A DNA stretch of 47,758 bases from the NCBI GenBank assembly GCA_028702435.1, contig JAQVOX010000003.1, positions 1-47,758 of the forward strand, read 5' to 3'. This stretch comes from Desulfotomaculaceae bacterium (GTDB taxonomy: Bacteria > Bacillota > Desulfotomaculia > Desulfotomaculales > Pelotomaculaceae). Position 1 is the stretch's first letter, and every line of letters starts with the position of its first letter. Both the position numbers and the translations under genes were made by a program. This document shows, piece after piece, positions 1 through 47,758 of this stretch. Under the pieces are notes generated by a model, which was given only the letters and a program-made list of their open reading frames with translations, did no database searches and was not told the origin of the DNA.

Positions 1-332
1 TAAAATATATCAAAAGTTTGATATTTGGCTCTTAGTTGTTGCTTGGAATTACTACTCGCTTTAGCTTTCACTTCAACGAGAGTCATGTGTTTGTTTCCAT
101 CCATCCACTGTTTAGTTTTCAAAGACCATTTTTCTTGCTTGCCGTAATGCTTTTAAATTTTAACACTTCAATTTATTCAAGTCAAGAACAATTTCATTAT
201 TTTTTGCTGTGTTTTTAATGTGAGACATTTTTTACAGCAACAGTTGTAAGTTTATCACTTTACCCGATCATAAGTCAATAGTAATTAATGGTACATTTTA
301 TAATTGGTATATAGTAATAACTGCAAGAGACT

Positions 333-3300
333 TTAAATTTTCATATCTATACCTAGACTAAAAAGGTATAAGTACTTTTCTTTTACACGACGCTTGAATA
401 TATTCTCTACGGCGATGGTATACAGATTTAACTGACCACCGTAAAGTAAGGCTAACTCTTCCTGTTGGTCTTTAAAAATCCGGTCAGTCTTATAATCCAA
501 TAGTAAGAGGCCATCACCTTCATCAACCAAGCAATCAATAACTCCCTGTACCAGCACTACCTCGTCAGATTTAGCAGACGCTCCAGGATAAACTCTTCCA
601 ACGGGTAGCGCCAGAGTAAAAGGAAGTTCTCTCCACACCTCCCGGCCTGCCACCACCCGCTTGCCAAGATGTGAATTAAAAAAAGATGCTATTTGCTCTA
701 TCGGAACCGACCGGGCCTGCTCACTGGTCAATAGTTCCCGTTCTACCATCTCTTCAACCTGTTCTTTGATCGCCACGGCATCTGTAACATTTTTCAAATT
801 AAGAACCTGCATCACTAGGTGCATGGCTGATCCTTGTTCAGCCGCGGTCAAACCAAGTTCCCCTTGCAAAAATTTAGGTCTGACGCCGGTAGCTGGGCGG
901 AGTTCCCGGCTATATTCCCTATCCTCTACAGCATGTAGTTCAAACCGGCGCACCAAGTGTGTCACGGAAGACTTAGCCGCCGAGCCGCTTAGACCCGTAT
1001 CCGGATAACGCCATGCCAACCGGCTTTTTATGGTATCAGCAAGCTGGCCGGGTGGCTCTAACGGTTCCATTTTCCGCACCAGGTTAAAAAAATTATACTC
1101 TTTTTGCTTTGCCGATTCCGTAACAATTCGCCCATCATTAATAGATACTTTCCAGCACGAGGGGTCATCCGTCATCAATGTCAGCGGGCTGTCACCGTAA
1201 AGAGCCAGTTGTCTAATTTTTAAACCATCCTTATGACGTGCCAACGCCGGTAGCAGCCAGTCCAGGTAAGTTTTCGCCCCGGCTAACTCGCCGTCCGGTA
1301 AAACCTCCTCATCTGTCATTATTTGACTGCACCACCGTTGAGCACACGCTGGAAGGTTGCGAGCGGAGCCAACCAAAATCAACTTCTCCCGCGCCCGCGT
1401 CATGGCCACATATAAGATTCGCATTTCCTCAGACAAAGCCTCAATTTTCAACTCATGCTGTAGAGCCAGTTTTGCTATAGTGGGATAGGTTATTCTATTT
1501 TCCGCGTCAATAAACTGCGGTCCTATGCCCAGATCCTTGTGCAACAGCATAGGAGAATTTAGGTCTTTAAAGTTAAATTTTTTACCTAGCCCGGCTACAA
1601 TAACCACTGGAAATTCCAAACCCTTACTCTTGTGAATGCTCATAATCCGCACCACATTTTCTTTTTCGCTCAGGGTCCGGGCCGCTCCCAGGTCATGGCC
1701 TTTTTCCTGAATACGCTCGATAAATCGCAAGAAAAGAAACAGGCCCCTAAAGGTCGTTACTTCGTATTGCATTGCCCGGTGCTGCAGCACCCGCAAGTTA
1801 GCCTGACGCTGCTCACCACCGGGCAGTCCCCCCACAAAATCATAATATCCAGTCTCCCGGTAGAGCATCCAGATCAGGTCAGCCAGAGTGCCTTGTCTGG
1901 CAGCTGTACGCCACCTTTCCAGCTTTTCCAAAAAAGCGGTCAGGCAATCCGAAAGTACCCCCTGACGCAACGCTGCCGCAGCCACTACAGCGTCATAAAA
2001 ATCTCCTCGTTGCAAGCAGAGCCTGATCCCGGCCAGGTCACCGGCATTGAGTCCAACAACGGGAGATCTCAAAACTCCCGCCAGGGGTACATCCTGGCGC
2101 GGGTTATCAATCACTTTTAGAAGCGAAAGTATAGTTTCTACTTCAGTCGCTTCAAAATAGCCGGTGGCCAGTTCGGCATAGGCAGGTACACCGGCCTGCT
2201 GAAATTCTTCAATAAAACTATTGGCGTAGCCGGTGGTAGCACGCATGAGTACCACTATGTCACGGTAAGTTGCCGGCCGGTAAATATTTTGGTCATTATC
2301 ATAGATCATTTTCACCCGGCGGTTGGCCTTAGAGCCGTTAACTATTTCCTTAATCAGACCGGCAATTAAGCGGGCTTCCGTTTGAACAGCATCGAGTTCT
2401 TCGAGCTGAGCATGTTCATCTTCATCACGGTCTTTACCCAGTTCCTGCTCAAAATCAGTTCCGTCAAGTATATCAGAAAAGCCGGTACGTTCAATTAAAT
2501 GAAATTCTACGGGTTCGTCTTCATCCGGCCGCTCCCCAGGTACTGCGGGGTAGCTGGCTCCATAAACCAGCTCGGCTCTTCGGTCATAAGACAGCTTTCC
2601 AATCTCAGGTGTCATTAACTGTCTAAAAACAAAGTTCACGGCATTAACTACACCCCGGCGACTGCGAAAGTTTTTGGCTAAATCAAGCCTGCGGTCCGGG
2701 CCTCCTGCCGCCGTCGGATAGTTTGTATATTTATCCAGGAAAAGACCTGGCTCAGCCAGCCGGAAGCGATAGATACTCTGTTTGACATCCCCGACCATAA
2801 ACAAGTTCGGACTGGCTTCCCCCTGCCGGGATACCATCCGTAAGATCTCCTCCTGCACAGCATTTATGTCCTGGTATTCATCGACCATCACTTCCACGAT
2901 TTGCCTACGCAGTTCCAGCGCTACGACCGAGGGAGCCGGCCCCTCCGGACCGTTTTCAGTAAGGATTTGCAGGCAGTAGTGTTCCAGGTCATTGAAATCA
3001 ACTAGCCCGCGGGTTGTTTTCGCTTTCCGGTAAGCCTCATCAAAATCCTGAACCAGACCGGCCAGTTCTTTTATCAATGGAGCAACTATACGTAAGTCAT
3101 CGCATAATTCCTCCGGTGAACGAGAAAAATAACTATTTCTTAGATTCATGATCCGTTTTTTTACATTATCACGTAAAGCCATAACTTGAACTTTTAAATT
3201 TTCATTAACATCAGCCTTTTTAATTCCTTTCAGCCTGCCAAACGAAGCATTATTAAAACCTGTATAGAGCTCGGCCCAATTCATGTTTATATTACATTCC

Positions 3301-4145
3301 TGATATAGGTTACATACAAGCTCACGATCAGCCTCAAGAGTGTCTAGGTAAGCATGCGGGGCGCCCGGCCGGCCTACCAATTGAATAGCCAAGTCCAATG
3401 TAGCCATAATCCCGGTCAGTTCTAGATTTAGCGCATTCTTTAAGGATGCGCTCCAGGTGAGCTGGTCAAAGGCAGTACCTATCGGGATATCAAAGTTTGC
3501 AGACAGCTTCTTCAACCATTCCACCGGCCGGGGAGTGCTGCGGGCAAACCGGTATACAGCTAGAATAAGCTCTTGCAAGACGGTATCTCCCCTATTCCCT
3601 CCGTAACAATCGACCAAAGCATTAAATTGGAGGTTGTCCCCGGCAGCATAACGTTGTTCAAACAGCTCTTCCAAAGCATCAACCTGGAGTAGGGTCACCT
3701 CTGTTTCATTTGCCACTCGAAAACCCGGGTCCAGGTCGATCCGGTGAAAATGCCGGCGTAAAATATCCAGACAAAAGGAGTGTATGGTGCTGATCCAGGC
3801 GTGATTTAGCAAAGACATTTGCCGGCGCAGATGTTTTGAACCCGGGTTCTCGGCAAGCTTATCTGCCAGAGCGCGGCCGATGCGCTCCCTCATTTCAGAT
3901 GCCGCGGCGCCGGTAAAAGTCAATACCAGCAAGCGATCCACATCAGTTGGATCCGTAGAGTCAGTAATCCGGCGAATAATCCGTTCCACCAGCACTGCCG
4001 TTTTGCCCGCACCGGCTGCTGCAGACACCAGCAAGTTACCACCGCGGCTACTCATAGCTGCAAGTTGCTCCGGTGTCCACTCTCTTTTCCCACCTTGTTC
4101 TTCATGATTTTTTACATTGCCGTCATTACTCACCTTACTCTTCAC
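333..4145 (-). CDS. addA: ATP-dependent helicase/nuclease subunit A (AddA)
   Basis: 1270 aa; UvrD-like Walker A 'LLVSAAAGAGKTAVLVERI', 'VDEYQDINAVQ' motif II, 'MSIHKSKGLEFPVVIV', C-terminal nuclease motif 'LLLLDYKTDR'; overlaps addB by 11 nt. Confidence 0.97.
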   Translation of the reverse strand: MKSKVSNDGNVKNHEEQGGKREWTPEQLAAMSSRGGNLLVSAAAGAGKTAVLVERIIRRITDSTDPTDVDRLLVLTFTGAAASEMRERIGRALADKLAENPGSKHLRRQMSLLNHAWISTIHSFCLDILRRHFHRIDLDPGFRVANETEVTLLQVDALEELFEQRYAAGDNLQFNALVDCYGGNRGDTVLQELILAVYRFARSTPRPVEWLKKLSANFDIPIGTAFDQLTWSASLKNALNLELTGIMATLDLAIQLVGRPGAPHAYLDTLEADRELVCNLYQECNINMNWAELYTGFNNASFGRLKGIKKADVNENLKVQVMALRDNVKKRIMNLRNSYFSRSPEELCDDLRIVAPLIKELAGLVQDFDEAYRKAKTTRGLVDFNDLEHYCLQILTENGPEGPAPSVVALELRRQIVEVMVDEYQDINAVQEEILRMVSRQGEASPNLFMVGDVKQSIYRFRLAEPGLFLDKYTNYPTAAGGPDRRLDLAKNFRSRRGVVNAVNFVFRQLMTPEIGKLSYDRRAELVYGASYPAVPGERPDEDEPVEFHLIERTGFSDILDGTDFEQELGKDRDEDEHAQLEELDAVQTEARLIAGLIKEIVNGSKANRRVKMIYDNDQNIYRPATYRDIVVLMRATTGYANSFIEEFQQAGVPAYAELATGYFEATEVETILSLLKVIDNPRQDVPLAGVLRSPVVGLNAGDLAGIRLCLQRGDFYDAVVAAAALRQGVLSDCLTAFLEKLERWRTAARQGTLADLIWMLYRETGYYDFVGGLPGGEQRQANLRVLQHRAMQYEVTTFRGLFLFLRFIERIQEKGHDLGAARTLSEKENVVRIMSIHKSKGLEFPVVIVAGLGKKFNFKDLNSPMLLHKDLGIGPQFIDAENRITYPTIAKLALQHELKIEALSEEMRILYVAMTRAREKLILVGSARNLPACAQRWCSQIMTDEEVLPDGELAGAKTYLDWLLPALARHKDGLKIRQLALYGDSPLTLMTDDPSCWKVSINDGRIVTESAKQKEYNFFNLVRKMEPLEPPGQLADTIKSRLAWRYPDTGLSGSAAKSSVTHLVRRFELHAVEDREYSRELRPATGVRPKFLQGELGLTAAEQGSAMHLVMQVLNLKNVTDAVAIKEQVEEMVERELLTSEQARSVPIEQIASFFNSHLGKRVVAGREVWRELPFTLALPVGRVYPGASAKSDEVVLVQGVIDCLVDEGDGLLLLDYKTDRIFKDQQEELALLYGGQLNLYTIAVENIFKRRVKEKYLYLFSLGIDMKI

Positions 4146-7100
4146 CTCCTGATAATTCGGACAATTTATCCCAAATGATGTCTTTTTTCAAAGGAGAAAT
4201 CCGGCGGTAGGTGTTTCCCTCCACCAGTATGTCAAATTTACAGACCGGATGAAAAAGGCAGTATTGACAAGAACGGAAATTCCCCTGCCGGAAGGGTGCT
4301 ATATCTACCTTACCGCTAATAATTTCATTCCCGGCGGATATTAATTGCTTGCGCAGGTGCGCGCGCAGCAATTCAAACTCTTCTCCGGTAAGAACAGCGG
4401 AGTTGGCGGTAAAACTACCGTCTTTCTTTAATTGTACCGGAATTAAATCTGATTTGGTTGTCAGCGTGCTATCCATCATCCTAACGACAGCCGGGTCGGC
4501 CAACACCAATCCTTTCATTTTCATTTCCTTGAGAATCCTTTTTTCCATTTCCTCCCTTGAAGGAATCTTACCGGTAATTTTGATCATCGGATCGTCAATA
4601 CTAAAATACAGGATCGCACCGGGCAGGCCTGGCCTGCCAACCAATTTTTGCGCCTGCTGTATGGCCACTTCCAGGTAGGTCAAAAGTTGTAGTTTCAAGC
4701 CATGAAAAATATCTGAAAGGTTTATGGTCACACGGCCAGATTTATAGTCGATCACCCGCAGGTAGACTCCGGCCTCGGCAGAGGAAGCGTCAATACGGTC
4801 AATCCTGCCGGTTAGGATCAGCTGGCTGCCGTCGGCTAGAATAAAGCTGATAGCGGGAAGTTCACCCTCGGGTCCGAAGGATAGTTCTAACCCAACCGGG
4901 CTAAATTTTCCCCGCCGGGAGTACTCTGACAGTACCAGGGTCGCCCGCTGGACAATACGTTTAATTTTACCGGTAAGATAGCGCTGCCGCGCAGAATCGA
5001 GCAGAATTTCGCTCTGAAGTCCGGGGGCAAGGAAATCCACCACTTCCCCGGCCAGGGAGCGGCACTCTTGCCGACTTATCTTGCCCCAATCAAGCCCACA
5101 CTCTTGAATACGGTCTCCAAACAGCTTTAGCGCCGCGTGAAAGAACCGGCCCCAGTCAGAAGAATCAAGCCTGAAAATAGCCCGGTCTTGCAATCGCAGA
5201 CCATGAGAGAGAAAGTGGGCAAAGGGACAGGCGCGGAATTTTTCCACACCGGAAACACTAGTTTTCAGTGGCCGCCCGTACAGGAGTTTCCCGGTATCGA
5301 AGTCCAGATTGCCTTCCCGGTTGCTATGAAACAGTCCGGAGAGAGAAAGGGCGCATTCCTCCCGCCACTCACTACGAACAAACCAGGAGTAAACGTCCCG
5401 CCAAAGGGGGTCCATGGAATGGCCGGCTTTTGCTTCTCTCAGCTGGGTAACTAGATAGGACAGGCAGCGTCCCGGGTTAGTAACATATTCTAAATGTTCG
5501 GTAATAGCAGCGCCTGGCTCTACCGCCCAAAATTTTTCCTCAACCCAGGGTAACAGCTCCTTTACCCGCGCTACCACTGGGGAGGGCATAATAGTTTCAC
5601 CTTCCTCGTCTGCCAGAGGATAACTGAGGATTAATCGCTCTGTCGAGCGAGTCAGAGCGGTATAAACAAGATATTGCTCTTCAAAAACTTTACTGCGGAC
5701 ACCGGGTGAGAGTTGCAGGCCTACCGCCTGCAAGCTTTCCCGCTCGGAATCGGAAAGAATCCCCCGCTCGGTAAACCGGGCCGGCAGTACACTTTCACAA
5801 ACTCCTAAAATAAAAGAGGCGCGAGCCTCCGGGCTACGGGAGCGATCCAGGGAACCTGCTACAACTTGGTCAAGTCCGGGTGGAATTAAGCCCAAGCGCA
5901 TACTTTCCAGCCCGGACTCCAGGATTGCAGTGTAATCCTCCAAATTTAAATTCTCATCACCCAGCGATTCCACGATCTGATCAAACAATTCGATAAGCAT
6001 GCTCCATATCTGACTTTGCTCCCGGGCAATTTCCAAAAGCCCTTCAACCTCTGCTTGCCGGCTCCAGCTATCTAGAGTTTTTGGAACATTTAGTTCAATT
6101 AACAGGCTAAATAAGGTAGCTGTAATTTCCCGCACATTGCCTGCTTGCCTGACCGCCTGGTGAAAGCCGGCCAACGCGGCAGACGCCTGCCTACGGATCC
6201 GGTTTATATCATCCAATTCCTGGGCTTCAGCCGGGGAAACCTCCGGATTTCCCTCCAGCAAAAAGCGCCGCCTGAACTCCCATGGTTTGGAGTCAATCCA
6301 GCGATTGCCCCTGATGCCGTGTGCCAGCACGTAGTTTTCCAACATGTCAACTTCTTCCCTGGCCAGCGGCACGAGGTCAGTTTTAAGAAAGCGGAATACC
6401 GGATCGTAAGCCCAGTCTTGCACCACTACCTCAAGCGCCGAACGAACCAGTTCAACTAGTGGGTGGCTCATCACCGTCCGCTTGTGGTCGATAAAAACAG
6501 GTATGCCATGGTCGGCAAAAACTGCGGCTATAAGCTGGGCATAAGGATCTAAATCCCTGGTAAGGATAATAATATCCCGGTATTGGTAACCATGATCGCG
6601 GCACAGGCGTGTGATCTCCCGGGCTACTCCCTCTACTTCGGCACGGCGGCCAGCCGCGGCAGCAAGAATAACTCCATCTCCGCAGTTCCTACTAAGAGGC
6701 GCCGGGTGGCAGAAATAATTCTTCTCCAGGCTAGCTATGGCCATACTACGGAATCGAACCGGTTCAGCTAGCACCAGGGGACGTACAACCGGGACTCGCT
6801 CGCGCACTGCTATCTCGCACAGGGCATCATAAGTTTTCCTTGCAGGGTAAAAGAGATCGGTTTCGTCCAGACTTGCAGTTAATGCAGCAAAGTCGGAGCA
6901 TATTGTTATATTGACCCGGCGGGCAGTTCGCAAGAGGGCCGCCAATACTTGGAACTCCTGGGGTGTAAACCCGGTAAACCCGTCCACCCATACCTCCGCC
7001 CCATGGACTGATGTCGATTTCTCCAGACGATTGGCTAATAGATTCAAATAGTCATCAGGGTCAATATAACGACCCACTAAAAAGTTCTCCAAATCACTAT

Positions 7101-7599
7101 ATAAAAGTTGGAGATCTGAAAGCTTATCAGCAAGCAGTCCGTGCTCCCCTGTATCCCTCAGGGATCCAACTCCCTTGGCTAGATCCTCCGGAAGAATACA
7201 GTAGGTTTTCATCTCACCCAGAATATGGCCCAGCGTTTCAGTAAAACCGGACTGCCTGGCAGACCGGCCAAAGAACTTTAAATCTTCCCGCCTTTGTTCC
7301 AAAAGACGGCGCAGTACCATCCGCTTGCCCATTTCACCTATATGCGCCCTGGCAGCCCCACCTACCTCCTGTAGCACTCGAAAAGCCAGACGACGGAAGC
7401 TTAGTACCTGAGCACGAATAAAACCATGCAAACCGCTAAAGGAGGCAAGAGCATACTCCGTCTGAAAAGAAGCCTGTTCCGGTACTAATATAAGTAGCGG
7501 GGAACCGGACGGTTCGTTAAGAAGTTTCCGACGCACTTCATTAAGGCCAGTATGGGTCTTACCTGTACCTGCCCGGCCAACAATAAATCGCAAGGCCAA
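4135..7599 (-). CDS. addB: ATP-dependent helicase/nuclease subunit B (AddB)
   Basis: 1154 aa; N-terminal 'FIVGRAGTGKT', nuclease motif 'VIDYKSG', C-terminal Cys cluster 'CQYCLFHPVC' consistent with AddB Fe-S nuclease domain; adjacent to addA. Confidence 0.97.
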   Translation of the reverse strand: MALRFIVGRAGTGKTHTGLNEVRRKLLNEPSGSPLLILVPEQASFQTEYALASFSGLHGFIRAQVLSFRRLAFRVLQEVGGAARAHIGEMGKRMVLRRLLEQRREDLKFFGRSARQSGFTETLGHILGEMKTYCILPEDLAKGVGSLRDTGEHGLLADKLSDLQLLYSDLENFLVGRYIDPDDYLNLLANRLEKSTSVHGAEVWVDGFTGFTPQEFQVLAALLRTARRVNITICSDFAALTASLDETDLFYPARKTYDALCEIAVRERVPVVRPLVLAEPVRFRSMAIASLEKNYFCHPAPLSRNCGDGVILAAAAGRRAEVEGVAREITRLCRDHGYQYRDIIILTRDLDPYAQLIAAVFADHGIPVFIDHKRTVMSHPLVELVRSALEVVVQDWAYDPVFRFLKTDLVPLAREEVDMLENYVLAHGIRGNRWIDSKPWEFRRRFLLEGNPEVSPAEAQELDDINRIRRQASAALAGFHQAVRQAGNVREITATLFSLLIELNVPKTLDSWSRQAEVEGLLEIAREQSQIWSMLIELFDQIVESLGDENLNLEDYTAILESGLESMRLGLIPPGLDQVVAGSLDRSRSPEARASFILGVCESVLPARFTERGILSDSERESLQAVGLQLSPGVRSKVFEEQYLVYTALTRSTERLILSYPLADEEGETIMPSPVVARVKELLPWVEEKFWAVEPGAAITEHLEYVTNPGRCLSYLVTQLREAKAGHSMDPLWRDVYSWFVRSEWREECALSLSGLFHSNREGNLDFDTGKLLYGRPLKTSVSGVEKFRACPFAHFLSHGLRLQDRAIFRLDSSDWGRFFHAALKLFGDRIQECGLDWGKISRQECRSLAGEVVDFLAPGLQSEILLDSARQRYLTGKIKRIVQRATLVLSEYSRRGKFSPVGLELSFGPEGELPAISFILADGSQLILTGRIDRIDASSAEAGVYLRVIDYKSGRVTINLSDIFHGLKLQLLTYLEVAIQQAQKLVGRPGLPGAILYFSIDDPMIKITGKIPSREEMEKRILKEMKMKGLVLADPAVVRMMDSTLTTKSDLIPVQLKKDGSFTANSAVLTGEEFELLRAHLRKQLISAGNEIISGKVDIAPFRQGNFRSCQYCLFHPVCKFDILVEGNTYRRISPLKKDIIWDKLSELSGGEE

Positions 7600-7726
7600 G
7601 GAATTTCACCACCGTATTTATTTCTAAATTTATATACCCTTCACAAAAAAATAACTCCTCATAATTATAGAGGAATCATATAATAAAAGGATATCTTAAT
7701 TTTAGAATTATATCTGCCCGCATCGT

Positions 7727-8128
7727 TTATTCTTTTGACAATTTACCTGACGCCCGCGCAATAAAGCTATCCACTCGAATAATATAACGCTCGTGTGTTC
7801 CCGTACCAATAAGGTCCACGTCATCCCGAGCCTCTACCTTAAACAAAAGACGTTTGCCGTCAATATCTATGAGTTGTGCTGTCGCGGTAACATTCATACC
7901 TACGGGGGTAGCAGCTAGGTGCTTTACGTTTATCTCAGTCCCCACGGTGGTAAAACCTGCTTCCAATAGCTGGTCTACTGCTGATATCGCTGCACCCTCC
8001 ATCAGAGCAACTAAAGCTGGTGTTGCAAACACACTCACCGAACCGCTCCCACAGGCAATGGCAGTGTTTTTATTATTTACCGCCACCGATAATTTTTCCT
8101 CAATTCCTATCTTTAGTTCTTTGGCCAT
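7727..8128 (-). CDS. Hotdog-fold thioesterase (FlK-like) family protein
   Basis: 133 aa; 'FATPALVALMEGAAISAVDQLLEAGFTTVGTEINVKHLAATPVGMNVTATAQL' is typical of the family. Confidence 0.85.
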   Translation of the reverse strand: MAKELKIGIEEKLSVAVNNKNTAIACGSGSVSVFATPALVALMEGAAISAVDQLLEAGFTTVGTEINVKHLAATPVGMNVTATAQLIDIDGKRLLFKVEARDDVDLIGTGTHERYIIRVDSFIARASGKLSKE

Positions 8129-8300
8129 TAAAACCTCCCGTAAATAAAAAATAATTTAAAATCAATAACATTTTTTAAGGATAAATGAATAAAATGCAAT
8201 ATAATTATATCATTTTTAATCATAATTATCATATCTAATCATAAGATAAACTGTATATTGAATCACCTCTATACCAACATCTTATTCCAAAACATACATA

Positions 8301-8329
8301 TTGACCTATTCGAAATTTTCTGATAACAT
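8301..8329 (+). promoter_or_regulatory. Sigma-A-like promoter of small peptide ORF
   Basis: TTGACC (8301-8306), 17-nt spacer, TAACAT (8324-8329), 39 nt upstream of the 8369 ATG. Confidence 0.55.
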
Positions 8330-8368
8330 TCACAATATACAAAATATATACACATCGGAGGGAACGTT

Positions 8369-8458
8369 ATGGAAATCTCATATGAGAAGCCTATTGAACC
8401 TATTGCTATGGAACAGGAACCAGCTGATATCTACCTTGTACCCATTCTATTTTATTAA
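8369..8458 (+). CDS. Putative 29-aa peptide MEISYEKPIEPIAMEQEPADIYLVPILFY
   Basis: ATG with RBS GGAGGG (8357-8362, 6-nt spacing); TAA stop overlaps start of a strong terminator hairpin; below ORF-track length cutoff. Confidence 0.55.
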   Translation: MEISYEKPIEPIAMEQEPADIYLVPILFY

Positions 8459-8482
8459 GCACCCGCAAATCAGCGGGTGCTT
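8457..8482. terminator. Rho-independent terminator (possibly bidirectional)
   Basis: AAGCACCCGC-AAATCA-GCGGGTGCTT perfect 10-bp stem followed by ATTTCT; lies between convergent units. Confidence 0.8.
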
Positions 8483-8571
8483 ATTTCTCAAGGTGATAAA
8501 TCTGCTCAACTTGCATTTATTTAAATGAAAGTAACAAATATAATTTTTTTTTATATAAACGCACTAATATG

Positions 8572-9198
8572 CTATAGTTTGGGTTCATGTATAAATATGC
8601 TGCCATGGTTAGATCTTTTATAATAGCTTAACCGTTCCGCCCTACTAGTAATATTACCTATATAAGGTTTTTCACCTTCCCTAACGTCAATGATGGCCAT
8701 GGATATGAAAGGATACCGGTTAGGCAAATCAATCTTGTTTCTTTTTATTCTAGGCTCTAATTGCTTGCAGGTGGGTCTAATTAAATTGTCAAAATGCCTG
8801 ATGAAAAGCTTGCATAAACTATCAGCACGCTTTTTTTGTGTAATAATGATAAACACATCACCCATAATATGAGCGATAAAATCTTTCTCCCCGCCATATT
8901 TATCTACTACATTACTTAAAACCTTGGAGGTAAATATAATGATATGGTTTGCACTGGCACAATCGTATTTTTTTTTACATAATCTAACATGAATTATGGA
9001 GAACTTTTGCATTTTTTCAGTACGCATGTTTAACTCTTGCTGTAAGAGAATTTTACCGGGCAATTCGGTGAGAGGATTAATATCCTTGTCTAACTCCAAA
9101 CCAATACGGGGCATGGTATATGGTAATGTCTGTCTTTTCGTTAACAAATTAATACCACATTTGATCAGATCAATAACTTTGAGATAAATGGTATTCAC
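8572..9198 (-). CDS. Degenerate GGDEF-domain protein (probably catalytically inactive)
   Basis: 'NPLTELPGKILLQQEL' resembles the GGDEF N-terminal DPLTGLPG motif; GGDEF signature position reads 'AHIMGDVFIII'. Confidence 0.65.
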   Translation of the reverse strand: MNTIYLKVIDLIKCGINLLTKRQTLPYTMPRIGLELDKDINPLTELPGKILLQQELNMRTEKMQKFSIIHVRLCKKKYDCASANHIIIFTSKVLSNVVDKYGGEKDFIAHIMGDVFIIITQKKRADSLCKLFIRHFDNLIRPTCKQLEPRIKRNKIDLPNRYPFISMAIIDVREGEKPYIGNITSRAERLSYYKRSNHGSIFIHEPKL

Positions 9199-9293
9199 AT
9201 CAAAATCTCCCTTGAAAAAACTTTTGCTTGGCTAATCAAACTTGTTAACAAAAATTCCTGCTTCATGTTATTGGTGTTAAGTCATTTTTGCTC

Positions 9294-9500
9294 CTAAGTC
9301 ACCGTCATTTGCCGGCATATTTTCTTCACAGCGAGCACAGCGGTTGAAGCAAAGATGGACCAGGAGAGCAACACTGCAGGGCCACCCATCAGCCTTGTGT
9401 CCAGGGACGAGACACCTATAAATAAAATCAAGCTGATCTGCAACCGGCAGGAAATCAGGTCAAGGATAGCGAATAAAAATAGGTGCTTAATAAGACCCAA
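9294..9500 (-). CDS. Possible small hydrophobic membrane protein
   Basis: 68 aa hydrophobic ORF divergent from cysteine synthase; TTG start uncertain. Confidence 0.3.
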   Translation of the reverse strand: MGLIKHLFLFAILDLISCRLQISLILFIGVSSLDTRLMGGPAVLLSWSIFASTAVLAVKKICRQMTVT

Positions 9501-9518
9501 ACGTTGGAGGTGAACAGA

Positions 9519-10427
9519 ATGGACATTTTATCCGCTATCGGAAATACACCACTTGTTGAATTAAAAAATCTGAACATGAACCCGAGGGTGAAGATTTACG
9601 GAAAACTGGAAGGCAGCAACCCCGGTGGCTCCGTCAAGGACCGCCCGGCTTATTACATGATAAAAAAAGCTGAGGAATCGGGCGAGCTAACCAGGGGAAA
9701 GATAATCCTCGAGCCCACATCGGGTAATACTGGCATTGCCATAGCTATGATTAGTGTGGCAAAGGGCTACCGGGTCAAACTTGTGATGCCGGGGTGTGTC
9801 AGTATGGAGAGAAGCAAAATTTTAGAGGCCTATGGCGCGGAAGTTGTTCTAACCCCGGCGTGGGAAGGAACAGATGGATCCATTCGGATGGCCCATCAAA
9901 TTATCAATGACGAGCCGGATTTGTACTACATGCCCAATCAGTTCATTAACGAAACTAATTCTCTTGCCCACTACGAAACTACCGGTCCGGAAATATTCGC
10001 CCAGACCAACGGAGAATTGGACGTGTTCATCGCCGGAATGGGGACCACAGGTACGTTGATGGGGACAGGCTATTACCTGAAGAAGAAAAAGCCTGGGGTC
10101 CGGGTCATTGGTGTCGAACCGGTTAAGGGGCATACCATTCAAGGTCTGAAAAACATGGAAGAAGCTATTGTCCCGAAGCTTTACCGGCCCGAGCTACTGG
10201 ATGAAAAGATTACCATTGAAGATAATGAAGCATTTGAAACAGCCAGGATGCTAGCCACAAAAGAAGGCATTTTTGCAGGCATGTCCAGCGGCGCAGCCGT
10301 GGCCGGAGCCCTTAAGGTTGCTAACAGTATGGAATCGGGTGTCATCGTGACCATCCTGCCGGACCGAGGTGATCGGTACTTAAGCACCAACCTGTTTATG
10401 TCCATATGCGCTAAATGTTCTCCCTAA
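9519..10427 (+). CDS. Cysteine synthase (PLP-dependent, CysK/CysM family)
   Basis: 'IGNTPLVEL', 'EGSNPGGSVKDRPA', 'EPTSGNTGIAIAM'; ATG at 9519 preceded by TTGGAGG; ORF track start at 9483 (GTG) lies upstream of the RBS. Confidence 0.95.
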   Translation: MDILSAIGNTPLVELKNLNMNPRVKIYGKLEGSNPGGSVKDRPAYYMIKKAEESGELTRGKIILEPTSGNTGIAIAMISVAKGYRVKLVMPGCVSMERSKILEAYGAEVVLTPAWEGTDGSIRMAHQIINDEPDLYYMPNQFINETNSLAHYETTGPEIFAQTNGELDVFIAGMGTTGTLMGTGYYLKKKKPGVRVIGVEPVKGHTIQGLKNMEEAIVPKLYRPELLDEKITIEDNEAFETARMLATKEGIFAGMSSGAAVAGALKVANSMESGVIVTILPDRGDRYLSTNLFMSICAKCSP

Positions 10428-10550
10428 ATATAACGTAATAATATCGTATTCCTTAACCCTACCTTGTTAAAAGTAGATCTGATAACAGCATAGCTGCCAC
10501 CTGCTGCACTTGCCTTCTCAATAAGCTAAAGTTAGACTAATTAAATTGCT

Positions 10551-10603
10551 AAAAGTCCTTGTGTCAAATAATCGCTCTAAACGGTTTGTCTACAAGGACT
10601 TTT
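10551..10603 (+). terminator. Possible terminator hairpin downstream of cysteine synthase
   Basis: AAAAGTCCTTGT / ACAAGGACTTTT 12-bp stem with a long (~29 nt) loop. Confidence 0.45.
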
Positions 10604-10753
10604 GTATCAAAGCAGATGCTCTTTTAACGTGCTGGCAAAAGCAGCCTTTCCTGCGGTATATAAAGTAGCCATGCAGTTTCATTTGTCCGACAGCCTTCAT
10701 AGCTGGCAACGCCACCGGTAAACCCACCGATAATTTTGACACCTATGCTAGGT

Positions 10754-12145
10754 TTAGTTCATGATTTGCTTATTATATGGCAAAACAAAGGAAAAAGTGC
10801 TACCCACACCTACTTTGCTCTCCACATGAACATAGCCATGGTGGACATCTACAATGTGCTTCACAATGGACAGGCCCAGGCCGGTGCCCCCCTGTTCCCT
10901 GGAACGAGCTTTATCTACCCGGTAAAAACGTTCAAATACCCTGGGCAGACTATCCGGCGGGATGCCGATACCGTTATCCTGCACCTCAACCTTAACTTCA
11001 TTCTCACCGACCGAGGAACTGATCCGGATTTCCCCACCAGTTTGGGTATAACTTACAGCGTTATCAATTAGATTGATCAGAACCTGGCTGAGCATATCCG
11101 GATCCCCCTGAACCAACGGCAAATTTTCAAGCAAATTTGTCGTTATGCTAAGGTTTTTTTCTATCGTTCGGGTTTGAACAATCGCCAGGGTGCTTTTAAT
11201 CAGGTCATTCATCGCCACTGGCTGCCAGTTAGGTGCTGTCTTATGATCCTCAATTCCAGACAAATTGAGTAGCTCATCAATTAGTCTGGTCAGCCGCATC
11301 GCTTCATTGTTAATAATCTCCAAAAAACCTCTAGCCGTATCCGGTTCCTCGAGGGCTCCATCCAGTAGTGTTTCCGCAAAACCACGAATGGAAGTTAACG
11401 GGGTCCGGAGTTCATGAGATACATTAGCAACAAATTCACTGCGCATATCCTCCAAATTCTTTCTGGCTGTAAAATCCCTCATCAGCGCTACCATACCGCC
11501 GCTCTCATACCCGGTACTTTTAAGCGGCGTAATATACACACGAAATGAGCGGGGTTCATTAGTCATCAGCCATATATCTTTTTGTAACGGTTGGCCGGTC
11601 TCAAGAAATTGGTTCAATAATTTTTCAAAATCGCGGTTTCGGATCACTCTGCGAATATTTTTACCCTTGCTCACCTCCTGGGTGGTTCCAAATAGTTTTT
11701 CAACCACCGGGTTAACCAGGATTACCCGCTCCCAATTATCCGTTGCGATCACACCGTCACACATACTGGCGAGGATTGCCTGTATTTTATCTTTCTCTAG
11801 AACAACTTCGTCAATATTTTTTTTTAGCTCTCTTGCTAGATAGTTGATCGAGCGGGCTAAATCACCGATTTCGTCCTGGGCAAAGATACGGATCTCTTGA
11901 TCGAGATTTCCCCTGGCCATGTCTTGGGCGCTGCAGGATATTTCCTCAATCGGATTAATTAATCGTCTATAAGTAATCCAGGCCAGTGCTGCGGCACAGA
12001 AAAATACCACAACAAATGCCTCCCACAAATCAAGTTTGTACAGTGCATAAAGCTGAGCAAACGTCATGACTCCCAGAAAAAGAAGGAAATACCCGATCAG
12101 TGGTCTCCAGCCAATCCTTAGAAAGGATTTTATATTTACTGACAA
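10754..12145 (-). CDS. PhoR-like sensor histidine kinase (TM, HAMP, PAS, HisKA, HATPase)
   Basis: 'FVANVSHELRTPLTSIRGF' H-box, 'LIDNAVSYT' N-box, 'EQGGTGLGLSIVKHIV' G-box; HAMP and PAS regions. Confidence 0.95.
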   Translation of the reverse strand: MSVNIKSFLRIGWRPLIGYFLLFLGVMTFAQLYALYKLDLWEAFVVVFFCAAALAWITYRRLINPIEEISCSAQDMARGNLDQEIRIFAQDEIGDLARSINYLARELKKNIDEVVLEKDKIQAILASMCDGVIATDNWERVILVNPVVEKLFGTTQEVSKGKNIRRVIRNRDFEKLLNQFLETGQPLQKDIWLMTNEPRSFRVYITPLKSTGYESGGMVALMRDFTARKNLEDMRSEFVANVSHELRTPLTSIRGFAETLLDGALEEPDTARGFLEIINNEAMRLTRLIDELLNLSGIEDHKTAPNWQPVAMNDLIKSTLAIVQTRTIEKNLSITTNLLENLPLVQGDPDMLSQVLINLIDNAVSYTQTGGEIRISSSVGENEVKVEVQDNGIGIPPDSLPRVFERFYRVDKARSREQGGTGLGLSIVKHIVDVHHGYVHVESKVGVGSTFSFVLPYNKQIMN

Positions 12146-12255
12146 TTCCAGTCCTCCTCCTTCAATAAATTAAGGTTTTCCTTAATTTTCTCGCTTATTC
12201 ACATAATTTGAACGGTAATATAAACGTTCATTTTTTTCTAATAATTTATTCTTTG

Positions 12256-12743
12256 CAAACTGGTGTGGACCGCATTGTCATTGGGCTGGAATTAACCTCC
12301 GTATATAAGCTGGCACCCACAAATGGGCCTAGCCCTCCGACCAACGGTTAGCTCCCTATGAATGCCAGGTCAATTTCTTTAACGCTAAAGTGGTTGCTAA
12401 CTTTAAAAAGGCTTATTGTCGACCTCCCGAAGGACAACTGGACGGATACCCGGGTGATTGCAGACCGACTGCGTTTTGGCCGATTTCCAGAAAACTGTCA
12501 GGTAGATTTCGCTATCTCCTTTACAATGTTTAACTCGATTCCGGTATCACCTGATGCAGAAGATCACTGAGAAAGGCAAAAAAAAATTGCTAATCCAAAG
12601 GCTACTGCCGATGCACTTAATAATGCTCACAGGCTGAAGGACAACCTTCTGGAACCCCTAAATTTAATCTTGGCTACCGGCATTGAAACCATCAGATGCC
12701 TGGAAAAACAGGCTAAACCCATTGATCAAGTAATAACTAAGGA
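12256..12743 (+). pseudogene. IS110-family transposase relic
   Basis: Shifting frames give 'QTGVDRIVIGLE', 'QVNFFNAKVVANFKKAY', 'DLPKDNWTDTRVIADRLRFGRFPENCQVDF', 'QCLTRFRYHLMQKITEKGK', 'ANPKATADALNN...NLLEPLNLILATGIETIRCLEKQAKPIDQVI', resembling IS110 transposase segments in order. Confidence 0.75.
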
Positions 12744-12744
12744 G

Positions 12745-13467
12745 TTATCCCATCTTAGGCACATTAGTTTTAAAGCGGTATCCCACCCCCCGCACCGGCT
12801 CAATCATCTGCTCTCCTCCAGGGAGGTGCCCGAGCTTCTGCCTGATCAGCCGGACATGGACATCAACTATTCGTGAATCTCCGGTGTGATCAAAACCCCA
12901 AATCTGGTTAAACAACTGTTCCCTCGGAAAAACCATGCCCGGCCGGCTAGCCATAAAACGCAACAGTTCAAATTCTTTTAGTGTAAGCTCCTGATTTATA
13001 CCGTTAGCATAAACATTAAGTCGCTCCTCATCAATAGTTATGCAGCCAAGCCTTAGGTGTGCCTGGCCTGACTCCTTAGCCTTTCTCTTTTCCCCGCAGC
13101 CTGCACTGCGTAGCCTAGCATTTATTCTGGCAACCAACTCACGCGGGCTGAAAGGCTTAGTTACATAATCATCGGCTCCCATTTCTAGCCCCCGTACCCG
13201 ATCCAACTCCTCAGCCCTGGCACTTAGCATTACTATCGGAATGTTTTTGGTCTGCGCGCTATGGCGCAGTTTCTGACACACTTCGAGGCCGTTCATTTCA
13301 GGCAGCATCACATCAAGAACGATTAGATCCGGATCTTGGCTCTGCGCCAGTTCGAGGCCTTGGACACCATCAAGAGCGGTTATTGCCTGGTAACCTTCCC
13401 GCTCCAGGTTATAGCGGACCAGTTCAAGGATATTCTTTTCATCTTCCACCACTAATATCCTGGGCAT
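12745..13467 (-). CDS. OmpR/PhoB-family response regulator
   Basis: 'MPRILVVEDEKNILELV', phospho-acceptor 'LIVLDVMLPEMNG', winged-helix end 'RIVDVHVRLIRQKL...IEPVRGVGYRFK'. Confidence 0.96.
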   Translation of the reverse strand: MPRILVVEDEKNILELVRYNLEREGYQAITALDGVQGLELAQSQDPDLIVLDVMLPEMNGLEVCQKLRHSAQTKNIPIVMLSARAEELDRVRGLEMGADDYVTKPFSPRELVARINARLRSAGCGEKRKAKESGQAHLRLGCITIDEERLNVYANGINQELTLKEFELLRFMASRPGMVFPREQLFNQIWGFDHTGDSRIVDVHVRLIRQKLGHLPGGEQMIEPVRGVGYRFKTNVPKMG

Positions 13468-13483
13468 ATCTATTACCCCTCCA

Positions 13484-14302
13484 CTACTTTAACATAATTA
13501 AAGATGCCATCCGGCCGGTGGTCCCACCCTGAGCACGATAGGAAAAAAACAAATTATTCCGGCAGGAAGTACAGATGCAGGCAATATCTATATTATTTTT
13601 CAGCAGGCCGGCGTCTACAAGAGTACGGTAGTTGGCCTGCCACAGATCCAGATGCCACTTTCCCGGATGAACCGGCACAACCAGATCTGTCCAGTAAGAA
13701 AAACTACATTTGATCTGATCAAGCACTCCCTGATCAATTTCATAACAACAGGGCCCGATCGAAGGTCCAATTCCAGATAGACAGTCTTTAGGGTCAGTTC
13801 CGAAAATTGCCGACATCTTCTGAACTGTTTTTAAGCCTATCTTTGCAACTGTACCTTTCCAGCCAGCATGAGCCAGAGCCACCACCCTGTGTACCGGGTC
13901 AAGGAGGAAAATTGGAACACAGTCAGCATAATAACTAGAAAGGGGCAAACCTGAAACGGCAGTAACCAGCGCATCAACATTGGGTAATGCATCATTAATC
14001 GCCCATGCCCCCCTCCCCTGATCACCACCGTCTACCACTGCAACCCTGTCACCATGCACCTGCCTGCCGGCAACGATTTCATCGGGATTAATACCTAGCG
14101 CCCTGCAAATCAGGATCCTATTTTTTCGTACGCTTCCTGGCTCGTCCCCAACATTAAATGCTGTATTCAACGATGAATATGCACCTACGCTAGCACCACC
14201 CCCACGGGTGGTGAAACCGTGTATCACCAGACCAGCAGCCTCAAAAAGAGGAGAAATGTAAAAATTTAAACCATTTTTTGCAACAGCTATAAAACCATTC
14301 AT
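13484..14302 (-). CDS. pgeF: PgeF/YfiH-family laccase-domain protein (polyphenol oxidase / purine nucleosidase family)
   Basis: 'HGFTTRGGGASVG', 'QVHGDRVAVVD', 'ADCVPIFLLDP', 'ALAHAGWKGTV', 'GPSIGPCCYEI'. Confidence 0.92.
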   Translation of the reverse strand: MNGFIAVAKNGLNFYISPLFEAAGLVIHGFTTRGGGASVGAYSSLNTAFNVGDEPGSVRKNRILICRALGINPDEIVAGRQVHGDRVAVVDGGDQGRGAWAINDALPNVDALVTAVSGLPLSSYYADCVPIFLLDPVHRVVALAHAGWKGTVAKIGLKTVQKMSAIFGTDPKDCLSGIGPSIGPCCYEIDQGVLDQIKCSFSYWTDLVVPVHPGKWHLDLWQANYRTLVDAGLLKNNIDIACICTSCRNNLFFSYRAQGGTTGRMASLIMLK

Positions 14303-15858
14303 CTTTCAAGGTTTCCTTCATCCAAATAAGCTTCCAATTCAGTCAGGCGGCGTAAAATCTCTTCCCGCCTAGCCTGGTCCTGGTCCGGGTACGCTTCCAT
14401 AAGACCGCTTAATTTAGTTAAAAGCGACAAATAAGCTGCCTTAAGTGGATCTAAGGTTGTTACAGTAAGAAGCTCAAAGGTTTGCTTCCAGGCCGGAACT
14501 GTGGCATTAAAACCTAGCTCACTGATCTTTGCCGCTAGCGCAATGGCTGATTGCGGCTCACCATGCACAATAAAAACTCTTCGCGGGGAGTTTTGAAAGT
14601 TTTCAACCCATTCGACCAGCCCAGCTTGGTCGGCGTGAGCCGAGTAACCTTCGATTGACCTGATTTCCGCCCGTACGGCTATTTCATCACCAAAGATCCG
14701 TACTGCTTTTTGCCGTTCTATAATTAGCCGCCCCAGGGTACCTTCCGGCTGATAGCCGACAAATAAAACGGTGCTTTCAGGGCGCCAGAGGTTGTACTTC
14801 AAGTGATGCCTAATACGGCCGGCTTCGCACATGCCGCTCGCTGATATAATGATTGCACCGCTTATTTTGTTCAGTGCCATGGATTCTTCAACAGTTTTGG
14901 TGAATTTAAACTCCGGTAAACCGATCGGATCCCTCCCTCTCCCAATTATATCGAGTGCTTCCTGGTCAAAATAATCTCGGCTACGCTGAAAAACAGCTGT
15001 TGCGGCCGTACTGAGCGGGCTGTCAATATAAACCGTCATAGGCGGCATCCTCTTTGCTTCTATAAGGAGACTGATATGATAGAGCAGGTCTTGAGTACGC
15101 TCAACAGCAAAGGCAGGAATGATCAGGTTACCCCCCTTATTATAGGTTTCCCAAATTACCTCCTGCAATAATTCCATTTCTGATACTCTTTGCCCATGCA
15201 TACGGTTGCCATAAGTGGATTCAACGATTATATAATCAGCCTTATTAATAGTTGATGGATTTTTTATTAACGGTTGGCCTTTCCTTCCAATGTCCCCAGA
15301 GAAGACCAGTTTAATTTCATCTCTTCCCTCTTTAACCCACAGTTCAATCATGGCTGAACCAAGAATATGGCCTGCATCAACAAAGCGTGCTTTGATTTCC
15401 GGTGTGAGCTGAATTATTTCATCGTACATAACTGGATTAAAAAAAGATAAGCTTTTATAAGCGTCTTTGACGTTATAAATTGGCTCAATTAACGGCCTAT
15501 TGGCACGGCGGTTTTTACGGTTCTTCCGCTCCACCTCCATTTCTTGGATATAACCGCTGTCGGGAAGCAATACCTCACAAAGTTCCACTGTTGGAACAGT
15601 GGCATATATACGGCCTTTATAACCATACTTTATAAATTTGGGAATTAAGCCGCTATGATCGATATGGGCATGAGTTAGCAAAAGATAATCAACACTACCT
15701 GGCGGTACAACAAAACTACCGTAATTACGTTCCCTAATATCCCTTGGCCCCTGAAACATTCCACAGTCAATCATTACTCTAGTATTAACTGTTTCCAAAA
15801 GATAGCTGGAACCAGTTACAGTACCCGCTGCTCCCAAAAACTGCAACTTCATTAGCAA
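14299..15858 (-). CDS. MBL-fold beta-CASP RNA-specificity exonuclease-like protein
   Basis: 'LLLTHAHIDHSG', 'SGDIGRKGQPL', 'ASGMCEAGRIRHHL', 'GYSAHADQ', 'VHGEPQSA'. Confidence 0.92.
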   Translation of the reverse strand: MLMKLQFLGAAGTVTGSSYLLETVNTRVMIDCGMFQGPRDIRERNYGSFVVPPGSVDYLLLTHAHIDHSGLIPKFIKYGYKGRIYATVPTVELCEVLLPDSGYIQEMEVERKNRKNRRANRPLIEPIYNVKDAYKSLSFFNPVMYDEIIQLTPEIKARFVDAGHILGSAMIELWVKEGRDEIKLVFSGDIGRKGQPLIKNPSTINKADYIIVESTYGNRMHGQRVSEMELLQEVIWETYNKGGNLIIPAFAVERTQDLLYHISLLIEAKRMPPMTVYIDSPLSTAATAVFQRSRDYFDQEALDIIGRGRDPIGLPEFKFTKTVEESMALNKISGAIIISASGMCEAGRIRHHLKYNLWRPESTVLFVGYQPEGTLGRLIIERQKAVRIFGDEIAVRAEIRSIEGYSAHADQAGLVEWVENFQNSPRRVFIVHGEPQSAIALAAKISELGFNATVPAWKQTFELLTVTTLDPLKAAYLSLLTKLSGLMEAYPDQDQARREEILRRLTELEAYLDEGNLER

Positions 15859-16035
15859 ACCTCCTGCTCCGTATTAAACTTTTTGCGCCATTAGAATGTT
15901 TTACAAAAATAATTCCTCCTGACCAATCATAAACCCTCTTTTTGACGTATAATTTTCACTAGTAGTGCTTAACAGATCCATTTCCGTGGCATACTCTAGA
16001 AAAAGATAGTCTAATACAAAATAAAGGTGATGCTT

Positions 16036-16254
16036 ATGCCGATTTATGAGTTCCGGTGTGCTGAGTGTGGCCACCGCTTTGAAAAATTATGTCAAGCAGG
16101 TGACAATGGAGAAAACCTACATTGTCCTAATTGCAATAACGCTAGTCCCAAGCGGGTAATGTCGACTTTTAGCGCCTTAGGTGGTAGAAAAAATGGAAGC
16201 GGTTCCGGCTGCGCTTCCTGTATTTCTTCTAATTGCACCAACTGCGGGCAATAG
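16036..16254 (+). CDS. FmdB-family zinc ribbon protein
   Basis: 'MPIYEFRCAECGHRFEKLC...LHCPNCNNASPKRVMSTFSALGG'; ATG at 16036 after AAAGGTGA RBS. Confidence 0.92.
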   Translation: MPIYEFRCAECGHRFEKLCQAGDNGENLHCPNCNNASPKRVMSTFSALGGRKNGSGSGCASCISSNCTNCGQ

Positions 16255-16265
16255 CAAAGTATATT

Positions 16266-16303
16266 AAAAAAGGGGGCGTGCCTGATAGCCCTGCCTCCTT
16301 TTT
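16266..16303 (+). terminator. Terminator hairpin after FmdB-family gene
   Basis: AAAAAGGGGGC / GCCTCCTTTTT stem with one G-U pair. Confidence 0.65.
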
Positions 16304-16335
16304 ATATTTAAGCTTAATTTTTTCGCTCCAAAAAT

Positions 16336-17451
16336 TTAGAGCAGAGTACGGAAAATGACATCGTCAATTTTAACCGTATTGTTGTTTTGCCCTGAAGGCT
16401 CAAAGGTAAACCTTACATCAGCCACTCTTGCTCCAGCGGGTACTCTTCCGGTGGAAAGTCTATAACTTTGGTAAGCATTATTTGGAATATCTTGCTGAGT
16501 ATATCTTGGTTCGGTTCTGCCAACAAAGTTACCAGCGCTACTATAATAAAAAATTTCTACAAGTAAAACAAACCTTCCCACACCTCCAGGTTGAATATTC
16601 TCCCTGGCCCACCAAATCAATTCATAAATTCTCCCCGGCTCAATACGCACCCGTTGCGACAACTCCGCACTCTCATTATGCCTTGCTCCTAATTCAGCGG
16701 CATAATTACCTCTGCGTGAGGTAGTGGAGCGGAACAGGTTGCTTCCCACCCAACCGGAAGGAGAAGACGCTCTGCGGGGCCAGTTTTCAAAGCCGGGATT
16801 AACCAGCAGGTTCCTTCCTACCGGGCCGGGGGTCGGTGTTGGTGTCGGTACAACTGCCGCAGTAATTCTAATGAAAATAGATATTCCCTCGTCCCGTAGT
16901 TCTCTGGCAACGTTAAAGCCCTCAATGGTGTAGTTTCCGGGGGTAACTTGCTCGCCGCGATTATCGCCTTGGTCCCAGACCGCCCGGAAAGTTTGCCTGC
17001 TCCCCGGATTAAGTCTAATGTTAGAGCTCACCTGCGCAAAGGACCGGCCGCGGGACCAGCGCCATACTTCACCCGCTCTGCGTCTAGCTACAAAATCAAA
17101 CCGCTGGGTGGTACGGTAGCTAAGGTTGATATTCCTGCCGGATACGTTGGTTTTTGTCAGGGTGACGCGAACATCTTCTCCCTGCCGATATACTGATTTA
17201 TCAGTAGAAAGAGTGTATAAAAGACCTCCGACCCGGCGGCTTGCCCGATTTCCGCTTACCTGGTTTTCTGCTAAAGGCTCATCAATTGTCTCAACTGCCT
17301 CCCCCTCCGATATAGTTAGCACCTGGCCGACAAATATTACCCCGGGATCGGTAATATTATTGACCTTGGTCAAAATTTCTACAGTGCTACCGAAGCGCTG
17401 GGCAATTAAATACAAGGTGTCCCCGGACTGTACCGTATATGTCGTCGCCAC
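16336..17451 (-). CDS. LysM-domain protein with BsuPI-like and C-terminal carbohydrate-binding-like regions
   Basis: N-terminal LysM 'YTVQSGDTLYLIAQRFGSTVEILTKVNNITDPGVIFVGQVLTI'; BsuPI-like 'RTTQRFDFVARR...GEVWRWSRGRSF'; C-terminal 'NLLVNPGFENW' carbohydrate-binding-like fold. Confidence 0.85.
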   Translation of the reverse strand: MATTYTVQSGDTLYLIAQRFGSTVEILTKVNNITDPGVIFVGQVLTISEGEAVETIDEPLAENQVSGNRASRRVGGLLYTLSTDKSVYRQGEDVRVTLTKTNVSGRNINLSYRTTQRFDFVARRRAGEVWRWSRGRSFAQVSSNIRLNPGSRQTFRAVWDQGDNRGEQVTPGNYTIEGFNVARELRDEGISIFIRITAAVVPTPTPTPGPVGRNLLVNPGFENWPRRASSPSGWVGSNLFRSTTSRRGNYAAELGARHNESAELSQRVRIEPGRIYELIWWARENIQPGGVGRFVLLVEIFYYSSAGNFVGRTEPRYTQQDIPNNAYQSYRLSTGRVPAGARVADVRFTFEPSGQNNNTVKIDDVIFRTLL

Positions 17452-17616
17452 ATTTTCCCCTTCCTTTCAAATGGCCACAAGGCATATTTTTTTACATCTT
17501 ATGCCCGTGAAAGAAAAGCTGACACAATAACCATAACAACATGCTTTGGTTACACAGCAATAATCACAAATTAGTTTTTCAGATCGTATTATATATAAAA
17601 AAAGGAGGTAAATTAC

Positions 17617-17724
17617 ATGGCACAAGTTGAAAGCCTCGGAACTAGTTGGGGGAGTTGGGGATCTATTTGCTGTTTAATCCTGATTTTGCTCATCTTCGGC
17701 CTGGTCTGTACATGTTGTGTCTAG
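17617..17724 (+). CDS. Small Cys-rich hydrophobic peptide (35 aa), YjcZ-like size class
   Basis: MAQVESLGTSWGSWGSICCLILILLIFGLVCTCCV; strong RBS AAAGGAGG upstream of ATG 17617; below ORF-track length cutoff. Confidence 0.65.
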   Translation: MAQVESLGTSWGSWGSICCLILILLIFGLVCTCCV

Positions 17725-17730
17725 CGGAGT

Positions 17731-17790
17731 AATTAGTTGATACAAGCGAAGCCCTATGTAATCATAGGGCTTCGCTTGTATCAACTAATT
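17731..17790. terminator. Perfect 28-bp inverted repeat with 4-nt loop
   Basis: AATTAGTTGATACAAGCGAAGCCCTATG-TAAT-CATAGGGCTTCGCTTGTATCAACTAATT, directly after the 35-aa ORF; no clear downstream U-tract. Confidence 0.7.
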
Positions 17791-18039
17791 TAATGGTTCA
17801 ATTACTACATCAACTTTTCTGTTACCGGCAAGAATGTAGCTGCGGATCCTTATCTCTGATAACGTTTGCACAAGTTCTAAAAATTGTAGTATGCTTGACT
17901 GTCGTCTACCAATAGCATTTTGATCCCTTTTAATTGTTGCATTTCAAGCACCTTCTTGCAGTGAGTTGTCATACTAATAATATTATCCGGTATATAACTG
18001 AAATCCTACTGAATGAAAACTGAAGGGGGATTAATTATT

Positions 18040-18684
18040 ATGCCATATTTTATGATTCCTCCCGGGAACCACCGTTTACTGCCATTACCCTATCCTTATA
18101 ACGCTCTTGCTCCGGTCATTAGTTCAAATACTCTACAAATTCACCATAACCATCACCATCTTTCCTATGTAGAAGGCCTAAATAAGGCTGAGCTTAAAAT
18201 GGTAGAGGCACGTCAAAAGAAAGATTTCACCCTGATCAAACACTGGGAACGTGAACTGGCCTTTCATGGCTCCGGCCATATACTGCACAGTATCTACTGG
18301 ACTGTAATGACTCCTGTTGGAAGTGGTGGTCGGCCCGGAACTGAAACCATAAACCAAATCAACAATTATTTTGGCAATTTCCCTACTTTCCAGGAACAAT
18401 TTAGCGCCGCCGCAATAAATGTAGAAGCATCGGGATGGGCATTATTAGTTTGGCAGCCTGCCTGGGGACACATGGAAATCCTGAACGCCGAAAAGCACCA
18501 AAACTTGACCCAGTTGGGCAGCATCCCTATTTTAGTATTAGACGCCTGGGAACACGCGTATTACCTAGATTACCAATACCGGCGCGCTGATTATGTTAAG
18601 TCGTGGTGGCAATTAGTTAACTGGTACGAAGTGGAAAGAAGACTCCTTTTGGCAATGCAAGCACAAACACCTCTAACAAGGTAA
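18040..18684 (+). CDS. Superoxide dismutase, Fe/Mn family
   Basis: 'IHHNHHHLSYVEGLNKAE', 'HGSGHILHSIYW', 'ILVLDAWEHAYYLDYQYRRADYVKSWW'; RBS GGGGG before ATG 18040. Confidence 0.92.
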   Translation: MPYFMIPPGNHRLLPLPYPYNALAPVISSNTLQIHHNHHHLSYVEGLNKAELKMVEARQKKDFTLIKHWERELAFHGSGHILHSIYWTVMTPVGSGGRPGTETINQINNYFGNFPTFQEQFSAAAINVEASGWALLVWQPAWGHMEILNAEKHQNLTQLGSIPILVLDAWEHAYYLDYQYRRADYVKSWWQLVNWYEVERRLLLAMQAQTPLTR

Positions 18685-18830
18685 AACCCCGGTCGCAGAA
18701 AATTAGTGAGGTGTTGAAGCTCAGGAAAAATAAAAAACCTCTGATTGCGACAGAGGCTGATCTTAATAAACCAATCCCCGTCCCTAGCGGCAAGGGAATT
18801 TTTCTCGCCATAATAGCATGACCCAGAACG

Positions 18831-18868
18831 AATTACCAGCCAGGGAGAGCAAGCCCTGGCTGGTAATT
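18831..18868. terminator. Terminator hairpin
   Basis: AATTACCAGCCAGGG-AGAGCAAG-CCCTGGCTGGTAATT perfect 15-bp stem, followed by TT. Confidence 0.7.
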
Positions 18869-18948
18869 TTAGTATGTCAAACACACTACTTAACATCACT
18901 ACTGAGATTATCATAACTATGGTCACGGATTCAGGCTTTATTATAGGT

Positions 18949-18980
18949 AGAGCCATGCCGTTCTTCCCGGGCATGGCTCT
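18949..18980 (-). terminator. Hairpin downstream of the MBL hydrolase gene
   Basis: AGAGCCATGCC / GGCATGGCTCT perfect 11-bp stem. Confidence 0.55.
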
Positions 18981-19006
18981 AATTAATTCTCTAGTATACT
19001 GTGAGT

Positions 19007-19705
19007 TTAAATTGTGACTTCCTGTCCTGGTTTAATAGCCTCTACTTTAACTTCAGGTGCTTTTTTTCTGGCTAAATCAATAAATTCTCCTGCGTCCTGA
19101 ACGAGGATGGGGAATGTCTGGTAATGAATGGGGATTACTTTTTTCGGCTTGAGCAGGGTGAGGCTGACCGCTGCCTGGAGCGGGTTCATCGTAAAAACAC
19201 TACCAATTGGTATCAGTGCCAGATCAATGTCGTAAATGTCACCAAAGAGCCCCATGCTGGCAAAAATACCAGTATCCCCGGCATGATATATTGTTTTCCC
19301 GTCTTCTAAAGTAATAATGTAGCCGGCGGGGTTTCCGGCAGTGCCGGAGTGAAATGCCTGGGTCATGGTAATTTTAACGCCAGCTATTTCTACTTGACCT
19401 CCAATATTCATGCCCATCCCAAAGATGATGTTATCAGCGCTTACTCCCGACTTTTGCAGTGTATCCACTAACTCAGGCTGTGCAATCACTGTGGCGCCTG
19501 TTGCTTTTACCAGATCTGGGATGTCAGTGCCAAGGTGGTCAAAATGGTCATGAGTAACCAAAATGATGTCAGCCTTTTTAATATCTTCTTTTTTAACCGG
19601 ACAGCTTGCATTTCCTGAAATCCAGGGGTCTATTAAGATGACAGTCCCTTTTTCAGTGGTAATATGACATGCGGCGTGTCCTAGCCATTTAACACTGTTA
19701 GCCAT
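19007..19705 (-). CDS. UPF0173-type metal-dependent hydrolase (MBL fold)
   Basis: 'KWLGHAACHI', 'ILVTHDHFDHLGTD', 'IYHAGDTGIF', 'VIPIHYQTFP'. Confidence 0.93.
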   Translation of the reverse strand: MANSVKWLGHAACHITTEKGTVILIDPWISGNASCPVKKEDIKKADIILVTHDHFDHLGTDIPDLVKATGATVIAQPELVDTLQKSGVSADNIIFGMGMNIGGQVEIAGVKITMTQAFHSGTAGNPAGYIITLEDGKTIYHAGDTGIFASMGLFGDIYDIDLALIPIGSVFTMNPLQAAVSLTLLKPKKVIPIHYQTFPILVQDAGEFIDLARKKAPEVKVEAIKPGQEVTI

Positions 19706-19843
19706 ATTTTTCCTCCTAAAATATAAAATAATATCAAGTATTTCTATATAAAATATTTTTTCCTACATATTCCTAAAAAGCCTGTTCCAGCAAGCAGGTG
19801 AGTTTAGTGTCCACAGGGGATTCAGCTTCTTTGTTGCTATAAT

Positions 19844-20434
19844 CTATATTTTAATTATTACATCTCCACTCGTGAGGGCTTCAATAGTATCATACATGTT
19901 CGTAGTAGTTCCTACTTGAAGTTTATCTTTCAATTGGTAAAAATCAAGGCAAGTGCCACAGGACTTAATTTCTATTCCATGTTCGAGGAGCTTTTTTAAT
20001 GAATTCAATACTGGCGAGTTCTCTGTCGTTAAAAAGACTCCTTCATTCAAAAAGATGATCCGGCTAGGCTTATTAGTGGCAGAAGGCAGGGTATTGATGA
20101 AACCTTCAATCAATATTTTGCCCAGTTCATCATTAGTACCAATTTTATTACAGGTGATCAGGAAAGTTGTGCAGGAACTCAGAGCTTGTTTGGGCGCCTG
20201 GGGTTCATCACAGCTGTTACAGCCGTCTTTTTTGCGGATAAGCAGTTTCCATCCACCCGTAGTTGTGCTTACTTCCATATCGCAATTGTAGCTGTAACAA
20301 AATTTCCTGATGTTCTCTTTTGGTATTTCGCTATCAACCAGCACCTCAAATTCTTTCTCGCCGTCATCAATAGACCTTTTAGTAAGCAGCACCGGCTCCG
20401 GACAGGCTAAACCTCTTGCGTCTATGGTTTTCAC
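19844..20434 (-). CDS. yedF: Sulfurtransferase-like selenium metabolism protein YedF
   Basis: N-terminal TusA/SirA-like 'DARGLACPEPVLLTKRSI', C-terminal DsrE-like domain with 'SCGTCLDFYQLKDKLQVGTTTNMYDTIEAL'. Confidence 0.92.
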   Translation of the reverse strand: MKTIDARGLACPEPVLLTKRSIDDGEKEFEVLVDSEIPKENIRKFCYSYNCDMEVSTTTGGWKLLIRKKDGCNSCDEPQAPKQALSSCTTFLITCNKIGTNDELGKILIEGFINTLPSATNKPSRIIFLNEGVFLTTENSPVLNSLKKLLEHGIEIKSCGTCLDFYQLKDKLQVGTTTNMYDTIEALTSGDVIIKI

Positions 20435-20443
20435 TTTGTTTAT

Positions 20444-21595
20444 CTACTCCTTCCTTTTAGATATTTGGTTCAGGGCTTTTAAGCTTATATTAATTTCTTC
20501 AATATTATTAAAAGGTCCAAAGGCAAACCTTATCGTTCCCTGCGGAAAGGCGCCGATTGTTTTATGGGCAGACGGAGCGCAGTGCAAGCCTGGCCTGCAG
20601 GCAATATCATAATCCCGGTCCAGGGTGTAGGCAACTTCTGACGGATCATATCCGAAAATATTCAGGCTTACCACTGAGACCCGTTTGTTAATATCCTGCG
20701 GCCCGTATAGCCGGACACCTGCTATTTTGGCTGCGTTTCTAATAAAGATCTCCGTTAAATCCATTTCTATTTGCCTAATTTTCATTACACCATGCTCTAA
20801 AACATATTTTACGCCGGCGCCCAGACCGGCAATGCCAATTATGTTAAGGGTTCCTGATTCTAGTTGATCCGGCATCAGCTCCGGCTGAATTTCCCGCTCG
20901 GAATTACTGCCGGTGCCGCCTCGCATGAGGGGTTCTATTTCTATGCCCTCCCTTATGTACAGTCCGCCGGTGCCCTGGGGCCCCATTAGCGCCTTGTGCC
21001 CGGTAAACGCCAGCATATCAAGGCCGTCAGCAGTAACGTCAACTGGGTAGGCGCCTGCTGTTTGAGCAGCGTCGATCAGGGTATGGCTACCATAATTTTT
21101 GGCAATTTGTGCAATAGCACTGATAGGGGCCACAGTGCCAGTGACGTTAGAGGCGTGGCTTAACACTATTAACTTAATTTTTTCTTTTCTTAATATATCT
21201 TCGAAGGCAACCGGATCCACAATTCCCTCTTGATTTGCTTGAACAATAAATATCTTTATTTTTCCTATCTGCTCTAAATACCGGAGCGGGCGCATCACGC
21301 TGTTATGCTCCATGGAGGTCGTGATTACCTGATCGCCTTTTTTTAGAAAACCGTTGATCGCTAAATTCAGGCTCTCAGTGACATTTTTAGTAAATACCAT
21401 CCTGGCGCTGTCCTTGATGTTGAAAAGCTCCGCCAGGTATTCACGGGTGTCAAAAACCAGTTCACTTGCCTCGATGGCCATTTTGTGCCCACTTCTACCA
21501 GTATTTCCTCCTATGTTAAAAAAATAATTTTCCATTGCAGCCATGACCACCTTAGGTTTGGGGAAACTGGTTGCAGCGTTATCAAAGTAAATCAA
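20444..21595 (-). CDS. Cysteine desulfurase family protein (class V aminotransferase)
   Basis: 'IYFDNAATSFPKP', PLP-Lys region 'MLAFTGHKALMGPQGTGGLYI', 'ACRPGLHCAPSAHKTIG'. Confidence 0.93.
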   Translation of the reverse strand: MIYFDNAATSFPKPKVVMAAMENYFFNIGGNTGRSGHKMAIEASELVFDTREYLAELFNIKDSARMVFTKNVTESLNLAINGFLKKGDQVITTSMEHNSVMRPLRYLEQIGKIKIFIVQANQEGIVDPVAFEDILRKEKIKLIVLSHASNVTGTVAPISAIAQIAKNYGSHTLIDAAQTAGAYPVDVTADGLDMLAFTGHKALMGPQGTGGLYIREGIEIEPLMRGGTGSNSEREIQPELMPDQLESGTLNIIGIAGLGAGVKYVLEHGVMKIRQIEMDLTEIFIRNAAKIAGVRLYGPQDINKRVSVVSLNIFGYDPSEVAYTLDRDYDIACRPGLHCAPSAHKTIGAFPQGTIRFAFGPFNNIEEINISLKALNQISKRKE

Positions 21596-21800
21596 TCCTG
21601 AAGAGCACCCCCTTTAAGCGTAGTATTTCTAGTGCCTGGTCCAGAACGGTCTTTTCAATTTTCAGGGACATGCCACACTCAGCAGAAACTTTTTTAGGAG
21701 TAGGGATTATTTCGTGAGCGATATAGGCTTTTTGCAGCGCTTTTTTTGCTTTAATGACATCATGGGTTGACTGAAAAATAATAAAAAATTCTGCAGACAC
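21582..21800 (-). CDS. DUF3343 putative Se/S carrier-like protein
   Basis: 72 aa; 'FIIFQSTHDVIKAKKALQ...IIPTPKKVSAECGMSLKI'; overlaps downstream desulfurase-like gene by 14 nt. Confidence 0.85.
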   Translation of the reverse strand: MSAEFFIIFQSTHDVIKAKKALQKAYIAHEIIPTPKKVSAECGMSLKIEKTVLDQALEILRLKGVLFRIDLL

Positions 21801-22156
21801 GTATGATCCTCCCTCCTACCTATTGAACACATTTTAAAATTAGGGTTTTCTTAGAGTTGCAGCTATTTCTCGGGATAGCCTGCCCAATAATCAGGATTTT
21901 CAGTAAACTGAGCGAGTGAGGTTTTGTTTTAAACTTTGTAGAGATAGGTATCTAATAAAGTACTTTTATAATAGTAACATATAATAAACTTATATTAATA
22001 AAAAATATACTTATAGTATTTTTAAAATCATAAAAAAAACTTATTGCTTTGCCTGATTATCTGCCGGCTTCATGCGACAATAGTTAAGTATATAAAATAA
22101 ACCTATTTTGTGATATAGTTCCTGTAAAGGGTAATTACGGGAGGACGGAGTGAAGC

Positions 22157-22603
22157 TTGAGTCAATCGATTATTATTTTAACCGCCGTTGCCCTCCTCGG
22201 TATAATTGGCAAAAATAGTTCAGTGGCGGTAGCAGCAGGGGTGCTGCTAGTTTTTCGGCTGCTTGTTGGGGAGAGGCCTGTTCCACACTTGGAGGAGCAT
22301 ATCTTAAAGGTAGGCATTACCGTAATCACATTGGCAGTGCTGGTGCCATTCGCTACTGGTGAGGTCGGCATAGGGTCACTATTAAATTCTTTCAGGAGTT
22401 ACCCAGGCTTTTTATCTATCCTGGTTGGCATAATCATAGCCTATCTGGGCGGCAAGGGTGTAACTTTTCTGACAAGTCAGCCACAGGTTCTTATCGGATT
22501 ATTGATCGGCACGATCATCGGTGTCGCTTTTTTCAAAGGTGTGCCTGTTGGCCCGCTTATTGGCGCGGGAATTGTGGCTATGATTTTGTCTAAAATATCT
22601 TGA
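22157..22603 (+). CDS. DUF441/UPF0756 family membrane protein
   Basis: 148 aa multi-TM; 'LLGIIGKNSSVAVAAGVLL', 'LIGLLIGTIIGVAFFKGVPVGPLIGAGI'. Confidence 0.85.
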   Translation: MSQSIIILTAVALLGIIGKNSSVAVAAGVLLVFRLLVGERPVPHLEEHILKVGITVITLAVLVPFATGEVGIGSLLNSFRSYPGFLSILVGIIIAYLGGKGVTFLTSQPQVLIGLLIGTIIGVAFFKGVPVGPLIGAGIVAMILSKIS

Positions 22604-23150
22604 TACCCGGGTAAACAACATACGGCCTGCAACCTTCCCTTTCGCGCTCCCTTGAGTCCATTTCCACTAGGTCACGGATGCGCGAATCCCTCAGGAGTTC
22701 TTGCCAACACCGGGCTGTTATTTCAGCAAAATCTTTTCTTAACGGTGTTCTACCGGTAATGAGCGGGCACATATATGGCAACTTCAGTGTTTCATGGATC
22801 AACAGTAAAGTATTGTCTTTCAATAAATGGGGTGCTAAGGGGAAGAAGCGGCAGTTCAGAGGGCGTTGTTCTCTAGGGCATGATCTTGTGCAGCGAATAA
22901 AGTGTACAGGAAATCCCCAGGATGGCGGAAAATCATCTTCGGCAGGGTTACGATGCTCCCATTGTAGCCAGTTTTCTTTTCCGGTAAACATGCGTTCTTC
23001 ACCTGGGTACAGGTAAACGCCCAAATTATCCTCGCTGTCCGGCTGGCAGCAAATCTTGCCGCAGAGTTCTCCACAGTCACTATATATAGGGGTGAGGGTG
23101 CTGGTGATGTCATAGAGTTCTTTATAATTTACTATCATCTTACTTGACAT
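22590..23150 (-). CDS. Cysteine-cluster protein (possible Zn/Fe-chelating family)
   Basis: 186 aa with 'CGELCGKICC', 'CTRSCPREQRPLNCRFFPLAP'; convergent 14-bp overlap with DUF441 gene. Confidence 0.65.
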   Translation of the reverse strand: MSSKMIVNYKELYDITSTLTPIYSDCGELCGKICCQPDSEDNLGVYLYPGEERMFTGKENWLQWEHRNPAEDDFPPSWGFPVHFIRCTRSCPREQRPLNCRFFPLAPHLLKDNTLLLIHETLKLPYMCPLITGRTPLRKDFAEITARCWQELLRDSRIRDLVEMDSREREREGCRPYVVYPGIKIF

Positions 23151-23401
23151 TACATACTGCCCTCCATGGGTAGTAAGTACCTATAAAAAAACATTGTATA
23201 GCGTATTGTCCTTAAATGCCTTTGCACCATGCTCAGATCATATACCATTAATAAAAATAATCAACACTATATTCAGCATAGTCTGGTATGATTTTTGAGC
23301 GTTGCCATGAAAATCATAAGAAAAGGCACGCATAAGTTGTTTTTGATGTATAATTAGTATAATTATTACGGTATCTGAAAGCTATAAGGAGTTCTAATAT
23401 T

Positions 23402-25453
23402 ATGGCCGGAAACTGGCATAATGTAGCAAAGGTATTTATTCATATCCCTCTGCTGATTTTTTTGGCGGCTTTGCCGTTTATTATTTGGGGGTATTATTAT
23501 GCTAACCAGGTATTAGCAGATTTTTCCGGCGAAAAAGCTGATATAGACGTATTTGATCAAAATTCCGTTCTTTATGGGGATAACGATAACTTAATTTACG
23601 AAATTCATGGTGAAATAAACCGCACCCCCGTGCCGTTGGAGCAAATTCCAGAACATGTGCAAAAAGCATTTGTGGCCATTGAGGACAAAAGATTTTATGA
23701 CCACCGTGGGGTTGACTTAAAGGCAATTTTTCGTGCTGCGTTCAATTACTGCAAGCTAGGCCGGATCACAGAGGGCGCCAGTACTATTACCCAGCAAGTG
23801 GTAAAGCTTTATTTCTTATCACCAGAGCAAACTCTGGAGCGAAAAATAAAAGAGGCCTTTATTGCCCTAGAGTTTGAGCGACGGTATAGTAAAGACAAGA
23901 TACTGGAGCTATACCTGAACCGGGTCTATTTCGGGGAGGGTGCCTATGGCATTCAAAGTGCGGCGAAAGTATATTTTAATAAGGAATCCGGAGCAATCAC
24001 ACTGGCTGAAGGGGCCCTGCTGGCCGCCCTGGTGCAGGCCCCCAGCGCTTATGATCCTTTTTTGAATGCGGAAGGCTCCTTGCAGCGTCGAAATGTGGTG
24101 CTGGAAAAAATGATCGAACAAGAGTTTATTGCAAAAGAGCAGGGGACCGAGGCCCGGCAAAAACCTATCGAACTAAAAGATGAAGTAAAGCCGGAAAACT
24201 ATAACTCTTATTTTATTGATTATGTAATTAGTGAAGCTATCGCTATCGTGGGTGGTGAAAAGCTTTTTAAAGGCGGGCTAAAAATATATACGACCCTAGA
24301 GCCGGAGATACAAAAAAAAGCGGAAGAGATATTTGCGCGCGACTACTTATTCCCGGCTAAAGGAGTGGAGGCAGCCCTGGCGATGGTAGAGAACGGCACC
24401 GGGGCAATAAAATCATTAGTTGGTGGAAGACATTACGAAACCAAGCGGGGGTTTAACCGTGCTACCCAGATGTTTAGGCAGCCTGGTTCCACCTTTAAGC
24501 CTATAGCGGTTTATGCACCAGCCTTTGAAATGGGCTACAGGCCGGAATCGGTAATTTTAGACACGCCCTTTAAGGTTGGTACCTATGAGCCGCAGAATGC
24601 CGGCGGTGGCTATTATGGGGCGATCAGTATCAGGACAGCTATGCAATGGTCCCGCAATGTTGCCGCTGTCAGGCTCTTGAATACAATCGGAGTTGATTTC
24701 GGCTTTGAAATGGCTAATAAAATGGGCTTTGAACTGGTCGAAGCAGACCGGTGCCTGCCTTTAGCACTAGGGGGGTTGACCAGGGGGGTCACCCCGTTGC
24801 AAATGGCCGGAGCTTACGCTACCTTTAGTAACCGCGGTATCTTTACCAGGCCATATGCGATCAAGTATATCGAGGACCCACAGGGCCAGGCCATATACCG
24901 GCGCACAGAGGGAAACCAGGTGATGAAAGCCTCGACAGCCGAGAACATGAAAGATGTTTTGCGTACAGTAGTGGATTCAGGTACAGGTTCCCGGGCCAGG
25001 ATTCGAGGGGTTGCGGTTTATGGTAAGACGGGCACCACCGAACTGCCGGATATCGCGGTATTTAAAGGCCTGAACGGTAATAAAGACGCCTGGTTTGTCG
25101 GTTCGACGGACCATTATACAACAGCGGTTTGGATGGGTTATGATGAAAAGGATATGGATAGGACGCACTATCTAACCTCCAGTGGCGGCAGTCAGCCGGC
25201 AGAGATCTTTCGCCTTGTAGTGGCTGGCGTCACGGGCGCAGATGCTCAACCCTTTGCGCGTAAACAGTATGTGACGCTACCGGTAGTGGGGCAGCAACCG
25301 GAAGAGCAAGAGCAATTAGCGGCTTCCGAAGAGACGAATGAGGGTAAAAAGGCTGACGGGGCTAAAGAAGTTGACGAGGTTAGAGAGGCAACAGGGCAAA
25401 GTGGGCCAAACGACCAGATAGAACCTCGAGATGAGCAGGATGAGGTGGAATAG
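23402..25453 (+). CDS. Class A penicillin-binding protein (transglycosylase/transpeptidase)
   Basis: GT51 'AIEDKRFYDHRGVDLKAI', 'GASTITQQVVKL', transpeptidase 'RQPGSTFKPI', 'SRN', 'YGKTGTT'; acidic C-terminal tail. Confidence 0.95.
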   Translation: MAGNWHNVAKVFIHIPLLIFLAALPFIIWGYYYANQVLADFSGEKADIDVFDQNSVLYGDNDNLIYEIHGEINRTPVPLEQIPEHVQKAFVAIEDKRFYDHRGVDLKAIFRAAFNYCKLGRITEGASTITQQVVKLYFLSPEQTLERKIKEAFIALEFERRYSKDKILELYLNRVYFGEGAYGIQSAAKVYFNKESGAITLAEGALLAALVQAPSAYDPFLNAEGSLQRRNVVLEKMIEQEFIAKEQGTEARQKPIELKDEVKPENYNSYFIDYVISEAIAIVGGEKLFKGGLKIYTTLEPEIQKKAEEIFARDYLFPAKGVEAALAMVENGTGAIKSLVGGRHYETKRGFNRATQMFRQPGSTFKPIAVYAPAFEMGYRPESVILDTPFKVGTYEPQNAGGGYYGAISIRTAMQWSRNVAAVRLLNTIGVDFGFEMANKMGFELVEADRCLPLALGGLTRGVTPLQMAGAYATFSNRGIFTRPYAIKYIEDPQGQAIYRRTEGNQVMKASTAENMKDVLRTVVDSGTGSRARIRGVAVYGKTGTTELPDIAVFKGLNGNKDAWFVGSTDHYTTAVWMGYDEKDMDRTHYLTSSGGSQPAEIFRLVVAGVTGADAQPFARKQYVTLPVVGQQPEEQEQLAASEETNEGKKADGAKEVDEVREATGQSGPNDQIEPRDEQDEVE

Positions 25454-25614
25454 CAACAAAATATATAATTTGTCGCTCAACTATATAGGTAAATAAGGAA
25501 AACCAACATGTATATTAAACACTATCATAGTCTGGTATAATATACTTGTGATTTCTGATGTTATTTTATTGTTGCACAGATATAAAAAGGAGAGTAACGA
25601 AAGGAGGTGTCAAT

Positions 25615-26403
25615 GTGTTTAATACAATTATTTACAAAGTAAGTGGCAATGTGGCCTATATTACTCTTAACCGGCCGGAGGCCATGAACTCCCTGGATCC
25701 GGAAATATTGCGGGAGCTATTCGAGGCCTTGCAAGCATGTCACCACGATCAGGCTGTGCGCGTAGTGGTAATAACCGGCGCAGGAAAAGCGTTTTGTGCC
25801 GGCGGTGACCTGAAATGGATGATGTCTGTCCGGGATAATAATTGGAAGAACAGTTTTGACAGTTTAGTTAAAGACTTTAATAGCAATATTTTATATATCA
25901 GAAAAATAGAAAAGCCAGTGATCGCCGCTGTAAATGGGTTTGCCAGCGGAGCGGGCTTCAGCCTGGCGCTGGCCTGTGATCTGCGGGTGGGCAGTGAGAG
26001 CGCCAGGTTTAATCAGGCCTATGTTAAGATTGGTCTAACCCCCGATGGTGGCTCTTCCTTTTTTCTAACGAAAATGCTGGGGCCGGCCCGGGCTACGGAT
26101 TTTATATTTACCGGCCGCGTAGTTGATGCGCAGGAAGCTCTGGCCCTTGGTCTGGCCAATGAGGTGGCGCCTGATGATTCCTTTAGCGAAAGGGTGGAAC
26201 AGGTGGCAAAAAAAATTGCCGCAGGCCCGCCGCTGTCCTATGAAATGGCTAAAATATTGATCAACGAAGCTCTCTGGCCATCCTTAGAGGCACGGCTTGA
26301 TCAGGAGCGGGAATTTATTGTCAGCGCCAGCCTGAGTAATGATTTCGAAGAGGGATTGACAGCGTTTGTTAATAAAAGGAGACCGGTTTTTAAGGGTAAC
26401 TGA
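25615..26403 (+). CDS. Enoyl-CoA hydratase/isomerase family protein
   Basis: 'AYITLNRPEAMNSLDPEIL', 'GAGKAFCAGGDLKWM', 'AAVNGFASGAGFSLALACDLRV'; GTG 25615 preceded by AAAGGAGG. Confidence 0.93.
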   Translation: MFNTIIYKVSGNVAYITLNRPEAMNSLDPEILRELFEALQACHHDQAVRVVVITGAGKAFCAGGDLKWMMSVRDNNWKNSFDSLVKDFNSNILYIRKIEKPVIAAVNGFASGAGFSLALACDLRVGSESARFNQAYVKIGLTPDGGSSFFLTKMLGPARATDFIFTGRVVDAQEALALGLANEVAPDDSFSERVEQVAKKIAAGPPLSYEMAKILINEALWPSLEARLDQEREFIVSASLSNDFEEGLTAFVNKRRPVFKGN

Positions 26404-26490
26404 CCGGTAATTTATTCGTGTTAAGTATGGGCCGGCGGTAGACCCTGCCAGGTTCATATATTGAAGCGCTTTTCTACGGGGGGGAGTTTT

Positions 26491-27378
26491 TTGAAGAGAA
26501 TTACAATTGCAGAAGGGGTGGAGTACCTGGAGGCCCCGCAACAGGAATCCTGGCTGATGAATAATGGCTTATTGATTACCGGTGAAGAGATCATTATGAT
26601 CGACGGCAGGTTTGGTGATGATGAGACGCTGGCCTTTATTCGGGAAAACGAAGTAAGCCGCTATTTTATATCCCACTTTCATATCGACCACGTTTCCGGC
26701 GCCTGGCGGATTGACGGTGAAACTAATTGCCGGCCGGCCTTAAATAAAGTGGAGCATAAATTTATTCAATCGGGTGAGGCGCTGTCGCAGGCAACCGGTT
26801 ACCAACAGGCCGGTATATACCATTTAGTGGAAGGCATTCTTGCCCCCAGGATGGGGTTTCGCTGCATTGCGGGAATAGCGCCCTATGAGTTAGACGAAAT
26901 CGAGGCTGCTTCCAAAGGGCAATTGCGTGTTATCCAGGCTCCCGGTCATTCACCGGGGCATTTTTGCCTGTACGCCCCCCTGAGCGGGGCACTCTTCGCC
27001 TGTGACCTGGGTCTTGACCGCTTCGGCCCCTGGTATGGTTTTCCCCACTGTAACCTGGAACAATATCTGTCATCAATCAAAACGGCTGGAGAACTCAAGG
27101 TCAGGCAGCTTTTTTCTAGTCATAGCCCGATGATCAGCGAGGATGTGGAAGGGGCTATTAGCCGTTGTAAAAGTATCATTGAAAAACGTCATAGCATGGT
27201 CTTGAGTAAATGGTATAAAGGCAAAAGAACAGTAGAGGAGATAGCCGGGGAGAATATATTCTATCAGAAGACAGATGGATTTGGTAAACGCGCCGTTCCG
27301 CTAGTATCTTTCTGGCAGGAGTCAATGGTAAGGTGTCACCTGGAATATGCCGGCCTCGATCCTGAAAAGCCGTTCTGA
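26491..27378 (+). CDS. MBL-fold metallohydrolase
   Basis: 'YFISHFHIDHVSGAW', 'VIQAPGHSPGHFCLY', 'ALFACDLGLD', 'LFSSHSPM'; TTG at 26491 after GGGGGGAG. Confidence 0.85.
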   Translation: MKRITIAEGVEYLEAPQQESWLMNNGLLITGEEIIMIDGRFGDDETLAFIRENEVSRYFISHFHIDHVSGAWRIDGETNCRPALNKVEHKFIQSGEALSQATGYQQAGIYHLVEGILAPRMGFRCIAGIAPYELDEIEAASKGQLRVIQAPGHSPGHFCLYAPLSGALFACDLGLDRFGPWYGFPHCNLEQYLSSIKTAGELKVRQLFSSHSPMISEDVEGAISRCKSIIEKRHSMVLSKWYKGKRTVEEIAGENIFYQKTDGFGKRAVPLVSFWQESMVRCHLEYAGLDPEKPF

Positions 27379-27404
27379 CCTCTAAATTATTACGTTAAGG
27401 CTAT

Positions 27405-28538
27405 TTATATTACCTGGTTTTTGAGAAACGAAATTGTTTCTTCCAGCTTATGTTCTTTTTTTAACATAGCAATTGCCGCACTAACCCGCGCATGCTGTGA
27501 AGCATCAAGCATGTCGTTCATAACACGGTATAATCCCCACCGTTTGCCCAGGATAAAGTTTTGTTTTTCATTTTCCGGCAGGCTGAGAAAACGGTCTATT
27601 ACGCTTAATATGGCTAATTTGTCGTTAGGGAGTTTCCCTTTAACTTCCTCCAGCAAATTCATCGAGTGGTCGCTGACCAGATTGCTTTGAATGCCGTCAA
27701 GATGCTCAATAAGCAGTTTTTCGCCCCTGATTATTTCTTCCTCTGCCTCTGCTTCAAATTCCCCGCTAAGCGTTTTTTGCTCCAGCGCTGTCCCCTTGGC
27801 AATCGTCAGTGTGCGAAAGCGGATAAAATCAGGGTTAATGATACTTAAAACCCTAGCTGACTCCAGCGCATGTTCCCGTGCCCAGCGCTTGCCACCTAGC
27901 CCTAAAATAATGTATTCAGAAAGAGAGATGCCTGATTCCTTTACCCGCCTGCCGGCCTCAATGTGCTGCCGGGCGGTGGCGCCCTTTTCAATAAATTTAA
28001 GCACCTCATCAGAACCTGACTCCATGCCCACGTGGATGCGGGATAGCCCCGCCAGACTTAGCGCGTTCAGGTCCTCCACGCTTTTGCGCGCTAGTGTGCT
28101 GGAGCGGGCATAGGTGGTAATCCGCTCCACTGAGGGCAATTGTTCTTTCAGATACTCTAATATTTCTACAATAACGGCATTTTTCTCGACCAGCGAGTTG
28201 GCATCTTGTAAAAATACCGTCTTGCCGCCGTTAATCAGCCAGATAGCGATATTAAACAACTGATAATCCCCGGACTGATATACCTGGGTCAGCAACTGCC
28301 GGTTGATCTGGCCATCAAAACCACTTTCCCAGGAGGTTTTATAGAGAAGACGGCACATTTCTACTACTGTATCGATATCATTTTTGATCTCTTTGATACT
28401 TCTTCTGGAAAAAGTTTTACCCTTATAGCTCCTGCAGAATGCACACTTGTTCCAGGGGCAGTTACGGGTGAGCCTGAGTAATAGACTGGCTGCCTCGCTG
28501 GGTGGCCTGATCGGTCCTTGTTCAATAGATAAATTCAC
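27405..28538 (-). CDS. Radical SAM protein with CX4CX2C motif
   Basis: 'LLRLTRNCPWNKCAFCRSYKG', 'GLSRIHVGMESGSDEVLKFI', 'SEYIILGLGG'. Confidence 0.88.
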   Translation of the reverse strand: MNLSIEQGPIRPPSEAASLLLRLTRNCPWNKCAFCRSYKGKTFSRRSIKEIKNDIDTVVEMCRLLYKTSWESGFDGQINRQLLTQVYQSGDYQLFNIAIWLINGGKTVFLQDANSLVEKNAVIVEILEYLKEQLPSVERITTYARSSTLARKSVEDLNALSLAGLSRIHVGMESGSDEVLKFIEKGATARQHIEAGRRVKESGISLSEYIILGLGGKRWAREHALESARVLSIINPDFIRFRTLTIAKGTALEQKTLSGEFEAEAEEEIIRGEKLLIEHLDGIQSNLVSDHSMNLLEEVKGKLPNDKLAILSVIDRFLSLPENEKQNFILGKRWGLYRVMNDMLDASQHARVSAAIAMLKKEHKLEETISFLKNQVI

Positions 28539-28866
28539 TTTTACACAACCTTTTTAATAAAAACTATATCATAATAATACCATATTTCTATTTTTAATAG
28601 TATATGCAGTGAACCTCACTATCCTCCCATTAAGACAGAACTAGTTTAATACTGAATAACGGGCTGAATAAAGCCTGATACCCACGAAAAACACAAGATT
28701 CACAAGGTTTGTTGGCCACCATTCCACATTGCTATCACAAGCACAATTGGTATAGTATAAAGAATGCTCGGTGACGTGTCAAAAACTATTTTTGATATCC
28801 CGGCAGGGTTTTTGCTGCTTTCAAACGAATAGTGTTAGCAAATAATAACAGAAGGGGATTATAGTT

Positions 28867-29202
28867 TTGAATGATGGTGAAACTACTTTAAATGATTTGA
28901 AGGGGATGGTGGAAGATTTTGTAGCTGAGCGTTATTGGAAGCAGTTTCATACACCGAAAAATCTGGCAATATCAATAGCAATTGAGGCTGCTGAATTAAT
29001 GGAGATATTTCAGTGGTCTGAGGAAAATGATTTAAGTGCGGCATTGTATGCCAGGGTAGAAGAGGAATTGGCGGACGTAATTATTTATAGCCTAGCCCTT
29101 GCCAACGCGACAGGTATGGACTTATCCGGCGCGGTAAGAAAAAAAAATAAGAAGAACGCTCTAAAATACCCGGTAGATAAGTACCTGGGGCGGTACAAAT
29201 AA
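28867..29202 (+). CDS. MazG-like nucleotide pyrophosphohydrolase
   Basis: 'NLAISIAIEAAELMEIFQW...VEEELADVIIYSLALAN' MazG-like metal-binding helices. Confidence 0.88.
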   Translation: MNDGETTLNDLKGMVEDFVAERYWKQFHTPKNLAISIAIEAAELMEIFQWSEENDLSAALYARVEEELADVIIYSLALANATGMDLSGAVRKKNKKNALKYPVDKYLGRYK

Positions 29203-29273
29203 TAAGGCCGGGAGTAAAAGAAATAGATTCGGCTTTTTTTATGAATGATTAAAGATATAGAGGGGGATCTCTG

Positions 29274-29624
29274 TTGACGCTTTTGGAAGTTAAAAAAGTG
29301 TTGAACGCAACTTGCGTTACACAGCACTGCCTGGACGCAAGAGTTGTCGAAACGGCCTGTGGTGCTGATTTAATGAGTGATGTTTTATCTCATGATAAGG
29401 AGAAGGCTGTTCTCCTGACCGGATTGATCCACCCACAGGTAATTAGAACTGCATCAATGATTGACATAGTTTGCGTAGTATTTGTACGTGATAAAATACC
29501 TGGCCAGGACATCATTGATTTAGCCGAGATAAATAACATCCCCGTCCTTTGTACTAAATATCCTTTATATGAGTCATGTGGACTTCTATACAAAGCTGGG
29601 CTAGGAGTGATTTCTTCTGAGTGA
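29274..29624 (+). CDS. DRTGG-domain-like protein
   Basis: 116 aa; 'CGADLMSDVLSHDKEKAVLLTGLIHPQVIRTASMIDIVCVVFVRDKIP' DRTGG-like; paralogous to 30487-30828. Confidence 0.75.
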   Translation: MTLLEVKKVLNATCVTQHCLDARVVETACGADLMSDVLSHDKEKAVLLTGLIHPQVIRTASMIDIVCVVFVRDKIPGQDIIDLAEINNIPVLCTKYPLYESCGLLYKAGLGVISSE

Positions 29625-30477
29625 TAAATTTGCTAACCCAATAGTTCATGATGTAATGACAAAAGAGTTAATCACCATTACACCGGATTTAACTGTACGC
29701 CAAGCTAAAGAACTCATGCGGACTAAGGAAATCTCCGGTGTTCCGGTTATTGATCAGGATCAGGAATTGGTGGGCATAATCAGTGTAGCTGATATTTTCC
29801 GGGCCATGGAAGGAGATAATCTAGACGCAAAAGTAGCCGAGATCATGACCAAAAATCCTGTTTGTCTTAGTGAGTATGATACCGTAGGGCAGGCCCTCAG
29901 TGCATACCGCCAATATAAATATCACCGGTTCCCGGTAATTGATGATCATAAGAAGCTTGTGGGGATCTTGACCGCCGGAGATATTGTAGCCCGGCTATCC
30001 CAATTGTTAAAAATAGACCAGGTAGAGGATAATACTGAAAAAAAAGGTCCTGTTAATTTTACGACTCATAATATTGAATACCCTATCCCAGGAAATAATT
30101 TTGAGCGGGCGGGTGAGGCTGCGGGCACAATCAAAAGAATAATGACTAATTTAGGAATGAACCCGTCAGTGATCCGCAGTGCTGCGGTTGCCGCCTATGA
30201 GGCTGAAATGAATGTTGTGATTCACGCCAGTCAAGGATTATTAACTGCAGAAATTACCCCTGAGGCTGTAACCATCACGGTAACAGACACCGGTCCGGGG
30301 ATTAATGATATTTCGCAAGCAATGAAGCCCGGGTATTCCACAGCGACTGACGAGATTAGAAAAATGGGCTTTGGCGCCGGGATGGGCCTGCCGAACATTA
30401 AAAAATCAGCAGATGAGTTTTCAATAGAGTCATCACCACAAGGTACCATTCTGGTTATAAAAATATTGGCTAAGTGA
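29617..30477 (+). CDS. Two CBS domains plus HATPase_c (anti-sigma/serine-kinase-like) protein
   Basis: CBS 'HDVMTKELITITPDLTVRQAKELM', 'VAEIMTKNPVCLSEYDTVGQAL'; HATPase 'VAAYEAEMNVVIHA', 'DTGPGI', 'GFGAGMGLPNIKKSAD'; likely CTG start at 29617 with AGGAG 9 nt upstream (ORF track starts at 29656). Confidence 0.85.
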   Translation: MSDKFANPIVHDVMTKELITITPDLTVRQAKELMRTKEISGVPVIDQDQELVGIISVADIFRAMEGDNLDAKVAEIMTKNPVCLSEYDTVGQALSAYRQYKYHRFPVIDDHKKLVGILTAGDIVARLSQLLKIDQVEDNTEKKGPVNFTTHNIEYPIPGNNFERAGEAAGTIKRIMTNLGMNPSVIRSAAVAAYEAEMNVVIHASQGLLTAEITPEAVTITVTDTGPGINDISQAMKPGYSTATDEIRKMGFGAGMGLPNIKKSADEFSIESSPQGTILVIKILAK

Positions 30478-30486
30478 GGTGTTGAT

Positions 30487-30828
30487 ATGAAGTGCGTCGA
30501 ATTGGTCAAGGCATTAAACTTGAGCATGCTTACTCCAAAAGAGATTGACCCTAATTTGGAAGTAACGGGCTGCTACTGCGGAGACTTATTAAGTTATGTT
30601 ATGGCTCATGCTAAAGCAGGTGATGTCTGGCTGACGATCCAAACGCACCAAAATATTGTGGCCGTGGCAGTGCTTTTGAATTTATCATGCATTGTTTTAG
30701 TAGAGAATAATCTTCCCCAGGAAGAAACTCTGTTTAAGGCGCAAAGGGAGGGTATAGTCCTTTTAAGTTCTTCAGATGATGCTTATCATCTGTCAGGCCG
30801 TCTATACGCCTTGGGCTTGGGCAGGTGA
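30487..30828 (+). CDS. DRTGG-domain-like protein
   Basis: 'VTGCYCGDLLSYVMAHAKAGDVWLTIQTHQNIVAVAVLLNLSCIVLVE'. Confidence 0.8.
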   Translation: MKCVELVKALNLSMLTPKEIDPNLEVTGCYCGDLLSYVMAHAKAGDVWLTIQTHQNIVAVAVLLNLSCIVLVENNLPQEETLFKAQREGIVLLSSSDDAYHLSGRLYALGLGR

Positions 30829-31577
30829 AGAATATGCGGGAGTGGGCTCTCGACCTGCACATTCATACCATACTATCACCTTGCGCGGGGGATGATATGA
30901 CCCCGCCGCAGATATTACGCCGGGTAAAGGAACTAGGTATAGAAGTTGTTGCCATTACCGACCATAACTCGGCCGAAAATGTGGAAGCTTTTTATATCAA
31001 GGGAAAAGAAATGGGAGTTAAAGTCGTCTCCGGCATGGAAGTACAGACAAGGGAAGATATCCATCTGATCTGCCTTTTTGACACCCTGGAGCAGGTATTT
31101 AACTGGGAGAAAGCTGTTTATCAGCGCCTGCCGGACCTGAAAAACCGTAAAGAAAGCTTTGGCGCCCAATGGTTAGTGGATAGCGAGGGTAATATCACCG
31201 GCGAAGTGGATAGACTGCTTTTGATGGGAGCAGACCTTTCATTAACGGAAGTGGTCAATGGGGTCCATGCTATTGGAGGCCTTTGTATAGCTGCCCATAT
31301 TGACCGCAGGGCCTTCAGCCTGTGGGGAAGCCTGGGTTTTATTCCTGATCGCCCGGCCATAGATAATGTAGAATTAACCCCCCACTTAGCCCGCAACCCG
31401 GACCAACTTGCGCAATTGCGAGAGAAGGGTTTCAATTACCTAATCTCGTCAGATGCGCACTATCTTGACGGCATATATCCTCCCCAGTGTTTTGCCCGCA
31501 TAGAAGAGTTCAGCATCAAAGAGCTAAAAGCAGCTTTTTTGAGTCAGGACGGCCGGTATATACGTACTACACGTTAA
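30825..31577 (+). CDS. PHP-domain metal-dependent phosphoesterase
   Basis: 'DLHIHTILSPCAGDDMTP', 'VAITDHNSAEN', 'GLCIAAHIDR', 'ISSDAHYLDG'; alternative ATG at 30834. Confidence 0.92.
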   Translation: MKNMREWALDLHIHTILSPCAGDDMTPPQILRRVKELGIEVVAITDHNSAENVEAFYIKGKEMGVKVVSGMEVQTREDIHLICLFDTLEQVFNWEKAVYQRLPDLKNRKESFGAQWLVDSEGNITGEVDRLLLMGADLSLTEVVNGVHAIGGLCIAAHIDRRAFSLWGSLGFIPDRPAIDNVELTPHLARNPDQLAQLREKGFNYLISSDAHYLDGIYPPQCFARIEEFSIKELKAAFLSQDGRYIRTTR

Positions 31578-31667
31578 CAAACTCAACAGCGACAAGTAGA
31601 CAATATTCGTACAGCACGTTAGCTTACTCAATAGATTACCGGCTTAAGCAATTTCAATGAAACAAAT

Positions 31668-31695
31668 AGGAGAGGAGTAGATTTACTCCTCTCCT
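31668..31695. terminator. Perfect 12-bp hairpin
   Basis: AGGAGAGGAGTA-GATT-TACTCCTCTCCT between PHP gene and the 31706 small ORF. Confidence 0.6.
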
Positions 31696-31705
31696 AAAAC
31701 TCTCA

Positions 31706-31870
31706 TTATTTCGGCCGGTGTTCGAACAGGTCGATGGTACCCAATAAAATGTGAGCCAACCCAAAGCCTGTGATTCCCCAGCCCATTACGGGGCTTGAGT
31801 TGCGCAAGGCTAGTCCCGCAGCGGTAACGGCGGTGCCGAGAACAGTCGGGATAAATCCTTCGCGTGGCAA
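31706..31870 (-). CDS. Small hydrophobic protein (54 aa)
   Basis: LPREGFIPTVLGTAVTAAGLALRNSSPVMGWGITGFGLAHILLGTIDLFEHRPK; TTG start with GGGGGGA upstream; below ORF-track cutoff. Confidence 0.6.
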   Translation of the reverse strand: MPREGFIPTVLGTAVTAAGLALRNSSPVMGWGITGFGLAHILLGTIDLFEHRPK

Positions 31871-32033
31871 CAAAATCCCCCCTTTCTGAGAGTGTGATTA
31901 TATTATTTGGAGAAACACTTCTTTTATGTCTGTAAAATATTTGTTTTTCTTGGCGATTTCAATCACTCACATGCAAAAAGGTGCGAAGATCGATCGGAAC
32001 TGCAGAACACTGTTTTACAGCAGAGACGTATTT

Positions 32034-32630
32034 TTAGTTTGGCCATGCTTTGTGTTTACTCGAGTTATTATCCTTAAAATCCCCCCTTAAGGTACGGGTA
32101 AGATAAATAATCCGGCAGATATTCTCCAAACTGGTGGTCCACTGGTAGGCTTCCTCCAGTACTGACCCTACCGCAAAGCTCCCATGGCCGCGCACCATTA
32201 CTATTTTATTCTCTTTTAAAAGTGGCGGCAGTTTTTGCTCAATTTCTTGAGAGCCGATGGTATGCTCTGCACTAAGGACCGGAATTTTATGCAGCAGGTA
32301 GGACCCTTCTGAGTCAATCGGAAAAATTTCGTCTTCGATGAGAGAAAGGGCAATAGCGTGGACCGGATGGGCATGCACTATGGCCAGAGCGGCGGTATTA
32401 TTGTAAATTGCCTGGTGTACCCCGATTTCTGTTGAGGCCAAAGTAATCTTGCTGTCATTTTTAGTCAGACCTGTTTCGATCAAATCCCCCTCTTCTAGAT
32501 GACCTAGCATTGCTCTCCGTCTAGTGATAATGATCCGGTCTCCAAGATGCACACTGAGGTTGCCGCTATGCGAGTTGTTTAAGCCGGCCAGAAACAGATC
32601 GCGCCCGAATTTTTTAAATTCTTCTAGCAT
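32034..32630 (-). CDS. Class II aldolase/adducin family protein
   Basis: 'GLNNSHSGNLSVHLGDRIIITRRRAMLG', 'AIVHAHPVHAIALS', 'VMVRGHGSFAVG'. Confidence 0.92.
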   Translation of the reverse strand: MLEEFKKFGRDLFLAGLNNSHSGNLSVHLGDRIIITRRRAMLGHLEEGDLIETGLTKNDSKITLASTEIGVHQAIYNNTAALAIVHAHPVHAIALSLIEDEIFPIDSEGSYLLHKIPVLSAEHTIGSQEIEQKLPPLLKENKIVMVRGHGSFAVGSVLEEAYQWTTSLENICRIIYLTRTLRGDFKDNNSSKHKAWPN

Positions 32631-32970
32631 ATAATCCCCTCCAGTGCCAACTCTAGCAACTTATGTGCCAGGGGTCGGCTAGAATTAACTTTTCCCTGAG
32701 ATCTTTCCTGCTAATCAAGCTACTTAAATTTACGCGAATCATCTTTTCCGAACAGCCGGACAATTTCATGAATTTTAGCCTCCTTAGAACACTTCAGTAA
32801 CGGACCATTTCTCCTCAACAGTTAGAAATCCTTTTTTTAGTGTAAAATTATTAATCATGCTAGTTATACTAGTATAGTATTGCGTGTTTATTAAAAAAGT
32901 AGGCGATGACAGTGTGATCGGGAAAACATGGTTTGAAAATCATTAACTAAGATGATAAACTACTGTTTGG

Positions 32971-34074
32971 GTGATAATTATGAGTTTGAACTGCGGTCTA
33001 ATTGGGCTTCCTATGGTAGGAAAAACCACGATATTTAATTTGCTCACCGGCGCGGGTGTGGAAACGTCTAATTTTTTAACCGGTAAAACTGAAACTAACG
33101 TAGACATTGCCACAGTACCGGACAGCAGGGTGAATTATCTCAGTAATTTATACAAACCACGCAAGACTACCTACGCGCAAATTCAGTTTAGTGACGTGCC
33201 TGGTTTGGTACGGGGTTCCAGTCAGGGGCAGGGAGTCGGCAACCAGTTCTTGAATGCGATCCGGAATGTGGACATGCTGGCTCATGTTGTGCGGACTTTT
33301 AACGATCCGGATCTCCCTCATGTTGACGGGAATTTAGATCCCTTGCGTGATGTTGATACGATTAATATGGAACTTCTTTTCGCCGATATGGAAATAATTG
33401 AAAAGAGAATTGACCGGATTAAGCACGGAAAAAAGGTAAAGAAAGAAAACGCGCTGGAGTTGGCAGTTTTAGAGAAATGTCTCGATGCCCTGGAAAATGA
33501 GAAACCCATTGGGCAGCTAGAATTGACTGAAAAAGAAAAGCTGATCTTAAAAAATTACAATTTCTTAACTGAAGAACCGCTCTTGCTGGTCGTCAACATG
33601 GATGAAGAGCAGTTTAAATCCAAGTCTTACCCCGGCAAGGCTGAGTTGGAAGTATACGCTGCCGGGCATGGCCTGCCGGTGATTGAAATATGCGGCCGAA
33701 TTGAAATGGAAATCAGTACGCTGCCTGAAGAGGATAAGGAGTTATTTTTGACTGACCTCGGCATTATTCAGTCGGGAATAGACCGATTAACCCAGGCTGC
33801 TTATGATTATCTTGGTTTGATCTCGTTTTTTACCGTGGGCAGTGATGAGGTGAAAGCATGGACCATAAAGAAGGGAACCGAAGCCAAACGGGCGGCGGGA
33901 AAGATTCACTCCGACTTGGAGCGGGGCTTTATTAAGGCGGAAGTGGTGAAATATCGCGATTTACATGAATTGGGGAATATGTCTAGAATTAAGGAAAAGG
34001 GTTTGTTCCGCCTGGAAGGTAAGGAGTATATCGTCGAAGACGGTGACGTCATTAATTTTAGATTTAACGTATAA
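32971..34074 (+). CDS. ychF: YchF/OLA1-family translation-associated GTPase/ATPase
   Basis: 'GLIGLPMVGKTTIFNLLTG', 'DVPGLVRGSSQGQGVGNQFLNAIRNVDMLAHVVR', C-terminal TGS-like 'SFFTVGSDEVKAWTIKKGT'. Confidence 0.95.
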   Translation: MIIMSLNCGLIGLPMVGKTTIFNLLTGAGVETSNFLTGKTETNVDIATVPDSRVNYLSNLYKPRKTTYAQIQFSDVPGLVRGSSQGQGVGNQFLNAIRNVDMLAHVVRTFNDPDLPHVDGNLDPLRDVDTINMELLFADMEIIEKRIDRIKHGKKVKKENALELAVLEKCLDALENEKPIGQLELTEKEKLILKNYNFLTEEPLLLVVNMDEEQFKSKSYPGKAELEVYAAGHGLPVIEICGRIEMEISTLPEEDKELFLTDLGIIQSGIDRLTQAAYDYLGLISFFTVGSDEVKAWTIKKGTEAKRAAGKIHSDLERGFIKAEVVKYRDLHELGNMSRIKEKGLFRLEGKEYIVEDGDVINFRFNV

Positions 34075-34093
34075 GTTAAAAGGTAATTGTCAG

Positions 34094-34123
34094 AAAAGGG
34101 GGTGGTTTATACCGCCCCCTTTT
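34094..34123 (+). terminator. Rho-independent terminator of ychF
   Basis: AAAAGGGGG...CCCCCTTTT stem. Confidence 0.8.
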
Positions 34124-34189
34124 AATCTTGCTGACGTCACAAAATTTTATAAAATAAGCCGGGTTGCCCCGGCCTGGTCTAGTTAGTTA

Positions 34190-35284
34190 TCAATCTAGTT
34201 TTTCAAAACGATCCTTTAAACGCTTCATGACATCCGGCATAGTTGTGTATTCCATCTCGTCCAGATGTAGGCGGTGTGGTTCAAACGGCCCCATTGTGCG
34301 CAGGTAGTTAGCTATTTCATTGGCTTTTTGTCTAGCCAAGTCGTAGCCTGGATCGTCAAAGAAGTCCTGTGGCCCGTGTAGCTTGCCGTCAGCTAACTGG
34401 AAGCCCAGGCCAACTACTCTGGGTGGTCCGTCAAAGCGAGTGGGATTGGAATCTTTAAGAGATACGGGCATTAGCGGGCCGTGGTGCGAGCCACGCATCC
34501 AGCCTGAAACGATATGCGGATTGGTAAAAGGTTCTAGTGCTTCACCAACTGCCGGTAAGCCGCTTTGGCAGCGCACGATTAATACCGGATCGTCCTTGCC
34601 CACATAACGTCCGGCCATCAGGTTCAGACGCTGAGTTGTTGAAGTAGCTGCGATCTCGTCGGTGCCTTTTTTATAAACGGACTTGATGCAGTAACGGCCG
34701 GGCGCTCCTATGAAAACAAGCATGTCGTAGATCTCCTCAGGACAGGAAAAAGTCACCTTTCTGTTATCAATTAAGTCGCGTATTTCAAAATCAAAACCCT
34801 GATGCATATTGGGGTCGATAACTAGTCCAATGGTGTTGAATGGATCAGCAAACATTTTGTAGACGGGGAAGTTCCAGGCGCCCGGTTCGGTTTTGTCGGC
34901 CATAAATATAATTACAGGCTCGCTTTTGCGCTCTACGAACTCCATTTCAGCCACGCCCGGTCCCATACCCTTGATGTTCCCAGAAAACGCGTCAGACAGA
35001 AGATCCTGCCCGGCCCCGTATAATTTCATTTTCTTGGCGACAGTGGTGCATGAAAGGAACGTATCCCAGGCCATCTGGTGTATTTCCCCGCAGTTCCTTC
35101 CCAGTTCGTGTGTCATGATTAAGTTAATGTCATCGCCCACATGAGTGACGTGGAAGTCTATGAGAAGCGAGCTTCCGCCTAGTATACCTCTGGCTGTTTC
35201 CAGTAGTTCCGGGTGTACGCTTGAATGGCCAACGAACCCACCGACATCGGCTTTAATGACAGACAATGTAATCTTTTTACCCAT
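34190..35284 (-). CDS. Fructose-1,6-bisphosphate aldolase/phosphatase (archaeal-type, FBPA/P)
   Basis: 'KITLSVIKADVGGFVGHSSVHPELLE', 'FHVTHVGDDINLIMTHELG', 'MADKTEPGAWNFPVYKMFADPFNT', 'GWMRGSHHGPLMPV'. Confidence 0.95.
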   Translation of the reverse strand: MGKKITLSVIKADVGGFVGHSSVHPELLETARGILGGSSLLIDFHVTHVGDDINLIMTHELGRNCGEIHQMAWDTFLSCTTVAKKMKLYGAGQDLLSDAFSGNIKGMGPGVAEMEFVERKSEPVIIFMADKTEPGAWNFPVYKMFADPFNTIGLVIDPNMHQGFDFEIRDLIDNRKVTFSCPEEIYDMLVFIGAPGRYCIKSVYKKGTDEIAATSTTQRLNLMAGRYVGKDDPVLIVRCQSGLPAVGEALEPFTNPHIVSGWMRGSHHGPLMPVSLKDSNPTRFDGPPRVVGLGFQLADGKLHGPQDFFDDPGYDLARQKANEIANYLRTMGPFEPHRLHLDEMEYTTMPDVMKRLKDRFEKLD

Positions 35285-35494
35285 TAGGCTACCTCCTTAG
35301 AATTGTATGTTATATAATTCTATACTATGATGAAAATCCCTTCCTGATTCTTGATATTTTTAAAAAAAAGCTCAAGTATGTCTCCTTTTTTATTTCTATG
35401 GGCCATATATGCTATACTAATTACTGTTTTAGGATGGCTTAATCATTGCCGGCGGGGCTTGGAAATCCACCGAGCTGTCATTCTGTCAATCTAG

Positions 35495-35523
35495 TTGACC
35501 CAATATTTTTAGCATGCTATAAT
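35495..35523 (+). promoter_or_regulatory. Sigma-A-like promoter
   Basis: TTGACC (35495-35500), 17-nt spacer, TATAAT (35518-35523), 108 nt upstream of tRNA-Ala. Confidence 0.55.
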
Positions 35524-35630
35524 AAGGTGTAAAATTATTTGGCCATAGATTCTGGTAAGTAATGTGTAAGGCGTAATCTTATTCCTAAAGCATAAAAAAC
35601 CTTATAATGCTTAGTATTATTAGTTTTTGT

Positions 35631-35706
<76 letters not shown>

Positions 35707-35858
35707 AAATTTAGAAAAACTGCAATAGTTATTGAGTGGACTGTAATAGCCGTTGACTTAATAGCAAGGTGGGGTTTTTCCCCAGCAATCACATATATTA
35801 CCGGGTCCCTAGGATGAAAAAATTTTTTAAAATAAGCAAAGTATTTATAAGATAACGG

Positions 35859-35894
35859 ACCGCGGAGGTGGCAGTGATTCTACCCCGGCGGTTT
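35859..35894 (+). terminator. Imperfect hairpin with T-run (terminator)
   Basis: ACCGCGGAGGTGG...CTACCCCGGCGGT followed by TTTTTATTTT. Confidence 0.65.
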
Positions 35895-35923
35895 TTTATT
35901 TTATCTCAGCGGCGTTACTAATA

Positions 35924-36018
35924 CTCCCGCTTCTACAAGCGGGAGATAAGTGCCGCCAAGCTTCGAAATAAGTGCGACTAAAGTTCAGATGGGGTAAAAC
36001 TCCATCTGAACTTTAGTC
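35924..36018. repeat. Two consecutive perfect hairpins (possible MITE/IS-end remnant)
   Basis: CTCCCGCTT-CTAC-AAGCGGGAG (35924-35945) and GACTAAAGTTCAGATGG...CCATCTGAACTTTAGTC (35976-35992/36002-36018). Confidence 0.55.
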
Positions 36019-36098
36019 TTCTTTATCAAAAATCCAGAGGGAGTGTAACAAGAGTATTGTATATGTCACGAAAATAATATTGAGGAGGATTGCTATAA

Positions 36099-36919
36099 AT
36101 GAGCGAAAAAAAATGTTATTGCACGCCCGATGATTGCTGCGGTGAATCGTCTATAATCGAAAATGTGAAGGAGTATTACGGTAAAACCCTACAAAGTACA
36201 GCTGACCTTCATAGTAAAGCCTGTTGCGGTTCACCCCTGCCCCCCCCTGCTTGACGAAATGACCGTACTTGACCTTGGTTGCGGGAGCGGTCTTGACGTT
36301 TATGTCGCAGCAAAGCTCGTTGGTGAACACGGACAGGTGATAGGCGTGGATATGACACAAGAACAGCTTGATATTGCTAAAAAATACGAAGAAGAACAGC
36401 GTCAGCGTTTTCGGCTATTCTAAATCCAATGTACGCTTCATAAAAGGATATATTGAAGATTTGCGCTCTACGGGAATTGAAGATAATTCAGTAGATATTG
36501 TAATCTCGAATTGCGTTATCAATCTCTCGCCTTACAAGGAAAAGGTGTTTGAGGAAATATGTCGGGTGCTGAAACCCGGCGGGGAACTTTATTTTTCGGA
36601 TGTATTTGCTGACCGCCGTATTCCCGAACATTTGGCCATTGACCCGGTATTGCGTGGTGAGTGTATTGGCGGCGCCATGTACAGTGAGGATTTTCGCCGT
36701 ATCATGGAGCGTTCTGGTTTTGTCGATTTCCGCTACAAATCAAGTCGGGCGTTAGACTTGCTTTTGGTCTGCGGTAACACGGCGTCTATGTTGTCAAAAA
36801 CACGCTTCGCTTCTGCGTTTAAGGTTATTGGCGACCGTTTGACACATTACGGGGCTTTTGATGGTTGCGGGACTCCCTGTGAACCGGATTATACGAATGA
36901 TGGCAGCTCATGTTGCTAA
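36099..36919 (+). pseudogene. arsM: Arsenite methyltransferase (ArsM-like), disrupted
   Basis: N-terminal '[26 protein letters not shown]' stops at 36252-36254; next frame '[43 protein letters not shown]' stops near 36421; third frame '[20 protein letters not shown]...CRVLKPGGELYFSDVFADRRIP...SSCC'. Confidence 0.85.
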
Positions 36920-37017
36920 TAAAGAAAGGGGACAGCAGTCTATATTAGAAATTTTTCTTGATAAGAGGTCAAGTGCTTTTACCTGTTCACAGGCACCCTC
37001 GTTCCCTGGCTATGAAA

Positions 37018-37186
37018 CAAAGGGAAAATACCCAATTGTTCCATGGCGTGAAATGGCGGGCATGCGGGATGTGTAATTTATAATTACTTTGGAATTGACT
37101 TCCAAGAAATATGGGATACTGCTAAACATGATGTACCAGAGTTAAAAAGGCAGATTCTGAAAATTATAGATGCTGAATCAAATTAA
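37018..37186 (+). pseudogene. HepT-like (DUF86) toxin C-terminal fragment, disrupted
   Basis: 'ETKGKYPIVPWREMAGMRDV' then after a frameshift 'YNYFGIDFQEIWDTAKHDVPELKRQILKIIDAESN', resembling the HepT 'IPWREIAGMRDVLIHxYFGVD' region. Confidence 0.65.
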
Positions 37187-37218
37187 AGCCACCCCTATAA
37201 CGACGGGTGGCTTTAATT
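37181..37218 (+). terminator. Perfect 14-bp terminator hairpin
   Basis: AATTAAAGCCACCC / GGGTGGCTTTAATT followed by T. Confidence 0.75.
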
Positions 37219-37678
37219 TCGAAAAAACGTGTATCTTTGAACATTTGGCAAAGGGTATGCATTGTATCATTTATTAGTAGGTTATTTTTGCCTGAAAAGG
37301 CTTGAACTATTGAATGAGAGGGTTTGGTAGATTCTTGTTTTTAATTGCAGACATTTTCAATAGTATTTTTATGGTAAGCGCCAAATTAAATTTGCTTTTA
37401 GGTAATGCTATACCGTAGTAATCGTTTGACATTAGATAGAGGTATGCATTTTTAAGGCAAATCGTTCAATACTTGAGATAATCGTTGGACATTAAATTTG
37501 AAAAGAATTTAATGTCGCATGTTAAGAAAACAGGGTTAATCGGTCCGACGAATTATCCATGTAAACCCGAGCTCTGCCAAAAGATAAATCCAAATCAAAC
37601 CTTTGCTAGGCTCAAATCCTCTCAACAATTTGACGCCATTTCTGGTCAGGAAGCTATCTTCCACCTGGCTCTCCATTT

Positions 37679-38731
37679 CTAAGGACGTCCGTAAGCCCTA
37701 AAAAAAGACTTTACCTCAAGGCATAAATCCTCCGGCAAAACAACACTGACCGGCTCCTGCAGCACTGCCTGGAAAAAATTCAGATCAGGCGCGTAGTCTC
37801 TGGTATTCAAGAAGGTTCTAGGCACGATCCGAAAGTGCGCAGGGAAAAACCGCTGACCCTCGGGGCCAAAGAATAAGGACGCATTAAAGCTGTATATACC
37901 TTTCTTACTATAGTAGCTGAAAATTTTTTGAATGCCTGATACGAGTTCACTAATATTCGCGCTCCTGAAGTCATCTATGCAGTACACTCCGGGAAACACA
38001 CAAATTATCTCACCCAGCATACCTAAAGCTACATAAGATGTAAGCCAGTGAGAACCTCCCAGCTGTCCGATGTATCTTTCGTCATTCTTTTGTTCAATGT
38101 TAACCATTTCCTGCCAGTAATCTATCTGATAACTCCTATAAAACAGCTCTGATGCCCTTAATTCATCAGCAAACTGGTTCCCGGGATGTTTTGTGGCAAA
38201 GTACTGCTGGTGCGGGTGGACCAACCCACCACCGGACGGGGGCATATAGTTCCAGCCCATAATATGATAAGGCAAGGGAGTTCCAATAACTTTCACTCTT
38301 TTAAGAAATTCAAGCCCAATCGTAAAAGAGTCAAGTAGTATTTTGTAGCTGAACTGGTCCAGGGGAACAACATGCGCGCGGGTCATAATACAAACTGAGC
38401 TGTAAATGTCATATGGGTAGAGATTAGGCACAAGCAGGGCCTCACCCCTGGTCAGACGTCCCTCCGCTATTATTTCCCTGGGGAATTTGGGCGTTTGAAC
38501 CTCCCTGCGGGCGCCGCAAAAGGGACAAAAACCTTTTACGGGTGGGTCAAGGTATTTTTCCAGGTCCAGCTGCTGCGGTTTAATGGCTCCAAAATGCGAG
38601 AAGTGCCCAGTTCTACCGGTAAGAGGGTCAAAACGCACCTGCGATTTTACTACAATTGGCTGAAAATCCTGGCGGGGATCAAGAAAAGTGTTTTCAATAT
38701 CAATTTTTTTAAAAGTAATTCTTGCCGCCAT
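37679..38731 (-). CDS. Galactose-1-phosphate uridylyltransferase-like (HIT superfamily) protein
   Basis: 'GFCPFCGARREVQTPKFP', 'GGGLVHPHQQYFATKHPGNQ' GalT-like HPHxQ motif; likely start MAARITF at 38731 with GGAAGGTGGGG upstream. Confidence 0.8.
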   Translation of the reverse strand: MAARITFKKIDIENTFLDPRQDFQPIVVKSQVRFDPLTGRTGHFSHFGAIKPQQLDLEKYLDPPVKGFCPFCGARREVQTPKFPREIIAEGRLTRGEALLVPNLYPYDIYSSVCIMTRAHVVPLDQFSYKILLDSFTIGLEFLKRVKVIGTPLPYHIMGWNYMPPSGGGLVHPHQQYFATKHPGNQFADELRASELFYRSYQIDYWQEMVNIEQKNDERYIGQLGGSHWLTSYVALGMLGEIICVFPGVYCIDDFRSANISELVSGIQKIFSYYSKKGIYSFNASLFFGPEGQRFFPAHFRIVPRTFLNTRDYAPDLNFFQAVLQEPVSVVLPEDLCLEVKSFFRAYGRP

Positions 38732-38896
38732 GCCACCCCACCTTCCTAGCAAAATTGCAAAAATATAACTTAATTAACAGTATCTAATTATAACAAAATT
38801 TTTTATATTAGTTTACAAAAAATTTATGACTTAATAGTATATACAGGTTATTGAAATTTGACTAACTACCAATCTGCGTAGAAAAGGAGTGAAGTA

Positions 38897-39676
38897 GTGA
38901 TTAAAGCAATTACCATTCTACCTGGGCTGGATAAAGGCGGTGAAAGGGAAAGATTTGATCAATTAAATTTAAAGGCAGGTGAAACGGTCTCTATCGTCGG
39001 TCCAACAGGAAGTGGAAAAACCGCTTTCATTTCCGATATTGAGCTACTGGCCCAGGGAGACACCTCAACCAGGCGCCGGATTCTAATCAATGGAGAATTG
39101 CCTGGAGACGAAATACGATATAATCCCGCCTCCAAACCAATTGCCATGATCACCCAGAATACAAAATGTTTTACAGATTTAAGCACCGAGGAATTTTTAC
39201 AACTTCATGCCCGTGCCCGAAAGATTGAAGACGGCAGAATAATTACGGACACCATTGATCTGGCAAATAAATTCACCGGTGAAAAAATTAGAAAGGAAAC
39301 CAGAGTCACTGTTCTTTCCGGTGGGCAAACCAGGTCCTTATTAATCGCTGATGCTATTTTAATTGGCGCAGCCCCGGTTATTATGCTGGATGAAATTGAA
39401 AATGCCGGCATTTTTAAACAGGAAGTTGTTGAGATCATTAAAAGCACATCAAAAATAATTATATTTGTCACCCATGATCCGGTAATTGCCCTTCTGACAA
39501 AAAAGCGAATTATTATGGAAAATGGCGCGGTAATAAAAGTCCTCACCCAAAACGAATTCGAGACCCGGGCTGCTAAAAATCTCCTGGAACTGGATAAGCG
39601 GGTCGGAATTATCAGAGAAAAGTTAAGGGCGGGACAAGAAATTACTAGTGAAATACTTCAAGCCAGCTTAGCCTAA
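38897..39676 (+). CDS. Soluble ABC-type ATPase
   Basis: Walker A 'GPTGSGKT', signature 'LSGGQTRSLLIADA', Walker B 'PVIMLDEIE', H-loop 'VTHD'; no adjacent permease. Confidence 0.88.
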   Translation: MIKAITILPGLDKGGERERFDQLNLKAGETVSIVGPTGSGKTAFISDIELLAQGDTSTRRRILINGELPGDEIRYNPASKPIAMITQNTKCFTDLSTEEFLQLHARARKIEDGRIITDTIDLANKFTGEKIRKETRVTVLSGGQTRSLLIADAILIGAAPVIMLDEIENAGIFKQEVVEIIKSTSKIIIFVTHDPVIALLTKKRIIMENGAVIKVLTQNEFETRAAKNLLELDKRVGIIREKLRAGQEITSEILQASLA

Positions 39677-39703
39677 TTAATAATAACGAGGCGGTGAAAA
39701 TTA

Positions 39704-40414
39704 TTGAAGCTTTTGGTCATAGCCGGCCCGCCATCAGCCGGCAAAACAGCTCTTACCAAACAAATTGTCAAAAGATTTAAAGATGAGCTGCGAATTGCCT
39801 TTTTGAAGATCGACGTGGTCAAAGCCTATGAGGATGTTGAGCTAAGCAAAGAATTTCAGATCATGACCAGGAAGATTTATTCCGGCGACCTGTGCCCTGA
39901 CCACGCAGGGGTAATGGTCCTTGGTGATGCTGTAGAGTGGGCGGAAAGCAATTCTGCCGACCTGTTTATTGTTGAAAGCGCCGGCCTATGCCTGCGCTGC
40001 TCACCTTATTTAAACCAGGGCCTGGGTGTTGTTGTTTTAAGTTCCATTTCCGGAATCCACGCTCCCGAGAAGATGGGGGCTATGGTCAGCCTGGCCGATA
40101 TTGTCATGGTCACCAAAATAGACCTGGTTAGCCAGGCTGAGCGGGAAGTCCTGATTCAAAAAATAAGAGAGGTTCACCCGCACGTGACCCTGATGGAGAC
40201 AAACGCCCTGCAGGGCACTTCACTGCAACGCCTTTACGGGCTCATCAGCAACTCGGAAGACATTGACATAGCTCACCTTAGCCTGAAGGGAAATCCACCA
40301 ATAGGAACCTGTACAATTTGTGTCGGCAAGAAAGAGGTTGGCTGGAAACACCACTTTGGGGTTGTAAAAAAACTTGACGGTCAAATCGCCGACTATATGT
40401 ACCGGGGTGAATGA
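39704..40414 (+). CDS. HypB/G3E-like P-loop GTPase
   Basis: 'VIAGPPSAGKTALTKQIV', 'FIVESAGLCLRCSP', 'VMVTKIDLV', C-terminal 'CTICVGKKEVGWKHHFG' possible metal site. Confidence 0.85.
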   Translation: MKLLVIAGPPSAGKTALTKQIVKRFKDELRIAFLKIDVVKAYEDVELSKEFQIMTRKIYSGDLCPDHAGVMVLGDAVEWAESNSADLFIVESAGLCLRCSPYLNQGLGVVVLSSISGIHAPEKMGAMVSLADIVMVTKIDLVSQAEREVLIQKIREVHPHVTLMETNALQGTSLQRLYGLISNSEDIDIAHLSLKGNPPIGTCTICVGKKEVGWKHHFGVVKKLDGQIADYMYRGE

Positions 40415-41070
40415 ATATGCAATCAATACAATACTGGCTTCCCCCGGGAAAAAACTGCGGACTTTGTGGTGAAATGAATTGCAAGAGCTTTATCCGCATG
40501 GTTAATAACGGGCAAAAAGTTTATACAGACTGCCCCTTTTATCAGAAAAAAAACTGCAGTCAGGAAATAAGTCCGGCGCATGAGGCAATTTATACAGGCC
40601 GCGATATTTTAGGCCATCAGTATGATTTTGTTCTGAGACCTTTGCCGGGTGAAGTTTCAGCCCGGAAAATAGTCCTGCCCTTTCGAAGCGATATGGTCGA
40701 AAAAATGAAAATAGCAAAAGGCGACTATGTCCTGGGGCGTCCGATGGGAGCAGGGTGCCCAATCCCTCATGTGCTTCAGGTAATTGAGGCCGAGGTGGTT
40801 ACCGGGCTGCTTTACACCTGGGTAGTAGGCCCTGCTCATTCAAGGGATAACAAGGAAACCAAGGATGTAATAGCATATCACATGATCGGTTTTGAAGGCA
40901 TTGCTACTGAAATAAATAAAGAACCTACGCCGGGTTCCCGCGCAACCTTTCTACCGGGCTTCTGTATGATGGACTTAAACCACACCGGACTGGTTAACAT
41001 GGTTTTAAAGAAGAGTAATGGCCTACATGTCCGGATTGAAGATATCCGTATTCTCGCAGCCACAGATTAA
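40411..41070 (+). CDS. (Fe-S)-binding protein with N-terminal 4Fe-4S (PF04060-like) motif
   Basis: 'LPPGKNCGLCGEMNCKSFIRMVNNGQKVYTDCPFY' CxxCx4C...C pattern; overlaps GTPase gene by 4 nt. Confidence 0.82.
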   Translation: MNMQSIQYWLPPGKNCGLCGEMNCKSFIRMVNNGQKVYTDCPFYQKKNCSQEISPAHEAIYTGRDILGHQYDFVLRPLPGEVSARKIVLPFRSDMVEKMKIAKGDYVLGRPMGAGCPIPHVLQVIEAEVVTGLLYTWVVGPAHSRDNKETKDVIAYHMIGFEGIATEINKEPTPGSRATFLPGFCMMDLNHTGLVNMVLKKSNGLHVRIEDIRILAATD

Positions 41071-41168
41071 ATGAATGAGGGGGAAGCTGAAGAAGAATAT
41101 TTTAGGTTCCCCCTTCTCTTTTCGCAAACTTTATATTTTTAAATCAATGCTGATATTGCTGTATGTTT

Positions 41169-42593
41169 TCAGTGAATATTTTTTAATGCAGGTAATTCCT
41201 GTTCAAGTACACTTTCCAGAACTATTTCAGGCAATGTTTGTAACCCCTCCCTAGCCAGTTGCTGCTCTTCGTGAGAAAAACCTGCATAATCCACATCTAA
41301 TAACCAGGCCAGGTCTCGATCGATGCAGACAAGATCCTTCCGGCTGATTTGGGCCAAGTCGGCCCTGCCTAGGGCATAAGCGGCTAGCTTCATTTCTTCC
41401 ACACAGGACTTGAGAAATTTAGCCAGGTGCTGCGCTCCTTTATCAATATTTAAGTTTTCCTTAAACTTGCCCAGGTAGAGGACAGTCTGTGGGGCAGGCT
41501 CAAGGGGCAAAGCTTTGTTCATCTGGGTCTGTAGCATCGCGATCAGCGCAATTGAGCCTATATATACCGCATTCGCCCCAAGCGCCAGGGCCTTGAGAAA
41601 GTGTCCGGGACTGACCAGGCCACCAGCGGCAATAACACTGGTATGGTCTTTAACCCCTAATTTATTTAGATGCTTGATCGTTCTGGATAAGGCATGCAAG
41701 GTCGGCAGTCCCACATCATCCTGTAGTATGGCCGGCCCGCCGTGAGTGCCCGCCTCCGCGCCATCAACCACAATGTAATCCACCCCTGCCTCCACCGCGA
41801 TGTCCAGCTCTTTTTCCAGGTAATGGGTAGCAGCGAACTTGAGCCCTACAGGTACCCCGTATTCCTTACGTAACCTTTCCACTAGCCTGATAAAGTCTCT
41901 GGCGCTGTTTACGTCGGTCAATCGTGAATGAATAACTGCATTTTCACCCGGCTTCAGGCGCATAGCCTTGCGGAAGTCCGGCCCGATCTGGTGAGATTCC
42001 GTCCCCATTGGCGCAGAGGCCTGGGCTCCTTGTCCGAGCTGTATTTCAATGGCGTCAAGGCGGCTTAGCTGCTCTGGTGTATTCATCCAGCCGCCCCGGT
42101 TATACTGGCCGATGAAATATTTTGCCTCTTTTCTTTCCTCTTCAATTAAAGCCGCTTCACCGGAATTTGTGGCCGTTCCAGCCATAGACGCCCCCCGGGC
42201 CAGCGCTATTTTGGCTTTTAGGCTCAACGCTCCCCCGTAGGACATGCCACTAATGAGTACCGGTATCTCCAGGTGCAGTGGTTTTTGCGCCTCCGGCCCA
42301 ATAGTGACCCCGGTCTGGATTTGCACCCCATCCTGGGTGGGCATCCGGAAAAGATGGACGGGGTTAAAAAGAAGCTTTTCCCAGGGGGAAAGGACTACCG
42401 GGCTTCCCAAAGGACGCTCAATAGGCTTTCCCGACTCTGCTCTCATTCCCGCCTCAATTATATTTCTGAAACCAATCTTTTGAGTAATAGGAAACATAGA
42501 ATACATATTTTCAGTATACGGGTCCTGTAGCATACGGCTCATCATGCTGTCGGACATGGTATTGGTAATTTTGCGAGTTAGCCAGGCAAACAA
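41169..42593 (-). CDS. FMN-binding glutamate synthase family protein
   Basis: 'LEIPVLISGMSYGGALSLKAKIALARGASMAGTATNSGEA', 'KYFIGQYNRGGW', 'YIVVDGAEAGTHGGPAIL', 'VIAAGGLVSPGHFLKALALGANAVYIGS'. Confidence 0.93.
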   Translation of the reverse strand: MFAWLTRKITNTMSDSMMSRMLQDPYTENMYSMFPITQKIGFRNIIEAGMRAESGKPIERPLGSPVVLSPWEKLLFNPVHLFRMPTQDGVQIQTGVTIGPEAQKPLHLEIPVLISGMSYGGALSLKAKIALARGASMAGTATNSGEAALIEEERKEAKYFIGQYNRGGWMNTPEQLSRLDAIEIQLGQGAQASAPMGTESHQIGPDFRKAMRLKPGENAVIHSRLTDVNSARDFIRLVERLRKEYGVPVGLKFAATHYLEKELDIAVEAGVDYIVVDGAEAGTHGGPAILQDDVGLPTLHALSRTIKHLNKLGVKDHTSVIAAGGLVSPGHFLKALALGANAVYIGSIALIAMLQTQMNKALPLEPAPQTVLYLGKFKENLNIDKGAQHLAKFLKSCVEEMKLAAYALGRADLAQISRKDLVCIDRDLAWLLDVDYAGFSHEEQQLAREGLQTLPEIVLESVLEQELPALKNIH

Positions 42594-42642
42594 AATCAGT
42601 CACCTGCCCTTTGGGTTATTTTGAATCACGTCAATAAAATTA

Positions 42643-42921
42643 TTAAGCTTTTAGTTCAGGCTGTCGCACTAGTTTTTGCTCCCAGCTGATAATGGCGCTT
42701 TCAATGGCTTGCTGCCCGGCCACCGGCGTTTTGTACCAGTCCCGCTGGTGCATACTGTGAAATATTTTGGTGTGTAAGTTTTCTTCTTCCTCGTGATAAC
42801 CATGTAAAGTTTCCCTTAAATGGCTATTGGCTGATTCTCTTTCAGCCAACATATAGGAGTCAATAAGCTGCTTTTGCATCTGCAGCGCGTCTGTGATCAT
42901 GTCCCTGTCATCAAGTTCCAC
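42643..42921 (-). CDS. Spore coat protein (CotF-like)
   Basis: 'DRDMITDALQMQKQLIDSYMLAERESANSHLRETL' CotF-like helix pattern. Confidence 0.65.
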   Translation of the reverse strand: MELDDRDMITDALQMQKQLIDSYMLAERESANSHLRETLHGYHEEEENLHTKIFHSMHQRDWYKTPVAGQQAIESAIISWEQKLVRQPELKA

Positions 42922-42942
42922 TACTTCATCTCCTTTCCTAAA

Positions 42943-43149
42943 TCAATAAGTTTTGCCACTTAAACTGCGCATTTGTTCAATTAACCCGTCCAGGTGGCCC
43001 TGGTGAGCTCTTGTGCTCTCCTGGAAAATCTTTTTCAATTCTGCATCCTGGCAATTCTCAGCGTAGAACATAGATTTCTTTACCGCCAGTTCTTCAACCC
43101 CTAGTAATTCTTCAAGCTGAAGCAATTCCATTTGAGTTAGCTGCTCCAT
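42943..43149 (-). CDS. Small helical protein, possibly spore-coat-associated
   Basis: 68 aa, helical ferritin/CotF-like pattern, immediately upstream of the CotF-like gene. Confidence 0.5.
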   Translation of the reverse strand: MEQLTQMELLQLEELLGVEELAVKKSMFYAENCQDAELKKIFQESTRAHQGHLDGLIEQMRSLSGKTY

Positions 43150-43285
43150 TTTTCCACCTCCTGCAACTTTTTTTTTATTTTCTCCGGGCCTCCTATTTAT
43201 TATTCTTTTGGATATTTATCAGCACCTGAGAAAATAATGTTTGTATACCCGATCGGGCAATATCGTATGAAGGGGTTGTCACCAG

Positions 43286-44018
43286 ATGCACATCAGTGAC
43301 CGACCTGAAAATATTTACATGAACGCTGTTAGTATGGCCGGGGATTTAAGCACAATCATAGAAGCTTTGCTGAAAGGCCTGGAAAATCAGGTGGTATATC
43401 AGGATTGGCTTAACAAAATTAAAGAGTCCGTGAGCCAAACAAAGCAGTCACTGACCCCGGATCTAGTTCAGAGCACCGGGTCTATTCACCCTTTGCAGCC
43501 CTCAATGACCTGGTACCAGCAGATGCCATAACAGCTCTTGACACCGGTGAATTTAACCACTGGTTTGACCTGGGCTTTATGGGGGAACGTCAAGAAATCT
43601 TACTTTCCCAGCAAGTGGCGGAGTATCGGCTGTGGTCTTCCTGCCGCATCGGGGCAAAATTTACCTGCCCGGCAAAACGGTGATGGCTATTGTGGGCGAT
43701 GGTGGATTAATATCATCAATAAGTGAGATTCTCACCTGCGTGCGCTACCACCTGGCCATCACCATTATTGTAGTCAAAAACGGTGTTTACAGTATAGAAA
43801 AAAACAAAATGTTATCCGAGGGTTTTACCCCTTCCGGGCATGAATTAACGACACCTGATTTTGTCCAGTTGGCCAAGTCATGCGGTATAGAAGGGTTCCC
43901 GATCAGGAACCCGGCAGATATTAGGGGCGCCGTCCGGCTTGCTCTCAAATCCGAAAAACCCGCGCTGTTAGAGGTACTTTGCGCTGATATTGAGTTGCCC
44001 AGGCGCCCAATATCCTAA
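43286..44018 (+). pseudogene. Thiamine-pyrophosphate-dependent enzyme (acetolactate synthase-like), truncated and frameshifted
   Basis: Frames together give middle-domain tail 'VSMAGDLSTIIEALLKGLE', 'ALNDLVPADAITALDTGEFNHWFDLGFM', 'SKWRSIGCGLPAA', 'GKTVMAIVGDGGLISSISEILTCVRYHLAITIIVVKNGVYSIEKNKM' (TPP motif GDG...N). Confidence 0.85.
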
Positions 44019-45133
44019 TGCGATAAGTAAAGACCATCGTCCGCATGCGCCTGGCGGGCAGTGTCATAAGTCGGGATATAGTCCACTCTCTGCTCTACCG
44101 GCATCGTTTCTTGATCACGAATTGACTTCAGTATTTGAAATATAGTGTAAGTATCGCCATATTCCAGCTCAGGGGTAACGGAGATCGGCTCGTGGCCGGT
44201 TACAGCCTGATATAAATTTAGAAGTTCATTATAGTAGCCCCGCTGCGGCCGGTAAGCTATTTGTTCGCACTTTCCGTCATTGTAGGCGACATTTATCGTG
44301 CCGCAATCCCTCTCCTCTAAAAAAATCATTCCTCTAGTCCCAAATATTCGCAGACCTACCATTGGCCTTTGCATTTCCTTGCCACTGCAGTAAAAAGAAA
44401 AATGACCGATTAAACCGCTTTTAAAAAGCATATTCACACAAATTATCGAGTAGGGCGCAAAATCATATTCTTGGGGACGACCAAAACCCTGGACCCTTTC
44501 GATAGCGCCAAAGATATGTCTTAAGGCAGCGATATCATGGACGCCGGTATCCAGGATGGCGCCTCCGGAGAATTCCGGGTGTTGGCGCCACTTTGTGGAT
44601 GGAAACTTATTGGCGGTCATGTCCCCGGGAAAATTCACCACCCTGTTTTGCAAAAAGTATAAAATATCACCAATTCTTTTTTCCCTGATGTAGTCTCTGA
44701 TGATATTAGTTTCTTCATTGTACCGGTAATTTTCCGCAATCATGATCGATACATTATATTTTTCGGGTAATTCCATAGCCGCTTTAGCTTCTGCCAAGGT
44801 TGAGGCCAATGGTTTTTCACATATGATCCATTTTCGTGTGCCTGCTACCAGCGAAGCAACATCCCTCGTAATCTTATAATTTAGCTCAATCGGGACCATA
44901 ATATCAATGACATCAAGATCGTCTCGCATTACCATGTTCCGATACTCTGAATAATCTTTTTGCTGGGCAAGGTTCAGTTTTTTTACCCAGTAATTGGCCT
45001 TTGCAGGGTCCAGGTCGCAAACGGCAGCTATTTCAAATTTATCCGAAAGCTCCTGGTAGGCAGGATGATGCAATCTTTCAAAAGCCATTCCCGCCCCAAT
45101 AATTCCGACCCTTAACTTTTTCACCTCAGTCAC
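44015..45133 (-). CDS. Gfo/Idh/MocA family oxidoreductase
   Basis: 'LRVGIIGAGMAFERLHHPAYQ', 'WIICEKPLASTLAEAKA', 'GAILDTGVHDIAALRHIFG'. Confidence 0.94.
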   Translation of the reverse strand: MTEVKKLRVGIIGAGMAFERLHHPAYQELSDKFEIAAVCDLDPAKANYWVKKLNLAQQKDYSEYRNMVMRDDLDVIDIMVPIELNYKITRDVASLVAGTRKWIICEKPLASTLAEAKAAMELPEKYNVSIMIAENYRYNEETNIIRDYIREKRIGDILYFLQNRVVNFPGDMTANKFPSTKWRQHPEFSGGAILDTGVHDIAALRHIFGAIERVQGFGRPQEYDFAPYSIICVNMLFKSGLIGHFSFYCSGKEMQRPMVGLRIFGTRGMIFLEERDCGTINVAYNDGKCEQIAYRPQRGYYNELLNLYQAVTGHEPISVTPELEYGDTYTIFQILKSIRDQETMPVEQRVDYIPTYDTARQAHADDGLYLSH

Positions 45134-45198
45134 CCCTTTTTTTATTATTGTTTCCGCTAAACCAGATCATATTTATTAATCTTTTAGGGGGAATTTGT

Positions 45199-46485
45199 AT
45201 GAAAAATAACTTCTGGCTTACCGTGGCTGCCCTTTCAGGCGTACCATTTATCATGGTTTTAGGTAATTCGATGCTTATCCCGGTTTTGCCCGACATTAAA
45301 AATGCCTTAAATCTGACAGCAATGGATGTTAGCTTACTAATAACCCTATTTTCCTTGCCAGCCGGCATAATTATCCCTATAGCCGGCTTTTTATCCGACC
45401 GTTTCGGCAGAAAAATAGTCATTATTCCCGCCATGATTATTTACGGCTTGGGGGGCCTGATTGCCGCCTTCGTCTCAATATTTTTAAAGCAGCACGTCTT
45501 TACGGTCATCCTGGCCGGTAGGGTGTTGCAGGGAATTGGGGCTGCAGGGACAGCGCCCATTGCTATGGCCTTATGCAGCGACCTTTTTCAGGGGAACGAA
45601 CGCAGCCGCTCTTTAGGAATTATTGAGTCCTCCAATGGCCTAGGCAAGGTAATCAGCCCTATACTTGGCGCCGCCATCGGCTTGATTACCTGGTATGCCG
45701 CCTTTATTTTCTTTCCTGTAATTGTCGTTCCCGTTGTTATTGGGATGTGGCTACTGGTTAAAGAACCGCAGATGAACCGTACGCAGCAAAAGGTGTCCGA
45801 GTATCTAAAATCTGTGATTAGTATTTTTAAGAGTAAGACAGGCTTGTTACTGTCCTCTTATCTAGCCGGCGCAGTTGTTTTAATGGTCCTTTTCGGGGTG
45901 TTATTCTACCTTTCGGAATACTTGGAGCAGCAGTTTGGCCTGGAAGGTGTAAATAAAGGTCTTGTCCTGGCTATCCCGGTGCTGTTTATGAGCGTCACCT
46001 CCTTTGCCACCGGCTTTATCATTAAAAAGAAGAAAACCCTGATGAAATCCCTGGTAGTGACCGGTCTGGTGATCATGACTGCTGCACTCGCTTTCCTACC
46101 CCTGGCGGGAGGTGTCATCATCTACTTCGCGGCGATATCTATAATCGGCATTGGCACCGGCCTGGCCCTGCCCTGCCTGAACAACTTGATTACCAGCGCT
46201 GCCTCTATAGAAGAGCGCGGCATGGTCACCTCACTATACGGTAGCGTAAGGTTTTTTGGCGTGGCTTTTGGTCCACCTCTTTATGGTTATTTGATGGCGA
46301 AAAGTACCGACCTGATGTTCTGGAGCTCAGCCGCGCTTGCCCTGTTTTCTGCCATAATTGCCCTTATCTTCATTAAAGCTCAAGGTAGCGGAGAAACCCG
46401 GGAGCAGGGCACCGGAGAGACAAAAAAGCAGCCCAGGAAAGCTTTCAGGCTAATCCCAGTTCCGGCTAAAAAGCCTGAAAGCTAA
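45199..46485 (+). CDS. MFS transporter
   Basis: About 12 TM; 'GFLSDRFGRKIVIIPAMIIYGLGGL', 'LAGRVLQGIGAAGTAPIAMALCSDLF'; ATG 45199 after AGGGGGAA. Confidence 0.92.
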   Translation: MKNNFWLTVAALSGVPFIMVLGNSMLIPVLPDIKNALNLTAMDVSLLITLFSLPAGIIIPIAGFLSDRFGRKIVIIPAMIIYGLGGLIAAFVSIFLKQHVFTVILAGRVLQGIGAAGTAPIAMALCSDLFQGNERSRSLGIIESSNGLGKVISPILGAAIGLITWYAAFIFFPVIVVPVVIGMWLLVKEPQMNRTQQKVSEYLKSVISIFKSKTGLLLSSYLAGAVVLMVLFGVLFYLSEYLEQQFGLEGVNKGLVLAIPVLFMSVTSFATGFIIKKKKTLMKSLVVTGLVIMTAALAFLPLAGGVIIYFAAISIIGIGTGLALPCLNNLITSAASIEERGMVTSLYGSVRFFGVAFGPPLYGYLMAKSTDLMFWSSAALALFSAIIALIFIKAQGSGETREQGTGETKKQPRKAFRLIPVPAKKPES

Positions 46486-46712
46486 AACCTTCTGAGACAC
46501 AGCCATGAACGAATGCCTGTCATACCGGCAGCAGCTAAAAAACGCAATCCCTCCGCAGCACGGCTCACATTGCCCTGGTTAATATAGGCGGTATCTTTAT
46601 ACACATTAAAGAATACTATGTGATAAGAGGCCTGCCTCCGCCATTATGCAAATTGGTAGGCAGCGGGTATTAATCAGGGAGGCTGTCAAAGCGGCCGGAG
46701 AGGAGTGTCAGA

Positions 46713-47513
46713 ATGGGAGCGCAGCCGGTTAATAACAAATGGATGGAGTTTATGCAATTTCCCATCAAAGGGCGCAGTCAAAAGCCACGCCATAAAGGTC
46801 TGACCATGATCCTGGATAAGGGCCTAGGAGTGGAGGAAACAAGAGGTTTACTGCAGACAGCGGGCGCCTATATCGACATGATTAAGCTGGGCTTCGGTAC
46901 ATCCGCCCTGTACCCGCAAAAAGTACTCAATGACAAGATCAATCTGATAAGAGACCATGGCATAGATGTCTATCCCGGAGGAACATTTTTAGAAATAGCC
47001 CTATTGCAGCATAAGCTTAAAGAATTTTTATCCATGGCTCGAACCCTAGGATATACAGCTATCGAAGTTTCGGACGGCACGGTTGGCATTTCTCCGGAGG
47101 TGAGAGCAAACGCAGTGGCCCAAGCTGCAGAATCTGGGTTTAAAGTCCTCACTGAAATCGGGAAGAAAAACCCCATGGACCGGGTACCTGTCGAAAAAAC
47201 AGTAGAACAAATATATGCCGACATGAAAAACGGCGCCTACAAGATAGTCGTTGAGGGGCGGGAATCCGGCAGAGATACCGGGCTTTACGACCGGGAGGGA
47301 CACCTGGCTAGGGAGCATGTAACTCTAATGCTGTCTGCCGTGGATAAGCCGGACCGGCTAATCTGGGAGGCGCCACTGAAAGAGCAGCAGGAGGAATTGA
47401 TCTTAGACTTCGGCCCCGACGTGAATATGGGCAATATCCCGCCTTTTGAAGTTATCGCTCTGGAAGCACTGCGCGTTGGTCTGCGGGGTGACACCTTAAG
47501 ATCGGTATTATAG
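46713..47513 (+). CDS. Phosphosulfolactate synthase (ComA-like)
   Basis: 'KGLTMILDKGLGVEETRGLLQTAGAYIDMIKLGFGTSALYP', 'VYPGGTFLEIAL', 'IEVSDGTVGIS', 'VEGRESGRDTGLYD', 'PDVNMGNIPPFEVIALEALR'. Confidence 0.92.
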   Translation: MGAQPVNNKWMEFMQFPIKGRSQKPRHKGLTMILDKGLGVEETRGLLQTAGAYIDMIKLGFGTSALYPQKVLNDKINLIRDHGIDVYPGGTFLEIALLQHKLKEFLSMARTLGYTAIEVSDGTVGISPEVRANAVAQAAESGFKVLTEIGKKNPMDRVPVEKTVEQIYADMKNGAYKIVVEGRESGRDTGLYDREGHLAREHVTLMLSAVDKPDRLIWEAPLKEQQEELILDFGPDVNMGNIPPFEVIALEALRVGLRGDTLRSVL

Positions 47514-47758
47514 ATAAAAAAACCGTGGCACTAAGATAATAAAGCCCGCGACACTTTTTTTAATTCTACGAAGATGTCTTTTAACTAACTCCTGTTATAT
47601 TTTCCTCGCTGTTTAGGTCAAATAACAATTATCAATAAATGAATCACTTGACTGCTATATATAGCCTCTCACGGTGACAAACTCTAATCTAAAGCGGCAC
47701 AACATAACATACAATCATAACAAAGTGTACTATGCTTCCGGACATGATAAAAAGGTGA

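Follow-up and report, generated by a model that had tools for sequence, protein, structure and literature searches.

A lone microprotein gene of Desulfotomaculales with a nearly invariant C-terminus and a putative CodY operator

The window, a 47,758-nucleotide stretch from a Desulfotomaculaceae bacterium, contains a small gene for an acidic 29-residue peptide together with its own expression signals (Table 1). The promoter hexamers, the ribosome-binding site six bases before the ATG and the short open reading frame described in the original prediction are all present, and the genes on both sides lie on the minus strand, as it had also stated. The peptide contains no Cys, and reading of its sequence revealed neither a signal peptide nor a membrane-spanning stretch.

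Table 1. Coordinates of the microprotein gene and its signals in the window.
Feature	Position	Strand	Basis or remark
Promoter TTGACC-17-TAACAT with extended TG (TGATAACAT)	8301..8329	+	-35 at 8301-8306, 17-nt spacer, -10 at 8324-8329; block kept in 8/9 distinct copies
CodY-box-like operator, spacer and -10	8305..8328	+	right box 8314-8328 and weaker left half-site
Ribosome-binding site GGAGGG	8357..8362	+	6 nt from ATG at 8369
29-aa microprotein gene, MEISYEKPIEPIAMEQEPADIYLVPILFY	8369..8458	+	TAA stop 8456-8458; pS/pN over nine copies
Conserved C-terminal segment D-x-Y-L-V-P-I-L-[FL]-Y, codons	8426..8455	+	copy alignment, codon selection
Terminator hairpin	8456..8483	+	11-bp stem from the stop codon (8456-8466 pairs with 8473-8483), loop of 6, weak U-tract

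Taken alone, the promoter and the terminator would both fail to convince. A promoter consensus scan found 11 sites where 9.1 were expected, which is no better than chance; the promoter in the window is credible because it is conserved across copies. The terminator was predicted as a stem starting within the stop codon. The hairpin itself stands and occurs at the equivalent place in eight of nine distinct copies, but its U-tract in the window (ATTTCTC) is weak, and for this reason it is missing from the list produced by the terminator scan. In several relatives the equivalent hairpin is followed by 6-8 T. Purine-rich, GGAGG-like ribosome sites are found at the equivalent place in all copies.

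A profile search of 113 genomes of the order Desulfotomaculales found ten copies of the gene in eight genomes. Besides the copy in the window, there are nine in seven other genomes, which belong to Pelotomaculum and its relatives and, in one case, to another family. The records name the carriers as Pelotomaculum terephthalicicum, Pelotomaculum MAGs, a Desulfotomaculaceae MAG and a MAG labelled Deltaproteobacteria. The last record (Deltaproteobacteria bacterium DeMMO5_3, locus L019) is placed with the Pelotomaculum genomes at the level of order; its label is probably wrong. The PtaB.Bin104 MAG includes a 3.8-kb contig (L021/L022) that is close to one of PtaB.Bin013 and is probably misbinned, so that PtaB.Bin104 may hold only one true copy. 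A peptide search of 100 related genomes gave full-length copies 86, 76 and 72% identical in the nearest genomes, and a full-length copy 54-55% identical in the genome of another family. All copies share the same end residue and a good ribosome site, and most run directly into a hairpin terminator.

The remaining genomes of the carrier family gave no match in the profile search, and the same intergenic spot in non-carriers holds no divergent peptide with a similar terminal motif. Sampling 399 genomes across the phylum yielded no further copies, only two weak chance matches, one of them across a stop codon. Scanning all of GTDB for D[VIL]YLVPIL[FL] returned the same copies and no others confirmed by tblastn; such scans depend on the C-terminal motif, and distant relatives with a different one would escape them. 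The phages, plasmids and viral contigs searched gave no homologues, and a phage- or plasmid-borne gene is therefore not supported. Nine members have no match in Pfam or PHROGs, two have none in NCBIfam, PDB matches appear only at E >= 1.4, and a literature search for LVPILFY or LVPILLY returned no papers. The family is absent from all family libraries used, in keeping with the earlier failure to recognise it.

The open reading frame is a genuine protein-coding gene under purifying selection, which is strongest on the last ten residues. Over nine copies, pS is 0.67 and pN 0.22 for the whole gene; for residues 20-29 the values are 0.63 and 0.06. Variable columns number 12, 12 and 27 of 29 at first, second and third codon positions. 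With pN far below pS and the changes falling at third positions, selection must be acting on the protein; the frame is kept in the relatives with an excess of synonymous change, rather than RNA structure only being conserved. The invariant part of the copies is the C-terminal half, E-Q-[ED]-x-x-D-[VIL]-Y-L-V-P-I-L-[FL]-Y-COOH, and the N-terminal half is free to vary. P. terephthalicicum has this C-terminus in two copies (L020, L023) that lie in different places, and it recurs in another family at an unrelated locus (L019).

Genomic context varies. In the family carriers the gene lies opposite a FlK-like thioesterase gene and addAB, with a GGDEF-like gene and cysteine synthase, a GDT1-like gene or phoR downstream. 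In G036, the one carrier outside the family, it is flanked by a zinc-ribbon gene and yifB. The second copy of P. terephthalicicum (L020 10001-10087) sits close to an hsp20 gene and lacks both the promoter block and the adjacent hairpin. In the window, positions 8572-9198 on the minus strand encode a 208-aa protein that by eye is a degenerate GGDEF-like protein, without a Pfam match; it is kept only in the genus (L016 9424-10089, L017 9578-10255). No partner gene is constant across all contexts, and the peptide therefore most likely acts in trans. Nor is any same-strand downstream gene constant, which agrees with the earlier statement that the peptide is not a leader for a following gene. It is a small lone gene whose promoter and terminator are its own and are conserved.

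The promoter block is conserved beyond its hexamers. An upstream alignment of the nine distinct copies plus that of G013 gives the consensus CATRTTGAC..(N)TCnAAATnTTCTGATAAYAT, with small deviations, in all copies but L020. Between the window and G036, which are unrelated loci, 25/29 positions of the block and 14/17 of the spacer are identical, against 21/60 in the upstream flank and 6/25 in the downstream flank. A conserved spacer is unexpected in a plain promoter. The longer promoter pattern does not recur elsewhere in the genome of the window at up to 3 mismatches; in the family, other matches to the promoter motif (<=2 mismatches) occur near the control rate and are not followed by a relative of the peptide.

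The conserved part of the spacer, AATnTTCTGA.AA, resembles a CodY box and overlaps the -10; this was overlooked in the original prediction, which had noted the hexamers correctly. A second TTC/GTC lies nine bases upstream. The usual CodY operator consists of overlapping 15-nt sites sharing 6 nt, and a 9-bp offset is typical of such sites (PMC10415144). The right box, AATTTTCTGATAACA, matches 12/15 positions of AATTTTCWGAAAATT, a consensus that may not be Desulfotomaculales's own. In eight of nine distinct copies the right box scores 11-13/15 and the left box, at the right offset, 7-10/15. The arrangement is like that of CodY-repressed genes of Firmicutes in its AATTTTCTGA core, in the second half-site at a 9-bp offset and in its position over the -10; it is unlike them in the weakness of the left box. 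In simulated promoters of matching composition, a single box of 12 occurs in 0.9% and a double-site score of 16 in 3.6%; it should be noted that 12/15 boxes are not rare in AT-rich DNA.

All eight carriers encode a CodY over the cut-off. Its DNA-binding domain (HTH) is 95.5-99.6% identical to that of non-carriers in the seven carriers compared, and the CodY of the eighth, G017, is identical to that of G013. CodY boxes with <=2 mismatches are enriched in the genome of the window (29 versus 6 in the control) and hardly in its relatives. The CodY motif of these organisms is without an independent positive control: ilvB, the only classical CodY target checked, has no such box upstream in the group, and boxes upstream of codY were dropped as a control because the conserved matches lie within the hslU coding sequence. 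CodY-box-like sites at L161 1501-1515 and L162 1501-1515 precede the same gene, encoding the SEAPVIPGTEGWERMYPYFY protein, in two genomes of the genus; that gene is a candidate CodY target and a possible control. The match of the conserved spacer to a CodY box suggests a nutrient-repressed gene. On this pattern, CodY control of the peptide gene is put forward as putative, at slightly better than even odds, and the protein is probably made when nutrients are low.

The sensor domain of CodY is less conserved than its DNA-binding domain. It is 55-70% identical between family carriers and non-carriers, compared with 76-80% among non-carriers and with 68-73% for other families (loci L098-L105 versus L106-L117 and L086-L097). 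Neither HslU, encoded next to CodY, nor the DNA-binding domain has changed as fast as this, and G036 has no such acceleration (74%, with other families at 68-73%). In the carrier clade the sensor domain has lost one of four cysteines that are otherwise conserved in the CodY of the order; the four cysteines suggest metal or redox sensing. A fully supported branch of the CodY tree separates off the family carriers, and G036 lies apart from them, a topology that would fit either gain of the peptide gene in one clade plus transfer, or several losses; both are possible.

The preferred explanation, with a probability of roughly 0.4, is a microprotein under CodY control that uses its C-terminal tail to dock on a partner. 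CodY would sit on the spacer and -10 and repress the gene while nutrients are plentiful, and the protein would then appear in nutrient limitation. Inside the cell, the peptide might act in trans by docking: its variable N-terminal half would be a spacer, and the tail (EQ.QxDxYLVPIL[FL]Y), which ends in a free carboxylate, may fit a groove of a partner protein, inhibiting it or altering its activity like other microprotein regulators of Firmicutes. Sda and MciZ are microprotein inhibitors of this kind in Firmicutes, which the peptide may resemble in its small lone gene, its solubility and a presumed action by binding one target. It has no sequence relation to them in Pfam or NCBIfam. A trans-acting peptide with a tail that is read by something would account for a solitary gene whose position changes and whose product has a free N-terminus and a fixed C-terminus. 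The preferred reader is a docking partner in the cell; an exporter plus receptor and a modifying enzyme are both made less likely by the lack of an export signal, of an Rgg-type regulator and of MftC.

The variable N-terminus and conserved C-terminus fit a propeptide equally well. The C-terminal 8-10 residues (YLVPILFY) could be released as a hydrophobic pheromone or inter-cell cue at nutrient limitation, which would accord with the CodY-like control. Streptococcal short hydrophobic peptides have a comparable C-terminal active part, and the peptide is like these SHP/RRNPP pheromones in being short, with a hydrophobic C-terminal segment after an acidic residue. Unlike them, it has no hydrophobic N-terminal leader (the last nine or ten residues are its only hydrophobic stretch) and no receptor or regulator gene beside it, and none of the eight carriers encodes an Rgg-type regulator; TIGR01716 has no match in 12 genomes. 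Nor has the C-terminal segment diversified into pherotypes. The secreted or signalling peptide of the original prediction is thus unlikely, and an Rgg-type pheromone in particular is disfavoured, as no such receptor is adjacent or encoded. Less likely again is a precursor of a modified peptide or cofactor, also proposed at the outset, with the C-terminal Tyr or another core residue modified as in mycofactocin. The peptide recalls MftA in its length of about 30 residues, in its acidic leader and in a strongly conserved C-terminus with a final Tyr. The C-terminal motif differs from that of MftA, however, the core has no Cys or Trp, and no context contains a maturase. MftC exceeds the cut-off in five non-carriers and in no carrier; the carrier G010 has only two weak radical-SAM-model matches. 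With no MftB/MftC cluster either, a mycofactocin precursor is excluded. MftC and the peptide gene never co-occur in the order (5 versus 8 genomes; L082-L085 versus carriers).

Feedback on CodY, in which the Ile/Leu/Val-rich tail would bind the altered sensor domain and modulate the repressor of its own gene, is suggested by the CodY-like box and by the fast-changing sensor domain of the carriers. The family carriers form one clade, though, and the change is therefore one event, which G036 does not share; the idea is a long shot kept as speculation, and that the peptide is a genome-encoded CodY ligand, replacing or modulating free amino acids as the signal, is a slightly longer one. Were the product a leader or arrest peptide, stalling of the ribosome at YLVPILFY-stop would mask the hairpin and let transcription run on. 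Arrest peptides have conserved terminal codons with Pro and stop; here the last ten codons are conserved, with Pro and stop, and the hairpin stem starts at the stop codon. This is very improbable, since neither the window nor most copies have a same-strand gene downstream, the downstream gene differs with context (GGDEF-like, PhoR, GDT1, YifB), and L020 has no hairpin there. The small regulatory RNA once suggested as a product, with the reading frame incidental, would suit a short transcript with a terminator. The fold z-score of -2.17 is mostly the contribution of that terminator, an Rfam search of the window matched tRNA only, with nothing in the region of the gene, and the codon pattern described above shows selection on protein, so this explanation is scarcely credible.

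Ten residues are near-invariant over two bacterial families, which implies that something binds or processes exactly that tail. The peptide adds a family missing from the libraries used, with an almost invariant C-terminal decapeptide, and offers a testable regulator in the little-studied regulation of syntrophic anaerobes.
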